Below, in pieces: positions 1 to 64,000 of a DNA stretch of 64,000 nucleotides. The stretch's first letter is position 1, and every line of letters begins with the position of its first letter. Origin of the DNA: a virus; the IMG/VR virus record IMGVR_UViG_3300027759_000050, positions 62,001-126,000 of that record; one strand, written 5' to 3'. Position numbers and translations under genes: made by a program. The notes under the pieces are model-generated. The model saw only the letters and a program-made list of their open reading frames with translations, was not told the origin of the DNA and ran no database searches.

Positions 1-16
1 CATAATATAAGTGTAT

Positions 17-508
17 TTAGTCGCTCAATAAAGCGTCTAATGAAGCAATAGTAGATGCAGCATCCGTGTGAAGGATTGCTGTACCGCCTGCTTCAACCCA
101 GTCATTGATAACAGATTGTGTGTCATCAATGATAATGGATTCTGGTGTTGCAAAGGTGTACTTCAGGCTTTTACCTGGTACAAAATTGCGCGGATAGTTG
201 ATACCATGTGAAATCAACCATACTCTTTTCTGGTCTGAAATATCTGCATGTGCTTCCTGTCTTGCTGTAGAAGAAAGAATCTCTACAGGAAGCTTCAATG
301 TGTTCAAGTGATCCAATAACATCCTTGCATCAGGCATTATATCAAGGCTTGCAAATTGTTTTGTTGCAATAAAAGTGTTAAAGAAACCACCAAAATTACG
401 ATTCCTGTCAGCTTGTTGTGGTGTGATATGGAACAACTCTTTGTATCGTTTGGCAAAGTCAGCAATCACGCCGTCTAAATCCAAATAGATTTTTGTATAC
501 TTACTCAT
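17..508 (-). CDS. 5'(3')-deoxyribonucleotidase, HAD superfamily
   Basis: 163 aa. The N-terminal motif YLDLDGVIADF is HAD motif I (DxDG type with two Asp), and IIIDDTQSVINDW near residue 125 is the C-terminal acidic motif IV. Size and layout fit the NT5C-like 5'(3')-deoxyribonucleotidases common in large phages, which dephosphorylate dNMPs. It overlaps the end of the gp59 gene by 8 bases, so it lies in the replication operon. Substrate is inferred from the family. Confidence 0.75.
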   Translation of the reverse strand: MSKYTKIYLDLDGVIADFAKRYKELFHITPQQADRNRNFGGFFNTFIATKQFASLDIMPDARMLLDHLNTLKLPVEILSSTARQEAHADISDQKRVWLISHGINYPRNFVPGKSLKYTFATPESIIIDDTQSVINDWVEAGGTAILHTDAASTIASLDALLSD

Positions 509-1106
509 TTGTAATTGCCTCTTTTAAAATATTCTTAAACTTAACTTTATCGTATGTAATAAATGGTGCATACTTTTCACACTTCAATTTGTAGGATGGC
601 CAAATAATGTCATCACTAATCTTTTTATCCCACATGGAAAAGAAGTTCATCATATCATTCAGTATCACCAATGTTTCAATCGAAATTGAATTCTGCATTG
701 CACCAACTAGTAGGTCAGGATACTCACCAGACCTTACTTTCATCAATTCATCAGGACTATTTACCTGTTCTAAGATGCGTACTATATCAGATTCAAAATT
801 ATATGTCAAGCTCTGAGAAATCTTTTGCCACTTTTTATATACATCTTCACCACTTGGTCCAGTCATTTCACCAACCCAAGTTGAGTCACCGTATACAAAA
901 TTGGCCACATAGAAGTTCCTGAGTTCATCCAACGAATATTTCCGTGATAACTTGTAGAAGCTATATTTATCTTTACGCTTCAGAAAGGTATCTTTGCTTA
1001 CATTGGTCTTCCCATGGTACTTAAAGTAATCATAGGAAGACGAGGTGAAATGTAACTTCAAAGCATTATATAACGCAAAGGCCGCAAAGCCTGTACCTTC
1101 ATTCAT
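501..1106 (-). CDS. 59: T4 gp59-like helicase loader
   Basis: 201 aa, close to the 217 aa of T4 gp59. The stretch KRKDKYSFYKLSRKYSLDEL followed by a TWVGEM motif lines up by eye with T4 gp59 (KRRDKYFFQKLSEKYKLKEL, AWIGDI), as does a later SIETLVILNDMMNF (T4 SFETFILLDSFLN). gp59 loads gp41 helicase onto gp32-coated forks. It sits next to a gp33-like gene, the T4 order 33-59. The start ATG overlaps the upstream gene's stop. Confidence 0.85.
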   Translation of the reverse strand: MNEGTGFAAFALYNALKLHFTSSSYDYFKYHGKTNVSKDTFLKRKDKYSFYKLSRKYSLDELRNFYVANFVYGDSTWVGEMTGPSGEDVYKKWQKISQSLTYNFESDIVRILEQVNSPDELMKVRSGEYPDLLVGAMQNSISIETLVILNDMMNFFSMWDKKISDDIIWPSYKLKCEKYAPFITYDKVKFKNILKEAITNE

Positions 1107-1324
1107 AGTGGTAGCTTTGCGGCCTTTTTGATTAGATTAACTGATTGTGCTTCTTCACGGATACGAGCCTTGAGAAATGCAGAAACCAATGTTGCTGCAA
1201 TCTCTACCTCGATGCCTGTTTCACTACAATATTGGATAATGACATCCATACAAGGTTGTCCTTGTTCATCAGCCATCTCCAATATTTTAGTGGAGAAATC
1301 GGATATTTCTTCCCTAGTAGCCAT
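1103..1324 (-). CDS. 33: gp33-like late transcription co-activator (probable)
   Basis: 73 aa helical protein. The region MDVIIQYCSETGIEVEIAAT..IKKAA resembles the conserved core of T4 gp33 (IIEKMVEEFGMSYLEAT), which bridges the sliding clamp and RNA polymerase at late promoters. The assignment rests on that weak similarity, on its position directly upstream of gene 59 as in T4, and on T4-type late promoters elsewhere in the window. TAATG overlap with the gene upstream. Confidence 0.6.
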   Translation of the reverse strand: MATREEISDFSTKILEMADEQGQPCMDVIIQYCSETGIEVEIAATLVSAFLKARIREEAQSVNLIKKAAKLPL

Positions 1325-1539
1325 TAGCGTTTACCTAGAGAATAAGCTATGCAAGTTGAAGTGGGAGTTTTTTCATAGGAACATTTAATCGAAAGTGGAT
1401 CAACACCTTTTGAGATTGCTGATTCCATGTTCTTTGCAAAGTTATTTTGTTCGTTTAGGTTACCGATGGTCGCACTTGCAATAATAGAACCAAACAATAT
1501 TGTTAAACAAACGACGGCTGTCATAATATCTTTATTCAT
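1324..1539 (-). CDS. Small single-pass membrane protein
   Basis: 71 aa from the ATG preceded by AGGAGTTTTT; longer readings start inside the upstream gene without a ribosome site. Residues 5-25 (IMTAVVCLTILFGSIIASATI) form one hydrophobic helix, followed by a short soluble domain with two Cys (IKCSYEKTPTSTCIAYS) that could form a disulphide if exported. No family recognised. Overlaps the cell-wall hydrolase gene by 8 bases. Confidence 0.6.
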   Translation of the reverse strand: MNKDIMTAVVCLTILFGSIIASATIGNLNEQNNFAKNMESAISKGVDPLSIKCSYEKTPTSTCIAYSLGKR

Positions 1540-2083
1540 AAAAACTCCTATTTCTGTCAATTTTATCCACACGGCTTCTATAAAAAATGTGATGACCTAT
1601 TTTCTTCACTTTTTCCAATTTCCATTGTGGATTTACATAGTCGGCATGGTAGTATGTTGCACCTTGTGTAACATCTTCCTTGAGGTCACGGTTTAGAACC
1701 ATGTCCACGGCCAACTCACGAACTTCATTATACAATGAACTATCTCTAATTGTCAAGCGTTTACTGGTAATGTTTTTATCACACAACCAGGAAAACTGAC
1801 AGGTTTCTCCCGTCTTCTGATGAACAACTCCGCAAATATCTTTACTGTAACCGGCTTGAACACGATTAATGGTAACAAAAGCAACAGCTTTCTTACCATC
1901 TAAAGGTTCATGTCCAGCTTCAAAGTAAATGTTCTCTGCAAGGCATGTAACCTGCCTTTTTGTTGCCTCAGTAAGATTTTGATAATCAGCTTTTAGGGGC
2001 ATCCTAAAATTAATGTTTATCATGGAGAGGCAAAGAACTATTGCGGAAACTACTATGCTGAAAAGTATTGGTTTACTTCGCAT
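1532..2083 (-). CDS. Cell wall hydrolase, SleB/CwlJ type
   Basis: 183 aa. An N-terminal hydrophobic helix (residues 6-23) acts as signal anchor. The body carries the Hydrolase_2 hallmarks: CLAENIYFEAGHEP with the catalytic Glu, GKKAVAFVTINRV, and the C-terminal ATYYHADYVNPQW..IGHHIFY. The family (SleB/CwlJ, RlpA-like lytic transglycosylase fold) cuts peptidoglycan; phages use it for entry or lysis. A chitinase-type endolysin is encoded separately near 45.5 kb, so this may be a second muralytic enzyme. Clear AGGAAACCC ribosome site. Confidence 0.85.
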   Translation of the reverse strand: MRSKPILFSIVVSAIVLCLSMININFRMPLKADYQNLTEATKRQVTCLAENIYFEAGHEPLDGKKAVAFVTINRVQAGYSKDICGVVHQKTGETCQFSWLCDKNITSKRLTIRDSSLYNEVRELAVDMVLNRDLKEDVTQGATYYHADYVNPQWKLEKVKKIGHHIFYRSRVDKIDRNRSFYE

Positions 2084-2159
2084 GGGTTTCCTTTCGAAAA
2101 ATTGATAGGTTATTTGGACGGGAATGCCGTCAGGGGAAACCTATTAAACCCTTTTTAGT

Positions 2160-2603
2160 TTAGAAACTAAATTTAAGACCAGCAGTGATACGGCTTCCGT
2201 TTTCTGCAACAACACGGTCTTGACCAGCTTGGTAACTGTAATCAAGTCCTGCTGAAACTGATTTAGTGATTGGCAAACGAGCACCAATACCAACTACAGC
2301 GGCATAACCATCAGAAGATGGGCCTGATTGGCTATCAATAAAAAGAAGACCAAATTTAGCATCAACTGCTACAGGTCCCATTTTTGCTACCTCTACAGCA
2401 TTTACCAAACTATAAGAGTCGGCTGTTGTAGAACGATTGAATCCTGCGGTTAGGTCATAACCTTTTACGGTTTCACCTACTGTAACACCCCAAACATTTT
2501 GCGTTGAGCTAAGATTAGTGCCATCATTGATACCAACTTCTAAAGCTTGTGCGCTTGCAAATACACCCATAAGAGATGCGATAAGTACGAGTTTTTTAAT
2601 CAA
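2160..2603 (-). CDS. Outer-membrane beta-barrel-like exported protein
   Basis: 147 aa with a TTG start preceded by GGAG at normal spacing; no ATG is available. Residues 1-20 form a Sec signal peptide ending ASAQA. The mature part alternates polar and hydrophobic residues in strand-like runs and ends in a C-terminal Phe (ITAGLKFSF), the recognition mark of outer-membrane barrels. This suggests a small OMP that could alter the infected cell surface (for example block superinfection); function is inferred. It lies directly downstream of the tmRNA. Confidence 0.65.
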   Translation of the reverse strand: MIKKLVLIASLMGVFASAQALEVGINDGTNLSSTQNVWGVTVGETVKGYDLTAGFNRSTTADSYSLVNAVEVAKMGPVAVDAKFGLLFIDSQSGPSSDGYAAVVGIGARLPITKSVSAGLDYSYQAGQDRVVAENGSRITAGLKFSF

Positions 2604-2629
2604 AATTTTCTCCTTTTGTTGAACAAATT

Positions 2630-2660
2630 GCCGACTGATTGGATAATAAGGACAGTCGGC
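2630..2660 (-). terminator. Hairpin after the tmRNA coding piece
   Basis: Plus strand GCCGACTG (2630-2637) and CAGTCGGC (2653-2660) are perfectly complementary (8 bp, 15-base loop). The hairpin lies just past the tmRNA tag region and before the ribosome site of the next gene. There is no strong T-run, so it may be an RNA processing or stability element rather than a full terminator. Confidence 0.5.
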
Positions 2661-2676
2661 GAAACCTCAGCTTAGC

Positions 2677-2709
2677 TTAAGCAGCTAGGCGATATGCGGA
2701 GTCGTTTGC
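2677..2709 (-). other. tmRNA proteolysis tag reading frame
   Basis: Eleven codons giving ANDSAYRLAA and TAA. The AND start and LAA end match canonical SsrA tags. The resume codon GCA follows ...GTAAAT, comparable with the pre-tag context of other tmRNAs. The stop codon lies in the loop of a TAGCT-GCTTA-AGCTA hairpin, equivalent to helix P5. Confidence 0.88.
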
Positions 2710-2795
2710 ATTTACGTTTTTTTACTTTTATCGACTATCTGTGTCGGGTAGCCAATTAGTTTACTCATATGTCGGTCGATTACCGTATCATCCCC

Positions 2796-2861
2796 ATCAA
2801 AAGCATATTAGTTCTCAGTGACCGATGCCGTTAAATAACACCGATGTATCTAATATGCTTA
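2796..2861 (-). other. Excised spacer joining the two tmRNA pieces
   Basis: Spacer between the encoded CCA and the mature 5' end. AAGCATATTAG (2801-2811) and CTAATATGCTT (2850-2860) form an 11-bp hairpin that stacks on the acceptor stem. Such a closed loop is expected in a precursor that is cut by RNase P at 2795 and trimmed after the CCA. Confidence 0.8.
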
Positions 2862-3023
2862 TGGTGGAGATGGAGGGAGTCGAACCCTCGTGTCGCCATC
2901 GTTTCAAAAAATCAGTTTACTACCATTACAACACACTTAGGGAGATTCTCACTCCCGTACCCACAATGTGGGAACTTAGTCTAATTGCACAGCCGAGCCA
3001 TGTCCCAGTTCATAAGTGTGTTA
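2862..3023 (-). ncRNA. tmRNA acceptor piece
   Basis: First transcribed part. From its 5' end: CACACTTA (3013-3020) pairs with TAAGTGTG (2932-2939), enclosing a palindromic hairpin CCCACATTGTGGG and GGGAG..CTCCC; then the T-arm and CCA. A 7-base complement (CAATTAG at 2981-2987, CTAATTG at 2753-2759, minus-strand reading) could hold the two pieces together. Exact start is inferred from the promoter. Confidence 0.7.
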
Positions 3024-3030
3024 AGTATGT

Positions 3031-3059
3031 ATTATATCACAGGATTAGAGACTTGTCAA
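3031..3059 (-). promoter_or_regulatory. Sigma70-type promoter of the tmRNA
   Basis: Minus strand TTGACA (3054-3059), 17-base spacer, TATAAT (3031-3036): both hexamers are perfect consensus. The predicted start near 3023-3024 falls at the base of the first acceptor-piece stem, so the tmRNA has a dedicated host-type promoter. Confidence 0.85.
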
Positions 3060-3077
3060 GCCCTTCTGTGAAATGTA

Positions 3078-3842
3078 TTATCCCAGCGTGCCGAGTCTGG
3101 TGCCTGTTGTTAACCAATTGATATATGCATTTGAACCGGTCGTTGTGCAATAACCAGCTGCGCCACCTGATGTACCTAGACCTGCACCGTTACTTCCAGC
3201 AGTACCTAAATTACCGCCTGAACCACCGGCCCAACCCCATCTATCATTACCGTACCCACCAAAAGAACCACCTGAACCACCTGCACCACCAGTTGTAAGT
3301 GTTCCTGCTGTTCCTGCTGTTTGGCCGTAATTCTGAGTTGAACCATTTTTATTCAATGGGCCACCAGCACCGACAATATTACCCGCGCCGCCGCCACCGC
3401 CGCCACCATAACCATCTATGCCACCATTACCACCAGCTCCGCCTCCGCCGCCACCACCACCGCCGGCGATTGTTCCATTGTTGGTAATACTTACTGAGAA
3501 GCTCGCCGTAAGTGCTGGGCCGCCCGGTCCACCGACACTGCCAGCTGAACCAGAACCGCCAATTGAACCTGTACCACCTGTGCCACCTGCACCAGCTATA
3601 GTTCCTGAATTGATTATTTCAACACGGTCACCTGTAGCAAATCCTGAGATTGTTAATGCTGGAGTGGAAATCGATGTACTTCCTATAACCACACCTGAAG
3701 GAATTATGTAAGTTACAACCGATGAACCACTAACATAATTCGGAAACATCGCCGGATTAACGGTCACATTGGTGGCACTAGATGCTGTCACCGATGCAAC
3801 TAATCGCCTCTTTGATAAGAAATAATTAAAAGAACTAAACAT
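3078..3842 (-). CDS. Glycine-rich tail fibre tip / adhesin-like protein
   Basis: 254 aa from the ATG that overlaps the upstream stop (TAATG). A N-terminal beta-rich part (residues 10-85) is followed by a long Gly-rich segment with GGGGGGGGAGG and GGTGGTGSIGG type runs, ending in a short non-repetitive tail. Such poly-Gly blocks are typical of receptor-binding tips like the polyglycine type II helices of T-even gp38 adhesins. It lies just downstream of a late promoter and a tail-fibre-like gene. Receptor unknown. Confidence 0.65.
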   Translation of the reverse strand: MFSSFNYFLSKRRLVASVTASSATNVTVNPAMFPNYVSGSSVVTYIIPSGVVIGSTSISTPALTISGFATGDRVEIINSGTIAGAGGTGGTGSIGGSGSAGSVGGPGGPALTASFSVSITNNGTIAGGGGGGGGGAGGNGGIDGYGGGGGGGAGNIVGAGGPLNKNGSTQNYGQTAGTAGTLTTGGAGGSGGSFGGYGNDRWGWAGGSGGNLGTAGSNGAGLGTSGGAAGYCTTTGSNAYINWLTTGTRLGTLG

Positions 3843-4213
3843 TAAGCATAACCTTGAGAAAAGCTTCCATACCAATATGTTCCGTCACAAATGAATGAGA
3901 GTATGTCGTTTCTGCTGGCTGTTGTAGTTATTGTTGGTGCCGTTCCATAAGGCCATTTTACACCAGTAAAAGTTGCTGTAAAACCTCCAGCAACAGTGTA
4001 AAGCATCAGAATAAAAGAAACACCGGACGCAACAGAAGGCATTGTAAAAGTGCAACTTTGATTCAAAGTGCAAGTTTGATATGTCCCAGTTGCCAGTGAA
4101 AGTGTTTTTGATGTTCCAGAATTACCAATAGCCACGACACCTTCATTATAAGGACCACTTAGTGTTAGACCTGGTAAAGAAACTCCAGAAGTGCCATTAA
4201 TTGTAACAGGCAT
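3842..4213 (-). CDS. Tail fibre-associated structural protein (putative)
   Basis: 123 aa beta-rich protein beginning MPVTINGTSGVSLPGLTL, a start common to phage tail fibre proteins, with a CxxxxSC-containing middle and an aromatic C-terminus (YWYGSFSQGYA). Transcribed from the late promoter 30 bases upstream and coupled to the glycine-rich gene by a TAATG overlap, so both are likely one structural unit. Confidence 0.6.
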   Translation of the reverse strand: MPVTINGTSGVSLPGLTLSGPYNEGVVAIGNSGTSKTLSLATGTYQTCTLNQSCTFTMPSVASGVSFILMLYTVAGGFTATFTGVKWPYGTAPTITTTASRNDILSFICDGTYWYGSFSQGYA

Positions 4214-4242
4214 TTTTTACCCCCCATTTTTTGTTTATACCC

Positions 4243-4250
4243 TATTTATA
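4243..4250 (-). promoter_or_regulatory. T4-type late promoter
   Basis: Minus strand TATAAATA, the T4 late -10 consensus, 30 bases before the start of the tail fibre gene. In T4 such sites need the gp55 sigma, gp33 and the sliding clamp. Confidence 0.7.
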
Positions 4251-4905
4251 AGGTTGTTTTATAGAATTCAATTGCTTTCACAAGTCCCTCAATGTGGTCT
4301 TCTGTCTTTTCAATAAACACCAATGGTTCTGAACCATCTACTGCCATAAGCGTAACAATCTGGTCAACAGGTGTACCAATCATTTCTTCCAACATCAATG
4401 CATACGCAGTTTCTTGCCAAAAGTAAGACATAACCTTATCTCTACTTTTTATTCTGCTACTTGTCTTAAAGTCAATGATGGATAGTTTACCGTTCCAATG
4501 TGCAATCAAGTCAACACGACCAGCAACACCAAGTTTCTTGGAGAACAATGCACACTCTTGATACCAAATATCGGTCACATTGTCATCTATGATTGGTTTG
4601 ATACTCTTGAACATTTCCAATGCATCCGGCATAGCCTTCTTTGAATACTCTAGGTTATTGTTTAGATATGCCTCACAAATACTATGCACATTAGTGCCAC
4701 GACCAGATGCTTTGCGTGAGATTTTGTTTGCTTCTTCTTCACCAACCCGCTTGCGCCATGCAAGTATGTCAGCTTTACTTAATGCACCCAGCACGGTCGT
4801 AATAGATGGCAACCTTGTGCCATCTTCCATAACATAGTATCGACCGTCTGGGAAAGTCTCAGCCTTAATATCTTTTAGTGTAGGTACATCACAATAGTTA
4901 AACAT
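4246..4905 (-). CDS. PD-(D/E)XK nuclease, RecB/Cas4-like
   Basis: 219 aa. Residues about 125-150 carry GVAGRVDLIAHWNGKLSIIDFKTS, the GxVD...DxK catalytic core of RecB/Cas4-type exonucleases, preceded by the family's early KASGRGTNVHSICEAYL His motif. Homologues are regular in cyanophage-type T4 relatives. No [4Fe-4S] Cys cluster is visible. Start overlaps the last base of phoH; AGGAATATA ribosome site. Confidence 0.75.
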   Translation of the reverse strand: MFNYCDVPTLKDIKAETFPDGRYYVMEDGTRLPSITTVLGALSKADILAWRKRVGEEEANKISRKASGRGTNVHSICEAYLNNNLEYSKKAMPDALEMFKSIKPIIDDNVTDIWYQECALFSKKLGVAGRVDLIAHWNGKLSIIDFKTSSRIKSRDKVMSYFWQETAYALMLEEMIGTPVDQIVTLMAVDGSEPLVFIEKTEDHIEGLVKAIEFYKTTL

Positions 4906-5669
4906 TATATTCCTAATTTATCGCAGGCAACAATCCATGATTTAACCAAACTGCTGCGAACAATATCGTCTGGTGTAAATCCAATTTCAGTAAACTCATT
5001 CATATGTCTCGCAACATTCAAAAACTCCGCAAGGCCTGATATATCATTCCTACTCTTAATTAGGTCATTCTGTTTCAGGTCGCCAACAAAGATAATCTTA
5101 GAACGGTGACCTACACGGGAGATAACAGAACTCAATTCGTGAAAGGTCATTGACTGACATTCATCTACAATAATGATAGAGTTATCAATAGAGATACCAC
5201 GAATAGCGGTAGTTGAAATGAATCTAGCGTAACCTTGTTCCTTTAATCTTTCCCATGCATCAGAACGACCAAAAAGTGTCTCACAAATTTCTTTGTAAGG
5301 CACTTCATAAATCTCCATCTTTTCTTCTAGTGTACCTGGAACAAAACCTTGGTCCCTTACCTGTACAGCAGAGCGAACAACTACAACATGAGTGAATGGA
5401 TTATCTTTGTTTAATACTTCTTCGATTGCACGATATAAGGCTAAAAATGTTTTACCTACACCTGGTGATCCTAATAGGCCAATAAAGTAATCACCTGTTT
5501 TGTATGCATCAAAGAACTTTTGTTGATTTTGTGTTAGTGCTTCAAATGTTTTTAAATGGTCTAATTTTATTTTTAGTGAGTTTGAAACGGGTTGATGTCT
5601 GTGTGTTGTTGAATCACCTTCAATTGAATCATCACGTTTTTGTATTGCTGTTTTTCTATTGGTTGCCAT
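4905..5669 (-). CDS. phoH: PhoH-like ATPase
   Basis: 254 aa. After a charged N-terminus, FEALTQNQQKFFDAYKTGDYFIGLLGSPGVGKTFLA gives the PhoH Walker A; IIIVDECQSMTFHEL is Walker B; SRVGHRSKIIFVGDLKQND is the conserved sensor region. PhoH proteins are RNA helicase/nuclease-associated P-loop ATPases widespread in T4-like marine phages; actual role in infection is unsettled. Good AAGGA site upstream. Confidence 0.88.
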   Translation of the reverse strand: MATNRKTAIQKRDDSIEGDSTTHRHQPVSNSLKIKLDHLKTFEALTQNQQKFFDAYKTGDYFIGLLGSPGVGKTFLALYRAIEEVLNKDNPFTHVVVVRSAVQVRDQGFVPGTLEEKMEIYEVPYKEICETLFGRSDAWERLKEQGYARFISTTAIRGISIDNSIIIVDECQSMTFHELSSVISRVGHRSKIIFVGDLKQNDLIKSRNDISGLAEFLNVARHMNEFTEIGFTPDDIVRSSLVKSWIVACDKLGI

Positions 5670-5696
5670 TGAAACATCCTTGTTGTTGTTGCGGGA

Positions 5697-5852
5697 TTAT
5701 TTGGAGGTTTTTGTTATCGCAGGATCCTTCTTCAATAAAGCAGCTACTTTGGTTTGTGGGACTTTCTTGGCTTGTGCTTGATGTTTTTGTGGCTGCTTGT
5801 AGAAGCCAGTACCAAGAAGTGCAGGAATGCGATAAGGACGATTGATTACCAT
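5697..5852 (-). CDS. Small basic protein
   Basis: 51 aa, MVINRPYRIPALLGTGFYKQ then a Lys/Gln-rich tail (KKVPQTKVAALLKKDP). Its ATG overlaps the stop codon of the upstream gene (GAATGGTAA), which supports translation by coupling. It fills an otherwise empty gap before phoH. No family recognised; nucleic-acid binding is possible from charge alone. Confidence 0.55.
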   Translation of the reverse strand: MVINRPYRIPALLGTGFYKQPQKHQAQAKKVPQTKVAALLKKDPAITKTSK

Positions 5853-6124
5853 TCTCTGGGCAACTTTGTCTTATGACCTGACATTGTGTTTCCTGGAATG
5901 GTTTCTTTCATGCGTTGAATGACACCACGCTCAAAGGCCATGTGAGCTTGACCAATACCAGGAACAGACATGCGAGCACCGTCTGACATAATTGGAAGAT
6001 TGTGTGCTGTGTGATAGCGTTCAAGGTGTGGATTGTTTTGAGCAAACGAATCTAGTTCCGCAATTCTCATACGGTGTTCTTCTACTTCGTTTGTATCTTT
6101 ATTTAAGAAATCATAGCTGGGCAT
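5846..6124 (-). CDS. Conserved phage protein, FmdB-like N-terminus without Zn ribbon
   Basis: 92 aa starting MPSYDFLNKDTNEVEEH, the opening of a small protein common in T4-like phages (MPxYxFxNxxTxE). The RMRIAELDSFAQNNPHLER motif is also typical. The usual FmdB cysteine ribbon is absent. Start chosen at the ATG behind CCAGGATGG. Function unknown. Confidence 0.6.
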   Translation of the reverse strand: MPSYDFLNKDTNEVEEHRMRIAELDSFAQNNPHLERYHTAHNLPIMSDGARMSVPGIGQAHMAFERGVIQRMKETIPGNTMSGHKTKLPREW

Positions 6125-6677
6125 TATACCATCCTGGAACATTACGAGAGTTAATCTTACCACGCCATGAGGCTAGGTGCGTCTTATTATTTATATAGTA
6201 ATTGTGATAGGAGGCAATAGAATCACCGGCAATTTTTACCTCATCAGGCATTGCAGGAGTAGGTTGTGTAAAACCACTGTTCCCAATATTATGAGGAATG
6301 TTTTTAAGTAGTACATCAGCAAGTCCATCTCTTTCAACTTTATGAGTTTTGCCATAACGATAGGTGTATTCTTCACACAATGCAATCAACATGTTAGCTA
6401 ACCAAAGATAGTTTTCAATAGATTGTCTACACCAAATTGCTGATGGATGGTTAATATGAGTTGCCCGATAAAGCAAAGAATCACGATTATCAGAGAGTAT
6501 ATACGTGGTTCGTTGTCTACCAGTTGCACCTCCCCTATCAACAGTAGGGACGCCATCAAGATACCGATGGGCGGTAGAAAGTAGTTGAGCATATTCGATA
6601 ACCATTTTTGTTACATGACGATCCACATGCATTTTAGCACATTCAGCAGGATCATGGGAAAGATAAAAAATGTTAAT
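6111..6677 (-). CDS. Conserved T4-like phage protein, possible ATT start
   Basis: From the first ATG (6632) this is 173 aa, MHVDRHVTKMVIEYAQLLSTAH...HPSAIWCRQSIENYLWLANML, a conserved phage family without assigned function. The frame continues open upstream as NIFYLSHDPAECAK, which matches how such proteins normally begin, back to an ATT at 6675-6677 that sits 7 bases behind GGAG. No ATG or GTG is available there. So the true start may be ATT (188 aa). The upstream neighbour is a homing endonuclease whose stop overlaps this ATT. Confidence 0.65.
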   Translation of the reverse strand: MNIFYLSHDPAECAKMHVDRHVTKMVIEYAQLLSTAHRYLDGVPTVDRGGATGRQRTTYILSDNRDSLLYRATHINHPSAIWCRQSIENYLWLANMLIALCEEYTYRYGKTHKVERDGLADVLLKNIPHNIGNSGFTQPTPAMPDEVKIAGDSIASYHNYYINNKTHLASWRGKINSRNVPGWYNAQL

Positions 6678-7203
6678 TTTGTTTCTCCTTCAAAGCTTTA
6701 TAAAAATTACCAATCATAATTAATTCATCTAATGTTGCATCTTTTTTAAGTTTATTTGCTCTTACGGACATAATCATAATGTTATTTTTAATGTAACCTT
6801 TACTATTGTCAATCCTATCGATACTTGGTGCATTTTGGTTGTTTCTTCTTGTACCTGTTTCCAATTTGATGTTTAGCACCGGACAAAAATCAGGAATAAT
6901 AATGTCATCTATTTGTATGTTATGTTCAATTCCAGATACTTTAGCTCTTTGTTTTGAATTATTCAACATATGTCTAGCTGGTTCATTTTTCCAATTTTCT
7001 TTTCTTTTTTCTCTTTCTTTTTTTGCTCTTTCACTACAACAAGATTTACAATTATCACGGATTCCTTGCGAAGGATCATTTTTTATTTTATACGAAAATA
7101 GATTTTGTGTCAACCATTTTTTACAACCAACACACATAACTTTTGGTCTTGCTGTACCATGTTGATTTTTACCATTTCTGGCCATTTGCGGCATCTTTAA
7201 CAT
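6673..7203 (-). CDS. HNH-type homing endonuclease
   Basis: 176 aa. N-terminal zinc ribbon CVGCKKWL...NCKSCC, Arg/Lys-rich middle, then PSIDRIDNSKGYIKNNIMIMS, the characteristic D-R-I-D-(N/S)xKGY...N segment of phage HNH-like nucleases. AGGAGGATTT ribosome site and its own late promoter. Free-standing homing endonucleases of this type insert between phage genes; here it has landed at the 5' edge of the neighbouring conserved gene. Confidence 0.75.
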   Translation of the reverse strand: MLKMPQMARNGKNQHGTARPKVMCVGCKKWLTQNLFSYKIKNDPSQGIRDNCKSCCSERAKKEREKRKENWKNEPARHMLNNSKQRAKVSGIEHNIQIDDIIIPDFCPVLNIKLETGTRRNNQNAPSIDRIDNSKGYIKNNIMIMSVRANKLKKDATLDELIMIGNFYKALKEKQN

Positions 7204-7233
7204 AAATCCTCCTGTGCATATTCTTATATATTA

Positions 7234-7241
7234 TATTTATA
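7234..7241 (-). promoter_or_regulatory. T4-type late promoter
   Basis: Minus strand TATAAATA 31 bases upstream of the HNH endonuclease start. A nuclease carried with a late promoter is common for T4 mobile genes. Confidence 0.6.
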
Positions 7242-7263
7242 AAAAAAGAATATGCTAGAATAT

Positions 7264-7518
7264 TCATAATTGAATTTGTATCCGTGGCACTTCTTGCCAA
7301 ATTCCATGTAGTTTAATATTGCCGTATTGGTCATGTGTATGCATACAAACTTGTAAAGCAACCTTATCTATTTTTCCATCTTTCATATATTCAGCCACCC
7401 GAAACTCATAACTGATTGGTTCGGGGATTGTAACAGACCAACTTGGTGAAGGTGGCGGTGGAGGTGGTGGAAAAGGTGTTAGCTGGTTAACAGTGAATGT
7501 ATTTGTCGTTAATATCAT
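7264..7518 (-). CDS. Proline-rich small protein
   Basis: 84 aa, starting at the ATG that overlaps the previous stop as ATGA. Residues 13-22 are a Pro run (PFPPPPPPPSP), followed by a compact domain with CMHTHDQYGN. No family recognised. Confidence 0.55.
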   Translation of the reverse strand: MILTTNTFTVNQLTPFPPPPPPPSPSWSVTIPEPISYEFRVAEYMKDGKIDKVALQVCMHTHDQYGNIKLHGIWQEVPRIQIQL

Positions 7519-7790
7519 AGTACCATTCTTAATAGTCCGATAAAGTCGATGGTGACCAATAGGCAATAATTAGCGAGCATACCAAAGGAACGCCGACTAT
7601 AAGCGCACCCAGCGTAAATAAAACAACCTGTAATCCAAACTGGGTACAAGAAAAGAAGGGGAGGATTAGGCACGGTGAGGGCCATAGTGATAGAACAACC
7701 AATAGATATAGCCCAAGCAAGGACCTCAAAACAAAAACGTATTCTATTACTTTTGTAATCATTACCAATCCATTTTAGAATGTTACTCAT
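7515..7790 (-). CDS. Integral membrane protein, conserved in phages
   Basis: 91 aa with about three hydrophobic segments (FEVLAWAISIGCSITMALTV, LLFLYPVWITGCFIYAG, LANYCLLVTIDFIGLL). The SNRIRF...VPNPPLLFLYP...SRRSFGM pattern recurs in T4-like phage membrane proteins of unknown role. ATG overlaps the MazG stop; a TTG one codon upstream is the alternative. Confidence 0.6.
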   Translation of the reverse strand: MSNILKWIGNDYKSNRIRFCFEVLAWAISIGCSITMALTVPNPPLLFLYPVWITGCFIYAGCAYSRRSFGMLANYCLLVTIDFIGLLRMVL

Positions 7791-8055
7791 CAAATACTGT
7801 AGACCATTTTTTTAGTTTGTGAATTTTGTTTTCTTGTGCTTCAAGCACCTTGACAGGATTAATAATTTTCAAATCGTAGCAAATGTAAACCATAGCCATT
7901 AGGTCACCTATTTCTTCTTCTAGGTGTTCACGATTAGTTTTAGTTGTATTTGGCTTGATGTTATCGAGGCCAAACCTAAAACATTTACTAATCGCTTGTA
8001 TTACCTCTGCACATTCTTCTTGTGCAATTAACAATACTTCTCGGTTATTATCCAT
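7783..8055 (-). CDS. MazG-like nucleotide pyrophosphohydrolase
   Basis: 90 aa. EECAEVIQAISKCFRFG and HLEEEIGDLMAMVY give the paired EExxE and ExxD metal sites of the MazG/HisE all-alpha NTP pyrophosphatases, single-domain size as usual for phages. Thought to remove non-canonical NTPs or lower ppGpp. A second MazG-like gene lies at 41.3-41.6 kb. Confidence 0.78.
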   Translation of the reverse strand: MDNNREVLLIAQEECAEVIQAISKCFRFGLDNIKPNTTKTNREHLEEEIGDLMAMVYICYDLKIINPVKVLEAQENKIHKLKKWSTVFDE

Positions 8056-8375
8056 TATTCAAGACTCGCTGCGCCGCCAGCAACACTCATACCTTGTTTT
8101 GGTGGCCGACCTGGACCACGGCGTTCTTCTTGCGGTTGCATTTTTTGAATTCGTGCTGCAATATCTTCAGGTGATACTGTTTGTAGTGCAAATTGCAAAA
8201 ACATAGCATAAGAATCTGTAACTTTCATGGAGTTTTTACCACCAACAGCCGCAGCATCAGGGAAAAACAGATTACAACCACCTTCACGGAGTGGTGCAAT
8301 TTCTAGAATTGAATCTAGATTGATAATTACTTTGGTGTTTTTTTCAACAGAAAATACTTCGATAAATGTGCTCAT
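8055..8375 (-). CDS. Small protein with C-terminal AT-hook-like motif
   Basis: 106 aa. N-terminal beta-rich part (FSVEKNTKVIINLDSILEIAPL) resembles small FlbD-like folds; residues 90-96 (RRGPGRPPK) form an AT-hook core GRP flanked by basic residues, suggesting DNA minor-groove binding. Function unknown. Confidence 0.55.
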   Translation of the reverse strand: MSTFIEVFSVEKNTKVIINLDSILEIAPLREGGCNLFFPDAAAVGGKNSMKVTDSYAMFLQFALQTVSPEDIAARIQKMQPQEERRGPGRPPKQGMSVAGGAASLE

Positions 8376-8407
8376 AATATTCTTTCAGGTTAGTGGTTGG
8401 GTTGTAT

Positions 8408-8587
8408 TTATTCGTCTTTATTCTTAGCATTCACACCCATCATATGTCGTTCGGATGTATCTGCTGCGTACTGAGCTTGAATCATGTTTTTCTTAAAAGC
8501 ATTTCGCTGTTCCTCAGTTTTGAAAGGTAACAGAGCAATCATAGTTTTATTTTTTTTCGACAGTTTAAAAGTGGAAGGGGTTTTCAT
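8408..8587 (-). CDS. Small basic phage protein
   Basis: 59 aa read by hand: MKTPSTFKLSKKNKTMIALL, then FKTEEQRNAFKKNMIQAQ and a C-terminus NAKNKDE. AGGATTAT ribosome site; start lies inside the 3' end of the upstream gene (23-base overlap). No family recognised. Confidence 0.6.
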   Translation of the reverse strand: MKTPSTFKLSKKNKTMIALLPFKTEEQRNAFKKNMIQAQYAADTSERHMMGVNAKNKDE

Positions 8588-8822
8588 ATAATCCTAAAAA
8601 GTTATTAACAAAATACAGTATAACACAAAGACACATGATTGTCAAGGTCTTATATCCTAGGGATACCATTTCATCACGGTAATAATCAACTTCTAATTCC
8701 AAGAAGTCTCTTTGGCCTAGAAGCATAGGTTGACATTCATCCTCACCACCCATCATTAGGATAGTTTTTTTGGCTTCACGCAACCTATTCTTTGCCTCAA
8801 AATAATTAAATATAGATTTCAT
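8565..8822 (-). CDS. Small membrane protein with coiled region
   Basis: 85 aa. Helical charged N-terminal half (FEAKNRLREAKKTIL, DFLELEVDYYRDEM) followed by one transmembrane helix (TLTIMCLCVILYFVNNFLGL). A promoter for the next gene seems to lie within its 3' half. Function unknown. Confidence 0.6.
   Translation of the reverse strand: MKSIFNYFEAKNRLREAKKTILMMGGEDECQPMLLGQRDFLELEVDYYRDEMVSLGYKTLTIMCLCVILYFVNNFLGLYENPFHF
8617..8645 (-). promoter_or_regulatory. Sigma70-type promoter inside the upstream gene
   Basis: Minus strand TTGACA (8640-8645), 17 bases, TATACT (8617-8622), 30 bases before the 59-aa gene at 8408-8587. Confidence 0.55.
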
Positions 8823-9334
8823 TAGATAAAACCATCTTCGTTTTGAAGAGCAATAGATCCATCTTCAACTGTGTGGCGATATTCATAGATTGGTTTATCT
8901 GGCACAGTATATGGAAATGTCACAGGCACACGGGAATCACGGGCAGTATAATATATTTTGATTGCTTGACCTGTTTCCAAATCTCTAAACCATTCCCAAA
9001 ATACCTTGCCATCAATATCATAACAAGAACCATCAGCATCTTTGAATACTGAACTATGTCGGTTATTTTGCCAGCGCATGGTAGTTCCATCTCCGTAGGA
9101 TGCTACATCATTCCATTCAGAATCTTCACCAGTCAATGGTGTCAATGGTTTAAAGTCCATCAATTTGGTTAGAATTTTTATTGCATATGGTGCAGAGAAA
9201 CCAGAATGTCCTTCATCAGCAAATTCTTTGACCATGTGTAGAATATGTTTACGCATCGCAGAATCATATTCACCATTATCAACAAGACCTAGAAGGTCCA
9301 TTTCTCTTTCGGCGTGCTTAACTAAATTACTCAT
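8822..9334 (-). CDS. Conserved phage hypothetical protein
   Basis: 170 aa. Contains FKPLTPLTGEDSEWNDV, a motif found in an abundant phage protein family without known function, then a beta-rich C-terminal half (DADGSCYDIDGKVFWEWF, PYTVPDKPIYEYR). Overlaps neighbours at both ends. Confidence 0.65.
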   Translation of the reverse strand: MSNLVKHAEREMDLLGLVDNGEYDSAMRKHILHMVKEFADEGHSGFSAPYAIKILTKLMDFKPLTPLTGEDSEWNDVASYGDGTTMRWQNNRHSSVFKDADGSCYDIDGKVFWEWFRDLETGQAIKIYYTARDSRVPVTFPYTVPDKPIYEYRHTVEDGSIALQNEDGFI

Positions 9335-9621
9335 AGGTTTTCTTCATTTATATTCAAACCATTACTATGTTTGTTTGTTTGTGCATCGACATCCTGAAAC
9401 AGGCGTTTTTCCTGTTGTGTAGGTTCGTTGAATACTTTACGAGGATTACCACACATTACACAATTTGGATTGCCACAATTCAATGCATGTTTCTTGGCGA
9501 ACTTATGTGGTTCTTTAACCTGAACACCAAATGCTTTGGCAATTTTTGCCTGTTTGTTTACAGCATTCTCATCTTTGAGTAGGCGTTTGCTATGTTTGAA
9601 TTTGTCATCTTCATTGCTCAT
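9331..9621 (-). CDS. Conserved small protein with CxxC pair
   Basis: 96 aa. HKFAKKHALNCGNPNCVMCG is a recognisable phage-family block with three Cys (CxxxxCxxC) that could bind zinc; rest is charged. Homologues occur in many T4-like phages; function unknown. Confidence 0.65.
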   Translation of the reverse strand: MSNEDDKFKHSKRLLKDENAVNKQAKIAKAFGVQVKEPHKFAKKHALNCGNPNCVMCGNPRKVFNEPTQQEKRLFQDVDAQTNKHSNGLNINEENL

Positions 9622-9748
9622 TTTGTAGTGCCTTTATATAACGATACAAATATATGTAGTAAGCGAACCTTCTAGGTTCATGCACATGGTTTGGTAAATC
9701 ATCACCAAACATTTCAATCAACTCAGCACCAATATTGTCGTAATCCAT
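9611..9748 (-). CDS. Very small phage protein
   Basis: 45 aa read by hand, MDYDNIGAELIEMFGDDLPN with a Tyr-rich C-terminus (RRFAYYIYLYRYIK). It overlaps the start of the next gene by 11 bases, the normal packing here. No family recognised. Confidence 0.5.
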   Translation of the reverse strand: MDYDNIGAELIEMFGDDLPNHVHEPRRFAYYIYLYRYIKALQNEQ

Positions 9749-9788
9749 ATATGTTAATCCCAAAAAGTTCGATATACTAAATACCTAT

Positions 9789-10439
9789 ATGATATACACA
9801 ATTTACAAGTCTGTCAATAGACAAAACGGCAAAGTTTATATAGGTTTTGATTCCAATTGGCCTAACCGAGTTAAAATACATAAATCTTCCTATAAAAAAC
9901 AAGATTATAAGTTCTACAGAGCCATCCAAAAATATGGATGGGAAGAATTCGAATGGTCTGTTGTATATCAATCTTTAGAAGAAGAACATACATTAAATAT
10001 TATGGAAAACTTTTTCATAAAAGAATACGATTCATATCAAAATGGATATAATTCAACATTGGGTGGTGATGGTACATTAGGTGTTGAAATGTCCAAAGAA
10101 AATAAATTGAAAATGAGTGTGTTGCATAGTGGTAAAAAATTAACGGCAGAACACATTGAAATACTTCGTGAAAAGGGTAAAAAATTAGTTGGTGATAAAA
10201 ATCCAATGTTTGGTAAAAAACTCACAGATGAACACAAAAAGAAGATTTCTAAATCCAGTAAAGGTGTATCGAAAGTTTTTACGGAAGAACATAAAAAAAA
10301 TCTAAAATGTCATAACAATAATTCATCCAAAGTTTTATGTCCCTATTGTGATAAAATTGGACAATTAACAAACATGAAGCGTTGGCATTTTGATAATTGT
10401 AAATTAAGTCCAAAGTCCTCTATAGTAACGGCCAAATAG
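9789..10439 (+). CDS. GIY-YIG homing endonuclease (Seg-like)
   Basis: 216 aa. N-terminal YTIYKSVNRQNGKVYIGF is the GIY-YIG motif; YGWEEFEW and IKEYDSYQNGYNSTLGGDG complete the catalytic domain. Residues about 128-160 carry NUMOD3 motifs (NPMFGKKLTDEHKKKISK), and the C-terminus has a CPYC...HFDNC zinc finger for DNA recognition. It is the only plus-strand gene in this minus-strand block and overlaps the 3' end of the converging gene by 36 bases: a mobile insertion. Confidence 0.85.
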   Translation: MIYTIYKSVNRQNGKVYIGFDSNWPNRVKIHKSSYKKQDYKFYRAIQKYGWEEFEWSVVYQSLEEEHTLNIMENFFIKEYDSYQNGYNSTLGGDGTLGVEMSKENKLKMSVLHSGKKLTAEHIEILREKGKKLVGDKNPMFGKKLTDEHKKKISKSSKGVSKVFTEEHKKNLKCHNNNSSKVLCPYCDKIGQLTNMKRWHFDNCKLSPKSSIVTAK

Positions 10440-11081
10440 AAGCATAGCATTGTCAATACGATCCGAATGGACCTTGTAACCTTCAACATCAAAGTGACTG
10501 GTATCTTTATCTGTTTTCCTCATTTCAAACATACCATCATCTTTTGGAATCCATTCGTGGTCATGTACACCTGTATGGTATTGAGCATCCCAATCATAAT
10601 CAGGTTGTTCTTGTTCAAAACCCCAAATGATTTCATCAAGTACCCAATCCCAACGCTTGAAATGGTTTTCATCGGTGTCCCATTCATTTTCTTTAGGTGG
10701 TGCTTCAGTAGAACGGAGATTCAAACCTTCAGGTACATCTTCATCACGGACATATGGTGCACCGTGTTTACGATCCTTTAGTTGTTTCAACATTGGCAGA
10801 ATAATCAAAGCCAATGTTCCATCCATGTTCCAAGTATCCCAACGGTCAATTTTTACCTCGACAGTTCGATTTCTTTTTGAATGTACCCAGTGGCAAAACT
10901 TAGACAGAAGCGATTCTTCACCTTTGCTGTTTTTACTTAAGCGTTTACCAAATTCGTGTACCCAATCTGGTTTATCTTTAAATCCGTGTTCATCTTTTAC
11001 TTCTTTAACCCAAAAGCAAAGCATATCTGCAATCTGATATGGGCCAATCCAGTTGATGTAGGGACCAATTTTGATTTTCAT
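10404..11081 (-). CDS. Conserved T4-like phage hypothetical protein
   Basis: 225 aa, rich in Trp and acidic residues (KIGPYINWIGPYQIADMLCF at the start; RWDWVLDEIIWGFEQ in the middle). The WIGPYQIAD opening is familiar from an uncharacterised family of T4-like phages. Its 3' end is overlapped by the converging GIY-YIG gene but remains intact. Confidence 0.65.
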   Translation of the reverse strand: MKIKIGPYINWIGPYQIADMLCFWVKEVKDEHGFKDKPDWVHEFGKRLSKNSKGEESLLSKFCHWVHSKRNRTVEVKIDRWDTWNMDGTLALIILPMLKQLKDRKHGAPYVRDEDVPEGLNLRSTEAPPKENEWDTDENHFKRWDWVLDEIIWGFEQEQPDYDWDAQYHTGVHDHEWIPKDDGMFEMRKTDKDTSHFDVEGYKVHSDRIDNAMLLFGRYYRGLWT

Positions 11082-11347
11082 TACATACCTTTAATTTCAG
11101 GATTATCTTCGACAAAAGCAATCAATGCATGAGTAAGAAACTTAACTTGTTCTTCATTCATTTTTAGATTGTATGCATCACTGAGTATATGTAGGGTTTC
11201 ATGCCACAAAGCAATCTTTTTGGTTTGCTCTGAAAAATTGTTATTGATCCAAATCTCTTGGTCATTGAAACGAGCTAAGCCAATATTGCCTTGCATTTCT
11301 TCTGGTGTTTTGTACAACACCTCATAGTTTATTCCACAAATTTTCAT
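11081..11347 (-). CDS. Small ImmA/IrrE-like metallopeptidase
   Basis: 88 aa. KIALWHETLHILSDAYNL contains an HExxH zinc motif (HETLH) followed by a helix with EEQVKFLTHAL, the pattern of IrrE/ImmA-type Zn peptidases in miniature. Such enzymes cleave repressors in integrative elements; here the target is unknown. Confidence 0.6.
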   Translation of the reverse strand: MKICGINYEVLYKTPEEMQGNIGLARFNDQEIWINNNFSEQTKKIALWHETLHILSDAYNLKMNEEQVKFLTHALIAFVEDNPEIKGM

Positions 11348-11595
11348 ATTTCTTCCCTGTTAGTCCAATTCTTCCTACATTCTTCTTCTGAGGATTTCAA
11401 ATACAACATACAATCAGAAATGTATTGTATTGGTGTAGTTTCAATTACAACTTCAACCGATTTGTCTTCAATCTTTACAATTGGAACAATTTCAACAATC
11501 TTTTGTTCTACAGGTACAATACAGGTTTTATTATCATCAGTGCAAGCATGAAGTAAAAAACAAATAAGCACAACGGCCAAAATTTTATCAAACAT
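11344..11595 (-). CDS. Small lipoprotein-like protein
   Basis: 83 aa. Residues 1-18 form a short signal with lipobox-like LLHAC (Cys 18). The rest has Val/Ile-rich strands and two Cys. Overlaps its upstream neighbour by 4 bases. Function unknown. Confidence 0.55.
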   Translation of the reverse strand: MFDKILAVVLICFLLHACTDDNKTCIVPVEQKIVEIVPIVKIEDKSVEVVIETTPIQYISDCMLYLKSSEEECRKNWTNREEI

Positions 11596-11597
11596 TT

Positions 11598-11930
11598 TTA
11601 GTTAATGTAAGGTTCACAGTTAACAGAAATGGGTACCAGAATTTTGCCAGCTTCTGCACGGACAGAAACATAGGTAACACGAGGACGCATTTTAGAAAGA
11701 ACACATTCACGGGAATGCATTGCTAGTTCGTTAGAGTCCATTGCTTCAGGACCTTTGTAGTTTTGCAACTTGTAGGTATCTGTTTCAACGGGCTTAGGCA
11801 TGTTGACAATAACGGTTGGTGCCGGTGCAGGCTTTGCAGGAACATTTACTTCCCATGCAGTCTTATTGGAAGCTGCACAACCAGTGATAAGAACAACAGC
11901 AGCAAGAGCTGACAACAATTTAACTTTCAT
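11598..11930 (-). CDS. Lipoprotein
   Basis: 110 aa from the ATG behind GTGAGTATATT. Signal MKVKLLSALAAVVLITGC ends in a clear lipobox (LITGC-AAS), then a Pro/Ala linker (PAKPAPAP) and a small domain with two Cys. Likely an outer-membrane-anchored protein; role unknown. Confidence 0.65.
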   Translation of the reverse strand: MKVKLLSALAAVVLITGCAASNKTAWEVNVPAKPAPAPTVIVNMPKPVETDTYKLQNYKGPEAMDSNELAMHSRECVLSKMRPRVTYVSVRAEAGKILVPISVNCEPYIN

Positions 11931-11944
11931 AATATACTCACTTT

Positions 11945-12169
11945 TCACAAAAAACGACCAGTATGGTCACTAACAAACTTTCGCACCATTTCATCATATG
12001 GTTTACCAAGATACATTGCTTCCCAAATCAAACGCAATTCATCTGTAGGATCACCCATTGGAAGACTACCAACAGATTGAAATACTGTATAACCTTTACG
12101 CTCAATGTAATCAATTATATCATCAGTATCAAAATCATCTAGATGAACTTCAACTTCAACATAAGCCAT
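11945..12169 (-). CDS. Hypothetical protein
   Basis: 74 aa acidic protein (VEVHLDDFDTDDIIDYIERKG near the N-terminus). Resembles small phage proteins opening with D-(F/L)-D-x-D-D but has no recognised domain. Confidence 0.55.
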   Translation of the reverse strand: MAYVEVEVHLDDFDTDDIIDYIERKGYTVFQSVGSLPMGDPTDELRLIWEAMYLGKPYDEMVRKFVSDHTGRFL

Positions 12170-12171
12170 GA

Positions 12172-12429
12172 TTATGCTCCGAATGTAATCGACTTAACAG
12201 ATTCAATACTGAATGCACGCCAGCCTTTAATATCCAAATCAAACACAGCAACTGATGTTTCAGATTTAGCACGCTGAGTAGTTTCAGTGGATTCAGGCAG
12301 GTCTTTGACCGGCAGCCATTCAGGCATAAGTGTACAACGCATATTGCGGTCAGTACCATCTTTCTTAACAAAAGCCACTGTCACAACTTGGTCAGTTAGC
12401 AATTCTTCAAACCATTTACGATTCATCAT
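12172..12429 (-). CDS. SH3-fold phage protein, DUF2693-like
   Basis: 85 aa. VVTVAFVKKDGTDRNMRCTLMPEWLP matches the V-x-F-x-K-x-D-G-x-x-R-x-M-x-C-T-L signature of a small beta-barrel family common in T4-like phages; the C-terminal VFDLDIKGWRAFSIESVKS completes it. Function unknown. GAGG site before two consecutive ATGs; the first is used here. Confidence 0.7.
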   Translation of the reverse strand: MMNRKWFEELLTDQVVTVAFVKKDGTDRNMRCTLMPEWLPVKDLPESTETTQRAKSETSVAVFDLDIKGWRAFSIESVKSITFGA

Positions 12430-12440
12430 ATATCCTCAAT

Positions 12441-12671
12441 TTACAATTTACTCTTAATACTATTGATTAGGTCATTTGCCTGGGCAAAATCCCCGTCCTC
12501 GGGACCATCATAACACAAAACTCGACGATTGTCAAGCTCTTCGCTGTACATTTTCAAAAGTTCGGTTGCATATTCCCTGTCCTGCATAGGGGCCGACAAC
12601 CACCACGCAAGTAATGTCATTTCATCCAAACTCATTAGGTAATGTAGGTTTTTTCGGTCTCTTTTTTTCAT
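12441..12671 (-). CDS. Hypothetical protein
   Basis: 76 aa, helical and acidic (MSLDEMTLLAWWLSAPMQD, ATELLKMYSEELDNR). No family recognised. Contains a promoter-like element for the genes downstream. Confidence 0.55.
   Translation of the reverse strand: MKKRDRKNLHYLMSLDEMTLLAWWLSAPMQDREYATELLKMYSEELDNRRVLCYDGPEDGDFAQANDLINSIKSKL
12507..12535 (-). promoter_or_regulatory. Sigma70-type promoter
   Basis: Minus strand TTGACA (12530-12535), 17 bases, TATGAT (12507-12512), within the 76-aa gene and upstream of the DUF2693-like gene. Confidence 0.45.
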
Positions 12672-12868
12672 GCCAATGTGTCCACTCTTTGTCCTGTAGG
12701 ACGGTTTAATTTACGATTCATTTCAACACGCTGAGCCTCATCAACTTTTCGCTGTTCTTTGTTTCTAATTTCCTCTTGCACCAATTCTGTATGTTCTTTT
12801 TCCATTCTTTTACAGTCTTGCAATCTATACAGCTCATTAGTATGTGTTTGGAGTGAATTGATTTTCAT
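12668..12868 (-). CDS. Small coiled-coil protein
   Basis: 66 aa, almost wholly charged helix (DCKRMEKEHTELVQEEIRNK). Four-base overlaps at both ends. Function unknown. Confidence 0.5.
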   Translation of the reverse strand: MKINSLQTHTNELYRLQDCKRMEKEHTELVQEEIRNKEQRKVDEAQRVEMNRKLNRPTGQRVDTLA

Positions 12869-13164
12869 TTGCGGAATCCAGAACTGCGTAGAAAATAGTT
12901 AGCAAGCAAAAGGATAAAATTGATACCAGCAAACCAATAGTGACCCTTTGCAAGAGAATCCAGTGTACCCATTATCAAGATTCCTATTACAAGCCAAGTA
13001 ATCTCTACATTGTTTTCTTTGTACCATTCTGTAATGCTTTGAGATTCTGGTCGTGGCGGATTGGCAGGACAATCACGACCTTGATTGCAATCACCATGGC
13101 ATGGCGGGCAGGTCAATTCGTTCTCTATACTATCAGCAATCTGACGCTTTCTCCAACCACTCAT
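12865..13164 (-). CDS. Small membrane protein with Cys-rich N-terminus
   Basis: 99 aa. CPPCHGDCNQGRDCP at residues 18-32 looks like a metal-binding knuckle; two hydrophobic helices follow (VTWLVIGILIMGTLDSLA, WFAGINFILLLANYFL). No family recognised. Confidence 0.55.
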   Translation of the reverse strand: MSGWRKRQIADSIENELTCPPCHGDCNQGRDCPANPPRPESQSITEWYKENNVEITWLVIGILIMGTLDSLAKGHYWFAGINFILLLANYFLRSSGFRK

Positions 13165-13514
13165 ACAGTCTCCAATTCTTCCGTTACGATAGTTGTTACA
13201 ATAGTTTCTCTTTCAGTAACAGGTGTCACAGTAGTGGGTCGACCAATATATCGTCCTTCTGCATTAAACTCGTTACAATTCTTTAGTTGATATGCGGTGA
13301 CATTGCGACCTGTCTTGAACACTTTAATCACGCCTCCATCACGACGGATATTGTATATATTAGTCGGCAACCGATACAGGACTGCCTCTTGGTCGGTGCC
13401 CTTGAAACAGGCCTTAATATCATCTGGTGATACAGGCAGGCCTGACAACAGGACAACAGTGATTTTTTCGTGGCGATTTTGTTTGCCGGTGCGTACTTTA
13501 AGTTTTGTAGCCAT
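13161..13514 (-). CDS. Hypothetical protein
   Basis: 117 aa from MATKLKVRTGKQNRH. Basic N-terminus, central beta-rich region (YRLPTNIYNIRRDGGVIKVF) and Thr/Val-rich tail (TTVTPVTERETIVTTIVTEE). No family recognised. Confidence 0.55.
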   Translation of the reverse strand: MATKLKVRTGKQNRHEKITVVLLSGLPVSPDDIKACFKGTDQEAVLYRLPTNIYNIRRDGGVIKVFKTGRNVTAYQLKNCNEFNAEGRYIGRPTTVTPVTERETIVTTIVTEELETV

Positions 13515-13529
13515 AATATATTCTTTCAA

Positions 13530-14696
13530 TTAAAAGGGAATCTCATCATCAAATGCCGGTGCAACCGGTTTTGCAGGTGTTGGCACTGGTTCAGGTTCAG
13601 GTGCATGGACTTTTGCATCAACCTTGCTATACAGGTCAAGGAATGCAGTCTTAGTTTCTTCATCGAAACGATTGACACAGAGTGTAATAGCCTTCATACG
13701 GTCATTGAAAATCGTATATGCTCGTGCAATGTGAACCAAACGGCGAGTAGAAATGATTTCATCTGTACCACCCTCTTTGAATGTCTTACGAACTGTATCA
13801 GCCCATGTAACCAAGCAGGTAACAAAATCTTCTTCAGCAATCAAAGGCTTCAGAATCTTTGTTTCAGTCTTAACATCAGGATAGTCCTGTTCGACTGTAA
13901 TAGGGAATCGTTCAAGGAATGCATCATCAAGAATTTGTGACAGATACTTACCCTCATCTGAACCACGACCTTTGGTGTTCGCAGTAGCAATGATATTGAA
14001 ACCGGTTTTAGGATGTACCAACTCACCAGATTTTTTGTTGTAGTAAGGTTTGCCCTCAAGGATGCCTTGCAAGCACATTAGTTTGTTTGAACCGCGGTCA
14101 ACTTCATCGATTAGAAGGACTGCACCGCGTTTCATAGCGATAATGACAGGACCATCACGGTTGACGACATTGCCGTTGACAAGAGTAGGACCACCCAGCA
14201 GGTCTGATTCATCAGTTTCAATAGAAATGTTAACACGGATGCACTCACGCTGGAGCTCAGCACATACTTGTTCAACCATAAGTGTTTTGCCGTTGCCAGA
14301 ATGACCAGTAACGAACACGGGATAAAACATAGAAGACTTAACAATATTGCGAAGGTCTTTAAAGAAACCAAAAGGGACATAATCAGGGTACTTTACGGGA
14401 ATAGAGGTGTCAGATTCATCAACCAGTTTAGGTTGGCGAAATGAAAGGACTTGACCAACTGCCATATCAACAGTTTCAAGCTCAGGTTCTTTTGCTTTCA
14501 CAGATACAAGACCTGGAATAAAGGGAACAATATACTGACCACGACCTGCACGGTGTTCAGTCTTAGTTACTAACCAGAAAGGATAGGTGCAACCAGATTC
14601 TTCTACAACATCAGAAATTTGGTCACGGGAAATAATTGCACCGACACCATACTTTTGTGTAGCTGCTGCAATAAACTCTTTTTGATTCTTATTCAT
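13530..14696 (-). CDS. cobS: MoxR/CobS-type AAA+ ATPase
   Basis: 388 aa from the ATG six bases behind GGAG. Walker A is GHSGNGKTLM (about residue 135), Walker B VLLIDEVDRG, sensor FNIIATANTKGRG, arginine-finger area DDAFLERFPI: the CobS/MoxR branch. An extra N-terminal domain (residues 1-110) and a C-terminal Pro linker flank the core. T4-like phages carry this together with a vWA protein (here 30.3-32.5 kb); such pairs are thought to act as chaperone-like remodelling machines, and real cobalt chelation is unlikely. Confidence 0.82.
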   Translation of the reverse strand: MNKNQKEFIAAATQKYGVGAIISRDQISDVVEESGCTYPFWLVTKTEHRAGRGQYIVPFIPGLVSVKAKEPELETVDMAVGQVLSFRQPKLVDESDTSIPVKYPDYVPFGFFKDLRNIVKSSMFYPVFVTGHSGNGKTLMVEQVCAELQRECIRVNISIETDESDLLGGPTLVNGNVVNRDGPVIIAMKRGAVLLIDEVDRGSNKLMCLQGILEGKPYYNKKSGELVHPKTGFNIIATANTKGRGSDEGKYLSQILDDAFLERFPITVEQDYPDVKTETKILKPLIAEEDFVTCLVTWADTVRKTFKEGGTDEIISTRRLVHIARAYTIFNDRMKAITLCVNRFDEETKTAFLDLYSKVDAKVHAPEPEPVPTPAKPVAPAFDDEIPF

Positions 14697-14838
14697 CATT
14701 TTCTCCATCTACTGTCAGGCCCAATGCAGCCTGCACTTGTTTAATATCAACTTCCAACATCAATGCAATGTCATCAGGTTCATAACCATTATCAGCCATA
14801 TCCTGAATATCTGCGTAAACATCTTTCATTTTTGCCAT
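14689..14838 (-). CDS. Small helix-turn-helix-like protein
   Basis: 49 aa read by hand: MAKMKDVYADIQDMADNGYE followed by PDDIALMLEVDIKQVQAALGL. The second part reads as a helix-turn-helix (DDIALMLEVDIKQVQAAL). It has its own strong promoter and overlaps the start of the MoxR-type ATPase gene by 8 bases, so it may regulate or accompany it. Confidence 0.65.
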   Translation of the reverse strand: MAKMKDVYADIQDMADNGYEPDDIALMLEVDIKQVQAALGLTVDGENDE

Positions 14839-14860
14839 ACAATCCTCAGTTAAAAATTAC

Positions 14861-14889
14861 ATTATACACCATTTTTCGGTATATGTCAA
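14861..14889 (-). promoter_or_regulatory. Sigma70-type promoter for the HTH-ATPase operon
   Basis: Minus strand TTGACA (14884-14889), 17 bases, TATAAT (14861-14866): perfect consensus, 23 bases before the HTH gene start. Confidence 0.75.
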
Positions 14890-14903
14890 GCACTTTTTTG
14901 GTT

Positions 14904-15440
14904 TTAGCCCTTGACAATATCGAAACTCAGTATAGGATGGCGGTGTCCCTGATTGAACATAGGTGCTCTAGTGGTTTCTTTCCATGTCCAGATTTCATTA
15001 AAACCTTCCTCTAATTTAGGAGGTTCATATCCTTGGATCATGTTATCAATTACATCCACTGGAATAACTTTACCAGCACGAAGGCTTAATCTTTGATTCA
15101 ATTCTGACCTGTCAGGTGTAGGAAATACCACAGCAATAATATAGTAATCAGACAACATAGCGAACTTTTTACGCCGACTGTTTATAGTAGTGGAGGTTTG
15201 ATCCCAAATAATATCCTGATTGTTTTCGCGAGCATAGATAACTTCAGCAGCCATCAACTCTACGGCTGCTGGCATAAAAGTGGAGAAAATATCACTATAC
15301 TCCCGATACAATTCTCCAGCCCATTTTTCAATGTGTTTGTCTGTAGAAATGTAAGCACACTCACTAGCCCATTTTTGATTTTGTGCCCAAGAAGATTTAC
15401 CTGAACCTGGAACACCAACCAACATATACAAATAACTCAT
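14904..15440 (-). CDS. P-loop kinase (polynucleotide kinase-like)
   Basis: 178 aa. LYMLVGVPGSGKSSWAQ is Walker A at the N-terminus; ISTDKHIEK is the Asp motif of PNKP/zeta-toxin-type kinases; IIWDQTSTTINSRRKK and RLSLRAGKVIPVDVIDNM form the Walker B and lid Arg region. Resembles the kinase domain of T4 PseT without a phosphatase part. Substrate (5'-OH RNA/DNA or other) unproven. Confidence 0.7.
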   Translation of the reverse strand: MSYLYMLVGVPGSGKSSWAQNQKWASECAYISTDKHIEKWAGELYREYSDIFSTFMPAAVELMAAEVIYARENNQDIIWDQTSTTINSRRKKFAMLSDYYIIAVVFPTPDRSELNQRLSLRAGKVIPVDVIDNMIQGYEPPKLEEGFNEIWTWKETTRAPMFNQGHRHPILSFDIVKG

Positions 15441-15649
15441 TCTTCAACTCCGAAATGTTTTTTAATCTCTAGAATAGGATGTAGGTATTCTTCACCTGGT
15501 CTGCTCATTCTAACAGTATACGGAGCAATAATGTCAATACATTCCTGCACAATCAACTCGGCGAACTTTTCTTTGTCAAATGTTCGTTCTTGTCCGTTAC
15601 TATAACATTCAGTAGCCTGTTTGATAAGTTCTCGAATTCGTTCGTTCAT
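15437..15649 (-). CDS. Small phage protein, paralogue of 20171-20398
   Basis: 70 aa. MNERIRELIKQA at the start, KFAELIVQECIDII in the middle and KKHFGVEE at the end match the 75-aa protein at 20171-20398 (MNERIQELADKI, KFAELIVWECAKLV, MEHFGVKE). The family is common in phages and uncharacterised. Confidence 0.65.
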   Translation of the reverse strand: MNERIRELIKQATECYSNGQERTFDKEKFAELIVQECIDIIAPYTVRMSRPGEEYLHPILEIKKHFGVEE

Positions 15650-15858
15650 ATCTTCACCTTTTTTACCTCGACAAAGGTCCTATTCTTAAAGTTCATTATC
15701 AGGCCATTTTTGAAAAATGCTACCTCATCACTATCTTGCCGAATGTAACCTACAGCCTTCACCGTCTTACCTTTAGGTTTATCTTCAAACAAGTATAGAT
15801 GATTGCAGGCCGAACCTGCCATCTTCCAATCAGTTGTTTCTTTTAGAATGTGGTACAT
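15646..15858 (-). CDS. Hypothetical protein
   Basis: 70 aa from MYHILKETTDWKMAGSACNH; an upstream in-frame extension lies inside the neighbouring gene. Beta-rich (VKAVGYIRQDSDEVAFFKNGL). No family recognised. Confidence 0.5.
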   Translation of the reverse strand: MYHILKETTDWKMAGSACNHLYLFEDKPKGKTVKAVGYIRQDSDEVAFFKNGLIMNFKNRTFVEVKKVKI

Positions 15859-16168
15859 AACTTTTGATACCTTCAACGATAGCATTATAAACGGCACGAA
15901 CGGACATATAGTATTCGTAATTTACATTTTCCACATCTACATTTTCATATTGATTATAATCTTGAAGGTCGATAATATCACAGGCCAAATTCACTGGTGT
16001 TTTGTATGCAGCAGTGAAACTTTCACGGTCATTATGCCTAGTGAATCCATTTCTATTTGAAATAAACTCATACGACCTTTTGGTCATAAATTCAATATCA
16101 ATAGTTGCACAGACAATCAGGTTGCTAGCAATAAGCACCTGGTCTGCTTTTGATATAGGTTCTCTCAT
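15830..16168 (-). CDS. Hypothetical protein
   Basis: 112 aa, helical N-terminus (EPISKADQVLIASNLIVCAT) and Asn/Tyr/Asp-rich middle (YNQYENVDVENVNYEYYMS). No family recognised. Confidence 0.5.
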   Translation of the reverse strand: MREPISKADQVLIASNLIVCATIDIEFMTKRSYEFISNRNGFTRHNDRESFTAAYKTPVNLACDIIDLQDYNQYENVDVENVNYEYYMSVRAVYNAIVEGIKSYVPHSKRNN

Positions 16169-16413
16169 ATTAGGTCCAACTGAATTTGATATGATTGCTC
16201 TTTCATTTCATGGTCGAATATTCGTATTGTAGTACCAACACCACCACAATTTTCATTTTTCATTATGTGCAGGACATTCAGCAATGCTGTAGTTTGTGTG
16301 CTAAAAGGACCACACACAAGGTCTTGAATTGTTGTATTATAACCAACACCATTGACGATAGCACGAACCCGTTGCTTGTTTTTGAAACCGGGAACAATTT
16401 GTTTAGTACGCAT
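16165..16413 (-). CDS. Hypothetical protein
   Basis: 82 aa from MRTKQIVPGFKNKQRVRAIV, behind AGGATTTTT; readings starting earlier would cross the promoter. Contains IFDHEMKEQSYQIQL at the end. No family recognised. Confidence 0.5.
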   Translation of the reverse strand: MRTKQIVPGFKNKQRVRAIVNGVGYNTTIQDLVCGPFSTQTTALLNVLHIMKNENCGGVGTTIRIFDHEMKEQSYQIQLDLI

Positions 16414-16443
16414 AAAAATCCTATTTACTGAGTCAATAGTGGT

Positions 16444-16496
16444 ATTATACACTATTCGGCATAAATGTCAATGGTATGTGTTGTTTTTAGGCAACA
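16444..16496 (-). promoter_or_regulatory. Sigma70-type promoter with upstream TGTTG/CAACA element
   Basis: Minus strand TTGACA (16466-16471), 16 bases, TATAAT (16444-16449). Just upstream, TGTTG-CCTAAAAA-CAACA (16479-16496) is the first of five near-identical elements in the window; here it also contains the stop codon of the preceding gene. Confidence 0.7.
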
Positions 16497-16663
16497 GTCC
16501 TAGGGAATGTTTTCATCCATTCCACTAGAATGTCTCGCGCTTCATACCGGCCGAGTCCATACTGTTCCTGGATCAATCGGCCACCCTCAAACATATTGAC
16601 AGCACCAGATTCTCGGACAGCGTCCAGGAAATCGAACATTTCATCTTTCATATCATTACTCAT
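16487..16663 (-). CDS. Small helical protein ending in the promoter element
   Basis: 58 aa read by hand: MSNDMKDEMFDFLDAVRESG at the start, YGLGRYEARDILVEWMK near the end. AGGAG ribosome site directly after the AAA ATPase stop. Its last codons (ACTGTTGCCTAA, TVA-stop) are part of the conserved TGTTG...CAACA element. Confidence 0.6.
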   Translation of the reverse strand: MSNDMKDEMFDFLDAVRESGAVNMFEGGRLIQEQYGLGRYEARDILVEWMKTFPRTVA

Positions 16664-16675
16664 ATTAAACTCCTA

Positions 16676-17542
16676 TCAACCGCAGATAGCGTATTCCGCC
16701 AATTCTTTCCACTTACCATTCGGATTAGATTTCCGAATCTTAATCACTTGCATAAGAGTACGCAAGGACAATTCTTTGATTTTCTCGCACAGAGTATCAA
16801 TCAGCTCCATTGCATCCGACTTGTGAGTCATAGCAAAATCTTCCATGAAGTCTGGTTGAGTCAACAGGAAATGCATACGCTCGACCTTCTGCTTAGCAGT
16901 CATAGTCAAGTCAACAGCAAGCGAACGGGTAATGATTGCTTGGTCCATAGAACCTGAGGACAGGTTAGAGATAAACACCACACGGCCTTTGAATTCAAAG
17001 ACATTAGGCAGGTCTTCATCTTTAATATCTGCACGCCAAGAGATGATACGGCGAGAGTACGAATCGAGAGCAGCTTTGAGCAGATTCAAGGACACAGGAT
17101 CCTTGAGCACAGAGTCACAATCATCGAACACGATAACCGAATTGCGGTTCTCATACAGGACACGATACAGACCTTTAGGTGTAGAGTAACCTTTGATAAC
17201 ACGATACGAATTCTTGGGGATATTGTCGCCAACATCGAGCTCATCGAGCACAGATACATCATTGAAACCGGCGTCACGCAGAGCAGCCGACACAGTATGA
17301 GATTTACCAAGACCACCAGGACCAGTAACAACCACGGACGCTTGGTCGCCGTTAGCGAGCATAGTGACCATATCTTTCACAAAACCGAAACGCTGGTTGA
17401 TTGTGAATTTAGATTCAACGACAGGTTCTGCCGCATCGGTACGCTTGAGCATACGCTCTAGAGCACGGCGATTGGAACGCTTGACGGTTTTGCCGTCAAT
17501 GATAGCTGCAAATTTGTCGCCGAGAGTGAAAATGTTTGACAT
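16676..17542 (-). CDS. AAA+ ATPase, conserved in T4-like marine phages
   Basis: 288 aa from MSNIFTLGDKF, behind CTGGAG. Walker A GPGGLGKSHTV (about residue 74), Walker B SVIVFDDCDSVL, sensor 1 RVVFISNLSSG, then a helical lid. Homologues of this single-domain ATPase with unknown client are usual in cyanophage-like T4 relatives. Driven by the first copy of the duplicated 98-base cassette. Confidence 0.72.
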   Translation of the reverse strand: MSNIFTLGDKFAAIIDGKTVKRSNRRALERMLKRTDAAEPVVESKFTINQRFGFVKDMVTMLANGDQASVVVTGPGGLGKSHTVSAALRDAGFNDVSVLDELDVGDNIPKNSYRVIKGYSTPKGLYRVLYENRNSVIVFDDCDSVLKDPVSLNLLKAALDSYSRRIISWRADIKDEDLPNVFEFKGRVVFISNLSSGSMDQAIITRSLAVDLTMTAKQKVERMHFLLTQPDFMEDFAMTHKSDAMELIDTLCEKIKELSLRTLMQVIKIRKSNPNGKWKELAEYAICG

Positions 17543-17544
17543 AA

Positions 17545-17642
17545 AATCTCCAGTAGTCAATCAGTTAAAATGGCAATTATACACGATTGGGACGGAAAGT
17601 CAAGCAACCACAGTTGTGATTTTTGTTGTTTTTAGGCAACAG
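17545..17642 (-). repeat. Duplicated regulatory cassette, copy 1
   Basis: 98 bases, 96 of them identical to 18028-18125. On the minus strand it contains, in order, TGTTG-CCTAAAAA-CAACA, the operator GCAAC-like palindrome (17604-17617), -35 TTGACT (17598-17603), 16 bases, -10 TATAAT (17576-17581), leader and the CTGGAGATT ribosome site. It drives the AAA ATPase gene. The upstream gene's stop codon (GTTGCCTAA) lies inside it. Confidence 0.85.
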
Positions 17643-18024
17643 ATTTTTCGGTGCAGAATTCACCGAATTCGGCCCAAGTGCCATAAAAAATAACGGCGTT
17701 TTTATAGTTTTTTACAAGTACGAATTCCTGATAGATGTGGTATTCGTATTCTTGGCCGGCATCATTCGTATTGGTGGGGTAGAGATAAAATGCACCAGTT
17801 CCAATTTTGAAATGTGCAATCATTTGAGCAGCCAGGCAACCCATGCCGTTTGCTGTTTTACGGGTTTCACCAACTTGGATGCCATTGGTTATGGCTTCAA
17901 ACTGATTCAGGAATTCAACCAGTTCGGCACCGTGGCCTGTAGGATAACCATCAAACTGGCGGTACATACAAACCAAAGGTTCATCATTTGAATCGTAAAC
18001 AAAAGTCAATGAACGAGTACCCAT
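17632..18024 (-). CDS. MGTRSLT-type conserved protein
   Basis: 130 aa. Opens MGTRSLTFVYDSNDEPLVCM..FDGYPTGHG, the hallmark of a conserved protein family found in bacteria and phages without assigned function. Ends SVA-stop inside the TGTTG...CAACA element of cassette copy 1. Confidence 0.65.
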   Translation of the reverse strand: MGTRSLTFVYDSNDEPLVCMYRQFDGYPTGHGAELVEFLNQFEAITNGIQVGETRKTANGMGCLAAQMIAHFKIGTGAFYLYPTNTNDAGQEYEYHIYQEFVLVKNYKNAVIFYGTWAEFGEFCTEKSVA

Positions 18025-18027
18025 AAA

Positions 18028-18125
18028 AATCTCCAGTAGTCAATCAGTTAAAATGGCAATTATACACGATTGGGACGGAAAGTCAAGCAACCACAGTTGT
18101 GATTTTTGTTGTTTTTATACAACAG
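18028..18125 (-). repeat. Duplicated regulatory cassette, copy 2
   Basis: Same 98 bases as 17545-17642 with two changes (loop CCTAAAAA to TATAAAAA). -35 TTGACT at 18081-18086, -10 TATAAT at 18059-18064, palindrome at 18087-18100, TGTTG...CAACA at 18107-18124. Drives the MGTRSLT gene. Confidence 0.85.
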
Positions 18126-18347
18126 TTAGACTTGTCCTTTTAGGTCGTCCACTTTTGCATTGATACAGGTGCCTTCCAATGTCTCAATAGGAAATCCTGA
18201 TTTCTCGGCATTTTGAATCATCACTTTCTTTTGTGTATCGATAGATGCTCTGCATTGTACTTCACTCTTATAATGTGTTTGCGCCTGCATAAAATTGCAG
18301 CTTCCGTTTAGGCACATGAATAGTACCGGTATAAAAATTTCAATCAT
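18126..18347 (-). CDS. Small exported or membrane-anchored protein
   Basis: 73 aa. Short hydrophobic start (MIEIFIPVLFMCLNGSC), then a soluble part with three more Cys-spaced positions (VQCRASIDTQ, EGTCINAK). Similar small secreted-looking proteins occur in phages; function unknown. Confidence 0.5.
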   Translation of the reverse strand: MIEIFIPVLFMCLNGSCNFMQAQTHYKSEVQCRASIDTQKKVMIQNAEKSGFPIETLEGTCINAKVDDLKGQV

Positions 18348-18739
18348 TTTGTTTCCTCTGCTAGTTTCCTATAACCCGACCAACTTGGATGTATTTTGTC
18401 TTTCGCAAGTTTTTCAATTGGTAATACAATATCACCATAATCTTTTGCTACCAATTGGACCATTTGCTGAACATAGGGTTTGTTTGCAGGCAATATCCAA
18501 AACACCCTGTCAGCATCAACTCTATTCCTTAGTTTCTGCAACTCCCACAGCGTCCTAACACCCTCATGGTCGTTTGATCCTAGGCTGATAATGACTGTTT
18601 TTGCATTCAGATTCTTATTCGCATTCCGTTTGTTCCATTGAGAACTATTGATACCACTTTCTGCATATGCAATACACCTAGGCCGAAACTGCTGTGTGCC
18701 TTCTGCAATACTATCACCAAGAATCAAACAATCAATCAT
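18344..18739 (-). CDS. SGNH/GDSL-type hydrolase
   Basis: 131 aa. The catalytic blocks are visible: LILGDSIAEGT (block I, Ser), VIISLGSNDHEG (block III, GxND) and DKIHPSWSGY (block V, Asp and His). At 131 aa it is a minimal version of the fold. SGNH enzymes remove acyl or acetyl groups from lipids or glycans; a cell-surface or DNA-modification substrate cannot be told from sequence. Confidence 0.72.
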   Translation of the reverse strand: MIDCLILGDSIAEGTQQFRPRCIAYAESGINSSQWNKRNANKNLNAKTVIISLGSNDHEGVRTLWELQKLRNRVDADRVFWILPANKPYVQQMVQLVAKDYGDIVLPIEKLAKDKIHPSWSGYRKLAEETK

Positions 18740-18942
18740 TCTTCGATTTCCTCATTCCACATTCTTACAGGCATATAACCCATTGAGCTGTTTAACCAGT
18801 AATCAACTTCCGATTGGGGCATTCCTTCTGCGACCAACCATTTATAGAATTCATTTCCGACTAATGCTTCATCAGGCATTGCTTTTGGGAATCCCCATTT
18901 CCAACCACTTGGTGGGTCACATATAGTTACAGTTTTTTTCAT
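18736..18942 (-). CDS. Small conserved phage protein
   Basis: 68 aa, Trp-rich (CDPPSGWKWGFPKAMPDEAL, VDYWLNSSMGYMP). The DPPSGW(K/R)(W/Y)GFPK pattern recurs in phages as an uncharacterised family. ATGA-type overlap with the SGNH gene. Confidence 0.6.
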   Translation of the reverse strand: MKKTVTICDPPSGWKWGFPKAMPDEALVGNEFYKWLVAEGMPQSEVDYWLNSSMGYMPVRMWNEEIEE

Positions 18943-18951
18943 ATATTATCC

Positions 18952-19071
18952 TTATACTGAGTAAATAAAGTCCCTGTAGACACCATAGCGGCGTATCAGA
19001 ATCGTAATTAAAACGCCTATGGTCAGTTCCAATGCGAACAAAACCGCTAGTATGGTGCCTAAAATTATCAT
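18952..19071 (-). CDS. Single-pass membrane peptide
   Basis: 39 aa read by hand: MIILGTILAVLFALELTIGV then LITILIRRYG and a short tail. One long transmembrane helix with positive residues after it. Starts as ATGA overlap with the previous small gene, so translation is probably coupled. Confidence 0.55.
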   Translation of the reverse strand: MIILGTILAVLFALELTIGVLITILIRRYGVYRDFIYSV

Positions 19072-19190
19072 TTTTTAGTAGTCATTTCGACCATCCAAGT
19101 CCTAAAATCACGGCGAGATATATTGGTTATAGGTATACCAGCCGTCTTACAGAAATGGTAAGCATCAAGATAAAATCCAAACTCTTTCAT
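19068..19190 (-). CDS. Very small soluble protein
   Basis: 40 aa read by hand: MKEFGFYLDAYHFCKTAG, then ITNISRRDFRTWMVEMTTKK. Looks like a small helix-turn-helix-like segment (FCKTAGIPITNISRRDFRTW) but too short to assign. Overlaps the DUF1281-like gene by 4 bases. Confidence 0.5.
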   Translation of the reverse strand: MKEFGFYLDAYHFCKTAGIPITNISRRDFRTWMVEMTTKK

Positions 19191-19702
19191 ACTTTTTCTC
19201 CTTCGGAATCATCTTCATCCATATTTTCTTCTTCCCAATCTCGAATATAACCAACGATATTAAACATTTCATCCAATTCCTCAGGAATGGTTGCAGCAAC
19301 ATCATCGGCATCACCTTCAAGAGCATACTCATCATTCTGGCCATTTTCGTAGATACCAGCAAAGCCCATGCCAGATTCGTAGTAATAACCTTTGACAGTG
19401 TAACCTTGTTCAGTCAGATAATCATAGAATCGAACAGGAGGTGCCCATGCTGAATCAAATGAAAGGGTTACAGATTCATCGGTGTCCTCGGTGACATAAA
19501 CATCCACATCCCACTTGGTTCCCCAATTAGAAACATTCCAATCATACCAGCTTTCTTCTTCACCGGCAGGCCGAGGAAGCAGGACATTCATAAAATCAGT
19601 TGAAACCTTGGTTTGGTTATTCAGCACGGCCTGACGGAACTCATCCAATTTAGATTTATCGGCATGAGAAACAACAACAACATTAGCGCACCAATTAGGC
19701 AT
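19187..19702 (-). CDS. YubB/DUF1281-like ferredoxin-fold protein
   Basis: 171 aa. MPNWCANVVVVSHADKSKLDEF is the signature opening of the YubB/Api92 family (MPNWCxN), with WGTKWDV and FDSAWAPPVRFYDYL as further family blocks. The C-terminus is strongly acidic. Widespread on plasmids and phages; function unknown. Confidence 0.75.
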   Translation of the reverse strand: MPNWCANVVVVSHADKSKLDEFRQAVLNNQTKVSTDFMNVLLPRPAGEEESWYDWNVSNWGTKWDVDVYVTEDTDESVTLSFDSAWAPPVRFYDYLTEQGYTVKGYYYESGMGFAGIYENGQNDEYALEGDADDVAATIPEELDEMFNIVGYIRDWEEENMDEDDSEGEKV

Positions 19703-19724
19703 AATAATTCCTTAAAATATAAAA

Positions 19725-19916
19725 TTAACGATTACACAATTCACAGTCAGCACCATCAGGGCCAACCTTTACTTCGTCATACCATGACAAGTCCATCCCA
19801 TCAGTTAGCATGAAATCGACACGAGCTTGTGCTAATTCTGCTGTGGGATAAACACCAAAGATATAACTCTCAGGGCATCCCCGGGTCTCTGCACGGACAA
19901 TAAAAATTGAAGTCAT
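19725..19916 (-). CDS. Small hypothetical protein
   Basis: 63 aa. IFIVRAETRGCPESYIFGVYPTAELAQARV resembles small phage proteins that track 'AEL A..R' helices; ends CELCNR with a CxxC. No assigned function. Confidence 0.5.
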   Translation of the reverse strand: MTSIFIVRAETRGCPESYIFGVYPTAELAQARVDFMLTDGMDLSWYDEVKVGPDGADCELCNR

Positions 19917-19925
19917 AATAATCCT

Positions 19926-20174
19926 TTAACCAAAAATCTGAGCGTCCATCTCTTGGACTTGTAACTCTTTAGTGGTGTGGTCGATAATCTCCCAAATACC
20001 ACCTTTGACCGGCAAGGCCATCACAATATCATGCGAATAGACCGAACCCATTTCAGTGTAATAACCTTCTACCTCGACCATACGGGTCGTACCGCGTTGG
20101 TTATCCATCATAGTACCGTACCAGCCATTACGCATACGGACACGCATACCTTTTTTAATATCAGCAGTTTTCAT
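19926..20174 (-). CDS. Hypothetical protein, SH3-like
   Basis: 82 aa. DIKKGMRVRMRNGWYGTMMDN looks like an SH3/KOW-type barrel start (G-M-R-V-R-x-x-x-G-W), as in several phage small proteins. No further assignment. Confidence 0.5.
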   Translation of the reverse strand: MKTADIKKGMRVRMRNGWYGTMMDNQRGTTRMVEVEGYYTEMGSVYSHDIVMALPVKGGIWEIIDHTTKELQVQEMDAQIFG

Positions 20175-20398
20175 TCTTTGACTCCAAAGTGTTCCATTAT
20201 AACATCAGACGATATGCCATAAGGTTCATCATTCCTTATACATTCATAATTGTATTTTCTCACCAATTTGGCACATTCCCACACAATCAACTCGGCGAAC
20301 TTGTTCAACTGTGCTGGCAATAATTTATCAGTTGCAGGGTTATCCCAATATTCTTCTGCCCAAATTTTATCAGCAAGTTCTTGGATTCGTTCGTTCAT
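20171..20398 (-). CDS. Small phage protein, paralogue of 15437-15649
   Basis: 75 aa, MNERIQELADKIW..., KFAELIVWECAKLVRKY, SSDVIMEHFGVKE. Shares start, middle and end motifs with the 70-aa protein at 15437-15649; the pair looks like an old duplication or two imports of one family. Confidence 0.65.
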   Translation of the reverse strand: MNERIQELADKIWAEEYWDNPATDKLLPAQLNKFAELIVWECAKLVRKYNYECIRNDEPYGISSDVIMEHFGVKE

Positions 20399-20399
20399 A

Positions 20400-20477
20400 T
20401 CAAGGTTCCAATAACATTCGTATAGTAATCAATATTACACACACTACAATGATCCAGGCTTGTGTTTCTGTCATCAT
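20400..20477 (-). CDS. Tiny membrane peptide
   Basis: 25 aa read by hand: MMTETQAWIIVVCVILITIR and five more residues. One transmembrane helix; GAGG lies six bases before the ATG and the stop is next to the start of the following gene. Small size keeps confidence low. Confidence 0.4.
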   Translation of the reverse strand: MMTETQAWIIVVCVILITIRMLLEP

Positions 20478-20487
20478 TCATTACCTC

Positions 20488-21015
20488 TTACTTGTTATCA
20501 ACCACAACAAACTCGGTGATGCCATACTTTTTGGTCAGAAATGCTTTTGCAGCATCGACAGTAGGACGGGCCGCTTCAGATTTACCACCGAACCAGGCCA
20601 TATACTTTTGACGGTCTGCACGGAACACGATAGTACCATCTGCAAAGGTTTCTTTAGTAGATACTTTTGCTACCTTGACAGTCTTAGGTGCTTTCGGCGC
20701 TTTAGCAGGTTTTGCTACCTTGACAGGTTTGGTACCAGTGATATCCATACCTACAGAATCCATCAATTCTACAACGGACACTTCCTTGGTCGCTTTTGGT
20801 GTCAGCACCTTGACAGGACCACGCCACGGTAGGAAACCGAGAGCACCAGTCTTACCTTTGGCTTGCATCACATCTTCCATGAGATACTCGCAGCGTGACC
20901 ATTCCTGGGACTCGGCATCGAACCAGCGATACGGAGTGCCGAGTTTCTCACCACGGTCGACCACATACAAGCCAGAGTGAACAGGATTAACACCAGAATT
21001 AAATACTTTTTCCAT
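20488..21015 (-). CDS. Hypothetical protein with Lys/Pro/Ala linker
   Basis: 175 aa from MEKVFNSGVNPVHSGLYVVD. N-terminal domain with WFDAESQEWSRC, then a basic repeat linker (KPVKVAKPAKAPKAPKTVKV) and a C-terminal domain (IVFRADRQKYMAWFGGKSEAARP). The linker looks like those of DNA-binding or histone-like proteins. GAGGTAATT ribosome site; strong promoter upstream. Confidence 0.55.
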   Translation of the reverse strand: MEKVFNSGVNPVHSGLYVVDRGEKLGTPYRWFDAESQEWSRCEYLMEDVMQAKGKTGALGFLPWRGPVKVLTPKATKEVSVVELMDSVGMDITGTKPVKVAKPAKAPKAPKTVKVAKVSTKETFADGTIVFRADRQKYMAWFGGKSEAARPTVDAAKAFLTKKYGITEFVVVDNK

Positions 21016-21043
21016 AATTACCTCTATCAACAAATCAAACTAT

Positions 21044-21096
21044 ATTATAACAGAATCCAACGGATATGTCAAGCACACTGTTGTTTTTATACAACA
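21044..21096 (-). promoter_or_regulatory. Sigma70-type promoter with TGTTG/CAACA element
   Basis: Minus strand TTGACA (21067-21072), 17 bases, TATAAT (21044-21049). Upstream TGTTG-TATAAAAA-CAACA (21079-21096), identical to that of cassette copy 2. Confidence 0.75.
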
Positions 21097-21336
21097 TCAA
21101 TATTCATATGCCGAGAAAGCAACAGCATTCTGCTTCAGGCAGGTAGACTGACGGCAGGTACCGTTCCGATTAGGAAACGCATCGGCAGGAGTATTACGAG
21201 GACCACGGTATCGCAGTTTGTAATATTTACCAGTGATTTTAGATATTTCCCGAAATACAGGAAGATATTTAATTGGGATATTAGAATATTCAGCCCGTGC
21301 CGAGTAATTAGCAAAAGAATTAAAAGATATTTTCAT
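21097..21336 (-). CDS. Hypothetical protein
   Basis: 79 aa basic protein (MKISFNSFANYSARAEYSNI; YYKLRYRGPRNTPADAFPNR) with two nearby Cys (GTCRQSTCLK). No family recognised. Confidence 0.5.
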   Translation of the reverse strand: MKISFNSFANYSARAEYSNIPIKYLPVFREISKITGKYYKLRYRGPRNTPADAFPNRNGTCRQSTCLKQNAVAFSAYEY

Positions 21337-21360
21337 GATAATATAATAATTAAATAATAA

Positions 21361-22110
21361 TTATGCCGCTTTGAGCATAATTGAAGGGTATTTTACGAAA
21401 CCAGAGGTATCTTTTTTCGCTTTACCTTTTGCATAGAGACCGACCACAGAGTTTGCAGGGTCCAGAAAACGCAGGTCCGATTCATCGCCGTTAAATACAG
21501 GCATAAATTTATAGGTTTCAGGCATTGCTGAACCTTTTTTGATACCGAATACCACAGCAATATTATAACCTTGGGTCATCGCCGACATTACATCAGCATC
21601 ATTACCATCAGCAGCAGAAAATGTCAGGTGATAATTAGCAATATTATTTACTTTACGACCTAGCACCTTGGTGTAGTCATAGAATTGGACATTAGGAAAT
21701 GCCGCGAAAATATTGATATATGTCACACCGTCTACCTCGACAGTATATTTTTCCCATGATATATCAGAGGTACCATTGAGGCGGAACACAGGAACCAGAC
21801 CTTGTTTCGCTGCCTGCTTGATTGCTAATTTAATATCAGCGACCAACCACTCAAAGAAACCAGCACGCTCTTCGTAGAAAAACACCGTTTTGCGAATCCG
21901 TGCCTTTTGAATAACATTGGTATTTTCACCTTTTTTGAACATACCGCCGCGACCGGCAGTATTCAAGCAGGCAGCAATACAACCTGCCGTTGCTTTGGGG
22001 CAAGTATTATGTCCTGATAATGTAGCAGGAGCAAGGTGCAGAATATAGGTCATATAACCTTGAGTCATACCCTTGAGCGTTTTGGGATTACCGACTGATA
22101 ATAATTTCAT
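21361..22110 (-). CDS. Phage 'gene product 88'-like protein
   Basis: 249 aa. Opening MKLLSVGNPKTLKGMTQGYM and the Cys block HNTCPKATAGCIAACLNTAGRGGMF match the GP88-type domain of actinophages and other phages. Further family blocks: VFRLNGTSDISWE and FYDYTKVLGR. The Cys pattern CxxxxxxCxxxC suggests a metal or Fe-S site (radical-SAM-like appearance). Biochemical role unknown. Confidence 0.65.
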   Translation of the reverse strand: MKLLSVGNPKTLKGMTQGYMTYILHLAPATLSGHNTCPKATAGCIAACLNTAGRGGMFKKGENTNVIQKARIRKTVFFYEERAGFFEWLVADIKLAIKQAAKQGLVPVFRLNGTSDISWEKYTVEVDGVTYINIFAAFPNVQFYDYTKVLGRKVNNIANYHLTFSAADGNDADVMSAMTQGYNIAVVFGIKKGSAMPETYKFMPVFNGDESDLRFLDPANSVVGLYAKGKAKKDTSGFVKYPSIMLKAA

Positions 22111-22113
22111 AAT

Positions 22114-22296
22114 TTACTCCACAGAAACAAAAATATCAACTACAGAGGACAAAAGCATCGACATTTCATAGTCGCCATTATTATCATCTTCGCATTCTGC
22201 CACCAATTCGAATTCGTTTAGAGCATCATAGATTAAATCTAATTGCTCTTGCGTGAATAATTGTTGCAACATTGCTTGCTGTTCTGCTTTTGTCAT
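22114..22296 (-). CDS. Small acidic protein
   Basis: 60 aa from MTKAEQQAMLQQLFTQEQLD; the earlier in-frame ATG would lie at the transcription start. Acidic C-terminal half (ECEDDNNGDYEMS). No family recognised. Driven by the palindrome promoter just upstream. Confidence 0.5.
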   Translation of the reverse strand: MTKAEQQAMLQQLFTQEQLDLIYDALNEFELVAECEDDNNGDYEMSMLLSSVVDIFVSVE

Positions 22297-22330
22297 TTTG
22301 TTACTTTCAGTATCGTTTAACATGAGTGCC

Positions 22331-22372
22331 ATTATACACGAATCCTAGGATTTGTCAAGCAACCTTAGTTGC
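22331..22372 (-). promoter_or_regulatory. Sigma70-type promoter with palindromic operator
   Basis: Minus strand GCAAC-TAAG-GTTGC (22359-22372) abuts TTGACA (22353-22358), then 16 bases and TATAAT (22331-22336). The operator and -35 also encode the last codons of the upstream gene (GCA ACT AAG GTT GCT TGA). Confidence 0.85.
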
Positions 22373-22579
22373 GATCCGGTCTTTCTTTACAGAATGATCC
22401 GAAAATACAGAATAAACTCCGTCGGGGGTAATAAATTTCCGCAATTTATGGTTATATTGACCATCCGATACTTTAGTATAACCGTATTGTGGGTGCTGCA
22501 AACGAATATCATCCGTTTTCAACATAAACAGGACATTTTTATATCCGTTATAAACGGCACAGTTTGCAATAATTTTCAT
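22355..22579 (-). CDS. Hypothetical protein ending ATKVA
   Basis: 74 aa, beta-rich (IIANCAVYNGYKNVLFMLKT; GYTKVSDGQYNHKLRKFITP). The C-terminal IATKVA-stop is encoded by the next gene's operator and -35 box. No family recognised. Confidence 0.55.
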   Translation of the reverse strand: MKIIANCAVYNGYKNVLFMLKTDDIRLQHPQYGYTKVSDGQYNHKLRKFITPDGVYSVFSDHSVKKDRIATKVA

Positions 22580-22845
22580 TTTGGACTAATTCCGACTACC
22601 ATATTCATAGTAGAAAAAGATATATTAACCAGAAGCATATTACGGTCGTTCAATGCTGCTTCGATTTTATTCACAATATTATCCTTGAATTGTTGCTCTT
22701 CAAAGGATAGATTATGCCGCGCTTCATGGAGATGGGTATAACCATTATTATCAAAAGTAAATGGTACCAAATATACCTCTTTTGATCCACCTGCGGTAGT
22801 ACCATTCAGCAGTCTCCGAGAATTAAATAATATTTTATTCGCCAT
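22576..22845 (-). CDS. Hypothetical protein
   Basis: 89 aa (ILFNSRRLLNGTTAGGSKEV; HEARHNLSFEEQQFKDNIV). Four-base overlap with the next gene. No family recognised. Confidence 0.5.
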   Translation of the reverse strand: MANKILFNSRRLLNGTTAGGSKEVYLVPFTFDNNGYTHLHEARHNLSFEEQQFKDNIVNKIEAALNDRNMLLVNISFSTMNMVVGISPK

Positions 22846-22872
22846 AATATCTACCTTTACAGTCCAGACTAA

Positions 22873-23046
22873 TCAATATTCCGCCAGCATTTCATACTCC
22901 GATACCACAGTATCAAAAGCATCCTGCTCAGTAGCAGTTAAGCCCGCATATTCCAGTTCCATTGTTTCAATAGCGTCCATAAATGATTCGCATTTATTAG
23001 AGTAACCGAAGCGAGAAACTACCGCCATTGCTTGTCCGAATGTCAT
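22873..23046 (-). CDS. Small acidic helical protein
   Basis: 57 aa read by hand: MTFGQAMAVVSRFGYSNKCE at the start, EQDAFDTVVSEYEMLAEY at the end. Fills the gap between two hypothetical genes. No family recognised. Confidence 0.55.
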   Translation of the reverse strand: MTFGQAMAVVSRFGYSNKCESFMDAIETMELEYAGLTATEQDAFDTVVSEYEMLAEY

Positions 23047-23063
23047 AATATAACCTTTTCCAA

Positions 23064-23336
23064 TTAAACCGTTATTAAATAATAATCTTTGATAATACGA
23101 ATAGCATCCTGAATATTATCAGCAGCATTATACAACCAACCAGTTTGAGTATCACCCAAATCAATATTAGAATGATATACTGATATTCCACCAGTTTTCA
23201 TATTATGCACAAATTTACCGATTAGTTTAGAACCATCGAATAAATTATAAGTATAATATTCGGGGTCAGTATCAGCAGTAAATTTGCTAGATTCAGCAAT
23301 AATATAAAAATTGCGCGCGGTAGTATCGTTTTTCAT
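23064..23336 (-). CDS. Hypothetical protein, probably leaderless mRNA
   Basis: 90 aa from MKNDTTARNFYIIAESSKF. Its ATG begins only 7 bases after the -10 box, at or one base from the expected transcription start, and there is no other in-frame start nearby. Rich in Tyr, Asp and Thr. No family recognised. Confidence 0.55.
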   Translation of the reverse strand: MKNDTTARNFYIIAESSKFTADTDPEYYTYNLFDGSKLIGKFVHNMKTGGISVYHSNIDLGDTQTGWLYNAADNIQDAIRIIKDYYLITV

Positions 23337-23343
23337 AGGTGCC

Positions 23344-23386
23344 ATTATACAGGTGCCATAGAGGATTGTCAAGCACTCATAGTTGC
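23344..23386 (-). promoter_or_regulatory. Sigma70-type promoter with degenerate operator
   Basis: Minus strand TTGACA (23367-23372), 17 bases, TATAAT (23344-23349). The operator position holds GCAAC-TATGA-GTGC (23373-23386), a decayed copy of the palindrome. Confidence 0.8.
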
Positions 23387-23468
23387 GATCCTAGGATTAT
23401 TGTGCAATATAGTGCATTTTTGTGTCATAAAAACAACAGCCCGCAGGATATGTCGCATTATCATGTAA

Positions 23469-23485
23469 ATGAGAATGATTCTCAT
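23469..23485. promoter_or_regulatory. Fur-box-like palindrome
   Basis: ATGAGAATGATTCTCAT is a perfect 8-1-8 palindrome and resembles the 7-1-7 Fur site (TGATAATNATTATCA) with two symmetric changes. It lies downstream of the 23558 promoter and overlaps the end of a tiny frame; binding is unproven. Confidence 0.35.
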
Positions 23486-23640
23486 CCATATTGTCGCATC
23501 CAGAACATTTTAGCGGAGTTTAGTCTGTGTGTCCGATTTTCCTGTGAATAATCCAGCATTATATCAGAAAATCCGAAGGTTGTCAAGCGTTTTCCGCACA
23601 ATTTTCGCATATTTTTCGCTATTGCTTCGAGGTTCTTCAT
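23482..23640 (-). CDS. Possible small protein
   Basis: 52 aa read by hand: MKNLEAIAKNMRKLCGKRL, ending NSAKMFWMRQYG. It contains a promoter within its frame and lacks a clear ribosome site, so it may be fortuitous. Confidence 0.25.
   Translation of the reverse strand: MKNLEAIAKNMRKLCGKRLTTFGFSDIMLDYSQENRTHRLNSAKMFWMRQYG
23558..23586 (-). promoter_or_regulatory. Sigma70-type promoter
   Basis: Minus strand TTGACA (23581-23586), 17 bases, TATAAT (23558-23563). Confidence 0.65.
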
Positions 23641-23731
23641 AGATAAAAACTATCGCGGGTCTCTGAGATGCTCTGAGAATATATCAACCACTCTCCACGT
23701 CCATCCCGCTCATTGCTTCGAATCATGCGTC

Positions 23732-23760
23732 CATTATACCAGAACCCCTGAGCATTGTCA
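23732..23760 (-). promoter_or_regulatory. Sigma70-type promoter
   Basis: Minus strand TTGACA (23755-23760), 17 bases, TATAAT (23732-23737), with an ATG 7 bases after the -10 box as at 23336, but that frame closes after 13 codons. Confidence 0.65.
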
Positions 23761-23846
23761 AGCCCTCCTGCCTATTGTATTCCTCTATCAGCCTCTGAGG
23801 TCTCATAGAGGGACTCTATCGATTCGCCCACAGTCGGTGTGCCTCC

Positions 23847-23875
23847 ATCCTATCACAATCCAGAGCCCCTGTCAA
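23847..23875 (-). promoter_or_regulatory. Sigma70-type promoter, weaker -10
   Basis: Minus strand TTGACA (23870-23875), 17 bases, TAGGAT (23847-23852). Confidence 0.5.
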
Positions 23876-23885
23876 GCCCCAGCTG

Positions 23886-23975
23886 GACACTACCTGGCCA
23901 CCTGTTTTTTCGGATAGCTTCGAAAAGCTGCAGCTTTCCGCTGGTTTTGACGGAATCAGGTGGCCAGGTAGTGTC
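23886..23975. repeat. 19-bp perfect inverted repeat with internal palindrome
   Basis: GACACTACCTGGCCACCTG (23886-23904) and its exact reverse complement (23957-23975) enclose 52 bases that contain a 14-base palindrome AAAGCTGCAGCTTT (23924-23937). It sits between the outermost leftward and the first rightward promoter. Candidate bidirectional terminator/insulator, protein-binding site or replication-origin structure; sequence alone does not decide. Confidence 0.7.
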
Positions 23976-23985
23976 TCACCATTTC

Positions 23986-24037
23986 GCAACCATTGTTGTG
24001 ATTTTTCGCTTGACAATCCCACTGGTTCTGGTATAAT
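23986..24037 (+). promoter_or_regulatory. Rightward sigma70-type promoter with displaced operator
   Basis: GCAAC-CATT-GTTGT (23986-23999), then TTGACA (24010-24015), 16 bases, TATAAT (24032-24037). The palindrome is 10 bases further upstream than in the other copies. Confidence 0.75.
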
Positions 24038-24044
24038 GGCACCT

Positions 24045-24191
24045 ATGAAAACGACACACCCTACACCACCAGCCACAGGATGCGACACCGGCCTTTGCCA
24101 GGACTATGATAGTGGATTGGCCCGCTGGTTCTCCAGCCGGTTGGGTGCTCTCTATTATTTGAGACTCCATTTCGCAACTAAGGTTGCTTGA
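24045..24191 (+). CDS. Small protein ending ATKVA, probably leaderless
   Basis: 48 aa read by hand: MKTTHPTPPATGCDTGLCQD, then SGLARWFSSRLGALYYLRLH and the tail FATKVA. ATG is 7 bases after the -10 box, the same arrangement as at 23336. The stop and last five codons are the next operator and -35 box. No family recognised. Confidence 0.45.
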   Translation: MKTTHPTPPATGCDTGLCQDYDSGLARWFSSRLGALYYLRLHFATKVA

Positions 24192-24216
24192 CATTCCTAC
24201 CAATCCATTGTATAAT
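24174..24216 (+). promoter_or_regulatory. Sigma70-type promoter with palindromic operator
   Basis: GCAAC-TAAG-GTTGC (24174-24187) abuts TTGACA (24188-24193), 17 bases, TATAAT (24211-24216), followed by the shared leader GGCACCACTTAAACGAAAC and AAGGA. Confidence 0.85.
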
Positions 24217-24246
24217 GGCACCACTTAAACGAAACAAGGACGCAAA

Positions 24247-24558
24247 ATGATAATCTCCGAATATGATGCTCTGCAAAGCTACGACGAAATGCTGGATGAC
24301 GTATACCCTGAGGTTACTCTGGGCTTCTCCTCCTTCCTGCCTTCCCGTGTGCTGAAGGAAATGGACCGTACGGCCTACAATGAGGGTTTCCATGACTATG
24401 TAAATTCTATGGCTGACGACGGCACCTACGTTGAAGGCTACACCGATGACCTGGAAGAATCCGTCGATGATTCTATGGACGGTGACCACGATTCGGCCAT
24501 GGCCTCTGCGGGCTTTGGTACGGATGAGGATTATGGTTCTTTTGGTAATGAGGAATAA
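24247..24558 (+). CDS. Acidic hypothetical protein
   Basis: 103 aa, strongly acidic in its second half (DDLEESVDDSMDGDHDSAMA, GTDEDYGSFGNEE). Acidic DNA-mimic character is possible but unproven. Codons are richer in G+C than the phage backbone. AAGGA site in the conserved leader. Confidence 0.6.
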   Translation: MIISEYDALQSYDEMLDDVYPEVTLGFSSFLPSRVLKEMDRTAYNEGFHDYVNSMADDGTYVEGYTDDLEESVDDSMDGDHDSAMASAGFGTDEDYGSFGNEE

Positions 24559-24559
24559 A

Positions 24560-24688
24560 ATGAAATTTTTAATTGGTATGGCTTTTGGTATCATAGTGGC
24601 TACGGTTGGTTTTACTGGCTTTGCTCAGTTGGCCGACCATGGTCTGGTCAAGGTCAAGGCTGCGGCCACTGAGGTGATTGCCAAATAG
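24560..24688 (+). CDS. Small membrane protein
   Basis: 42 aa from MKFLIGMAFGIIVATVGFTG, the start behind GAGGAATAAA, which overlaps the previous gene's end. One transmembrane helix and a short Lys/Ala tail. Probably co-translated with the acidic protein. Confidence 0.55.
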   Translation: MKFLIGMAFGIIVATVGFTGFAQLADHGLVKVKAAATEVIAK

Positions 24689-24697
24689 TTCCAAATC

Positions 24698-24739
24698 GCA
24701 ACTATAGGTTGTGACAGGAAAGACCAACTCTGGTATAAT
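24698..24739 (+). promoter_or_regulatory. Sigma70-type promoter with palindromic operator
   Basis: GCAAC-TATAG-GTTGT (24698-24712) overlaps the -35 GTGACA (24711-24716); 17 bases; TATAAT (24734-24739); leader GGCACCATCTAAACGAAAC. Confidence 0.82.
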
Positions 24740-24745
24740 GGCACC

Positions 24746-24846
24746 ATCTAAACGAAACAAGGTTGATCCAAAAAGCAAGACACGCAAAACGGAACCCACG
24801 CGAAAGCAAAAAGGGAACCACGCAAAAAGTCAAGCACGGATCAACC
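24746..24846 (+). promoter_or_regulatory. Structured 5' leader
   Basis: An unusually long leader (about 120 bases). GGTTGATCC (24761-24769) pairs with GGATCAACC (24838-24846), closing a 68-base, A-rich loop that contains two copies of a GGAACC(C)ACGC motif. Could fold into an RNA control element before the 24867 gene. Confidence 0.5.
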
Positions 24847-24866
24847 ACCTAATTTAAGGACTCCAA

Positions 24867-25235
24867 ATGACCGAAATGACCCGCACCGAAGAGCTTCAAT
24901 CCATCCACTGGGATATGTACAAGGACGCTCATGGCTTCCGTCCTCGCCATGTAAATACCCTCCACTGGACCGAGGAAATGTTCTTGGCTGAATTTGAGGC
25001 TCTCGAGCTGGTCATCCGCCAAGAGGAGCTGCAGCGTGCCTTCGCTGAAGGTAAAGCCGCTGCTCGCTTCGAGGCTCGCGTGGATGACCTGATGGCCACT
25101 GGTGCTAAGGATGCCGAGACGGCCATCCGTTGGATCATGGACGCCGAAGGCGCTAATGGCGACCAAGGCTTCGCTGAGTACCTGCTGGGCCTGCCCTACG
25201 GTTACATTACCAAATTCGCAACCAAAGTTGCTTGA
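24867..25235 (+). CDS. Hypothetical protein ending ATKVA
   Basis: 122 aa, helical, Ala/Glu-rich (ELVIRQEELQRAFAEGKAAA; MATGAKDAETAIRWIMDAEG). AAGGA site. Tail ITKFATKVA is encoded by the next operator and -35 box. High G+C codon use. No family recognised. Confidence 0.6.
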   Translation: MTEMTRTEELQSIHWDMYKDAHGFRPRHVNTLHWTEEMFLAEFEALELVIRQEELQRAFAEGKAAARFEARVDDLMATGAKDAETAIRWIMDAEGANGDQGFAEYLLGLPYGYITKFATKVA

Positions 25236-25260
25236 CTTTTCTCTCAACCGGGTGTATAAT
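25218..25260 (+). promoter_or_regulatory. Sigma70-type promoter with palindromic operator
   Basis: GCAAC-CAAA-GTTGC (25218-25231) abuts TTGACT (25232-25237), 17 bases, TATAAT (25255-25260). Confidence 0.85.
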
Positions 25261-25293
25261 ACATCCATCGTAAACAAAAAAGGAAACTTTAAA

Positions 25294-25563
25294 ATGGCTA
25301 AATCAAAATCTTTTCTCGGTTCTGCTCTCGCACTCAAGCGTGAAGCTCTGAAGGCTCTCAAAGCTGAAGTCGCTCAAATGGCTAAACAATATGCTCATGA
25401 GCGTTTCGCTATCAAGCAAGATAAATTGGTTATGGCTGCTGCGCGCAAGGAAGCTGCTATCGCAAAAGCGAAAGCTAAACTGGAAAAGCTGACTGCTCCA
25501 GTCGGTGCGAAAGCTCTCAAAGCGAATCGCAAACCATCCGCAGTTATTGTGACCAAGGGCTGA
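25294..25563 (+). CDS. Lys/Ala-rich, histone H1-like small protein
   Basis: 89 aa from MAKSKSFLGSALALKREALK, behind AGGAAACTTTAAA. Almost entirely Lys/Ala helices (EAAIAKAKAKLEKL, GAKALKANRKPSA). Such composition suggests nucleic-acid binding or charge-mediated packing; no family assignment. Confidence 0.6.
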   Translation: MAKSKSFLGSALALKREALKALKAEVAQMAKQYAHERFAIKQDKLVMAAARKEAAIAKAKAKLEKLTAPVGAKALKANRKPSAVIVTKG

Positions 25564-25574
25564 TTATATCACAA

Positions 25575-25596
25575 GGGGCTTGCTTTGTCAAGCCCC
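25575..25596 (+). terminator. Terminator-like hairpin
   Basis: GGGGCTTG (25575-25582), loop CTTTGT, CAAGCCCC (25589-25596): 8-bp GC-rich stem 11 bases after the stop codon. No T-run follows. Confidence 0.5.
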
Positions 25597-25694
25597 CATA
25601 TAGAAGCATACTGCTTGCCTGACCGAAAAAGTCGTGGTAAACTATAAGAGAAAGAGGTTCGAATCCTCGGGACTGGTAGTGTGCTTCTATATGG
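25596..25694 (+). repeat. 17-bp stem enclosing a tRNA T-arm-like hairpin
   Basis: CCATATAGAAGCATACT (25596-25612) pairs with AGTGTGCTTCTATATGG (25678-25694), one G-U. The 65-base loop contains GAGG-TTCGAAT-CCTC, a canonical T-arm. D-arm, anticodon arm and acceptor do not fit a functional tRNA. It ends 9 bases before the ribosome site of the next gene. Confidence 0.6.
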
Positions 25695-25710
25695 TAACCA
25701 AGGACATAAA

Positions 25711-25941
25711 ATGAACGAAAATTACAAAGCTGACCTGATGCAACGCTTACAAGGACAAACCTTGACCCGTGCCGAACTATTCAAGGATGACCCTGCTTCC
25801 CTAATCGATGCCGTCCTGGATCAGATTAAAACCGACATAGCCATGGGTGACCTGATGGCCATCGAGGGGCTCCTGATGAATTGCCGCGAGGAGGCTCTGC
25901 TGGGATACCTGCCTGAAGAATTCCTAGGATCGCAACTATAG
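25711..25941 (+). CDS. Hypothetical protein
   Basis: 76 aa from MNENYKADLMQRLQGQTLTR behind AAGGAC; a GTG ten codons upstream lies in the stem-loop. Helical, acidic C-terminus (EEALLGYLPEEFLGSQL). Final codons TCG CAA CTA TAG are part of the next operator. Confidence 0.55.
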   Translation: MNENYKADLMQRLQGQTLTRAELFKDDPASLIDAVLDQIKTDIAMGDLMAIEGLLMNCREEALLGYLPEEFLGSQL

Positions 25942-25973
25942 GTTGTGACATTCCGACCGAACCTGTGTATAAT
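25932..25973 (+). promoter_or_regulatory. Sigma70-type promoter with palindromic operator
   Basis: GCAAC-TATAG-GTTGT (25932-25946), -35 GTGACA (25945-25950), 17 bases, TATAAT (25968-25973), leader GGCACCATCTAAACGAAAC. Confidence 0.82.
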
Positions 25974-26003
25974 GGCACCATCTAAACGAAACTAGGAAGC
26001 AAA

Positions 26004-26237
26004 ATGTTCAAGACACAATCCGCAGCAAGCAAAGTCCGTACCCTCCGTATGCAAAACCTCCTGAGGGACTTCGGTGACGCTTCGGTTAAAAAGCACAAGA
26101 CCTACGCCTTCTCGGCAGGTTACATGGAGAGCACGGTCCTGTCCATGTTCTCGGAGATGACCAAGGCACAGCAAGAGCATTGGCTTGAGTGCTTCGCGGC
26201 TCGTACCTCTGACGCTATCAAAGCTTTGGAGGCATAA
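26004..26237 (+). CDS. Hypothetical protein
   Basis: 77 aa helical (KTQSAASKVRTLRMQNLLRD; SEMTKAQQEHWLECFAARTS). Ribosome site AGGAAG in the conserved leader. High G+C codon use. No family recognised. Confidence 0.55.
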   Translation: MFKTQSAASKVRTLRMQNLLRDFGDASVKKHKTYAFSAGYMESTVLSMFSEMTKAQQEHWLECFAARTSDAIKALEA

Positions 26238-26238
26238 T

Positions 26239-26346
26239 ATGGACAAGGACATGGAGAAGACCTTGACTGGTCTGGCATTCACCTTGACCTACCTGTTGGT
26301 CTTGGTGGTAGTGGTAATGGATACAGTTTACTGGAGGGCAGGATAA
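26239..26346 (+). CDS. Tiny membrane peptide
   Basis: 35 aa read by hand: MDKDMEKTLTGLAFTLTYLL then VLVVVVMDTVYW and a short tail. One transmembrane helix. Starts one base after the previous stop, GGAGG just upstream, so coupled translation is likely. Confidence 0.5.
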   Translation: MDKDMEKTLTGLAFTLTYLLVLVVVVMDTVYWRAG

Positions 26347-26465
26347 TGGCATGGTTGGATATGGTTAATGTTCTGATGGGTTATGATATGGCTCGGAGGA
26401 TCGGGCTCGCTCTGGATTGCTCTGTGGCTGGCAAGCTAATCCACAAGGCTAATCAGGCAGTATAA
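26346..26465 (+). CDS. Tiny protein, last gene of the rightward block
   Basis: 39 aa read by hand: MAWLDMVNVLMGYDMARRIG then LALDCSVAGKLIHKANQAV. TAATG overlap with the membrane peptide and GGAGGG upstream. No family recognised. Confidence 0.5.
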   Translation: MAWLDMVNVLMGYDMARRIGLALDCSVAGKLIHKANQAV

Positions 26466-26693
26466 CACAGGTGGTGGGGGAGGTCAAGCCCCCACTGCTT
26501 GGAAGCACAGTGGTCGGCAGGGGCTGGCAGCAGTGCCGGCGACAGGCTATGGCGATATGGCGGTGCGTGCTAAGAAAAAGTTCTCCATGGCGAAACTCTT
26601 TTCTTTTCCATTTTATTTTCTGGCCCCTCCAAGCAGTTTTCGAATTTTCACTATTTTCGCCTCCTAATTTTTTTTCAGGAGGCCGCAGAGGCC
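26466..26693. terminator. Convergent intergenic region with terminator hairpins
   Basis: GTGGGGG (26474-26480) pairs with CCCCCAC (26489-26495) after the rightward block. On the other side CCTCCT...AGGAGG flanks a T8/A8 run near 26661-26682, positioned as a terminator for the leftward gene at 26694. A 36-codon plus frame at 26557-26667 is present but unconvincing. Confidence 0.5.
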
Positions 26694-26840
26694 CTAATGT
26701 TTTTTCCTCTTAGTGGTTCTAGCAACACCTGATGGTTTCACTCTCTTGGTCGATGTACTGACCTTACCTGTCTTTCTATTTGTGGTCTTTGTGGTTCTAA
26801 AAGAACCCGCAATCTTTACCATCTTCTCAAATAGTTTCAT
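26694..26840 (-). CDS. Small very basic protein
   Basis: 48 aa read by hand: MKLFEKMVKIAGSFRTTKTT, then NRKTGKVSTSTKRVKPSG and KRKKH. GGGAGATAAAGA ribosome site; overlaps the upstream gene by 14 bases. Charge suggests nucleic-acid binding. Confidence 0.6.
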   Translation of the reverse strand: MKLFEKMVKIAGSFRTTKTTNRKTGKVSTSTKRVKPSGVARTTKRKKH

Positions 26841-27369
26841 TCTTTATCTCCCACCTAGTCTTTATTTCCTCTAAGGCTTCTTCGAGCGCCTTCGTTCTTT
26901 GTTCCAAATTGGGGTTCGGATAACTATACTGAGTGGTTACTGTGGTGTTAATATTACTAATTGTACCACCTGATCCTATTGGTAACATAGTAACAGGTAA
27001 CATAGTACCAACGGCAACCGTAATAGCCGGCTGCGGCTGAAATTCATCATTAATAATAGTGGAAGCGAATTTACCTGATATACCGTTGGAACCTTTTTGA
27101 ACATCCTCTATGGTCTTTCTAGCCTTAATGGCTTTTATGCACCATGTTATCTCATCTAAATCAGTTCTGTCCTCATAGGACCCAATATAGTATCCTTCTA
27201 TTTCGTTCAAGCCTTTAAGTTGATTTGCATTACTAACATAGACGTACTCAGGAAAATATCCTTCTAATTCTCCACCATATTCGGTCCACTCATGGAGTTT
27301 CTTTCTTTGGTAATCTTCGAACTCTTTGGGGTTACCCGCCACTATAAAAATTTTCTTCTTGGGGGTCAT
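26827..27369 (-). CDS. Hypothetical protein
   Basis: 180 aa. N-terminal half looks like a small alpha/beta domain (KIFIVAGNPKEFEDYQRKKL; EYVYVSNANQLKGLNEIEGY), followed by a Thr/Gly/Pro-rich linker and a C-terminal coiled coil (EQRTKALEEALEEIKTRWE). The opening resembles small phage proteins predicted to track hidden 'helicase-like' folds, but I cannot assign it. Confidence 0.55.
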   Translation of the reverse strand: MTPKKKIFIVAGNPKEFEDYQRKKLHEWTEYGGELEGYFPEYVYVSNANQLKGLNEIEGYYIGSYEDRTDLDEITWCIKAIKARKTIEDVQKGSNGISGKFASTIINDEFQPQPAITVAVGTMLPVTMLPIGSGGTISNINTTVTTQYSYPNPNLEQRTKALEEALEEIKTRWEIKNETI

Positions 27370-27587
27370 TTAATCTCTAAGCGTTTGATTAGGTTAGTAA
27401 GCAAAGAACTTGGTGACCTAGGATTGGAAATCTGAAAACCACCACCAGGTGCTCGTTTGACTTTGACACCAGGATTCTGTTTCTTGATTTTCTTAATCAT
27501 CTCCTTATCTTTGGCTTTTTTCTCGGCCGGTGTAAGTTCAGGTTCTTTGTTGATTGGTTCAATATCTTCAATAATTTCTTCGGTCAT
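27366..27587 (-). CDS. Small basic hypothetical protein
   Basis: 73 aa. Acidic N-terminus, Lys-rich middle (AEKKAKDKEMIKKIKKQNPG), then VKRAPGGGFQISNPRSP. Four-base overlap downstream. Function unknown. Confidence 0.5.
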   Translation of the reverse strand: MTEEIIEDIEPINKEPELTPAEKKAKDKEMIKKIKKQNPGVKVKRAPGGGFQISNPRSPSSLLTNLIKRLEIK

Positions 27588-27614
27588 TCTTAAACTCCTA
27601 TTTGTCCTATTTGT

Positions 27615-28079
27615 TCATTTCCTATTTCTTTCAGCTTCCGCCACTCTCTTACGGAGACTGGAGGATGAAAAAGAATGGTCTCGGCCATTGTAAACAATTC
27701 CTATTCCTCTTTTTTGGCATATATCTCTACCAGTAAAGTCCTTATCCTTGTACTCTACTCCTAATATTCTAACATCAACAGGCAGAATAAGCAAGAGGTC
27801 CTCTAAATCTTTTTCTGTCTGATAAACTACCACTTCATCCACATTGCGATTCGTAGATAATTGAATCTGTCTTTCTACTATACTCTGAATGGGAGGATTC
27901 TTGGACTCAGGTCGGTCGATAGTCGGATCGGTCTGAAGTGCAGCAATCAGGTAATCACAATGGTTCTTCGCTTCAGCCAGCATAGCAATATGTCCAGCAT
28001 GTAATAGGTCAAAGGTCGAAAAGGTAATACCGATGGTCAGGCCTTGTTGTTTTAATTCTTTGATTCTATTGAATATCAT
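27615..28079 (-). CDS. Cytidylyltransferase-like nucleotidyltransferase
   Basis: 154 aa. GITFSTFDLLHAGHIAML carries the HxGH motif and DHSFSSSSLRKRV the C-terminal (I/S)SSxLR motif of the glycerol-3-phosphate cytidylyltransferase/RfaE group. These activate a phospho-sugar or alcohol with CTP/ATP. Near an epimerase gene, so surface or nucleotide-sugar chemistry is plausible. Confidence 0.75.
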   Translation of the reverse strand: MIFNRIKELKQQGLTIGITFSTFDLLHAGHIAMLAEAKNHCDYLIAALQTDPTIDRPESKNPPIQSIVERQIQLSTNRNVDEVVVYQTEKDLEDLLLILPVDVRILGVEYKDKDFTGRDICQKRGIGIVYNGRDHSFSSSSLRKRVAEAERNRK

Positions 28080-28273
28080 ACCATGTCCATAAAAAGTCTA
28101 CTACGAGCTTTCCGGCTAATCTGTGAATCTATGATTTCAGCTGACCGTTGCATCATAGCACAAGCCATCATTAGAAGTTCTTCTCGGCTATCACACATCA
28201 AAATTTGTTGTTCTACAGGAAACATTAGTTCATGCATCCTAATACGAACGGAATCTTTTTCATCTTCTGTCAT
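28076..28273 (-). CDS. Small helical protein
   Basis: 65 aa (RMHELMFPVEQQILMCDSRE; ELLMMACAMMQRSAEIIDSQ). This type of small protein is frequent next to phage co-chaperonin genes; function unknown. Confidence 0.5.
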   Translation of the reverse strand: MTEDEKDSVRIRMHELMFPVEQQILMCDSREELLMMACAMMQRSAEIIDSQISRKARSRLFMDMV

Positions 28274-28458
28274 TTCTTTTTCCTCTTAGGTGGAGGTTCA
28301 ATAGTCTCCTGAAACCTTGCAACCCATTCTTCGTGGTCTTTGTTGTTTTTATTGAATGTCACTTCATCAATCTCAACATCATTCCAGAAGTGCCTGTAAC
28401 CTTCGGTACTCAGGACTTCTACGACAAACGGTTCAGGCTTCTTGCTTCTGGTCGCCAT
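28270..28458 (-). CDS. Hypothetical protein
   Basis: 62 aa with basic ends (MATRSKKPEPFVVEV; PPPKRKKK). Four-base overlap with the next gene. No family recognised. Confidence 0.45.
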   Translation of the reverse strand: MATRSKKPEPFVVEVLSTEGYRHFWNDVEIDEVTFNKNNKDHEEWVARFQETIEPPPKRKKK

Positions 28459-28639
28459 TGTACATCCTCACACATTCACGGAGCCTCAGTTCTTTCTTAA
28501 TGAAAAAGGCTTTATCGTCATACTCCATGTGTTTGCTTTTGTGTTCAATAGACAATCCAGTATAATATTGAAAGTTGGCTTTCAGGGCCGCATCGGACAA
28601 CCGTTCAGTGGGTTCAGTAATCATATAAAGTTTTTCCAT
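28433..28639 (-). CDS. Hypothetical protein
   Basis: 68 aa, charged (LSIEHKSKHMEYDDKAFFIK). Overlaps the following gene by 26 bases. No family recognised. Confidence 0.45.
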   Translation of the reverse strand: MEKLYMITEPTERLSDAALKANFQYYTGLSIEHKSKHMEYDDKAFFIKKELRLRECVRMYNGDQKQEA

Positions 28640-28646
28640 AATAAAT

Positions 28647-28976
28647 TCATTTAACCTGTTTCAAGATTTGTACCATGTCCGAAGGAACAAGGAATGCTCG
28701 AGCTAGATAATCGGTGCCACCTATTATTTTATCTTCCCTTTTTGTAAACAAAACATGTTTAGACCGTAACAATTCTTCAGCAATCATATGACATAAATTT
28801 TTCTTAATCCAAGCTTCTGAATCTCCAACGTCGAGGCTTAATTTTTGAAATTCTGTTATTTTAAAATTAGCCGTCAACATTTCACCTTTGATTACATGTT
28901 GAGTTTCTAGCAATGGGTCATTTATGTTTTTGTGAAAATCGTCCCAAGAATTTATATTCCAATTTGTTTTTGCCAT
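28647..28976 (-). CDS. Hypothetical protein
   Basis: 109 aa; LCHMIAEELLRSKHVLFTKR is helical and resembles a conserved block of small T4-like proteins next to co-chaperonin. Directly precedes the window's GroES-like gene in the minus-strand order downstream. Function unknown. Confidence 0.5.
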   Translation of the reverse strand: MAKTNWNINSWDDFHKNINDPLLETQHVIKGEMLTANFKITEFQKLSLDVGDSEAWIKKNLCHMIAEELLRSKHVLFTKREDKIIGGTDYLARAFLVPSDMVQILKQVK

Positions 28977-29237
28977 TTATTCCTCAAAAATCAAAACTAC
29001 ATCTTCTTCGGAAAGGATATAGAATGTGTTTCCTTCAACAACAGTCTTTGAAGCTGCATTCCAGTTGGTTAGTATAACATCACCAACAGAAATGTCAAGC
29101 ACTTCTGGACCAACAGAGATAACTTTACCGCGGTTAACTTCATCACGGTCAGTTCTGGTCAAAATAATACCACCTGGTGATACCTTTTCTTTTTCGATAA
29201 TTTCTACCACTAGTTTTTTGTTCAAAGGCTTTAGCAT
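28977..29237 (-). CDS. GroES-like co-chaperonin
   Basis: 86 aa. MLKPLNKKLVVEIIEKEKVSPGGIIL, a mobile-loop region (TRTDRDEVN), GKVISVGPEV and the C-terminal YILSEEDVVLIFEE follow the Cpn10 pattern. T4 gp31 plays this role with host GroEL for capsid folding; this version is closer to GroES in length. Confidence 0.85.
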   Translation of the reverse strand: MLKPLNKKLVVEIIEKEKVSPGGIILTRTDRDEVNRGKVISVGPEVLDISVGDVILTNWNAASKTVVEGNTFYILSEEDVVLIFEE

Positions 29238-29247
29238 AATTTTCTTT

Positions 29248-30069
29248 CTATATTTTTAACATTTCTTCGTAAGTATAATTACGTTCCATGTAAGTTGAGG
29301 GATTCTTCAAATAATTTTCTACGGCATCACCCGGTCGCCTAGGAGAATGACTCACTTTGAAATCTACACCGTTGACTTTCTTAAAAATGTCAATAATCTC
29401 TTGGACTGTCCGAGTATCACCATAAGCTAAGTTCTCAATAGACATACTTGGTTTATCTATAGCTTTAATGAGCGCTCTGCAAATATCGTTCACATGGACA
29501 TATTCCCGGACAGCAGTACCATCCTTGGTTCGATAATCCGTTCCATTAAGAGTGAAATCTCTAGTTTGTATAGCGTTAGTCAGATTGTAGAACAGACCAT
29601 CTGGATTCGTTGCAGGATAACCTCCAGACCCAATAACATTATAGAATCGAAATATGGTGTAATCTCTTTCTCCCATATATTCTCTAATGATATGTTCAGC
29701 CATCAACTTACTATAACCATAAGGACTTGTTGGATTGTCTGCAGCACCGGTAGATGCAAAAATGAAGTTTTTATATTCCAAATTCTCCAGTAGATTGATT
29801 GTACCATTGACATTTGTTTTGCAATATTCGCTAGGTTTTTGAACCGATTCTCCCACACGGATAAGTGCGGCAAGATGGATTACGGCACCAAACTTAATAC
29901 CAAAAAAACTCTTGTAAAGAGCATTAGGATTACGAATATCAATACTGTTAGTCCACACAGGATCAGCATAGTCTAATCGCCAAATATCAATGTCAGGTCG
30001 AGTCTCGGTAAGCATCTTATACAAATGCTTACCGATGTACCCGTTTGAACCAGTGATTAATACTTTCAT
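29248..30069 (-). CDS. NAD-dependent epimerase/dehydratase (GalE-like)
   Basis: 273 aa. N-terminal Rossmann motif ITGSNGYIGKHL, HLAALIRVGESV, catalytic STGAADNP...YGYSK (Thr/Ser and YxxxK) and substrate part REYVHVNDICRALI as in UDP-glucose 4-epimerases. Somewhat shorter than GalE (about 330 aa). Probably supplies nucleotide sugars for host-surface or DNA glycosylation. Confidence 0.8.
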   Translation of the reverse strand: MKVLITGSNGYIGKHLYKMLTETRPDIDIWRLDYADPVWTNSIDIRNPNALYKSFFGIKFGAVIHLAALIRVGESVQKPSEYCKTNVNGTINLLENLEYKNFIFASTGAADNPTSPYGYSKLMAEHIIREYMGERDYTIFRFYNVIGSGGYPATNPDGLFYNLTNAIQTRDFTLNGTDYRTKDGTAVREYVHVNDICRALIKAIDKPSMSIENLAYGDTRTVQEIIDIFKKVNGVDFKVSHSPRRPGDAVENYLKNPSTYMERNYTYEEMLKI

Positions 30070-30263
30070 TCTGATAGGAATGTAGGACGGCTATTACCAA
30101 CAAAATCATCAGCCAATTTCTCAGCTTCTTCTTTTACATAACTCCGTGAAGAATGTGAAAACATTTCATTCATATAGAAAGCGATAGTGTATACACCCAT
30201 TGCATCCTTGCGAACTTCACTTTTCTTATTATCTACTTGTGCAGTATAACATAAATCAAACAT
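30066..30263 (-). CDS. Hypothetical protein
   Basis: 65 aa (SEVRKDAMGVYTIAFYMNEM; VKEEAEKLADDFVG). ATGA-type overlap with the epimerase gene. No family recognised. Confidence 0.5.
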   Translation of the reverse strand: MFDLCYTAQVDNKKSEVRKDAMGVYTIAFYMNEMFSHSSRSYVKEEAEKLADDFVGNSRPTFLSE

Positions 30264-30272
30264 ACTAACTCC

Positions 30273-32477
30273 TTATGTAATCAAATCAATAAACCGGTTC
30301 AAAACAACACGGCTACTTTTCCTTGAAGAACTGAATTTATTAAATTCAGAAGCAATCTTTTTCAAAGATGCAGATTCTTCTACTTCAAATTCAGAATCTT
30401 CATCAGTATCTAGGCCTTCGGAACGGAGCAAATAATATTCATCAAAACCACCGTTGGTGATAACCTGAAATTTGTTAGTACGAAAATCTTTTTTCATTTT
30501 GTCAACATGAACAGTGTCAAGGTCTGGCATGTATTTTGATGCAACATAACTAAATTGGCGACCTGGAAGAACATAGAAACCAATGATGTTACAACCTGTA
30601 CGAACTTTCAAAAGTTTGATATAAGCTGAAGTCAGTTCATTGTCGGACATAGTTGAAATCATCACTTCATACTTTGTAATTGGATCACGGATAACCAATC
30701 TTTGATTCTTACTACCATAACCTTGAGCTGACCACAGATAACGGCCATAACCATCAGCAACAGCAGTCCATTTGTTTCCTTCACCATCAGTCAAGAATAC
30801 GGTATTAACAATTTGCAGTCTATTTTCTTTTTTGAATTTAGGAACAATTTTCATTGCAGCAACAATAGATTCATTCAAAGGAGTTCCGCCAAGTTTAAAC
30901 CAATCAGGCATTGTCCAACGCCCATGTTGTTCATATCTTAAAAGAGCACCAGCAGCTTTAGTGAATTGAACGGCACTCATTTTGTTTGAAAGAAGATTCA
31001 ATAATCTAAAATCAGAAAGACACATATCTCCACGTTTTAAACTATTTTGATGTTGCCAACCTTTATCAATGTCTTCATATTCTGTACTGAAAGCATACAC
31101 TTCATAAGGAATATTAATCTTCTTGCAAAACATCACAAGGTTCAATAATTGCTTTACGGTGTTTCCAATGTTATCAGACATGGAACCTGACCAATCAATG
31201 AACATAACCAGACCATGTGATTTACCACCAGGTACAACAGTAATCTTCTTGAAAATATCTTCACTGAATTGATAAGAGAAAATCTTACTCATGTTCAGTT
31301 CACCAGTTTTTGAAATGCTTGCACGTTTCATTTGGTCAGCATTCTTACGCAGCTCAAATTCTTTTACAAGATAAGAAACCACTTTCTTAGAATCTTCACG
31401 AAATTTAAGAAATTCTTCTTTATCTTTTACTAAGAATTCTTTCCATTCGGATTTGGGTCCACCCAATTCTTTATACTTAAAAGTAACATCATCTTCATAA
31501 CGAGACCAAACTACACTGTGGTCCACGATAATTCTATCAGTGTTCAGATTTGGAACATTACCATATCCATATTCTAAGGAACTAGAAGAAAACATTCGGC
31601 TTTCGTTTTTACGGTAAGCTTCATCTGTTTCTGAAACAGGTTCTTCAACTTGTTTTGTTTTACGGCCGCCGGCACCACCACCTTGATTTTTACCAGATTT
31701 ATCATCAACACCTTCAGCTCCGCCACTTTCAGGTTTAGAAGATTTTGTTCCTTCTTCATTTACACCTTCTTCATCAGAAGTTTTGCCTTTTTTACTTTCT
31801 TCTTCTTTGGAATTTTCATCAGATTTTTCACCAAGGATTTCTTCAAGAATTTGATCCATTTCTTCATCGGATAAATCAACTTCGCCTTTTTCAGTTCCAC
31901 TTTCTTCTTCCGGATTTTCTTCTTCTTGGCTTTTCATGTAATCAGAAACTTTTTTATAAACTTCAATTACATCATCATAGGTTTGTGTATTTTCGATTTC
32001 TTCCAGAAGTTCGGTTTCAACATCATCGAATTTAATACCAGTAGATGCACCACCTTTGCAGTAAAGGTTAACACGGTCGATGAAATTTAGTTCATTTAGG
32101 TCTTTGCCTGCGGTACCAAAGAAATCTTGGTCAACCAATTCTCTGTAAGCACGAATGAAAGACTGGCGAATGCCAGGATATTTTGTTTTGATTTTACGTT
32201 CAATACGGGAATCTTCCAGTACATTCATAACACTCATGGAGTATTTTAGGTCGTAGGCCTTTTTCATACCATCTTCTGGTGTATAAAGTGCATGACCGAC
32301 TTCGTGACCCATGAATAGGTCGTACAGGTAAGATGATATTCCGTTTTCCAGGATAGGAATGGTTAGAATACGATTTTTAACATCAAAGGATGCTGTTGGA
32401 ACCTTGCGTTGTTCGATATGAAGGTTCTCGGTTGCCATAAGTTTGGCTAGAATTGACTTGGATTCGATTAGTTCCAT
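30273..32477 (-). CDS. cobT: CobT-like vWA protein with N-terminal HExxH domain
   Basis: 734 aa. LFMGHEVGHALYTPEDG (about residue 57) is an HExxH zinc-peptidase-like motif; residues 190-290 are an acidic low-complexity linker; LVMFIDWSGSMSDNIG (about 410) is the MIDAS of a C-terminal von Willebrand A domain as in CobT. Together with the CobS/MoxR-type ATPase at 13.5-14.7 kb it forms the AAA-vWA pair typical of T4-like marine phages. Likely a protein-remodelling complex; client unknown. Strong promoter directly upstream. Confidence 0.82.
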   Translation of the reverse strand: MELIESKSILAKLMATENLHIEQRKVPTASFDVKNRILTIPILENGISSYLYDLFMGHEVGHALYTPEDGMKKAYDLKYSMSVMNVLEDSRIERKIKTKYPGIRQSFIRAYRELVDQDFFGTAGKDLNELNFIDRVNLYCKGGASTGIKFDDVETELLEEIENTQTYDDVIEVYKKVSDYMKSQEEENPEEESGTEKGEVDLSDEEMDQILEEILGEKSDENSKEEESKKGKTSDEEGVNEEGTKSSKPESGGAEGVDDKSGKNQGGGAGGRKTKQVEEPVSETDEAYRKNESRMFSSSSLEYGYGNVPNLNTDRIIVDHSVVWSRYEDDVTFKYKELGGPKSEWKEFLVKDKEEFLKFREDSKKVVSYLVKEFELRKNADQMKRASISKTGELNMSKIFSYQFSEDIFKKITVVPGGKSHGLVMFIDWSGSMSDNIGNTVKQLLNLVMFCKKINIPYEVYAFSTEYEDIDKGWQHQNSLKRGDMCLSDFRLLNLLSNKMSAVQFTKAAGALLRYEQHGRWTMPDWFKLGGTPLNESIVAAMKIVPKFKKENRLQIVNTVFLTDGEGNKWTAVADGYGRYLWSAQGYGSKNQRLVIRDPITKYEVMISTMSDNELTSAYIKLLKVRTGCNIIGFYVLPGRQFSYVASKYMPDLDTVHVDKMKKDFRTNKFQVITNGGFDEYYLLRSEGLDTDEDSEFEVEESASLKKIASEFNKFSSSRKSSRVVLNRFIDLIT

Positions 32478-32502
32478 GGTATTTCCTAAAAGTAATGTAT
32501 GT

Positions 32503-32530
32503 ATTATACACTATTTTCGTTATTTGTCAA
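32503..32530 (-). promoter_or_regulatory. Sigma70-type promoter of the vWA gene
   Basis: Minus strand TTGACA (32525-32530), 16 bases, TATAAT (32503-32508), 26 bases before the start codon. Confidence 0.75.
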
Positions 32531-32719
32531 GCTTTTGTCAGTAATAATTAGTGTGCCTTCTTCGGTCACCTCTAAATGTAGTGTTGTTCCTTCTTTCCAA
32601 CCCATTTTTTCGATTAGCTCTGGTGGAAAAGTCAGAATTCCATCGCCGGATCCGTCTTCGGCTTCTTGAATGTATGTAATCCAAGTGTTTTCAGTTGGTA
32701 TATTGTCGTAGTTGTTCAT
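32504..32719 (-). CDS. AbrB/SpoVT-like DNA-binding protein
   Basis: 71 aa. GILTFPPELIEKMGWKEGTTLHLEV..GTLIIT is the swapped-hairpin AbrB fold pattern (L-P-x-E-L...G-x-x-G-x-x-L). As the only small regulator-like protein directly upstream of the vWA gene, it may control it, or act as an antitoxin-type repressor. Confidence 0.7.
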   Translation of the reverse strand: MNNYDNIPTENTWITYIQEAEDGSGDGILTFPPELIEKMGWKEGTTLHLEVTEEGTLIITDKSLTNNENSV

Positions 32720-32843
32720 AATTTTCTTGATCCTGTTCGAATTGTGTCATAACAGCCCATCGGCAAACTGCTTGATTGAGTTCATTTAGTGATTCCGCAG
32801 TGAATTTTGGTTTTTTATTGTCAATTTCTGTATTTTCTGTCAT
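32691..32843 (-). CDS. Small hypothetical protein
   Basis: 50 aa read by hand: MTENTEIDNKKPKFTAESLN then ELNQAVCRWAVMTQFEQDQE. Overlaps the AbrB-like gene by 29 bases. No family recognised. Confidence 0.5.
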   Translation of the reverse strand: MTENTEIDNKKPKFTAESLNELNQAVCRWAVMTQFEQDQENYEQLRQYTN

Positions 32844-32845
32844 TT

Positions 32846-32995
32846 TTATTGCTCTCCGAGAAGAATTCGTGACAGTTTCTGCGGATGTTTGACTTTCCGG
32901 TCGTGCTCTGACACAATTTTGTGCTTTTGCACGGGTTTTATGGGAGTCCGGCAGTGCGGACGTGCTAGTTTTAGTGTAAAATTGAGTTTTTTCAT
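32846..32995 (-). CDS. Small basic protein
   Basis: 49 aa read by hand: MKKLNFTLKLARPHCRTPIK then PVQKHKIVSEHDRKVKHPQK. GAGGCG ribosome site. Strongly basic; function unknown. Confidence 0.5.
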   Translation of the reverse strand: MKKLNFTLKLARPHCRTPIKPVQKHKIVSEHDRKVKHPQKLSRILLGEQ

Positions 32996-32996
32996 G

Positions 32997-33341
32997 TTAA
33001 CGCCTCATACTTGAAATGTCTTTTGCTTGTTCATCAGTAAAAACAGGTACGGCATTAGATTTATGCATTGTTGCAATACCTTTGACCATAGAACCAGTGT
33101 ATATTTTAGCTGGAGCTTTAGTTGCATCACCTGGTCCCGTATCTAAAGACTTAAATTTGGCCGTTTCACGGACATAAACACTGGTCACAACAGGAGTTTT
33201 AACTTCCATTGTTTTAGAGTATTTACTTAATGACTTAGGCTTCATATCCTCGATGGATTTGAGCCATTCTTCATACTGTGCCTGTTGGTTCTTAGGCACT
33301 TTCCGTTTTTTAGATTTGGGAACTTTACAGTGGATAAACAT
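32997..33341 (-). CDS. Hypothetical protein
   Basis: 114 aa from MFIHCKVPKSKKRKVPKNQQ; very basic start, then WLKSIEDMKPKSLSKYSK. The PKSKKRKVPKNQQAQYEEWL opening is frequent in small T4-like proteins. Function unknown. Confidence 0.55.
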   Translation of the reverse strand: MFIHCKVPKSKKRKVPKNQQAQYEEWLKSIEDMKPKSLSKYSKTMEVKTPVVTSVYVRETAKFKSLDTGPGDATKAPAKIYTGSMVKGIATMHKSNAVPVFTDEQAKDISSMRR

Positions 33342-33365
33342 AATATATTTCCGTACAAGATTCAC

Positions 33366-33418
33366 ATTATACAGAACTTTCAAGTAATTGTCAAGTTATT
33401 TGTTGTTTTAATACAACA
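33366..33418 (-). promoter_or_regulatory. Sigma70-type promoter with TGTTG/CAACA element
   Basis: Minus strand TTGACA (33389-33394), 17 bases, TATAAT (33366-33371); upstream TGTTG-TATTAAAA-CAACA (33401-33418). Confidence 0.75.
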
Positions 33419-33419
33419 C

Positions 33420-33599
33420 TTAACGTCTAAATTTCATTTTATCGGCACCCCAATCGGTTTCGTACTTATCAAATTGAGATGGTCTAGTAAAACTCTTTTG
33501 TTTGTCTCGCTTCTTACGTTTATCGTATTGGTTTTTTTCAAAACCATAATCTTCGTTGTAGTTTCTATCTTTGCGAAACTTCTCTACATCTTTTGACAC
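33420..33599 (-). CDS. Small basic protein with GTG start
   Basis: 59 aa read by hand, GTG start behind AGGAGTTTTAG: SKDVEKFRKDRNYNEDYGF, KKRDKQKSFTRPSQFDKY, ending KMKFRR. Highly charged; function unknown. Confidence 0.6.
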   Translation of the reverse strand: MSKDVEKFRKDRNYNEDYGFEKNQYDKRKKRDKQKSFTRPSQFDKYETDWGADKMKFRR

Positions 33600-33614
33600 C
33601 TAAAACTCCTATAG

Positions 33615-34037
33615 TTATGGCAACATTGCCGGGAAAGCCTCTTTAACGAACTTATAATTAAGTCCAATTACACCGAAATCTTTTCTGAAAATACCCATTA
33701 CAACTTCCGCTTCACGGGGTTCCAAATTCTGCAACAACTCAACCAAAAGTTGTTCACGTTTTTTATCTGTTAGTTTATCAGCGGTTTCGTTACCCTTTTG
33801 GAACATATACAGTTTTCGCATCTCGGTTGAAAGGCTCGCATAACTCATTCCTGGAGGAACATTTTTAACCACATATCCAGCAGGCATTTCATTAAAGTAC
33901 CATTTTGGTTCTGGATGAAATCCTAGCTTTAACACATCAGCCAATACTTGTGATAGATTTTTTCCAATTACATCCATTCGTTGTTGCTTAGTTACAGCAA
34001 GTTCAAATTGGTCGAATATTTCATATATATTTTTCAT
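33615..34037 (-). CDS. Conserved cyanophage-type hypothetical protein
   Basis: 140 aa. MKNIYEIFDQFELAVTKQQR and YMFQKGNETADKLTDKKREQ..LLQNLEPREAEVVMGIF correspond to an uncharacterised family of T4-like phages located near RNase H or sliding-clamp functions. One-base overlap with RNase H. Confidence 0.6.
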   Translation of the reverse strand: MKNIYEIFDQFELAVTKQQRMDVIGKNLSQVLADVLKLGFHPEPKWYFNEMPAGYVVKNVPPGMSYASLSTEMRKLYMFQKGNETADKLTDKKREQLLVELLQNLEPREAEVVMGIFRKDFGVIGLNYKFVKEAFPAMLP

Positions 34038-34897
34038 TAAAAGTCCTCAATTACTTCCATTAAATTTTTCAGCCTGTACTGAATAAAATAGTTAAACATC
34101 TTTTGTTTAGATGCAGGTTTAGAATCATCATAGGTATTTATGATTTTCTCTTTGATTTCAACAGGTATGCAAGTAAGGTCAATTAATGTCCTATTGCGTG
34201 AGAACCCCGTCAAAGCATTACTGTCAATTAAGTCACTGGTTTTATCCATATCTTCTTTTAACAGTTTATTCAATTTATCTTCTGATATACTCTTTTGTCG
34301 AACACCTCGGACAAAGCAATCTGATGGTGAAAAGATGTTTGGAATGCCATCACCTTTATCACCACGAATGATTTTCTCTTTTAACTCAATCAATGGGTTC
34401 TGTGATTTAATATATTTCTTTTGTGCTGGATTGTATTGTTTAATATTTGGTCCATATTGTTGCAACTGGAGAAAATCTCCATCACTGGACAAAATCAATA
34501 CTTTTTGGTGTGCTGCATATCTTGGTGCAAGTGTACCAATAATGTCATCAGCTTCTGCTCCGTCAACATCAATAACTTTGTATGGAAAGTTTTCTTTAAG
34601 CTCTTGTTTGAGTTTGGTCAACAATTCGAAAATCAGGTGCCAATCAAGTGCAGATTTTTCACGGGTTGCTTTACGACCTGCCTTGTAGAATGGAAAGAAC
34701 TCCTTACGCCAATACTTGCGGTTGTCACAACAGAGTACAACTTCACCATATTCGTTACGGAAAGTCTTTAGGTGCATCCTAAGAATATTTAGGACCAAGT
34801 GGCGAATTAAGTCTTCTTCCAACTTAACTCCTTTTTGGTTTGATAGTTGAGCCATTAAGCCTGCTAAAAGAACCTGGTTCAGGTCGACAAGAATCAT
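34037..34897 (-). CDS. rnh: T4-type RNase H (5'-3' exonuclease, FEN1 family)
   Basis: 286 aa, near the 305 of T4 Rnh. Acidic metal ligands are visible in order: MILVDLNQVLLAG, EVVLCCDNRKYWRKEFFPFY, DVDGAEADDIIGTL and LSSDGDFLQL, followed by the helix-hairpin region KIIRGDKGDGIPN. Removes RNA primers and 5' flaps on the lagging strand. Confidence 0.85.
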   Translation of the reverse strand: MILVDLNQVLLAGLMAQLSNQKGVKLEEDLIRHLVLNILRMHLKTFRNEYGEVVLCCDNRKYWRKEFFPFYKAGRKATREKSALDWHLIFELLTKLKQELKENFPYKVIDVDGAEADDIIGTLAPRYAAHQKVLILSSDGDFLQLQQYGPNIKQYNPAQKKYIKSQNPLIELKEKIIRGDKGDGIPNIFSPSDCFVRGVRQKSISEDKLNKLLKEDMDKTSDLIDSNALTGFSRNRTLIDLTCIPVEIKEKIINTYDDSKPASKQKMFNYFIQYRLKNLMEVIEDF

Positions 34898-34923
34898 TAT
34901 AAATCCATAAGTTATAAAACTAC

Positions 34924-34952
34924 ACTATATCACGTTTCTTGAAATTTGTCAA
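34924..34952 (-). promoter_or_regulatory. Sigma70-type promoter of rnh
   Basis: Minus strand TTGACA (34947-34952), 17 bases, TATAGT (34924-34929), 27 bases before the rnh ATG; it lies inside the 3' end of the upstream gene. Confidence 0.6.
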
Positions 34953-35271
34953 ATATTCCATCCATAAGTCTACCAGATGTTGTTGTTTTTTTGCAAATGA
35001 CTCCATAAAAATCCAACGGAATTAACATGGACATATATTCCAACGGTGCGGCCAGAATTGCATCAAATCTCTCTAAATCATCAATGTCTCCGTCTTCAGT
35101 TTCTCTGAACAATATAACATCATAACAATCACCTAAAACACTGCCAGGTACTTTTTCACCAGCTTCTTTCAATTCATTAACTTCAATGTGAAGTGAATCT
35201 TCTTCTTCACCTGGCAGAAACATAAATGTGTGAAAATTTGCCTTATCAAATTTCTTTAAGTAGTCTAGCAT
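34930..35271 (-). CDS. Hypothetical protein
   Basis: 113 aa acidic protein (MFLPGEEEDSLHIEVNELKE; FRETEDGDIDDLERFDAILA). No family recognised. Overlaps the upstream nuclease-like gene by 26 bases. Confidence 0.5.
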   Translation of the reverse strand: MLDYLKKFDKANFHTFMFLPGEEEDSLHIEVNELKEAGEKVPGSVLGDCYDVILFRETEDGDIDDLERFDAILAAPLEYMSMLIPLDFYGVICKKTTTSGRLMDGIFDKFQET

Positions 35272-35677
35272 TATAATCCTTAATGTGTGATTTTCTTACT
35301 CTAACCATAATCCAGCTATTGTAATATTCTTCACTCTCCATAACTTTGTGTGCAAATTGTTCTTTTGCTTCAACATAACTACATTCACCTTTTGATTTAC
35401 ATAGATGTAGTATTTCTCTTTTGAATTTATCTTTTCCATAGAGTACAACATCTTTTTGTAATTCTTCACTACTTCCATAATAAGTTGGCCAGTCACTAGC
35501 CACTTTATATTTTTTCTTTTTGCCTTTTACTTGTCTTGTTTTGGAGAAATAGAAAAGTTTCTTACCAATGTATTTTCTATTTGTTTCTAGGTTTGTTATC
35601 ATGTATACAAACCCGTAACTATCTCCAATCAAATCTTCTGCAAAGTCTGAGTCTTTATATAACCAGTTTATTCCCAT
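35246..35677 (-). CDS. GIY-YIG-like putative nuclease, resident type
   Basis: 143 aa. GFVYMITNLETNRKYIGKKLF is a GIY-YIG-like core, with Lys-rich loop KGKKKKYKVASDWPTYYGSS and C-terminal KEQFAHKVMESEEYYNSW. Found as a conserved, non-mobile-looking gene in T4-like phages and in phase with its neighbours, unlike the 9.8 kb insertion. Activity unproven. Confidence 0.65.
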   Translation of the reverse strand: MGINWLYKDSDFAEDLIGDSYGFVYMITNLETNRKYIGKKLFYFSKTRQVKGKKKKYKVASDWPTYYGSSEELQKDVVLYGKDKFKREILHLCKSKGECSYVEAKEQFAHKVMESEEYYNSWIMVRVRKSHIKDYNARLLKEI

Positions 35678-35856
35678 TTTAAGTCATCTTCATCAATGTC
35701 ATCATCCTCTATATATTCTTCGGATAATTCTTCGATGGGTTCGCCACAAAATGGACAAAACTCTGGCATTTCTTGTGAGGTTAGTTCCTCATAAAACTCA
35801 ACTTCGTATGTTGATTCACAGTTTAGACATTCTCCTGATACTATCTTGTTTTTCAT
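35668..35856 (-). CDS. Zinc-ribbon protein
   Basis: 62 aa. CLNCESTYEVEFYEE...FCPFCGEPI gives two CxxC knuckles, followed by an acidic tail. Small zinc ribbons of this form precede nrd genes in several T4-like phages. Function unknown. Confidence 0.65.
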   Translation of the reverse strand: MKNKIVSGECLNCESTYEVEFYEELTSQEMPEFCPFCGEPIEELSEEYIEDDDIDEDDLKWE

Positions 35857-35877
35857 TTTTATCTCCCATTTTTGTTA

Positions 35878-36864
35878 TTAGTTTGCCCATACATCACCCC
35901 AATCTCCAGACAAAGCACCTTTTGCATAATCGGTTGCTCTGTTCTCAAAAAAGTTTGTATGCGTTGGAGCATTAATCATTTCTTCAACCCATGGTAATGG
36001 GTTTTTCTTAACTTTAAAGATACCTTTCAAACTCAACGAAATCAATCTACGGTCAGCAATGTAACGAATGTACTTCTTAACATCTTCCGCAGATAGACCT
36101 TCCATAGCACCCATATTGAAAGCTAAATCAATAAACTTATCTTCAAGTTCAACCATCTTTTCTGCGATAGTATAGATACGAGATTTCAGTTCATCATTCC
36201 AAATTTCTGGATTCTCACCTATGTATGTTCTAAACAATTTAATCATGTTCTCAGCATGTTGTGTTTCATCAACGATGGACCAAGTAACAATCTGACCCAT
36301 ACCTTTCATTTTGCCGTGGCGTGGGAAATTCAATAACATAATGAATGAAGAAAACAACTGCATGCCTTCGGTGAATGCAGAGAATACAGCAATGTGTGTT
36401 GCTGTATTTTGTTTAGTTGTATTCTGTTTAGATATGTCGATTACATAATCATGTTTCTCACGCATTTCAGCATACTCAGAGAATTCATTGTATGTTGTTT
36501 CTGGTAGACCAAGAGTTTCAATCAAGTGTGAGTAAGCAGCAACGTGTAGAGCTTCACGAGCAGCAAAACCCAACAACATCATACGCATTTCTGGTTGTGG
36601 GAAATATGGCAAGTAGTTGTTTACATAACCACCAGCAACGTCAATATCTCCTTGTGTGAAGAATCTAAAGATGTGTGTCAAGAATTGTTTTTCTTCGGTC
36701 GATAGTTTGTTTTTCCAATCTTTAACATCTTCCGACATTGGAACTTCTGTATGCAACCAATGTGATTGTTCATGTTTCAACCATGCATCATAAGCCCATG
36801 CGTAGTTGAATGGTTTAAAGTATGTTCGTTCTTGTGTAACGTCTTGTTTTGTTTTTTTAATCAT
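35878..36864 (-). CDS. nrdB: Class I ribonucleotide reductase small subunit
   Basis: 328 aa. The di-iron/tyrosyl site can be traced: FTQGDIDVA (Asp), REALHVAAYSH (Glu-x-x-His and radical Tyr), FTEGMQLF (Glu) and VDETQHAEN (Glu-x-x-His). Makes deoxynucleotides together with the NrdA at 39.5-41.3 kb; separated from it by four unrelated genes. Confidence 0.9.
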   Translation of the reverse strand: MIKKTKQDVTQERTYFKPFNYAWAYDAWLKHEQSHWLHTEVPMSEDVKDWKNKLSTEEKQFLTHIFRFFTQGDIDVAGGYVNNYLPYFPQPEMRMMLLGFAAREALHVAAYSHLIETLGLPETTYNEFSEYAEMREKHDYVIDISKQNTTKQNTATHIAVFSAFTEGMQLFSSFIMLLNFPRHGKMKGMGQIVTWSIVDETQHAENMIKLFRTYIGENPEIWNDELKSRIYTIAEKMVELEDKFIDLAFNMGAMEGLSAEDVKKYIRYIADRRLISLSLKGIFKVKKNPLPWVEEMINAPTHTNFFENRATDYAKGALSGDWGDVWAN

Positions 36865-36876
36865 TTCTTTCTTTCT

Positions 36877-37587
36877 TTAATTCCAGTATTTTGAGTGATT
36901 TATGTTGTCCCAGTATTTTTTATTATTTCTATTCCAAAAATTCTTGATTAGGTATAAAGCCATACCAAAGTAACCCATTTTTTGAAATCTTCTACTATCT
37001 TGGCCAACATAATGATTGACTAATTTAAACTTCTTTGTATCATACATCTTTGACAGGAAAAAGTCTTCACTTGTTCCATACTTCTCAGCAAAGCCACCAT
37101 ATTCTTCAAATTTATCTCGGCGTGTAAGCATGAATGCACCAACAGCAAAAGGAACTTTGTAACTCATTATACGGTTTACAAAATTGAATGTCATAAATCC
37201 AATCTGTGCTGTTTTGTTCTTATCATAACACTTTATATAGAGTCCAACAAGGTCGAGGTTGTTTGATTCCAATTCATCAACTGCATCACGAATAACCATG
37301 TCACTAAAAAATCTCACATCGGCGTCAATAAACAAAATGTAAGGAGTAGTGACTAGTTTTGCACCATTATTCTTGGCAATTGAAACTGGTCCACCTTCAA
37401 TAACTTCAACATTTAAATTACCTTTATAAAAATCGATAGTATCTCTTGTGGCGTCCGTAGAACAATCAGCAATAATAATTCTTGTATTACCTATGTTCTG
37501 TCTCTTTAGGTTGAGTAACAGATGAAAAATATATCTTTCTTCATTCTTGCAAGGAATAACAATAGTAATTTTATCACTCAGCATCAT
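36877..37587 (-). CDS. Glycosyltransferase family 2
   Basis: 236 aa. TIVIPCKNEERYI, IIIADCSTDATRD and LFIDADVRF (DxD) show the GT-A fold; GAFMLTRRDKFEEYGGF is the acceptor-side motif. A weakly hydrophobic C-terminal stretch (GYFGMALYLIKNFW) may touch the membrane. Acceptor unknown. Confidence 0.8.
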   Translation of the reverse strand: MMLSDKITIVIPCKNEERYIFHLLLNLKRQNIGNTRIIIADCSTDATRDTIDFYKGNLNVEVIEGGPVSIAKNNGAKLVTTPYILFIDADVRFFSDMVIRDAVDELESNNLDLVGLYIKCYDKNKTAQIGFMTFNFVNRIMSYKVPFAVGAFMLTRRDKFEEYGGFAEKYGTSEDFFLSKMYDTKKFKLVNHYVGQDSRRFQKMGYFGMALYLIKNFWNRNNKKYWDNINHSKYWN

Positions 37588-38338
37588 TATCTGATCCTTT
37601 TGTCCAAGTGATTATTTCCCATTTACCGTCATGGTGTTCTACCAATGCAGTACAACTTTCAACCCAATCACCATCATTCATATAAACAACACCATTAATA
37701 TCCTTAATTTCCGCCTTGTGTATATGGCCACAAATTATACCATCATATCCACGTTTTTTGCAATAGTTAGATAGATTATACTCAAACTTGAACATAAAGT
37801 CAACAGCTTTTTTCACACGCTGTTTCAGATACTGACTTAAACTCCAATATCCAAAACCAAACTTATGTCTGAACCAATTAAATTTGGAATTTAAACTCAA
37901 AATTAAATCGTATGCTCTATCACCTAAGAATGCTAACCAAGGAGCCAATCTTGTGATACCATCAAACAAATCTCCATGAACAACAAGGTAATGTTTACCG
38001 TCAGCACCAATATGTTCTATTTGATTATGTATTTCAACTAGACCAAAACTGAATCCATAGGGAATCATAGGTCTTAGGAATTCATCGTGATTACCTGCCA
38101 CATACACTACTCTAGTCCCGCGCTTGGCATGGCCAAGAATTCTACGAACAACATTAGTGTGGCTTTGTTTCCACCTCCATTTGTTCTGTTGTATTCTCCA
38201 TGCATCAATAATGTCACCCACAAGATAAAGAGTGTCGCAACTATTATGTTTTAAAAAGTTATTCAATCTATCTGCTTGACAATCTTTGGTTCCTAAGTGA
38301 ACATCAGAAATGAATATACTTCTATATGTCTTTTGCAT
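37574..38338 (-). CDS. LpxH-like UDP-2,3-diacylglucosamine pyrophosphatase-type phosphoesterase
   Basis: 254 aa. Metallophosphatase motifs in order: SDVHLG, YLVGDIIDAW, VYVAGNHDEFL, VVHGDLFD, ICGHIHKAE. The order and spacing match the LpxH/LpxH2 group acting in lipid A synthesis, rather than generic phosphatases. A phage copy next to a glycosyltransferase suggests modification of host envelope synthesis; inferred. Confidence 0.75.
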   Translation of the reverse strand: MQKTYRSIFISDVHLGTKDCQADRLNNFLKHNSCDTLYLVGDIIDAWRIQQNKWRWKQSHTNVVRRILGHAKRGTRVVYVAGNHDEFLRPMIPYGFSFGLVEIHNQIEHIGADGKHYLVVHGDLFDGITRLAPWLAFLGDRAYDLILSLNSKFNWFRHKFGFGYWSLSQYLKQRVKKAVDFMFKFEYNLSNYCKKRGYDGIICGHIHKAEIKDINGVVYMNDGDWVESCTALVEHHDGKWEIITWTKGSDNDAE

Positions 38339-38347
38339 TTTTTAAAT

Positions 38348-38593
38348 TTATGTTGTTAACCAAATTTCCAAATCGTTCTTAGTTTTCAAACCGGTCATTC
38401 TCTTAACTTCAATATTTTCATTCATCATTACAAGAGTCGGCACAGACCTAATACCAAACTCAACTGCAATATCAGAATATTTGTCAATGTCGATTATCTC
38501 AATTAAAGTATCTCCTTTGACTTCTTCTAAAATAGCAGCCATTGATTTACATGGCCTGCACCACTCTGCTGTGAATCTTAAAATTCTTTTCAT
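38348..38593 (-). CDS. Thioredoxin-like protein
   Basis: 81 aa. RFTAEWCRPCKSMAAIL holds the WCxxC active site (CRPC), SVPTLVMM the cis-Pro. Shortened thioredoxin fold as in phages; likely electron donor for NrdA, whose gene lies two genes upstream. Confidence 0.85.
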   Translation of the reverse strand: MKRILRFTAEWCRPCKSMAAILEEVKGDTLIEIIDIDKYSDIAVEFGIRSVPTLVMMNENIEVKRMTGLKTKNDLEIWLTT

Positions 38594-38594
38594 T

Positions 38595-39239
38595 TTATTT
38601 CTCCGTTAATTTATTAACAAATTCCAATAATAACTTATGGTGTCTGCCCTCATGCCAATATTGTTTTAATTTCTTGTTATCATACCACCATTCCAAAGAA
38701 TCTAAACAGGCACCCATAACACCAATTTTACCTTGTCTAATACACATTGGTTCTTTATTATAATATGTGCTTACTATTTCTGAATGACTAAGGTCTCCTA
38801 CAAACGTACAGCCGTCACGGAAGAATATTTGTTCTTCTTCACCTTCCCACATACAATGTGCAGCAATGTTAAAACTTCTCATGATGTCGGCGGTAGGCCT
38901 TTTGATATATTGTACAGGTTCTGCACCTTTTAAGATGTCAAAATAGTTTGGACCAGCCCAATAAGCACCAACACATATACCAAGATATGCGCCACCATTT
39001 TCAACAAATTTAGCTACTGCGTTTGCTCTTTTCCTAGGAAACATATGAAAATAATCATCTGCATCACCAACACCTCCAGGAAATGCCAACATATCAACAC
39101 ACTCAAATGTTTCTTCTGTACATTGTTCTTTTTTAAAGATTTTAATATTAAAATGTGGTGACAGTGCTTCAATCACACCATCAACACAAGATAGTGATTC
39201 TTTATTTCGGTCATCTTGGAATAGAGCTATAGTTTTCAT
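38595..39239 (-). CDS. Class I glutamine amidotransferase-like, BPL_N type
   Basis: 214 aa from MKTIALFQDDRNKESLSCVD behind GGAGATT; the ATG overlaps the upstream stop as ATGA. DMLAFPGGVGDADDYF and GGAYLGICVGAYWAGPNYFD match the biotin-protein-ligase N-terminal amidotransferase-like fold with nucleophilic Cys. Substrate unknown; unusual gene for a T4-like phage. Confidence 0.7.
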   Translation of the reverse strand: MKTIALFQDDRNKESLSCVDGVIEALSPHFNIKIFKKEQCTEETFECVDMLAFPGGVGDADDYFHMFPRKRANAVAKFVENGGAYLGICVGAYWAGPNYFDILKGAEPVQYIKRPTADIMRSFNIAAHCMWEGEEEQIFFRDGCTFVGDLSHSEIVSTYYNKEPMCIRQGKIGVMGACLDSLEWWYDNKKLKQYWHEGRHHKLLLEFVNKLTEK

Positions 39240-39481
39240 TTTATTAATCTCCGTCTTAAAATCATACCAACGAAAGTACCACAAAATGCACCTGCACCGG
39301 CGGGAATTAATAACCAATGGTCAACTGTATAATTTATAACTGCAACACAAGCAATAACGAAAACTATAGAAGCCCATATACTGGCATTAATTACTTTTTC
39401 TTCTTGTACCGATTTCAAATAGTAAGTATAAAATATGTCGGTAAAAAATACAGCAAAAAATGTCAGTATATACTCAAACAT
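39236..39481 (-). CDS. Small three-helix membrane protein
   Basis: 81 aa with three hydrophobic segments (YILTFFAVFFTDIFYTYYL; SIVFVIACVAVINYTV; LIPAGAGAFCGTFVGMIL) and a basic C-terminus. Resembles small DUF membrane proteins found near nrd genes in T4-like phages. Function unknown. Confidence 0.6.
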   Translation of the reverse strand: MFEYILTFFAVFFTDIFYTYYLKSVQEEKVINASIWASIVFVIACVAVINYTVDHWLLIPAGAGAFCGTFVGMILRRRLIK

Positions 39482-39483
39482 AA

Positions 39484-41268
39484 TTAACCTTCACAAGCTA
39501 TACAATCGTTACCTTGTGCAATTTGTGTCATATCTATTTCTTTAATGACTTGTCTTTCAATTCTCTTTGAAACTTTATCAGCTTTGCCAATCTTCTCTGA
39601 ACGGCAGTAGTACAATGTCTTCAATCCTTTTTTCCATGCCATAAAATGGATAGCATGAAGATATTTGATGTTAACGTCTGGCCTGAAGAATAGATTCAGT
39701 GACTGTGCTTGGTCAATGTATACCTGTCTATCGGCAGCCAAATCAATTACCCAACGCTGGTCAATTTCCATAGATGTTTTGAATACCGCTTTTTGATTTT
39801 CATCTAAGATATTCAAATGTTGGACAGAACCATCATTAGCAATAATAGAAGACCACACTTCATTATATTCTTCTTCTGTTTGTGTCAATCCTTTAATGAT
39901 TATATCAAGCCATCTGTTCTTATTTAAAAATGATCCAGATAAAGTGTCCTGACGGTAAGCGTTAGCACGGTAAGGCTCTATACTAGGACTAGTATTTCGC
40001 ATAATGATAGATGAAGAAGCATTTGGAGCAATAGCCATAAGATGACTGAAACGCTTGCCAGTACCAAGAGCATCTGGAGCTTCACCACGTTCTTTACCCA
40101 AAGTGAGATTAGCTTCATCTAATTTCTCTCTTATTGACTTAAAGATTCTATTGTTTGCGACCTTGGCCATAACTCCTTCAAAAGCGATTCCGTTTCGTTG
40201 GAGGTAGGCATGAAAGCCCAAGGCGCCAACGCCAATAGAGCGTTCACGAGCGGCAGAATACCTAGCACGTTGAATTGTATCAGGAGCATTATCAATAAAA
40301 TACTGCAAAACATTATCCAGCATTTCTGCAACATCTCTGAGAAATAATGGTTCATCTTTCCATTCATCGTAGTTCTCCAGATTTAACGAGGAAAGGCAAC
40401 AAACAGCTGTTCTTTCTTTATCTGTCGGTAAAATGATTTCTGAACAAAGATTAGATTGGTGTACTTTTAGTCCTTTGTCCTTCAACCATTGCGGAAGCAT
40501 TCTATTACTTGTATCAATGAAGTGGATGTAAGGTTCACCTGTGTGCATACGCAATTCAAGAATCTGTTGCCAAAGGTGTTTAGCTGAAACAGTTTCACGA
40601 ATTACACCACTATATGGATCAACTAGATTCCAAGAATCATCCGCTGTTGGATCCAACATACAGTTTTCAATCAACTGCATAAAGTCATCTGTGATATTTA
40701 TTCCGTGATGGAGATTCAAGCAACGAACATTTGGGTCACCTGTGGGCTTACGCATTTCTAGAAAAGCTGTAATATCTGGATGAGAAATATCAAGATAAGC
40801 GGCATAACTACCACGGCGAGTCCTACCTTGTCTATAAGCGAGAGATGATGCATCATAGATTTTAAGGTGGGGCATAACTCCAGTAGATTTATCATCCGCT
40901 GAGCGAATGCCAAAGCCGATGCCGACACCGCCGCCGAACATTGAGAGCCAATTTGTTTCAGATAGGTTGTCAACTAGACCCTCCGCTGTATCATCGATAA
41001 AATTAAGGAAACACGATATTGGAAGTCCTTTTTTAGAACGACCATAAGATAAAATAGGAGTTGAATAAGATAACCAGTGTTTTGAGGAATAGTCGTACAA
41101 TCGTTGAGTGTGAGCTGGGTCAGTTCCGAAGGCTGCGGAAACGAAGGCAAATCTTTCTTGTGGTGAAGTTTCATCATCTTTCATGTAAGACTCTTTAAGT
41201 CTTTTTATTCCTAATTCATCAAAGAGTTTATCTCTTTCTAAATCTATATTTATACCCATGTATTCCAT
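39484..41268 (-). CDS. nrdA: Class I ribonucleotide reductase large subunit, no ATP cone
   Basis: 594 aa, much shorter than the 761 aa E. coli NrdA because the N-terminal ATP-cone is absent. Catalytic parts are present: LPISCFLNF (redox Cys), SNLCSEI (Asn, thiyl Cys, Glu), AVCCLSSLNL (second redox Cys), and the C-terminal CIACEG tail pair. Without the cone, dATP shut-off would be lost, which suits phage DNA synthesis. AAGGAATAAAG ribosome site. Confidence 0.9.
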   Translation of the reverse strand: MEYMGINIDLERDKLFDELGIKRLKESYMKDDETSPQERFAFVSAAFGTDPAHTQRLYDYSSKHWLSYSTPILSYGRSKKGLPISCFLNFIDDTAEGLVDNLSETNWLSMFGGGVGIGFGIRSADDKSTGVMPHLKIYDASSLAYRQGRTRRGSYAAYLDISHPDITAFLEMRKPTGDPNVRCLNLHHGINITDDFMQLIENCMLDPTADDSWNLVDPYSGVIRETVSAKHLWQQILELRMHTGEPYIHFIDTSNRMLPQWLKDKGLKVHQSNLCSEIILPTDKERTAVCCLSSLNLENYDEWKDEPLFLRDVAEMLDNVLQYFIDNAPDTIQRARYSAARERSIGVGALGFHAYLQRNGIAFEGVMAKVANNRIFKSIREKLDEANLTLGKERGEAPDALGTGKRFSHLMAIAPNASSSIIMRNTSPSIEPYRANAYRQDTLSGSFLNKNRWLDIIIKGLTQTEEEYNEVWSSIIANDGSVQHLNILDENQKAVFKTSMEIDQRWVIDLAADRQVYIDQAQSLNLFFRPDVNIKYLHAIHFMAWKKGLKTLYYCRSEKIGKADKVSKRIERQVIKEIDMTQIAQGNDCIACEG

Positions 41269-41280
41269 CTTTATTCCTTA

Positions 41281-41643
41281 TTATTTTTTCAAAATACTTT
41301 TAATATCAGGCGGAGTCCAACCTTCAGGTTTTAGAACTTTTCCATCTGCTCTTTTTAATACTTTTCCAGTTTCATCGTCAATTTTGGCCAAATTACTTCT
41401 TGCAACTTCATTCCAAACATCTTGTTGTGGAATTTGCAAAGTGTGTTCTAATCCCTCAATTACCCATTTTAAATCTGCACAACCATCTGCAATATCCACC
41501 ATATTTCCGCGAAAAAAGGCATTCATTAATTCATCAAACTCTTCCCGAATTAAGGCCATATAAAGGTTTGATTGTTTTCCAAATCCTGTTTCTTTTTGGT
41601 CACAAGCGTCCATAAATCGTTTAACATCATCAGAACTATTCAT
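41281..41643 (-). CDS. MazG/HisE-like nucleotide pyrophosphohydrolase
   Basis: 120 aa. LYMALIREEFDELMNAF and DIADGCADLKWVIEGL are the EExxE and ExxD-like halves; KVLKRADGKVLKPEGWTPPD is the characteristic C-terminal tail of this phage branch. Sits between ThyX and NrdA, so it likely polices nucleotide pools. Confidence 0.75.
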   Translation of the reverse strand: MNSSDDVKRFMDACDQKETGFGKQSNLYMALIREEFDELMNAFFRGNMVDIADGCADLKWVIEGLEHTLQIPQQDVWNEVARSNLAKIDDETGKVLKRADGKVLKPEGWTPPDIKSILKK

Positions 41644-42283
41644 TTGTATACTCCATAATCATTGGGAAAATTGGTTCAATTGCGGCCGCACATGCAAGAG
41701 CTATTTCTTGGTGTTCTTTCTGTGTTCCGTTTGCGCTTCGGAGTTGTATATAGTGGACCCATGACCTAAGGGTTCCGTTCATATACATGCGTGATTTTGT
41801 CATGCCTTCCGGTAAAATTGCACGAGCCTGTTCCTTTGCAATACCGTTGTCGAGGGCCCATTTGTATGTTTTTTGCACTTGTTCTAAAAGTTTATTTTGT
41901 TGAATTTGCCACATATCATCCAGTGTGAAGTCTGTACTAGGCAAACTATTTTGCCGATTTTTGGTATCTTGCAATCTTGCTTCACGCAATTCAAAACCAA
42001 GTTGTGATGCATCAGCATATCGTTGTGAAAACTCTTGGAATGAAAAAGAACGGTGACGCAAAATCTGCCTTGCAATGTCACGGGTTGTTTCAATCTCCAA
42101 ACACACCGAAACCACCTCCAACGGTGACCAGTGTTGATTGTTAATCAAGTATCTAACCAATTTCTCAGCAGTCTCTGAGTTGTTCTGGTTCGCTGGATTA
42201 GACACACGGGCCGCGTAGGCAACCTGGTCCATTAAACTTTTACCATCTACTCCCTGAGAGTATGAAATCAAATTTACATTCAT
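41636..42283 (-). CDS. thyX: Flavin-dependent thymidylate synthase
   Basis: 215 aa from the ATG overlapping the primase stop (ATGA). The ThyX motif RHRSFSFQEFS (RHRx7S) is present, followed by SQRYADAS and EQARAILPEGMTKSRM. Makes dTMP using FAD and NADPH; replaces T4's ThyA-type Td. Confidence 0.92.
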   Translation of the reverse strand: MNVNLISYSQGVDGKSLMDQVAYAARVSNPANQNNSETAEKLVRYLINNQHWSPLEVVSVCLEIETTRDIARQILRHRSFSFQEFSQRYADASQLGFELREARLQDTKNRQNSLPSTDFTLDDMWQIQQNKLLEQVQKTYKWALDNGIAKEQARAILPEGMTKSRMYMNGTLRSWVHYIQLRSANGTQKEHQEIALACAAAIEPIFPMIMEYTNE

Positions 42284-43281
42284 ATTTTTTTCCAATTCAC
42301 AAATTCCATTTTAGCCCTAAGATTCACAAAGGTGTGTTTCTCCATTATATCATGTAATTCTTCAATGTCAAATCCAGTTAATACCATATCATTAATGTCT
42401 TTGTCTGTTATGATTCCTGGCCAGACAACGACATTGAAATGGTTATCGACTGCATGTTCCATCAATTTTACGATTTCTTTATTCCTAGGTTCATTGTCGA
42501 AAACTAGTACAATTTTTGATTTGTCCAAATACTCTGCGGCCGATTCCAGTGACGAACTGGCGACAGCTACAGAATTTTTAATAAACATTGAATCGATTGG
42601 TCCTTCAAAGACATATATTGGTTTGTCTTCGTTTACACGGTTGATACCAAACATGCGTGGAACATCGTCCATGAGTTTGATTGTGATGTAACGAATCTTT
42701 GACTGTCCAAGTGCTCGGCCTTGAAATCCAGTCAGGTTCCCTTCTTTATCATAGAAAGGGATGATTAGGCGTTTGTCGCCTTCCATAATATCTTTTTCAA
42801 CTTCAAACGAATCCACAAAAGCCTTGAAGTCATCCGAATAATATAACTGCGAATACATATTTCTTGGTATCATTCTACCCATAACATATTTCTTAGCATA
42901 GTGTTCATCTGGCAACGATTCAATTGTCGGCAAGTCCAATTTCTTGGAAAATACAGGTTTGACCTTCAGTTCTGAAAACTCAGGTTCAGGCGAATTGGTA
43001 TTTGCAGAGTTTTTATACCGTTCCATCTGGTATTCCTCAAGTAGATTAGGATCAACTTGTTTTAGGAAATTATAGAACGATGTGGATACACCACAATTGT
43101 GACACATATAGAAGTAGTCATTCTTCTTGCGATAGACATAACCACGGCATTTGCTTTTGTTTTTCTGTGAGTCTCCACAGAGAGGACACCGAAAATTATA
43201 GAGGTCATCTTTCTTCTTGGAGAACTTCTGTAATTTGGGTGATAGTTGTAATAGAAAATTTCTGTCAATGAAGACGCTCAT
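42280..43281 (-). CDS. 61: DNA primase, T4 gp61 type
   Basis: 333 aa. N-terminal zinc finger CPLCGD...CHNCG (about residues 34-64), then a TOPRIM domain with YVFEGPIDSMF (Glu) and IVLVFDNEPRN (DxD-like). Works with gp41 and gp59. Length matches T4 gp61 (342 aa). Confidence 0.85.
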   Translation of the reverse strand: MSVFIDRNFLLQLSPKLQKFSKKKDDLYNFRCPLCGDSQKNKSKCRGYVYRKKNDYFYMCHNCGVSTSFYNFLKQVDPNLLEEYQMERYKNSANTNSPEPEFSELKVKPVFSKKLDLPTIESLPDEHYAKKYVMGRMIPRNMYSQLYYSDDFKAFVDSFEVEKDIMEGDKRLIIPFYDKEGNLTGFQGRALGQSKIRYITIKLMDDVPRMFGINRVNEDKPIYVFEGPIDSMFIKNSVAVASSSLESAAEYLDKSKIVLVFDNEPRNKEIVKLMEHAVDNHFNVVVWPGIITDKDINDMVLTGFDIEELHDIMEKHTFVNLRAKMEFVNWKKI

Positions 43282-43300
43282 AATAAACCAGGAAGTTAAG

Positions 43301-43726
43301 TTACTTTAAATTTCCTAGTAGTATATCAGGTCCTACATGAGAAAGCAACCATGTAACGACAATTATGCCACCAACAATCATCCACTTCCAATCTAGAAGT
43401 TGTTGGAGCTTTTCTTTTTCCTTGGCATTGTGAGCTTGCATTTCTGCTCGAAGGCCTTTAATTTCATCTAATAAAGTTTTTTCGGTATGTTGAACTTTAT
43501 CTAAAACTGTATCAATACGTCCATGTATCTCTTTAATGTCCATATCGGTCTCCACGCGCCTTTTATCAATATCATCATAGACCTTAGCTATGTGGCGGTC
43601 ATGTTGATCCACCAATTTTTCTATTACTTGGTCCATTTTGTTACAGAGTGTACAAATAGTTGTGACTTGCGTCTTTAAAATGCCCACATCTACTTGGACA
43701 TTCCTTAAATCGTCTGGTGTTGCCAT
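43301..43726 (-). CDS. Coiled-coil membrane protein
   Basis: 141 aa. Long coiled-coil (residues 20-110) and a C-terminal transmembrane helix (MIVGGIIVVTWLLSHVG). Located at the head of the lysis region; a holin/antiholin or virion role is possible but unproven. Confidence 0.55.
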   Translation of the reverse strand: MATPDDLRNVQVDVGILKTQVTTICTLCNKMDQVIEKLVDQHDRHIAKVYDDIDKRRVETDMDIKEIHGRIDTVLDKVQHTEKTLLDEIKGLRAEMQAHNAKEKEKLQQLLDWKWMIVGGIIVVTWLLSHVGPDILLGNLK

Positions 43727-43926
43727 TATTTTTTCTTTTTCTCTGGAACTTTAGTGCCATCCAATTTCTTATGAACTTTGATTTTTTTGCAAACACTTTT
43801 GATTTTTCCTTGAGCATTTTTTACTGTTCTGCAAACTTCTTTGGTTGCAGCCATTGTTGGTGTTACTGTTATAAGCAAGAAACATGCAAGGAAAAATAAA
43901 CTGACATAGTGTTTAATATTTTTCAT
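43726..43926 (-). CDS. Small secreted basic protein
   Basis: 66 aa. Signal peptide MKNIKHYVSLFFLACFLLIT ending TMA-ATK, mature part with two Cys and a Lys-rich tail (KVPEKKKK). One-base overlap with the previous gene. Function unknown. Confidence 0.6.
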   Translation of the reverse strand: MKNIKHYVSLFFLACFLLITVTPTMAATKEVCRTVKNAQGKIKSVCKKIKVHKKLDGTKVPEKKKK

Positions 43927-43932
43927 AGGACC

Positions 43933-44319
43933 TCAAAGCATTGGTTGACTGGATTCAGGAACTGGACTTTTACGACCAACAACTGCTGTTGGTGTTTGAT
44001 TATTTATAATTGGTTGATTGTTAGGTGTTGGTGGTACAGGCGGAGCAACATAATTTGTTCCGCTTATTTTTTCCTGTGTTCTACCAAAAGCTGCAACACC
44101 TAATACAGCACCCATAGCGAGATGAAACAAACCTGCGCCTTGAAGTGTTAATGGTTGCCATTGACTTGTAACTTGGCCATGACTAAATGCTTGTAATAGA
44201 CTCCAGAGAATTGGAAATATTACAAAGTCACAGGTACACACCAACATGTACATCCATCCCATGGCTGGACGCCATTTAGCGTTCATCCAATCTTCTTTTT
44301 TATGAGTGTGTCGAGTCAT
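43933..44319 (-). CDS. Holin candidate, GTA_holin_3TM-like
   Basis: 128 aa. KWRPAMGWMYMLVCTCDFVIFPILW and LFHLAMGAVLGVAAFGRTQEK match the conserved R-P-(A/T)-(I/M)-G-W and G-x-(Y/F)-x-x-x-R-x-x-E-K marks of 3TM holins of gene transfer agents and phages. Pro/Asn-rich cytoplasmic tail. Position near endolysin and spanins supports the role. Confidence 0.7.
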   Translation of the reverse strand: MTRHTHKKEDWMNAKWRPAMGWMYMLVCTCDFVIFPILWSLLQAFSHGQVTSQWQPLTLQGAGLFHLAMGAVLGVAAFGRTQEKISGTNYVAPPVPPTPNNQPIINNQTPTAVVGRKSPVPESSQPML

Positions 44320-45057
44320 TTAAACCTTCGTGTCTTGTGGTTTTTTTACAGGTGCCTTTTTAGCAACTATTCTTTTAACAGGTTTTTTATCAAGTACTTC
44401 TTTGTGTTTGATAACCATTACTAGTAAAATTAAACTTAAATTTATAACAATAATCATTGTCCATGCTGCTGTCATATAGAACAGATATTCCGATTGCAAT
44501 CTGTTCACTACCATTACATAGAATTCATTTGTAGTGTCAACAATTTCTTTCTTGTATTTTTTGTAATCATCTCCAAACATCAACATCTGTGCTTCTGTGT
44601 AGTGATGCATCATTATGTCAAAATTTGGTTCGGGTTTACCTTTGTCAATCCATGCAAACGCTTCAACCTCAAGTTTAGCAAGATTATTGCTTAATTGTTC
44701 CGCTTTCAATAACTTATCCAATTCAGTCTGTGAGAACGGTACTTCATTTACTCTGACTTTGAATGATTTTGTGATTCCGTTGTCATCTGCTAGTTCTCCT
44801 TTGCGAATTTTGAGGACATTGTTAAACTCTGTTCTCCATTGTTCGTTCTTGGTTGTTACGAAAAATCTAGCATAATTAGTTAAATCGTCTGATGATTTAG
44901 CCATAACATGACTAAGTGAAGCTGCATGGTTAAGAGTAGTCAGTTGCGTTTCAGCACTTTTGAAACAACTAAGAACAACCAAACTGCTTATGAATATAAC
45001 CCCCGCAATAACATATGGAGTTCTTTTAAATTCTAAAATTTCATCTAATATTTTCAT
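44320..45057 (-). CDS. Chemoreceptor sensor-like membrane protein without signalling domain
   Basis: 245 aa. Transmembrane helix at residues 14-32 (YVIAGVIFISSLVVLSCF), a helical extracytoplasmic domain of about 160 residues (four-helix-bundle look), second transmembrane helix (TAAWTMIIVINLSLILLVMV), then only a Lys-rich tail (VKRIVAKKAPVKKP). This is the layout of a methyl-accepting chemotaxis protein sensor lacking HAMP and kinase-control parts. Function in the phage unknown. Confidence 0.6.
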   Translation of the reverse strand: MKILDEILEFKRTPYVIAGVIFISSLVVLSCFKSAETQLTTLNHAASLSHVMAKSSDDLTNYARFFVTTKNEQWRTEFNNVLKIRKGELADDNGITKSFKVRVNEVPFSQTELDKLLKAEQLSNNLAKLEVEAFAWIDKGKPEPNFDIMMHHYTEAQMLMFGDDYKKYKKEIVDTTNEFYVMVVNRLQSEYLFYMTAAWTMIIVINLSLILLVMVIKHKEVLDKKPVKRIVAKKAPVKKPQDTKV

Positions 45058-45227
45058 GTTAATGTCTTCATTATTAAAGATAGTATCTGTTTGACTTCTG
45101 CTTGATAATTGGTAAGAATAACCATACCCACACCTAGCAACGCGGTTGGGAAACTTTTTGTAGCCGGCGATGGTGCCGGTGCTGGTTCAACTACTTTTCG
45201 TCTAGTAGTAACCTTTTTTGAAACCAT
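45054..45227 (-). CDS. Small hydrophobic protein
   Basis: 57 aa read by hand: MVSKKVTTRRKVVEPAPAPS, then a single hydrophobic segment FPTALLGVGMVILTNY. Basic N-terminus, ATGA overlap with the sensor-like gene. May be a lysis-region membrane protein. Confidence 0.55.
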   Translation of the reverse strand: MVSKKVTTRRKVVEPAPAPSPATKSFPTALLGVGMVILTNYQAEVKQILSLIMKTLT

Positions 45228-45231
45228 TTTA

Positions 45232-45837
45232 TTAACCTAATACATGCAGAGCATGTTCATAGTGTTTAATTCTATCTTCTAGACCAATAGTTCCTCCATT
45301 GATTCTTTTTGTCAGTGTAACAATGTCACCTTTATCTGCCCATTGGTTTAAGTTATTGCTTTCCCAGAACCAGCATGCTGATTGTACTGCACCTTCAAAT
45401 GTACCAAGATACTCTGGCAATTCTTCAATATTCATTTCAAGACTATCAGCAAAATTCTGATAGTTATCTTTACCTGTCAACTGAATTAGTCCACGGCCAC
45501 AGTAACGATAACCATCACCAGATTCTTCAGGACCATTACCCATTCTATTTGCGTATACACGATTTGCAATAGCTTCTTGTTTACCTGCAAATTGTTGAGC
45601 TGATGATTCTGTGAAATATTTTGGAAATACTTTGCAAAGTGTTGCAGCTCTATAATTTAGATTCTCTTTTAACGCAGTGAAACCACCAGACTCATGTGAG
45701 CATTGAGCAATAAATGCTGCGATCCGATGTGGTGTATTAATCTCATAGTCAGGCAATAGTTGCTCTAATGCTTCATGCCATTGTTGAACATATTGATTGT
45801 TTGGAAGAAGTTGTTGTAGTTGTTCTAGTGTAATCAT
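45232..45837 (-). CDS. Endolysin, GH19 chitinase-like
   Basis: 201 aa. HRIAAFIAQCSHESGGFTALKENLNY (catalytic Glu) and GYRYCGRGLIQLTGKDNYQNF are the GH19/lysozyme-like hallmarks of phage endolysins; ACWFWESNNLNQWADKGD follows. No signal peptide, so export would depend on the holin. Confidence 0.9.
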   Translation of the reverse strand: MITLEQLQQLLPNNQYVQQWHEALEQLLPDYEINTPHRIAAFIAQCSHESGGFTALKENLNYRAATLCKVFPKYFTESSAQQFAGKQEAIANRVYANRMGNGPEESGDGYRYCGRGLIQLTGKDNYQNFADSLEMNIEELPEYLGTFEGAVQSACWFWESNNLNQWADKGDIVTLTKRINGGTIGLEDRIKHYEHALHVLG

Positions 45838-46118
45838 TGTAACTCCTCAAATATTTTCTTTTGTTTATTAAACCATTCAATCAATCCACTATTATTAGCA
45901 GAACAATCTTTGTATTGTTTGTAGTTTTCTGTTATTGTTTTTGAAATGTCACTTAGTTTTGATTCATCTGGTATTTTCTTCAACGGAGGACATTGTACAT
46001 TCAGTTCTTCCGGAATAGAAGGAAAATTAACTGTTACAGGAACAGTTGTTGAGCATCCTGTAATAAGAATCAGTATTGTGATAAAAATATAAATGGTGAA
46101 TAATCTAACTAAGTTCAT
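45834..46118 (-). CDS. o-spanin-like lipoprotein
   Basis: 94 aa. Signal with lipobox LITGC-STT (Cys 22), then a Pro-rich stretch and short coiled coil. Together with the TM/coiled-coil protein just upstream (4-base overlap) it forms the expected outer/inner spanin pair next to the endolysin. Confidence 0.65.
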   Translation of the reverse strand: MNLVRLFTIYIFITILILITGCSTTVPVTVNFPSIPEELNVQCPPLKKIPDESKLSDISKTITENYKQYKDCSANNSGLIEWFNKQKKIFEELQ

Positions 46119-46540
46119 TCTGCGGCCTTATTCAAAGATTCAATGAATTCTTTAGGCATTTCACAAGGTCCACCTGGCAGAAATTTGGTATCATATTTGA
46201 CAACTTCTTTGTCAATGTACTTTATAATTTCTGCACCTTTTTGTTTGATGAATTGTTTTTGATAAACAACTTTCTCAACAACTTTGACTGTCTCTATTGC
46301 AGATTTATTTTCAGCTACAACAACTTTAGCTTCCAATTCGGCGACACGTTCTTTCCATTTTTTGTTTTCAGAAATGCCACCAAACATATACACAGAAAAC
46401 AATAAAACAACCACACAAACAACTTGTATGAGTGTCTTATGCATTGGTGCAAAAATGGATAAGATTAATCCAAATAGACTCAGAAAGAATGGAACATAAA
46501 AAACCCAATCAGGTAAGAAATCCAATAACCACATAAACAT
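46115..46540 (-). CDS. i-spanin-like protein
   Basis: 141 aa. Two hydrophobic helices at the N-terminus (WVFYVPFFLSLFGLILSIFA; LIQVVCVVVLLFSVYMFGG), then a periplasmic coiled coil (KERVAELEAKVVVAENKSAIETVKV cut at 20: residues 60-85) and a CEMP turn. Topology is that of an Rz-type inner spanin, with an extra membrane helix. Confidence 0.6.
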   Translation of the reverse strand: MFMWLLDFLPDWVFYVPFFLSLFGLILSIFAPMHKTLIQVVCVVVLLFSVYMFGGISENKKWKERVAELEAKVVVAENKSAIETVKVVEKVVYQKQFIKQKGAEIIKYIDKEVVKYDTKFLPGGPCEMPKEFIESLNKAAE

Positions 46541-46542
46541 GA

Positions 46543-46920
46543 TTACATCCTTGGTGGAGCTCTATGACCCATTGGTTGAAGGACCACTTTTCTTTTCTTT
46601 TTCAGATAAACACCAGGTTCACCACCTTTGCCACCTGAACCTGCAATAGCACCAGTACCTACAACATTGGTAGGACCCGGAACAGCTATACCGTCTTCTT
46701 TCATATAGCTTTCTTTGATGTTTGCAATGTAATTATAATCATCCATTGTTAGAGTTCCTTTATTGCGTATATCAATAAGTCTCTCTACGACACGGTGTAG
46801 GTCCATGTCTGATTTAATATCTTCTCTTGCTAATTCTAAAACACGAATCATCAAAGGAATATCTAATGCGATTGTGTCTTTCTTGTCAGCTTCAGTTACA
46901 AATTGTTTGAATGATTTCAT
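46543..46920 (-). CDS. Virion-internal protein with capsid-targeting leader
   Basis: 125 aa from MKSFKQFVTEA (TAATG overlap with the previous gene). The first 10 residues resemble the T4 capsid-targeting sequence MKTYQEFIAEA with a gp21-type cleavage site VTE|A. The rest (IPLMIRVLELAREDIKSDMD; VVERLIDIRNKGTLTMDDYN) is a small domain common in T4-like phages. Confidence 0.65.
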   Translation of the reverse strand: MKSFKQFVTEADKKDTIALDIPLMIRVLELAREDIKSDMDLHRVVERLIDIRNKGTLTMDDYNYIANIKESYMKEDGIAVPGPTNVVGTGAIAGSGGKGGEPGVYLKKKRKVVLQPMGHRAPPRM

Positions 46921-47435
46921 TAGCAATTCCATTTTCTTAATGCTAATGCTTTGCGTGAAGGTTCACCATTAGGTTTTTTCATTGCACCTTTCATACCACC
47001 CATTCTAGCACAAAATGATTTACGGCGGTTGGCTGCTTTAGAACCTGGTTTCAATTTTGATGGCTTTGTAGTCACTGCCATACTTAACTTTGAACCTGGA
47101 TTTTCACGGCGGTATGATGCAATACCTTTGCGGTTTAAACCACCTTTTGGATCTTTTCCTTCTTTACGGCGCCATGCCGCAGATTCATATAGTTCTTCAT
47201 CCGATACATCTGCAAGTTCTTCCCAAATGATTTCAGGATCAATATGGTGTACTTCTGAGATTTCCATGACCAGTTCTTCAATAATATCAAACATTGCTTC
47301 CACTTCTTCTGGAACACAATTAGGAACTGTTCGACCACCCTTTTCTTTAGTGCCGACTGGATGATAACCAGTCCAACAAGGGTTTGTGTTTTTTAAGGTC
47401 TTTTTTTCTTCCAGGAATTGTTTGAATGATTTCAT
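46920..47435 (-). CDS. Conserved virion-associated protein with capsid-targeting leader
   Basis: 171 aa. Leader MKSFKQFLEEK (LEE| site), NPCWTGYHPVGTKEKGGRTVPNCVP, and the highly conserved C-terminal block AAWRRKEGKDPKGGLNRKG...RRKSFCARMGGMKG...RKALALRKWNC. This family (DUF6321-like) is widespread in cyanophage-type T4 relatives. The Cys/Lys-rich C-terminus suggests nucleic-acid contact. Confidence 0.7.
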   Translation of the reverse strand: MKSFKQFLEEKKTLKNTNPCWTGYHPVGTKEKGGRTVPNCVPEEVEAMFDIIEELVMEISEVHHIDPEIIWEELADVSDEELYESAAWRRKEGKDPKGGLNRKGIASYRRENPGSKLSMAVTTKPSKLKPGSKAANRRKSFCARMGGMKGAMKKPNGEPSRKALALRKWNC

Positions 47436-47821
47436 ATATTTCTTAGTATGTCTGCTATTTTCATGTCTACTGATATTAAATCTGTATCTATGTCTTTACC
47501 TCTTATACCCTTTACTACCTTTGGCAATATATTTAAGAATAATAAAAATGTCTTTAAGGAATCATAATCCTTTTCATCGATTCTAAAAAATAATATTCTG
47601 GAGGTTGCTTCAGGTCCAAATACATTATTTAAGAGAATGATATGATTAAGAATTAGTCTTTCTTTTATGTTTTTGGTTGCCTTGTATCTACGAAATAACC
47701 TTTTTAGGTATTTTGTTCTTTTTAAGTCTCCCTCAAACTCAGACATTAAACAACTAGGTGATGTATAACATTTTACTGCATACATCACAAAGTTGTCTTC
47801 GTTTAGTTCATCAAAATTCAT
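47432..47821 (-). CDS. Conserved T4-like phage protein
   Basis: 129 aa. FEGDLKRTKYLKRLFRRYKA..KERLILNHIILLNNVFGPEATSRILFF is a well-conserved block in marine T4-like phages, in the structural region next to the internal proteins. Function unknown. Confidence 0.65.
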   Translation of the reverse strand: MNFDELNEDNFVMYAVKCYTSPSCLMSEFEGDLKRTKYLKRLFRRYKATKNIKERLILNHIILLNNVFGPEATSRILFFRIDEKDYDSLKTFLLFLNILPKVVKGIRGKDIDTDLISVDMKIADILRNI

Positions 47822-47836
47822 TATAAAGAGAATACA

Positions 47837-48463
47837 TTAGGTATTAGCGAATGCTCTACCCCATGAAGTGTTACCACCAGCAGTGTTTACGGATGACGCA
47901 TCAGTCAAACAAACTAGAGTTTCACGCAAATAACGGACTGATCCATCAGCGTTTGTTTTCTTTCTAACGTGAACCCATCCTGTGTTAACTGATCCAAGAA
48001 TTTTGTTATTGGCAGCAGTAATTCTAGTATCTGTTGCAAGAACTGTGTCGGCATAGTAAGTAGCAGAAACTTCACCTGTTGGTCGTACAATAGGTGAATC
48101 AAAACCAATAATTGAACCAGCTGCAATATTGCCTGTTGTTCCCGTTGACATAGTTACTAGATTTCCAGCTGAAACAGCTGTTGTAGTAACATTCGAAAAG
48201 AACATACCAGGTGAACCGTTTGATGATAGGTTAGCAACAGCTGAACCACCACTCAAAAGATTTACATATAAACCACCTGTAACACCGACATTTGCTACGT
48301 TTGCAGCATAAGTAAATTTAATGGTTGTAGCGCCGGCGACGGTTAAATTAGCTGTAACTAGTTGTGTGACAGTTCTAACTTGGCGTTCATATGGCCATTC
48401 AGGATGTCCAAATCCACCTGGTGTTTGTGGGGTGTCGTTATTATTCCATGTTTCGTAAGCCAT
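47837..48463 (-). CDS. Virion structural protein (putative)
   Basis: 208 aa, Ser/Thr/Gly/Ala-rich beta protein (GATTIKFTYAANVANVGVTG; GSPGMFFSNVTTTAVSAGNL). The C-terminal GWVHVRKKTNADGSVRYLRET followed by LVCLTD occurs in head or decoration-type proteins of T4-like phages. Function inferred from context. Confidence 0.55.
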   Translation of the reverse strand: MAYETWNNNDTPQTPGGFGHPEWPYERQVRTVTQLVTANLTVAGATTIKFTYAANVANVGVTGGLYVNLLSGGSAVANLSSNGSPGMFFSNVTTTAVSAGNLVTMSTGTTGNIAAGSIIGFDSPIVRPTGEVSATYYADTVLATDTRITAANNKILGSVNTGWVHVRKKTNADGSVRYLRETLVCLTDASSVNTAGGNTSWGRAFANT

Positions 48464-48497
48464 TTTTTCTCCTTGGGTAGAAAGGTATTCTATCTAT

Positions 48498-49703
48498 TTA
48501 TTGTTCTTGTGGTTTCTGCTTGATTTTGTCCATACTCTTGTAGTCTGGCATCTTACTGCGATTCTTCATCATAGGATCAAGTTCAACGGTATCTCTTGGT
48601 TCACCAGTCAATGTTTTACCACCTTTTAGTATTAACCTTGCATTTGGTTTATCGTCACCTATGTTATTTACACCGTCTATTTTTTGTACAGTTGGTTTTT
48701 TACCATAAGGCTTTGCGGCCTTATCGTCTTTCTCCCAATCATATAAATCTTCCTGTACTTGGCGGGAAGCTGAATGGAATTCTTTTACAATTCTCTTAAT
48801 AGACTTCTTTGGAGGTGCAAGTGTTTCACCACCATTTGCACCATCAGCTGGAGATTGTGTTGCAGCTTGTGGATCAACGGAATCTTCATTTGTTCTACTT
48901 CTTTTTTGACTTGCATAATAAGCAGCAAGAGCCATTTGCATACGTTGTGCTTTAGATTTTCCATCAAACTTTGGATTGTCTGAATGGACAAAATCATGGA
49001 TCCAATTGTAAGCAGTTGAATTTTTAGATAAAGCTTCATCTAAACTGATTTCTTCTTCCAATTCATCAGTAGACTTTAAGTAATCCAATGATGTTGTGAT
49101 ATAGTCTTCAGCTTTTGTGATTTTTGCTTGTACCCATTCTGGAAGATTCTCATCATCTTCAAGCATATCTTTTAGAGCTTCAGCATTTCTACAAATTGTT
49201 TGAAGTTGTGTTTTGGCCATTGCACCTTCATAATCATATTCACCAGAATCTTTGGCTTCAGACACACGTTTATCATCGTTTGCAAATTGTTTCTTGGTTG
49301 CCTTGACAATACCGGAGAAACGCTTGTTAGCTTTCTGAATGTTTTCTCTACCACCAGCTTTATCCAATTCTGATGCTTGACTTCCTGCAGCAGTCTTGTA
49401 GCGACCTAGTAATTCATTTGAAACTTCATCGATTTGGTCATCTTCATAGATGCCATGGTCTCTTTTCCATTTTTCATAATCACCAGTCTTAGATTGAGAC
49501 ACTCTTTTATTCTTAGTAATGTAATTCACATTCCAACCCTTCGACTTGTAAAATTGTTTTAGTAAATCTGAACGCTTTGATGTAATATTTTCAGCAACAT
49601 TAGCCTTTGCTGACCAAGGATCATTTGGGTCAGTAAAACTACTTTTAGGTGAAATGGATGTAGGTTTTATTACATCCTTGATTACATTTTTTTTACTTTT
49701 CAT
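48498..49703 (-). CDS. Virion-internal/scaffold-like protein
   Basis: 401 aa, highly charged and low in hydrophobics. EYDYEGAMAKTQLQTICRNA then LKDMLEDDENLPEWVQAKIT is a block recurring in large internal proteins of T4-like phages; NSTAYNWIHDFVHSDNPKFD and a C-terminal Lys-rich region follow. Probable head-interior protein; precise role unknown. Confidence 0.55.
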   Translation of the reverse strand: MKSKKNVIKDVIKPTSISPKSSFTDPNDPWSAKANVAENITSKRSDLLKQFYKSKGWNVNYITKNKRVSQSKTGDYEKWKRDHGIYEDDQIDEVSNELLGRYKTAAGSQASELDKAGGRENIQKANKRFSGIVKATKKQFANDDKRVSEAKDSGEYDYEGAMAKTQLQTICRNAEALKDMLEDDENLPEWVQAKITKAEDYITTSLDYLKSTDELEEEISLDEALSKNSTAYNWIHDFVHSDNPKFDGKSKAQRMQMALAAYYASQKRSRTNEDSVDPQAATQSPADGANGGETLAPPKKSIKRIVKEFHSASRQVQEDLYDWEKDDKAAKPYGKKPTVQKIDGVNNIGDDKPNARLILKGGKTLTGEPRDTVELDPMMKNRSKMPDYKSMDKIKQKPQEQ

Positions 49704-49706
49704 TTT

Positions 49707-50540
49707 TTATTCCGAAGTTCCTGTTTTTCCCAACATTTCTTTGATTCTCTTGAATGTAGGTTTAACAGCTTTATTGATTTCTCTGTGTGTTGCAGAATCG
49801 GTAACAAAAGGTACAGCAGTATCTGTGCCTTTACCTTCAGCTTTCAATGTTGCTTTTTTACCAGAGAAATGAGCATTTGCATTTTTCACTTCTGGATCAT
49901 TGGAGAGTGTAGGTCCTTTAAGTGTATCAACTCTTACAGCTTTCTTTCCTTTGTTTTCTCCAACGACACTTTGCATTGCACCAATGTCTTCTTTGGTTAA
50001 ACGGTCAATTGCTTTTTCAACACCATCTCTGCGTTTCCAAGACGTTTGTTTATATTTACTGGATAGTTGAGTGTTGGAATCTTTCATACCTGGACTTCTT
50101 GCTCTGTCAGCCCTGTTTTCAAAATCTGCGCCAATTTTACGCATAATTGTAGCATCACGGGATGCTTTCTTAGCATACGAACCAAGAGTGGACTTTGACA
50201 ATTCATCAAGTTCTTCAACTTCTTCTTTTTTCATTCTTAGTAATTTGAAATCGTGGGAATCTAATTTACCATTGCGATTCTTGTCCAACTTGTGTTGGTC
50301 GCCTTTTAATTCTTCCGACACATCTTCTTCTTTAACGTCCTTAGGAATAGCCATTTTAGCTAAATGTTTAACTCTAGAAGCATCACCATGGCCAGGTTTT
50401 GTATCTGGTTTTTTGTATGGACCATCAAATGGAGGAGTTTCTTTTTTCTTTCCAGGTTCAAGGAGCAATTTTTTGTCTTCAGCTAAAACAGATTCAACTG
50501 CGTCTATCATTGATTGTGAAACACTATTCTTAGTAAACAT
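49707..50540 (-). CDS. Virion-internal protein with EF-hand/dockerin motif
   Basis: 277 aa. DKNRNGKLDSHDFKLL (about residue 85) is a canonical EF-hand loop (DxNxNGxLDxxDF), so calcium binding is likely. N-terminus SMIDAVESVLAED includes an LAE| site that the prohead protease could cut. Rest is Lys-rich. Homologues are common in marine T4-like phages; function unknown. Confidence 0.6.
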   Translation of the reverse strand: MFTKNSVSQSMIDAVESVLAEDKKLLLEPGKKKETPPFDGPYKKPDTKPGHGDASRVKHLAKMAIPKDVKEEDVSEELKGDQHKLDKNRNGKLDSHDFKLLRMKKEEVEELDELSKSTLGSYAKKASRDATIMRKIGADFENRADRARSPGMKDSNTQLSSKYKQTSWKRRDGVEKAIDRLTKEDIGAMQSVVGENKGKKAVRVDTLKGPTLSNDPEVKNANAHFSGKKATLKAEGKGTDTAVPFVTDSATHREINKAVKPTFKRIKEMLGKTGTSE

Positions 50541-52303
50541 TATTTTGCTCCTGATTTTTTGTTTTGTATTTTAGGTGTAATACCTGATTTTATGTATTTA
50601 TCTGTAGGCTTAACTAGAGGTTCTTTGTTCATTGCACCACCCATAACACCTGCAACTCCCATTTCATTGCCTGTTTCACCGGAGTATACGGATTCTTTGA
50701 AACCTTTGAGTTTTTTCTTTTCACCTAGTGGATTTGGATTGACATTTTTAGGTCTAGAATCTAAACCAGCACCGGCAACATTTATGTTATCGAATTCTTC
50801 CGCTTCACTGTAGGTCTGATTACCCAATCCTGCACCACCAATGCTTGCTGCATCACCGCCGCCGCCACTTCTTGCATTCGTTGTTTGGCCAATACCAGTT
50901 CCGTCAGAAACTCTATTATTTGTTAATGCAGTCTTTTTCTTGCCAGTTTCTTTGTCTTTATTGAAATTGGCTTCCGCATAGGTTCTAAATGCGTATGTAC
51001 TATTTGATTTTACATCACCGTCCCGAACATCATCTTGTTTACCCATCTTATATTGAGCTTGCATAAAAGGACTGTTATTATCTTTTAGAATTTTAACTTT
51101 TTTAATCTTAGAACTTTCATACAAACCCCTGAAACGATTTCCATTCTGTAGAGATTCGATGATGGAACTAGATGACAGGAACTCTTTTGTTAGTTTGTAA
51201 GTTTCTGTAATATCTTCTTCTTTAGATTCTAAGTCACCGGAATTGTCAAATCTTACAAAATCAGTAAACATTTCTGAAAGTTGTTCAGCATTATTTTGTG
51301 CTTTTTCCCACTTTTGTTGGCGAATAGATTCCATCATCATCTTGGACAACAATGTGTTTCTTTCTTGACTGACTGAATTGGTTGTATCTACAAAGACCAT
51401 CATTGTCTTGTAACCCAAATCTTCCAATTCTTCCTTGATTTGACCAATCTTCTCCAAATCATCTGCCGGTCCATTGATAATCAATGGTGCGCGGGTGCGT
51501 ATGGATTCGAATTTTGGACTCATGGATCTCATTGCAAGTTTGTGTTTATCGTTTAGAATATCAACAACTTGTTGGAAATTATGTTCAACAATTTTTTGTG
51601 AAGCAATACATTCACGAACGATAATGTCTTTACCAGAACCAGGGCCACCAGTTACAAAGATTGCTTTGTGGCGGCCATAACTGTAATCTTCATGTAATCC
51701 CATTCCTTTGCGGACATCATGCATCAATTCTTTTGCATGGTGTTCAGGTACATGAGAGGGAACACCTTTACGGAATTCTCCGAAGTTACTATTCTTGGCA
51801 TGTTCACGCATCTTGGTGCCAGACATTCCTTCTGTACCCTCTGCGTCAGGATCTCTTTGTCCCGCAGAATGAACAGTTATCTTCTTGAAATGATACAGAG
51901 CTCCAGGATGATTTCCATTGTATTGGTGTAACTTGTCGTGCATTTCTTTCACGCGGTCAGAACCAACAACCATGTGCAAGTGTGTCACACCTTTTTTATT
52001 TAATTCAGCTGCGTGTTGTAGAAAAGTTGGTTTCTCTTTAGAAGAAGCTTCAAAATGTGTACCAGGCGAATATCTTTTCAGGTGTTTAATCTTCTGTTGA
52101 GAAGAAAGTGGGTTCTTTTTTGAATCCTGTGAATGTGAAACAACCACAGCGGAATGATCCGCATGTTGTTTTTTTGCAACTTCTTTTACTTTGTCTATAA
52201 GCTTTAGATGACCAGTAGTCGGAGGATTCATCCGACCAAAGGACATTACATGGTGAACATCACCAGATGCTTTTTCTTGTATAACTTCTAAAAAGGATTT
52301 CAT
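50540..52303 (-). CDS. Packaged nucleotidyltransferase-kinase fusion
   Basis: 587 aa. Leader MKSFLEVIQEKA (IQE|K site). Residues 15-190: NMNAT-type nucleotidyltransferase with GRMNPPTTGHLKL (TxGH) and EGMSGTKMREHA (SxTxxR). Residues 205-375: P-loop domain with KAIFVTGGPGSGKDIIV. C-terminal 200 residues are Gly/Asn/Lys-rich low complexity. Two nucleotide enzymes behind a capsid-targeting peptide suggest an enzyme injected with the DNA. NAD or RNA metabolism is possible; substrate unproven. Confidence 0.72.
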   Translation of the reverse strand: MKSFLEVIQEKASGDVHHVMSFGRMNPPTTGHLKLIDKVKEVAKKQHADHSAVVVSHSQDSKKNPLSSQQKIKHLKRYSPGTHFEASSKEKPTFLQHAAELNKKGVTHLHMVVGSDRVKEMHDKLHQYNGNHPGALYHFKKITVHSAGQRDPDAEGTEGMSGTKMREHAKNSNFGEFRKGVPSHVPEHHAKELMHDVRKGMGLHEDYSYGRHKAIFVTGGPGSGKDIIVRECIASQKIVEHNFQQVVDILNDKHKLAMRSMSPKFESIRTRAPLIINGPADDLEKIGQIKEELEDLGYKTMMVFVDTTNSVSQERNTLLSKMMMESIRQQKWEKAQNNAEQLSEMFTDFVRFDNSGDLESKEEDITETYKLTKEFLSSSSIIESLQNGNRFRGLYESSKIKKVKILKDNNSPFMQAQYKMGKQDDVRDGDVKSNSTYAFRTYAEANFNKDKETGKKKTALTNNRVSDGTGIGQTTNARSGGGGDAASIGGAGLGNQTYSEAEEFDNINVAGAGLDSRPKNVNPNPLGEKKKLKGFKESVYSGETGNEMGVAGVMGGAMNKEPLVKPTDKYIKSGITPKIQNKKSGAK

Positions 52304-53341
52304 TTAGTTTGTGTGGCCCAAAGTTTTTTTGAATTTTTCCATATGTTCATCGTGGTCTAAATTAACGTGACTGTGATTTAGACCTTTTTTACCATCTGGA
52401 TGGAAAGCTACTGTACGAGCTGATTTATTACCTTTTTGTTTTTCTCTAATTCTCCAGACACCTTTGCCTGAAATTTTAGGCAGGCCATGACCTGTTTCAT
52501 CATGTTCACCAACTCTATAAGTACCGTGGCCACCAACTTGCAATACGTGTACATGATGGTCTTTTAGATAACCTTCTGCTGGATGTAGATTTGGATGTTT
52601 AATTTCAATAGTTTTAGCACGACCAGATTCTGTTGAAACTGCCTTATCAGGATGTGGTTCATGTTTGTTCATGTGGTCAAGAATACCTGATTTTTCAATA
52701 TGTTTTGCATATTCAGGTCTTTTCTTTTTGGCTGCATCACCAACATGCCAACCTTTTTCTTTTGTATGGTGAATTGTCAATTGACCCATTGCAGCGGTAA
52801 CACCGTTCTTTGTTTCACCGTTAAGTAATCCGCCTGTAACTGAACCTGCGTGGAATTTACCTTTTTTCTTATTTTCGACAGCAAAATCTGTACCGCCAGT
52901 AGAACCTGCACCGGACATATGATGTGGCATAACTCCATGATGTTTTAATCTTGCAACAAATTTATTCTCATAGTCATGCCCTTTGTTTTCTGGAGCTTCA
53001 CCTGGCTTATGCAACTTTGAAGCAAGCATTGTGTGGTGATTACCAACTTCATCTTCAACATGAACATGAGTTTGATGTTTACCCGTAACAAGATTATAAT
53101 GTTTTTCAACACCATGAATTTTTACCGAAGAACCTTTAGGTAAATCATCATGTTCAGAAGCTAATGTGTGAGTAGGAGTTTTTGAACCAACATGTGGTAG
53201 TATGTACTTTTTTACATGAGCTTCAGCATCTGCACCTGACGCAGAAATTTTACCTCGACCCTCAGAAAGGATTGGTATACCATCTTCATCGACTTCTATG
53301 CCAGCTCTTTCCCAATAAATTTGTTTTTGTCTATCTATCAT
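52304..53341 (-). CDS. His-rich PD-(D/E)XK nuclease-like virion protein
   Basis: 345 aa with a very high His content. Residues about 130-190 read YENKFVARLKHHG..GSTGGTDFAVEN..NGETKNGVTAAMGQL, which fits Glu, Asp (GTDF) and ExK (ETK) of a PD-(D/E)XK fold. N-terminus MIDRQKQIYWERAG is shared in pattern with the next upstream protein (MISLQRKIWLDRAG). Enzymatic role inferred. Confidence 0.55.
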   Translation of the reverse strand: MIDRQKQIYWERAGIEVDEDGIPILSEGRGKISASGADAEAHVKKYILPHVGSKTPTHTLASEHDDLPKGSSVKIHGVEKHYNLVTGKHQTHVHVEDEVGNHHTMLASKLHKPGEAPENKGHDYENKFVARLKHHGVMPHHMSGAGSTGGTDFAVENKKKGKFHAGSVTGGLLNGETKNGVTAAMGQLTIHHTKEKGWHVGDAAKKKRPEYAKHIEKSGILDHMNKHEPHPDKAVSTESGRAKTIEIKHPNLHPAEGYLKDHHVHVLQVGGHGTYRVGEHDETGHGLPKISGKGVWRIREKQKGNKSARTVAFHPDGKKGLNHSHVNLDHDEHMEKFKKTLGHTN

Positions 53342-53343
53342 TT

Positions 53344-54345
53344 TTATGCCCTTTCGTCCGATTTTACATTTCCGGATCTTCCTTCACCCTTAGGTAGTGC
53401 AATTCTAGGACGAGGTCCTTCATAGTTTTGTTGATCCACATGTGAAACTTTTGCTTCTTTACCCGCAGTTGATGATTTTACTAAATGAGAAGCTGCTTGA
53501 GCTGAACCTTTTCCAAATTTACCTTCACCTGTAGTAGCTTCTTTTCTAACAAAATGGTTCAATTCAGGATGTCTATCGTGAGCTGAATTCATAGCTTTTT
53601 GAGCTTCATCACGATGATGTTCCATTTCTGACCTAGAAGAAGTTTTCATAGAATTTAAATGTTTAGCCACCGAACCCATATCTTTCATAATACCGGAATG
53701 GATTTCATCTTTCTTTTTTTGCGGTAAATTTTTATATTTTGGATGGTTGTTTAACATTTCTCTCGCAGCATGGTCATGTACTGCATTATTTTCTTCTGGT
53801 CCACCTGACATTAATTGTGAACCGCCGCCCTTTTTCATTGAAAGTCTAATTCCTGAATGATTATTATCATTAGGATTATGGATTGAAACATCAGCTTTAG
53901 ATGTTGCACCTTTAGTCGCTCCATGCTTTTTCCATGTATCCGTAACAGTTCCTCTATCACCACCCATAACTTTTGCTTTATGTTTTTCTTTTATTGCTTT
54001 TTTGAAATCTGGATGATTGGCTAGTGCATGAATTGTATGTACTGCTGTTTCATGTTCTGAATGATAACTATGTTCTGCTTCTTTTGTTTTTTTGCCGCCG
54101 GTGAAACCTTTATCCTCAGCATTGTTGAAATGTAAAGGATGAGTTTTATCGTTTTTTGATTTTTCTAATTCTTTCATCATAGAAGGCTTATCATGAGCAA
54201 TTCCTTTGCCAACCATGTGATTCCATATATTGGCATGAGCGTGTTCATCATTATAACTCACACCACTTTGTGCTTCATCTAATGGACCAATTTGTTCCAT
54301 TAGACCAGCTCTATCCAACCAAATTTTTCTCTGTAGAGAAATCAT
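53344..54345 (-). CDS. His/Lys-rich virion-associated protein
   Basis: 333 aa. SKADVSIHNPNDNNHSGIRL then SMKKGGGSQLMSGG resembles a conserved block (SKTDI...LKK..GSQL) of T4-like phages that may be a decayed or variant PD-(D/E)XK core (Asp ... xxK). N-terminus MISLQRKIWLDRAG parallels the neighbouring protein. Four-base overlap upstream with the ligase-like fragment. Confidence 0.55.
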   Translation of the reverse strand: MISLQRKIWLDRAGLMEQIGPLDEAQSGVSYNDEHAHANIWNHMVGKGIAHDKPSMMKELEKSKNDKTHPLHFNNAEDKGFTGGKKTKEAEHSYHSEHETAVHTIHALANHPDFKKAIKEKHKAKVMGGDRGTVTDTWKKHGATKGATSKADVSIHNPNDNNHSGIRLSMKKGGGSQLMSGGPEENNAVHDHAAREMLNNHPKYKNLPQKKKDEIHSGIMKDMGSVAKHLNSMKTSSRSEMEHHRDEAQKAMNSAHDRHPELNHFVRKEATTGEGKFGKGSAQAASHLVKSSTAGKEAKVSHVDQQNYEGPRPRIALPKGEGRSGNVKSDERA

Positions 54346-55097
54346 TTTCTCACCTTTAGTCTGTTTTGTTTTGCGAACTCTGCTCTATTTACTAGCTTTG
54401 TTGGTTCAGATTTTCCAGATTCTGGAGTATGATGAACCACAAATCCTTCGGGTTTAGATTTAACACCGCTGATGTGGTGTTCATAATGGCCTTCGTGGCC
54501 CTCTAGATGTTTAACTAGAGTATTCTTAGCTTGTGCTAAATGGTGGTGCATCGTCAAAAGATTCTGATAATGCTCTTTATTTTTCTCAATATGGTCGATA
54601 TGTTCTTGTCCTGCAGCAGTTTTTGCATTCTTTGACGCATCTGTTTTGACTTTATCTGCCATCTTGGCGTGTTGAGACTTGATGTGATTCTTCAATCCTG
54701 TGACATTTGGAACTTCGCCTGTGTCAACGGTTTTGTTGATATAGGTCGTTAAATGAGTATTTTCACCTCTGTGCTTGGAGGTTGCAGGATACATTTTTGC
54801 ACCATGTGTGTCATGGATTTCTTTTGCCGCAGCCATGTGCTTGTGAAATTCATCCTGAGCGTGTACTGGGTAATCAACTTTTGCTGTGTCATGTCCTGCG
54901 CCGTGGTGGTGAACATCTTTGTGCTGTTTAAAGTTGTGTAGGTCAACATCATGGTGTGCGGACATATTACTAATGTCGGAACCATGATATTTTGTGTGGA
55001 CTACTACGCCGACTTTAGATGCACCAATCTTTTTAGCCTCATCACCGTGTGCGGTGTATGTGATTGTATTTGGAGTAAATGATACTTTTTTAGTCAT
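54342..55097 (-). CDS. C-terminal half of a split ligase-like protein
   Basis: 251 aa. VSFTPNTITYTAHGDEAKKIGASKVGVVVHTKYHG corresponds to the region after the nucleotidyltransferase core in cyanophage homologues (residues 5-39; motif IV/V-like GVVVHTKY). Then a long His/Lys-rich helical segment. Its ATG overlaps the stop of the N-terminal half (ATGACTAA), so the two are translated in tandem. Confidence 0.6.
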   Translation of the reverse strand: MTKKVSFTPNTITYTAHGDEAKKIGASKVGVVVHTKYHGSDISNMSAHHDVDLHNFKQHKDVHHHGAGHDTAKVDYPVHAQDEFHKHMAAAKEIHDTHGAKMYPATSKHRGENTHLTTYINKTVDTGEVPNVTGLKNHIKSQHAKMADKVKTDASKNAKTAAGQEHIDHIEKNKEHYQNLLTMHHHLAQAKNTLVKHLEGHEGHYEHHISGVKSKPEGFVVHHTPESGKSEPTKLVNRAEFAKQNRLKVRK

Positions 55098-55536
55098 GGT
55101 GGTGTAAATCCTCTGAGGAATGCATCATATCGCCTTGGTAAACACCATGTTTTGGTGTGACTTTTGGCAAATGTTTCAAAGCAGCTTTAAGTTTTGATGC
55201 AAGTCCTGGTGCGTGGCCATGGTTCTTGTCAACATCAGCTTCTGTGTGATTGATTTTTGGTGTCTTATTGAACGCGGATTTACTTGCGACAAAGAATTTA
55301 CCTGTTTTTGGGTGGTGTCCAAAGATAATTGCAGGTGAACCATCGTATTTCATGGTCAAATTACTGCTGTTTGCTTTGGCTTTCATGTGTTCGTGAGCTT
55401 GCATCAAAGCACCATGTGCATGTTCAAAACCTTCGGCACCGTGCATTAATGGACGGTCTTCCGCGTGATGAATATGTTTTAAAGCCGAACCTTCTGGTTC
55501 TGCCTCTTCTTTTAAGAAGGAAATAAAAGTTTTCAT
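55090..55536 (-). CDS. N-terminal half of a split ligase-like protein, capsid-targeting leader
   Basis: 148 aa. Leader MKTFISFLKEEAE (LKE|E site). LTMKYDGSPAIIFGHHP carries the KxDG motif of covalent nucleotidyltransferases (DNA/RNA ligases), followed by KFFVASKSAFNKTPKINHT and GVYQGDMM. Ends HHHD-stop where homologues continue; continuation is the next gene. Ligase activity is inference from the motif. Confidence 0.65.
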   Translation of the reverse strand: MKTFISFLKEEAEPEGSALKHIHHAEDRPLMHGAEGFEHAHGALMQAHEHMKAKANSSNLTMKYDGSPAIIFGHHPKTGKFFVASKSAFNKTPKINHTEADVDKNHGHAPGLASKLKAALKHLPKVTPKHGVYQGDMMHSSEDLHHHD

Positions 55537-55578
55537 TGATTGCCCTTAGAATTGTAACACACTCTGGTTACCATCAGT

Positions 55579-55586
55579 TATTTATA
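55579..55586 (-). promoter_or_regulatory. T4-type late promoter
   Basis: Minus strand TATAAATA, 43 bases before the capsid-targeted ligase-like gene, in a 100-base gap. Fits late expression of the packaged-protein cluster. Confidence 0.75.
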
Positions 55587-55638
55587 CAACTTTTTAATTC
55601 AAACTCCTAAATCCACAAAGATTGAGGAGAATACATAG

Positions 55639-56310
55639 TCAATCAAATTGAATATAACCGGTTGCCGAAATTTGACATTTAAACCCCATAACGTCCCATT
55701 CAACAAGTTTTTCTTTATCTACCAATTCTAAAATGCAATGTTCCAAGTCTCGGGTTGTGGATAAACAATGTTTTACCAATTTACCCATCAATTCTTTTGC
55801 TTCTGGAGTAATACTGTGGCAGAATGAAAAAATTCTAGTGTCCAGTACCCGCAAATCATCGGATATCCAAGATGGACCTCGTTTTTTGAAAACATATTTA
55901 CCAAATAAGTTTGGATCATCATAATTTTCGATGTGAAAATCATCCGTTAACTCACCCCTACCGGTTAGTTTAAAGATTCTCTGAATATTTGGTATATTCA
56001 TTTTTTCAACAGCATCAATCGTCACAAATAAACTATATGCTTCAGCCGGACTCTTTAGGCCCATTTGGCCAAGTTTAGCCACATCAGGTATGTTTGAGTT
56101 GATTAACAAGTAATCGACTTTTTTTGATAAGTCATCCAACATGTATTGTGGAACAGGATTTGGAGAAGATTCAGCCAATACAATTATGGAATTTTTATCT
56201 TTTAATCTAATCGATTCCAAATCTTTTAGTGTTTGTTCATATCTGTTTTCTATTGATATAATGCTTGTAAAAGAGTTGATTGCCGAAGTTAAAATAAATA
56301 CATTACTCAT
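55639..56310 (-). CDS. Hypothetical protein in glycan cluster
   Basis: 223 aa from MSNVFILTSAINSFTSIISI (ATG overlaps the upstream TAA). NSIIVLAESSPNPVPQYMLD, KSPAEAYSLFVTIDAV, FKLTGRGELTDDF: pattern of an uncharacterised family found in glycan clusters of cyanophages, possibly GT-A related (R-x-E-x-x-x...). Function unassigned. Confidence 0.5.
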   Translation of the reverse strand: MSNVFILTSAINSFTSIISIENRYEQTLKDLESIRLKDKNSIIVLAESSPNPVPQYMLDDLSKKVDYLLINSNIPDVAKLGQMGLKSPAEAYSLFVTIDAVEKMNIPNIQRIFKLTGRGELTDDFHIENYDDPNLFGKYVFKKRGPSWISDDLRVLDTRIFSFCHSITPEAKELMGKLVKHCLSTTRDLEHCILELVDKEKLVEWDVMGFKCQISATGYIQFD

Positions 56311-56870
56311 TATTTGTACCAATACCAAACATCACATTCAGTTTCCAAAATTTCTTTACCAACAAGAGCTGCAAATTCTAAAACGGCTTTGTTGACGCCT
56401 GGGATAACTCTAAAGTCGTGACCGGAGAATACACCACCAGGTTTAACTTTTGAATAATAGTTATGACAATCAATTAGTACCTGTTCATAGGTGTGTAGAC
56501 CATCGATGAAAAGTAAGTCTACAGAATTATCATCGAATCTATCAACAACATTGTCGGAATAGTCTCTAATCATTTCAAATCGGTTACTATAACCAGAAAG
56601 ACGATGCATTGTTTCTTCAAAAAATTCTTGGCGGTCGTTTAAAGAAACGCCATTCCAATCAACATAGTTAGCATATGGATCAATAGAAACAATTTTCAAT
56701 TCAGGGTTACATTGTAGTAACCATTCAGTTGTGTGTCCTTCAGAACAACCAATTTCAACAACAAAAGGGTTCTTCATAGGTTTAACTAACTCACCTAGCC
56801 CGTGGCCAGAACTTTTCCTAAAGTTGTAAACATTTTGTGTCATAGTGTTAAATGTGATTGTATCACTCAT
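56310..56870 (-). CDS. Class I SAM methyltransferase
   Basis: 186 aa. FVVEIGCSEGHTTEWLL (motif I), IVSIDPY, VDLLFIDGLHTYEQVLIDCH and VKPGGVFSGHDF match the Methyltransferase_24/FkbM-neighbour group. In a sugar-enzyme cluster, so a glycan substrate is likely; unproven. Confidence 0.75.
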   Translation of the reverse strand: MSDTITFNTMTQNVYNFRKSSGHGLGELVKPMKNPFVVEIGCSEGHTTEWLLQCNPELKIVSIDPYANYVDWNGVSLNDRQEFFEETMHRLSGYSNRFEMIRDYSDNVVDRFDDNSVDLLFIDGLHTYEQVLIDCHNYYSKVKPGGVFSGHDFRVIPGVNKAVLEFAALVGKEILETECDVWYWYK

Positions 56871-56900
56871 AGTATTTCTCCGTTGTATTAATTTAATAGA

Positions 56901-57581
56901 TTATTTCACACCATTTATATGTATCTGTGAAGGATAAACAAATTCCTTATCTGATGTTTTTTGTAGAATACAATGTACATAACAAGGCCTCAAAGACATA
57001 CTATTCATTTCAAAATAATTTTGGAGTGGTGCTTCTTCAAAACTTTCTTTTATATACAATCCTATTATGTTATACTCGTTATATTTGGCCAAACTTTCAA
57101 AGAAAACAGGATTATAACAAAAGAATCCGTGATTGTAATCTATACACGGCAAAACATTTAACAAAGCTCCACCTGGTTTCGTTAAATCATGCATCAGTTT
57201 AAAAGACGTTGCTTGGCCTATCAAGTGTTCAGTTGTTCCATGGTTTGTACATAGGTCATATTTATTTTTATGTTCTTCTGGGCAACTCTGAACATTTAAG
57301 TCCCAGAAGTATGATTTTGGATCTAATGGATCCAAATCTATACAATCATATGTGTGACCCATCATTTCGTGAGCTGAACGATTGCTTATGTGATAATAAA
57401 ATCCATCAGAAAGATTTTCATCCAAATCTAGATGTTTTAAATATTCTTTAACATAACCTTTATCGTCGAAATGGATTGTTTGAGCTCCCAATTCCATCAC
57501 TTTAATGTTTTTTCTGAAATCAATAACACCTTCATCTTTTAATTTTTTATAGTGTTTAAATGTTTCTCTAGTTGCACCCAT
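56901..57581 (-). CDS. Methyltransferase-like protein
   Basis: 226 aa. KVMELGAQTIHFDD resembles a degenerate SAM motif I; YDLCTNHGTTEHLIGQATSF and KPGGALLNVLPC give motif IV/VI-like parts seen in phage and bacterial glycan-cluster methyltransferases. Substrate unknown. Confidence 0.6.
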   Translation of the reverse strand: MGATRETFKHYKKLKDEGVIDFRKNIKVMELGAQTIHFDDKGYVKEYLKHLDLDENLSDGFYYHISNRSAHEMMGHTYDCIDLDPLDPKSYFWDLNVQSCPEEHKNKYDLCTNHGTTEHLIGQATSFKLMHDLTKPGGALLNVLPCIDYNHGFFCYNPVFFESLAKYNEYNIIGLYIKESFEEAPLQNYFEMNSMSLRPCYVHCILQKTSDKEFVYPSQIHINGVK

Positions 57582-57582
57582 A

Positions 57583-58392
57583 TCATTTCTCCAATGTGTT
57601 AAAGTTTTTAAAAATTACAAAAGCATCAAGACCAAATTGATGGTCTGGAATTCTATGTTGTTGGAATAAATTAGGATATTGAGTTGCACACATCAACATC
57701 ATTGATTGGTCATCATCTGTCAATCCTTCACTATACAGTTGTTCAAAAGCTTCAAACATTTTAGTTCTCATAAATGGCCAAAGTTTTTTATCTGCCACCA
57801 TTTTTGCACCTAAGATATGCACATCATTGGTTACTACAACTTGTTTAAAGGATACATTAGGTTTCAAATCTTTATAAGAAAACAAATGAATCTTTTCTGG
57901 ATCGAAATCATAACACCACTCAAGACTTTTTGGTAGTGTTTGTTCACTCCTACAATAACCAAAGTCTAACCAAGCAACAGTATCATTTGTTACCAAACCT
58001 TTATCTATTGCCAGATTTACAAAAGTGGATTTCAACAAATTAACCAAAACATATTTCTCACTCCAATATTCTGGATTTTTAATTTGACTTGGTTCAATCA
58101 TCCGTTTATAAGCTTCATTATTATGGATAGAAACTATCTTTTTTGAAACATCTGAAAATTCAGTAAATGGATCGTATTCAATAACTTTAATCCTGTCACT
58201 TACTTTTTTAAGTTTTTCAGCAATGTCAGGTGAAGTTATTACAATGATTTCATTCTTTAACTTAGTTAGATGTGTGAATCTTTCAATATATGTGTCTGTT
58301 GTTCTATGTAAATAGTGTGGATGACCTTTATCCATAGACCAATCACCACGACCAATATCAAAGAATGCTGTTACAATACTAATGTTTTTCAT
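57583..58392 (-). CDS. HtrL/YibB-like glycosyltransferase-related protein
   Basis: 269 aa from MKNISIVTAFFDIGRGDWSM behind TGGAATAAA. IVTAFFDIGRG(D/E)W, VAWLDFGYCR and DDDQSMMLMC are marks of the HtrL/YibB family (GT-A-like, found in LPS/glycan loci). Acceptor unknown. Confidence 0.7.
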   Translation of the reverse strand: MKNISIVTAFFDIGRGDWSMDKGHPHYLHRTTDTYIERFTHLTKLKNEIIVITSPDIAEKLKKVSDRIKVIEYDPFTEFSDVSKKIVSIHNNEAYKRMIEPSQIKNPEYWSEKYVLVNLLKSTFVNLAIDKGLVTNDTVAWLDFGYCRSEQTLPKSLEWCYDFDPEKIHLFSYKDLKPNVSFKQVVVTNDVHILGAKMVADKKLWPFMRTKMFEAFEQLYSEGLTDDDQSMMLMCATQYPNLFQQHRIPDHQFGLDAFVIFKNFNTLEK

Positions 58393-58415
58393 TTTATTCC
58401 ATTTCAAATAATCTA

Positions 58416-59429
58416 TCAATAAGAATTGATTGTATGTGTTATTACTTTTTTCAGGCCTTCTGTGAAATCAATTTTTTTGGTCCAACCTAAAGATTTCAAA
58501 TAATCACCGGAAATCAAATACTTAAAATCGTGTCCTGGTCTATCAATGCTAGGGTCAACCATTTCATATGAAGTATCTTTACCCATGAATGCGGATACTA
58601 GTTTAACAATCTCCAAATTATCGTATTCATCATCACTTGAGATGTTGAATTTGAAACAATTTCCACCCCTATGATTCTCTGGTTGTTTTGGATTTTTCAA
58701 GTTAATCAAAAATAACAAAGCATCCGCAACATCAACTGCATGTAAATAACATCTGCTTCCAATTAGACCTGTTTTACTATCAAAGTGAACAATAACTTTT
58801 TCATTCTTATAAATTTTCTTTATAATCATTGGAATGTATTTTTCATCACTTTGTCTTTCTCCATAAACATTCATTGTGTGTGTTATGTAAATTGGAAGTT
58901 TATAAGTATTTTCATAGGCTACACACAATTCTTCTCCTGCTGCTTTTGAAGCTGAATATGGATTGCAAGCATTGAATCTATCCCATTCAGAAAACTTAAC
59001 ATTATCAATTGCTGGACCAAAAACTTCATCTGTGGAAAAATAAATCATTCTTTCTAAGTTTTTTAGTTTTCTAGCATACTCAAGTACATTAGCAGTACCA
59101 ATAATGTTATCATTGATAAATTCCATTGGGTACTTAATAGAACGAGTAACGTGAGATGCGGCCGCCATATGCAAAATGATGTTAACATCACCTAGCTTAT
59201 TGATTATGTAATCATTGAATTCAGCTTTCAAATCATGGTGTACAATACTGACTCTTTTCTTAGTTGCAGTATCAACATCTTTGAGTATTGAACTCAATCT
59301 GTTTAAATCACCAGAAAAATCCAATCTGTCTAAACAGACAATATCATAATCTGTATTTTGTAAAAAATAATAGACTACATGATGAGCAATAAAACCGGCA
59401 GAACCAGTTATCATAATTTTTTTAGCCAT
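58416..59429 (-). CDS. dTDP-glucose 4,6-dehydratase-like SDR enzyme
   Basis: 337 aa. MITGSAGFIAHHV (NAD), DRLDFSGDLNRL, YFSTDEVFG (catalytic Thr-Asp-Glu of RmlB type) and PYSASKAAGE (YxxxK). The ending motif GDYLKSLGW is also typical. Likely makes a 4-keto-6-deoxy sugar nucleotide. Length equals RmlB family members. Confidence 0.82.
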   Translation of the reverse strand: MAKKIMITGSAGFIAHHVVYYFLQNTDYDIVCLDRLDFSGDLNRLSSILKDVDTATKKRVSIVHHDLKAEFNDYIINKLGDVNIILHMAAASHVTRSIKYPMEFINDNIIGTANVLEYARKLKNLERMIYFSTDEVFGPAIDNVKFSEWDRFNACNPYSASKAAGEELCVAYENTYKLPIYITHTMNVYGERQSDEKYIPMIIKKIYKNEKVIVHFDSKTGLIGSRCYLHAVDVADALLFLINLKNPKQPENHRGGNCFKFNISSDDEYDNLEIVKLVSAFMGKDTSYEMVDPSIDRPGHDFKYLISGDYLKSLGWTKKIDFTEGLKKVITHTINSY

Positions 59430-59437
59430 TAATCACC

Positions 59438-60292
59438 TCAGTTTGTTTTGTAAATAAAGAAATTTTGTGGATCTTCTTGTTTATATTTTTTAGAAATATA
59501 ATCTTTCCATTCAGGAACCCTATCATACTGATGCACGATAGCAAAAGGTTTTCCTGTTGATGTATAAACAATATTATCCTTGTAGTAAGGTTCTGCTTCC
59601 AACAATTTAGGTCTAAACGAATCTATCTTTAGTGGGTCTGCTACAACACCAGCTTGACAAGCCCATCCATCTTTCTGTTTAGCAAACAAAACTATGTCTT
59701 TATAGGGATGAGTGTGCATTAGTAAGTTGAATGTTCCTTGGTCAAGAGCACCAGGAATTCTTAAAGCTAATAGGTAATTGTGTAAGAACAAGTCTCGCAA
59801 ATATTCAATTTTACCTCCAAGAACTCCAACATTAAACACTTCAAAATCTTTAAATTTTTCGTAAATATAAGGTCCAAAAGTGTCAATTAAATTTTGATTG
59901 TTCCAAGGTTCATCTTTGTATTTGATGCATTCAGCACCTGCAACAATTTTTTTGTCACCTAAGTTTTCAGTTAGCCATTTAAACGGGTCTGTTTGAAAAT
60001 AAACATCTTTCAAATCAGTCATTATTACATTGTCATACTTGTCGCTGTGTTCCAACAAAAAGTCATAAACAACAATCCAACGAGCAATGTGTGGTGGTAA
60101 GTTTGTTGTAGGTGGCATTCTTTTTATAATGAATCCCTTTTCTTCCAGTTTGTTTAATGTATCTGGATCGGTTTGACCAGCAATCATACATCTTTCAGCT
60201 GTTATACCTGCATCGTCAATTGATTCAACCCAAGGTTTGAGTTGATTATAATTGTAACCTGAGAATGCACCAATGATTAAATTTTTTTTCAT
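59438..60292 (-). CDS. Glycosyltransferase-like, GT-A fold
   Basis: 284 aa. NVIMTDLKDVYFQTDPFKWL is the donor-metal segment (DxxD variant of DxD); EVFNVGVLGGKIEYLRDLFL and DQGTFNLLMH are acceptor-side blocks as in family GT8/DUF-type phage transferases. Substrate unknown. Confidence 0.65.
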   Translation of the reverse strand: MKKNLIIGAFSGYNYNQLKPWVESIDDAGITAERCMIAGQTDPDTLNKLEEKGFIIKRMPPTTNLPPHIARWIVVYDFLLEHSDKYDNVIMTDLKDVYFQTDPFKWLTENLGDKKIVAGAECIKYKDEPWNNQNLIDTFGPYIYEKFKDFEVFNVGVLGGKIEYLRDLFLHNYLLALRIPGALDQGTFNLLMHTHPYKDIVLFAKQKDGWACQAGVVADPLKIDSFRPKLLEAEPYYKDNIVYTSTGKPFAIVHQYDRVPEWKDYISKKYKQEDPQNFFIYKTN

Positions 60293-60327
60293 TTCAATAC
60301 TCCAATAGTCTTAGACAAATTCATAAA

Positions 60328-61047
60328 TTATTTCCTCCAAGGTAAATCACCATTATATTTTTGTTTCATCATTTCATTACCTTTTATGAAAAACTCAGCT
60401 TGAACGGAGTCTGACCGGCTAGCAACTCTATAATTTATTGTGTATTTGAAATTTGTATCAAACTGTTTCATATTCTGCATCATAAAAGGTGATAGTATCC
60501 TGTCAATTTCCGGTTGGTCATCGGGGTGTCTAGCTCTACGATACCAATAAGGTGAAAAACCTAATGCGGCTCGTTTTGGAATCATAAAACAGTTAACATC
60601 GACAAAATTATCATTAATAACTGAAATCCATTTACCCAATGATTCACAATCATCATTACATATGTATTCACCCTCCTGATTAACAATTTTTCGAAATGAG
60701 TAAGCCCAGTCATTTCCTTTTCTTATAACATCAACAAGAGTTTCTATGTGATTTTCTTCATACCAATTGTCTTCATCTAGGAAACAAAAGAAATCACCTT
60801 TAGCTAGATATGTCATAGCTCCATAAATTCGGTGACCATTATATTGTTCTTTTCCTGTAGCATACGGCAACTTGATTAAATCAATATTGGGATACTCTTG
60901 CATTATTGGATTGGCTTTTGCATGGTCACCATCAATCACCACAAGATGTTGTATGTTTTTATATGTTTGATTCTTAACACCATCAAGTGCTTGACGGACG
61001 CAAGATGCTCCGGTTGTTGGAGTTATCACTGTTATCATAGGATTCAT
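60328..61047 (-). CDS. Glycosyltransferase family 2
   Basis: 239 aa. ITVITPTTGASCVRQALDGV, LVVIDGDHA and FFCFLDEDNWYEENHI (DxD variant DED) show a GT2 GT-A fold. GAGGTAAATT ribosome site. Part of the five- to six-gene glycan cluster. Confidence 0.78.
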   Translation of the reverse strand: MNPMITVITPTTGASCVRQALDGVKNQTYKNIQHLVVIDGDHAKANPIMQEYPNIDLIKLPYATGKEQYNGHRIYGAMTYLAKGDFFCFLDEDNWYEENHIETLVDVIRKGNDWAYSFRKIVNQEGEYICNDDCESLGKWISVINDNFVDVNCFMIPKRAALGFSPYWYRRARHPDDQPEIDRILSPFMMQNMKQFDTNFKYTINYRVASRSDSVQAEFFIKGNEMMKQKYNGDLPWRK

Positions 61048-61050
61048 AAT

Positions 61051-62157
61051 TTACCTCATAATGTCAATATTTTTACCTGAAGTCCAGACCTCAAGTTCCG
61101 TTCTGAGTCTAAGTTCATCTGTCAGTGTCAGATAACGATTTGTTGCTTTCTTTTTCCACCATTTAATAATATTTTCAAGGCTAAACTTATCATAGTTTTC
61201 ATCTTTAATCAAAATATCAGTTTCACCATTGACAACATCGATAAAATTCTCAAAGCCATAGTTAGATATGTAGTATCTCTTTTGTTCAGTTAAATTCTTT
61301 GCATTCTCAATTACCTCATTGAATCTTTTGAGTTCTTCTGTTCCTTTTAGTCCAGCTTTTGTTAAAGCAATGATTCTCATGCTTGTTTTTAGTTTCTTGC
61401 TTGATATGTCATCTTCAACAATTTTACCAACTTTAGATTCTACAAAATTACGCAAATTCTCATAAGGTTTTCCGTGCATCATTGGCAGAAAATCACTTTC
61501 AGTTTCACCTTTATGTCTTATATATGGCTTCATACCATCATACTGTGAAGATGACTTGGAAGAACCATAAAGACTTGTGGTTTCAAACATACACAAGTTC
61601 ATATCATACTTTTTGTTAATGATTTCACGGACTTCATGGGAACAACAGATAGCTGCAAGTAACTTTCCTCCCAAGTAATTGAAACCAAAAGGTTGTGCAG
61701 GTACAATAACAAACCCCATCATTGTGGTGTTATTGAATGCTTTTGCAGTCTCCGGCTTTTGTGTGAATACTTGTCCAAGCATTTCATTTCTAGGTTTGCA
61801 GTTGATAACTGGAGAACCAATGCGAATGAATCCAAGGAACTTGTTTGTCTTTTTCTCTTTGACACCTAAACGAATTTGGCGACCAACAGGTGAAATGTTA
61901 ATGTGTGATGAAGTGATATTCAGTAAAGTTTCCCATGTCTTGGTGTTACATTCAATAACATCAATTTCCATGTCATTTGGATGCATAGAAAAATCAGAGA
62001 ACAAATCATCTTCAACCGGGAATAATGGGTTTGTTGTCATTTCAGACAACGAGGCCAATTTTTGGTCTCGCATATATTCATCAATGCGTTCAAAGTTACT
62101 AAAGTAATCTTCAAATACTTTGGCACAATGAATAGCATCTTCCTTAGACAACATCAT
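61051..62157 (-). CDS. DruA/DUF4338-like conserved phage protein
   Basis: 368 aa. SPVGRQIRLGVKEKKTNKFL, GFIRIGSPV, FVIVPAQPFGFNYLGGKLLA, KKYDMNLCMFETTSLYGSSK and YDGMKPYIRHKGETES follow the order of DUF4338 (DruA of the Druantia defence system): L-G-x-(I/L)-x-x-S, (R/G)-F-x-I-x-P..N-x-x-(G/S)-x-x-L, (E-T)-(S/F). It sits beside the gp41 helicase gene with an ATGA overlap, where T4-like marine phages keep a protein of this type. Function unknown. Confidence 0.6.
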   Translation of the reverse strand: MMLSKEDAIHCAKVFEDYFSNFERIDEYMRDQKLASLSEMTTNPLFPVEDDLFSDFSMHPNDMEIDVIECNTKTWETLLNITSSHINISPVGRQIRLGVKEKKTNKFLGFIRIGSPVINCKPRNEMLGQVFTQKPETAKAFNNTTMMGFVIVPAQPFGFNYLGGKLLAAICCSHEVREIINKKYDMNLCMFETTSLYGSSKSSSQYDGMKPYIRHKGETESDFLPMMHGKPYENLRNFVESKVGKIVEDDISSKKLKTSMRIIALTKAGLKGTEELKRFNEVIENAKNLTEQKRYYISNYGFENFIDVVNGETDILIKDENYDKFSLENIIKWWKKKATNRYLTLTDELRLRTELEVWTSGKNIDIMR

Positions 62158-63545
62158 ATTTTAAATCCATCAAACGATTTCTTAGCTTTCAATTCTCGTT
62201 CACCAAAAGTGTTAATTGGTTTGTCTTGACCTGCATCAGCCAGTCCATCTTGACCGGATTGTTCTACATCATACAAACGCATTTTACTTCTGTCAACACC
62301 AAGGGTGAACCTCTTGTAATATGTAGGATCGTTGTAACGGTTCTTTAATTGTTTGACCATAATCTGGCCAAGTTCTTCCAGTTCTTCGGAAGAAATCAAG
62401 GCAAACATCAAGTCGGCTGTTGCAGGCAGACCAAAAGATTCACTGGTGTCTTCAAGACCAGGATCGGAACTACTGAAACCACTTCTTGTAGTTTGTGTAG
62501 CCGAAACAACAGGAACTTTGAATTCAACAGCTAAACCCCTAAGTTCTTCTGCAATAGATTTCACATAAGTGTAAGAGTTGATGTTTGAACCAGGTTTAAT
62601 CCTGGAAGAACAACAGATGTTCAGATAATCAATGAAGATAATATCTGGTCTAAATGACTTCTTCAAATATAGTTCATTTAGCAATGTTCTGAAATGAGTT
62701 GCAGATGCTGATGCGGTTGGATACTCTTTGATGATTAGTTTACCAGTTGTTTTAGATTTAACTTTTGCAACTTTCTTATCATACATTTCTTTAGACAAAT
62801 CTGTCAAATCATCCAATGATACATTCAATAAATTAGCATCAATACGTTCTGCTATCTTTTCTTCGGCCATCTCCATTGTGATATACAATACGTTACGGCC
62901 TTGAGACATAGCACCAGCGGCAACATGACACATAAACAAAGACTTACCGACACCAGTACCAGCCAAAGCAATATTAAGGGTTTTTGCTGGAAGACCACCT
63001 TTTGTGATTTTGTTGAAATAGTCGAGGTCGAATGGAATTCTTTCTTCCTTTCGGTGATAGAATTCATATCGTTCATCGGAATTCTCAAGATAATCGTGTC
63101 CAACAGATGTATCAAAGCTTACTCCAAGTGCGTCCGATAGTATCTTGGGAATCTGACCTTTGTCATGCGTTTTGTCTTTTCCATCGAGTATAGAAATCGA
63201 CCCCAATACTGCGTTGTATATGGCTTTTTCTTGGCAGAATTTTTCTGTCTTGTCAACAAGCCATTGAATCTGCGATTGTTCTGACTTAGTTTGCTCAATT
63301 TCTTTGAGATATTCTTCGCACTTCTCCACTTCTGCATCTGTGATATTGCGTAGGTCTTTGACGGCCAAACCAAGAGCTTCAACCGACGGTGGTACATTGT
63401 AAGTGCTTGTGAACGATGTAATCTCATTATAAATTGCTTTCTCTGTTCTGTCTGAAAAGTATTCTTCTTTTAAGAATGGAAGAACTTTCCTAAGATAGTC
63501 TTCCGAGTAAATCAGGTGTTTCAGAATCGTTGTCTCTAGTTTCAT
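62154..63545 (-). CDS. 41: Replicative DNA helicase, T4 gp41 (DnaB family)
   Basis: 463 aa from the ATG behind GAGGAAATAATTG. IALAGTGVGKSLFMCH is Walker A, RPDIIFIDYLNICCS Walker B, KVPVVSATQTTRSG the sensor Gln, LMFALISSEE and KNRYNDPTYYKRF the C-terminal arginine-finger part. N-terminal helical domain precedes. Length equals T4 gp41 (475 aa). Confidence 0.9.
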   Translation of the reverse strand: MKLETTILKHLIYSEDYLRKVLPFLKEEYFSDRTEKAIYNEITSFTSTYNVPPSVEALGLAVKDLRNITDAEVEKCEEYLKEIEQTKSEQSQIQWLVDKTEKFCQEKAIYNAVLGSISILDGKDKTHDKGQIPKILSDALGVSFDTSVGHDYLENSDERYEFYHRKEERIPFDLDYFNKITKGGLPAKTLNIALAGTGVGKSLFMCHVAAGAMSQGRNVLYITMEMAEEKIAERIDANLLNVSLDDLTDLSKEMYDKKVAKVKSKTTGKLIIKEYPTASASATHFRTLLNELYLKKSFRPDIIFIDYLNICCSSRIKPGSNINSYTYVKSIAEELRGLAVEFKVPVVSATQTTRSGFSSSDPGLEDTSESFGLPATADLMFALISSEELEELGQIMVKQLKNRYNDPTYYKRFTLGVDRSKMRLYDVEQSGQDGLADAGQDKPINTFGERELKAKKSFDGFKI

Positions 63546-63825
63546 CAATTATTTCCTCATCTATATTGGCAGACATAAGTTCTACCAACAAATCGCCTGC
63601 ATATTGTTTGAAATCCGAGTCTTTCTCCAAAAGTTTCGGCTTCATCACAGGACATTCTAACACATAATAAGCAAAAAGTAAATGGGGCCCTTCGGCATAC
63701 TCTCTAAAAGATACCTTACCATATTTGAATAAGGTATCCTTATAGTCGCCAGTTAGAATTTTGATATGTGCCGTTTCTTTATCATCCTTAGGATAAATGA
63801 AACAGTAGTCTATTCCTTCAATCAT
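63490..63825 (-). CDS. Conserved protein between uvsX and gene 41
   Basis: 111 aa. EGIDYCFIYPKDDKETAHIK and GDYKDTLFKYGKVSFREYAE..FAYYVLE form a small beta-rich domain kept between uvsX and 41 in many T4-like phages (T4 has gene 40 there). ATGA overlap with uvsX, 56-base overlap with gene 41. Function unknown. Confidence 0.6.
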   Translation of the reverse strand: MIEGIDYCFIYPKDDKETAHIKILTGDYKDTLFKYGKVSFREYAEGPHLLFAYYVLECPVMKPKLLEKDSDFKQYAGDLLVELMSANIDEEIIDETRDNDSETPDLLGRLS

Positions 63826-64000
63826 TCCGATTCTTGCATAATGTCACCTGACGTAACACTATACTTCTCCTCAACGAATTTCATAAATGTTGGATCTTCC
63901 AAAATAGAGGTCCAGAAATCTTTGGTATCAGTGTCTTTGATTCGGTATTTTTTATCTTCAATTTCACCAGTTTTAGGATCAACTTTAGAATACCAACCAT
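63822..64000 (-). CDS. uvsX: UvsX recombinase, C-terminal part (cut by window edge)
   Basis: The frame is open from the window edge: GWYSKVDPKTGEIEDKKYRI, then KDTDTKDFWTSILEDPTFMK and an acidic end MQESE-stop. T4 UvsX has the matching C-terminal GWYxR...KxWRAKDT...FW block. Upstream position relative to gene 41 agrees with the T4 order uvsX-40-41. Only about 59 codons are in the window. Confidence 0.75.
   Translation of the reverse strand, partial: GWYSKVDPKTGEIEDKKYRIKDTDTKDFWTSILEDPTFMKFVEEKYSVTSGDIMQESE

Follow-up and report, generated by a model that had tools for sequence, protein, structure and literature searches.

A circularly permuted tmRNA gene with a mosaic tRNA-like domain and a predicted folded leader in a T4-like phage

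The minus strand at positions 2930-2630 of the window (the whole stretch of 64,000 nucleotides that was analyzed, part of a viral record of 160,679 bp) was identified with ARAGORN and an Rfam covariance model as a circularly permuted (two-piece) tmRNA gene. Judged from its sequence, this is a real permuted tmRNA of a T4-like phage, and it is very probably functional there. A 2022 paper had already reported two-piece phage tmRNAs (PMC9004378), so the kind is known and not new; this answers the question, left open in the initial annotation, whether a permuted phage copy has been described. New here are the wide occurrence of the gene in related contigs, the mosaic structure of its tRNA-like domain, and an undescribed folded leader.

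Both searches by which the initial annotation had proposed to check itself supported it. ARAGORN called a permuted tmRNA with the tag ANDSAYRLAA, and RF04321 (tmRNA_permuted) matched the minus strand with 99.7 bits, about twice the curated cut-off of 47 (E 3.3e-18 for the 64 kb searched). The match extended over positions 2924-2677 and all 213 model positions, with three non-standard pairs marked in helices and an additional base close to the D-loop-like segment. The gene is ordered as acceptor (3') piece, intervening segment, and 5' piece. The acceptor piece (2862-2929, minus strand; 5' end approximate, as the Rfam match starts at 2924) contains the T-arm, the acceptor 3' strand, and an encoded CCA. 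The intervening segment (2796-2861), expected to be excised, is closed by an 11-bp hairpin (2860-2850/2811-2801) and carries TGAT just 5' of the predicted mature 5' end. The coding piece (2630-2795, minus strand; 3' end approximate) comprises the acceptor 5' strand, a D-loop-like part, the tag frame, and a 3' hairpin GCCGACTG/CAGTCGGC (2630-2660). In the direction of transcription, the mature 5' end GGGGATG (2795-2789) thus comes only after the T-arm, the 3' strand of the acceptor stem, and ACCA (2889-2862), as originally noticed, and the perfect 7-bp acceptor stem claimed earlier was found again: GGGGATG/CATCTCC is fully paired, G3.U70 included. Together with the T-arm and A73-CCA, it forms an alanine tRNA-like domain, the G3.U70 wobble being the pair read by alanyl-tRNA synthetase. 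The tag reading frame (2709-2677, minus strand, GCA..TAA) starts with an alanine codon and encodes ANDSAYRLAA before a TAA stop, the same tag as first read by eye. This stop had been placed in a loop; the predicted fold, in which only nested structures were considered around the tag, puts it at the edge of a hairpin loop.

That the gene is phage-encoded was also borne out. Terminase, tail sheath, baseplate wedge, DNA polymerase, major head protein, gp33-like, gp59-like, and ribonucleotide reductase genes mark the record, by gene content, as a T4-like myovirus. Among named phages, its major head protein was nearest to those of Melnitz, Mosig, and cyanophage S-SKS1 (approximately 65% identity), and when 24 kb of the window served as query in a DNA search for the nearest phages, the sole result was a weak match to a pelagiphage ribonucleotide reductase beta gene. 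The record carries 28 tRNA genes for nearly all amino acids in one region (L006:4533-12445), apart from the tmRNA. Downstream of the tmRNA on the minus strand lie an unassigned ORF (2160-2603), an endolysin gene (1532-2083, PF07486 cell wall hydrolase), a gp33-like late-transcription coactivator gene (1103-1324, PF16805) starting approximately 1.35 kb past the tag stop, and a gp59-like helicase loader gene (501-1106, PHROG 269). The unassigned ORF has a TTG start, a GGAG Shine-Dalgarno sequence, and a signal-peptide-like beginning, and gave no Pfam or PHROG match; its product, encoded between tmRNA and endolysin, is short and secreted or outer-membrane-like. Several relatives have a similar small secreted ORF after the tmRNA, and others have a different gene there.

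To collect relatives, 381 viral contigs were obtained by a gp59-like protein scan and the best 80 of the 381 were kept. Permuted tmRNA genes were detected in 57 of these 80 (48 by ARAGORN and nine more by RF04321 above its cut-off), a proportion that is not a general one because the 80 are the closest relatives and include some near-duplicates. Of the contigs, 43 included 3.5 kb or more of sequence on the upstream side of gp59; the gene was present in 36 of these and missing from the other seven, so the tmRNA is dispensable in some relatives. Every copy called by ARAGORN had the same orientation as gp59, and 0.9-3.7 kb separated its tag stop from the gp59 gene downstream. In Mosig, the tmRNA lies directly upstream of the same coactivator gene, and Melnitz is described likewise in PMC9004378. 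With the unassigned ORF and the endolysin gene between the two in the window, it is the neighborhood that is common to the marine relatives, not the exact adjacency.

Selection on the structure was evident among 35 distinct copies, the window copy included. The eight types of acceptor stem were all perfect and all had G3.U70. The hairpin annotated as joining the two pieces proved real: its closing helix was paired in 337 of 350 cells, compared with a mean of 221 and a maximum of 245 for shuffled partners. This helix begins at the base following CCA or one base past it; between its end and the mature 5' end lie four bases, which read TGAT or TAAT in 34 of the 35 copies. The 3' hairpin GCCGACTG/CAGTCGGC changed to GCCAACTG/CAGTTGGC in relatives, a compensatory replacement of G-C by A-T (L015, L023, and L058), and a 4-bp helix CGAC/GTCG became CACC/GGTG in L114, again a compensatory change. 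The tRNA-like domain of the window copy is of a divergent type, scoring 99.7 bits versus 114-156 bits in most relatives, and the same type is retained in L015 and L114 with compensatory changes. This covariation, together with the invariant alanine identity pair, shows selection for a working tRNA-like domain.

The sequence, the structure, the charging determinants, and the conserved position all point to a functional, phage-owned two-piece tmRNA that would free ribosomes by means of host factors, which we consider highly probable. In the proposed course of events, a host-type RNA polymerase would start at the consensus promoter and transcribe the leader, the acceptor piece, the intervening segment, the coding piece, and perhaps the following genes. 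Once host tRNA-processing enzymes had excised the intervening hairpin, CCA would form the end of the acceptor piece and GGGGATG the start of the coding piece, and the two pieces would be held to each other by pairing in the acceptor stem and in a second helix. The tmRNA would be charged through G3.U70 by host alanyl-tRNA synthetase, and host SmpB with EF-Tu would bring it to stalled ribosomes. The ribosome would switch to GCA and add ANDSAYRLAA, whose terminal LAA would be recognized by ClpXP. The benefit would be that ribosomes stay free during infection, alongside a nearly full phage tRNA set. No SmpB gene was found in the record or in a set of 31 large relatives and reference phages, so trans-translation would use host SmpB. 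The T4 RegB endoribonuclease, a possible reason for ribosome rescue, gave no match, and the control genomes were equally without a match.

The same lack of SmpB genes would suit a decoy, a phage RNA that binds host SmpB or alanyl-tRNA synthetase and thereby blocks trans-translation. There is a precedent in molecules of the type encoded by phage DS6A, a tmRNA relative consisting of the tRNA-like domain only, with no tag frame (PMC4131195), in contrast to the window copy. A decoy would, however, need no tag frame, resume region, or 3' hairpin, and these were retained in every ARAGORN-called relative, the change in the hairpin being compensatory. We therefore regard a decoy as improbable.

Comparison of closely related phages demonstrated that the tRNA-like domain is mosaic. 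The phages with a gp59 98-100% identical to that of the window phage share only about 55% identity with it in this domain. In L010 and L013, gp59 was 98% identical and the tag region was 100% identical, whereas the acceptor piece, the intervening segment, and the start of the coding piece were only 58-59%, 49-50%, and 55% identical, respectively. The opposite was observed for L015, where gp59 was 85% identical and the acceptor, intervening, and coding parts were 99%, 97%, and 96% identical. Between the leader and the tRNA-like domain, L015 has an ORF with HNH-endonuclease PHROG matches, and the end of this ORF extends into the acceptor piece; the overlap was found in L017 as well, and the ORF had clear PHROG matches and no Pfam match. 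The window tRNA-like domain was thus probably acquired by recombination. Plausibly, to go by these alignments, it came with an HNH endonuclease that was later lost in the window phage.

The overlapping HNH ORFs, the strong mosaicism, and the seven relatives devoid of the gene would also fit a locus serving mainly as a landing site for homing endonucleases or recombination, with the tmRNA as a passenger of little benefit. We judge this about as improbable as the decoy, as the covariation and the invariant alanine identity pair indicate selection for a working tRNA-like domain. The third alternative, a host ssrA fragment, a chimeric assembly, or a tRNA-like false positive, hardly deserves credence: such permuted tmRNAs do originate from bacteria, but the conserved synteny, with the gene ahead of gp59 in 57 of the 80 contigs, practically refutes it, and the whole-model Rfam match and the absence of the tag from 84,980 species genomes (exact, with TAA stop) also speak against it.

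The tmRNA is preceded in the window by a sigma70-type promoter, TTGACA-17-TATAAT (3031-3059, minus strand; 12/12 match, TG before the -10 box). The initial annotation had recognized this consensus correctly and had the promoter start at the acceptor piece; it actually lies approximately 95-100 nt upstream, and a folded leader of 95 nt separates it from the RNA. This structured 5' leader (2930-3023, minus strand) is predicted to form a closing stem of approximately 10 bp around three hairpins (-33.5 kcal/mol, z -3.1). It gave no Rfam family of its own up to E=10, part of it being overlapped by the unpaired upstream flank of the beta_tmRNA model. The leader was present in 11 viral contigs, and the leader-bearing relatives had the same promoter (11-12/12); in L062, L076, L079, and L081, the promoter directly abuts the acceptor piece. 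Leader pairing was retained in 98.8% of cells; in the covariation analysis, with eight sequences and few variable positions, 153 of 500 shuffles reached the score.

In several relatives, the closing stem of the leader is followed by a T run, which is missing in the window copy; on sequence grounds, such a stem with a T run would suit an attenuator. L013 and L014 have a second folded element of like design between the leader and the acceptor piece (AACACTATA...TATAGTGTT, then a T run), and a lone chance-level Rfam match to it was on the opposite strand. The glutamine (glnA) riboswitch was considered and rejected: a search of the record with RF01739 at E 10 was negative, and no such riboswitch was seen near the gene or in the leader. 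Control of tmRNA synthesis by the leader is our preferred guess, held with low confidence. A broader proposal would make the leader an undescribed RNA regulator of the phage tmRNA (an attenuator, a riboswitch-like element, or a separate small RNA) and, at the same time, have neighboring HNH homing endonucleases help to exchange tRNA-like domains as a module, the leader, the tag, and the flanking genes keeping their positions; taken as a whole, this is possible rather than probable.

ANDSAYRLAA, in any codons, as an exact match with a TAA stop, was absent from 84,980 bacterial and archaeal species genomes, a scan blind to tags ending at another stop codon and to genes located on short contigs. 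The tag is hence no obvious copy of a host tag, which bears on the suggestion in the initial annotation that the phage may want a tag of its own choice. An acceptor-piece pattern of a relative gave 0 matches in the genome scan for the host. Tag frames were retained in every ARAGORN-called copy, with 19 distinct tags that all end in AA, mostly in LAA. The fourth-last residue was other than alanine in nine of the 19. In E. coli, ClpXP reads the last three residues of the tag and ClpAP also the preceding one, so a substitution there may, as a conjecture, alter which protease takes the tagged proteins.

The permuted form had been taken as a hint at the host lineage, but it is a weak clue. The tag style AND..LAA is betaproteobacterial, and the window copy matched the betaproteobacterial two-piece model RF01850 over its full length (E 1.6e-24), with the same gene order and helix pattern, but at 80.1 bits it stayed below the cut-off of 84 that L010, L013, and L058 reached. 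In that model, the acceptor piece is also immediately preceded by a promoter-like -10 box, a place taken by the 95-nt leader in the window copy. In Melnitz, the tmRNA type is unlike that of its host, as stated in PMC9004378; type is therefore a poor guide to the host.

According to the same paper, 402 of 18,146 phage genomes encode 133 unique tmRNA structures, 53 of which are two-piece; Melnitz and Mosig are among the marine or aquatic phages that account for 50 of these 53. A database paper of 2025, the source of RF04321, has 79 bacteriophage tmRNAs (PMC11915505). Methylophilales phage Melnitz (MZ577095) and Pelagibacter phage Mosig (MT647606) resemble the window phage in being T4-like, carrying a permuted tmRNA, and being devoid of SmpB. 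They differ in their tags (ANDNYVPVDYALAA and GEDNFALAA versus ANDSAYRLAA) and in having ssrA directly upstream of the coactivator gene. Within the sections of PMC9004378 that concern these phages, their tmRNAs are assigned to the alphaproteobacterial type, whereas the window copy scores best with the betaproteobacterial model; a glutamine riboswitch is reported for Melnitz, unlike in the window record, and no counterpart of the 95-nt leader is described for either phage.

The analysis widens the range of the two-piece phage tmRNA: beyond a few marine isolates, it now includes a large environmental, apparently freshwater, group of T4-like phages, in which the tmRNA is, among the relatives examined, nearly a standard gene with a conserved neighborhood. 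The mosaic copies provide natural matched pairs, with the same phage background and a different tRNA-like domain or tag, with which one can ask whether the RNA serves to supply ribosomes, to tag proteins, or to interfere with the host's own system. Concrete, testable leads also come from the leader and from the variation at the fourth-last tag residue.

Several minor features were observed around and within the relatives' genes. A conserved small basic ORF of approximately 43 aa (MKVKKLIQKLNRAEFEHNLEKAKKFWMKLLKKSVKGKHTESVR), with weak PHROG matches, lies directly upstream of the tmRNA in L021-L066 and others. Small ORFs occur inside the intervening segment in L008 and L090 (57 aa), L009, L013, and L014 (23 aa), and L115 (Melnitz), and membrane-like ones in L057 (26 aa) and in L076 and L079 (24 aa); several have a Shine-Dalgarno-like start, and in several the conserved TGA just ahead of the mature 5' end is the stop codon. 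No such ORF occurs in the window copy. The tmRNAs of L044, L071, and L074 have no encoded CCA, the acceptor strand being followed by ATTA, so CCA addition would be needed. Finally, the T-loop reads GGCAGTA in place of TTCGANT in L023, L034, L058, L068, and L115 (Melnitz).
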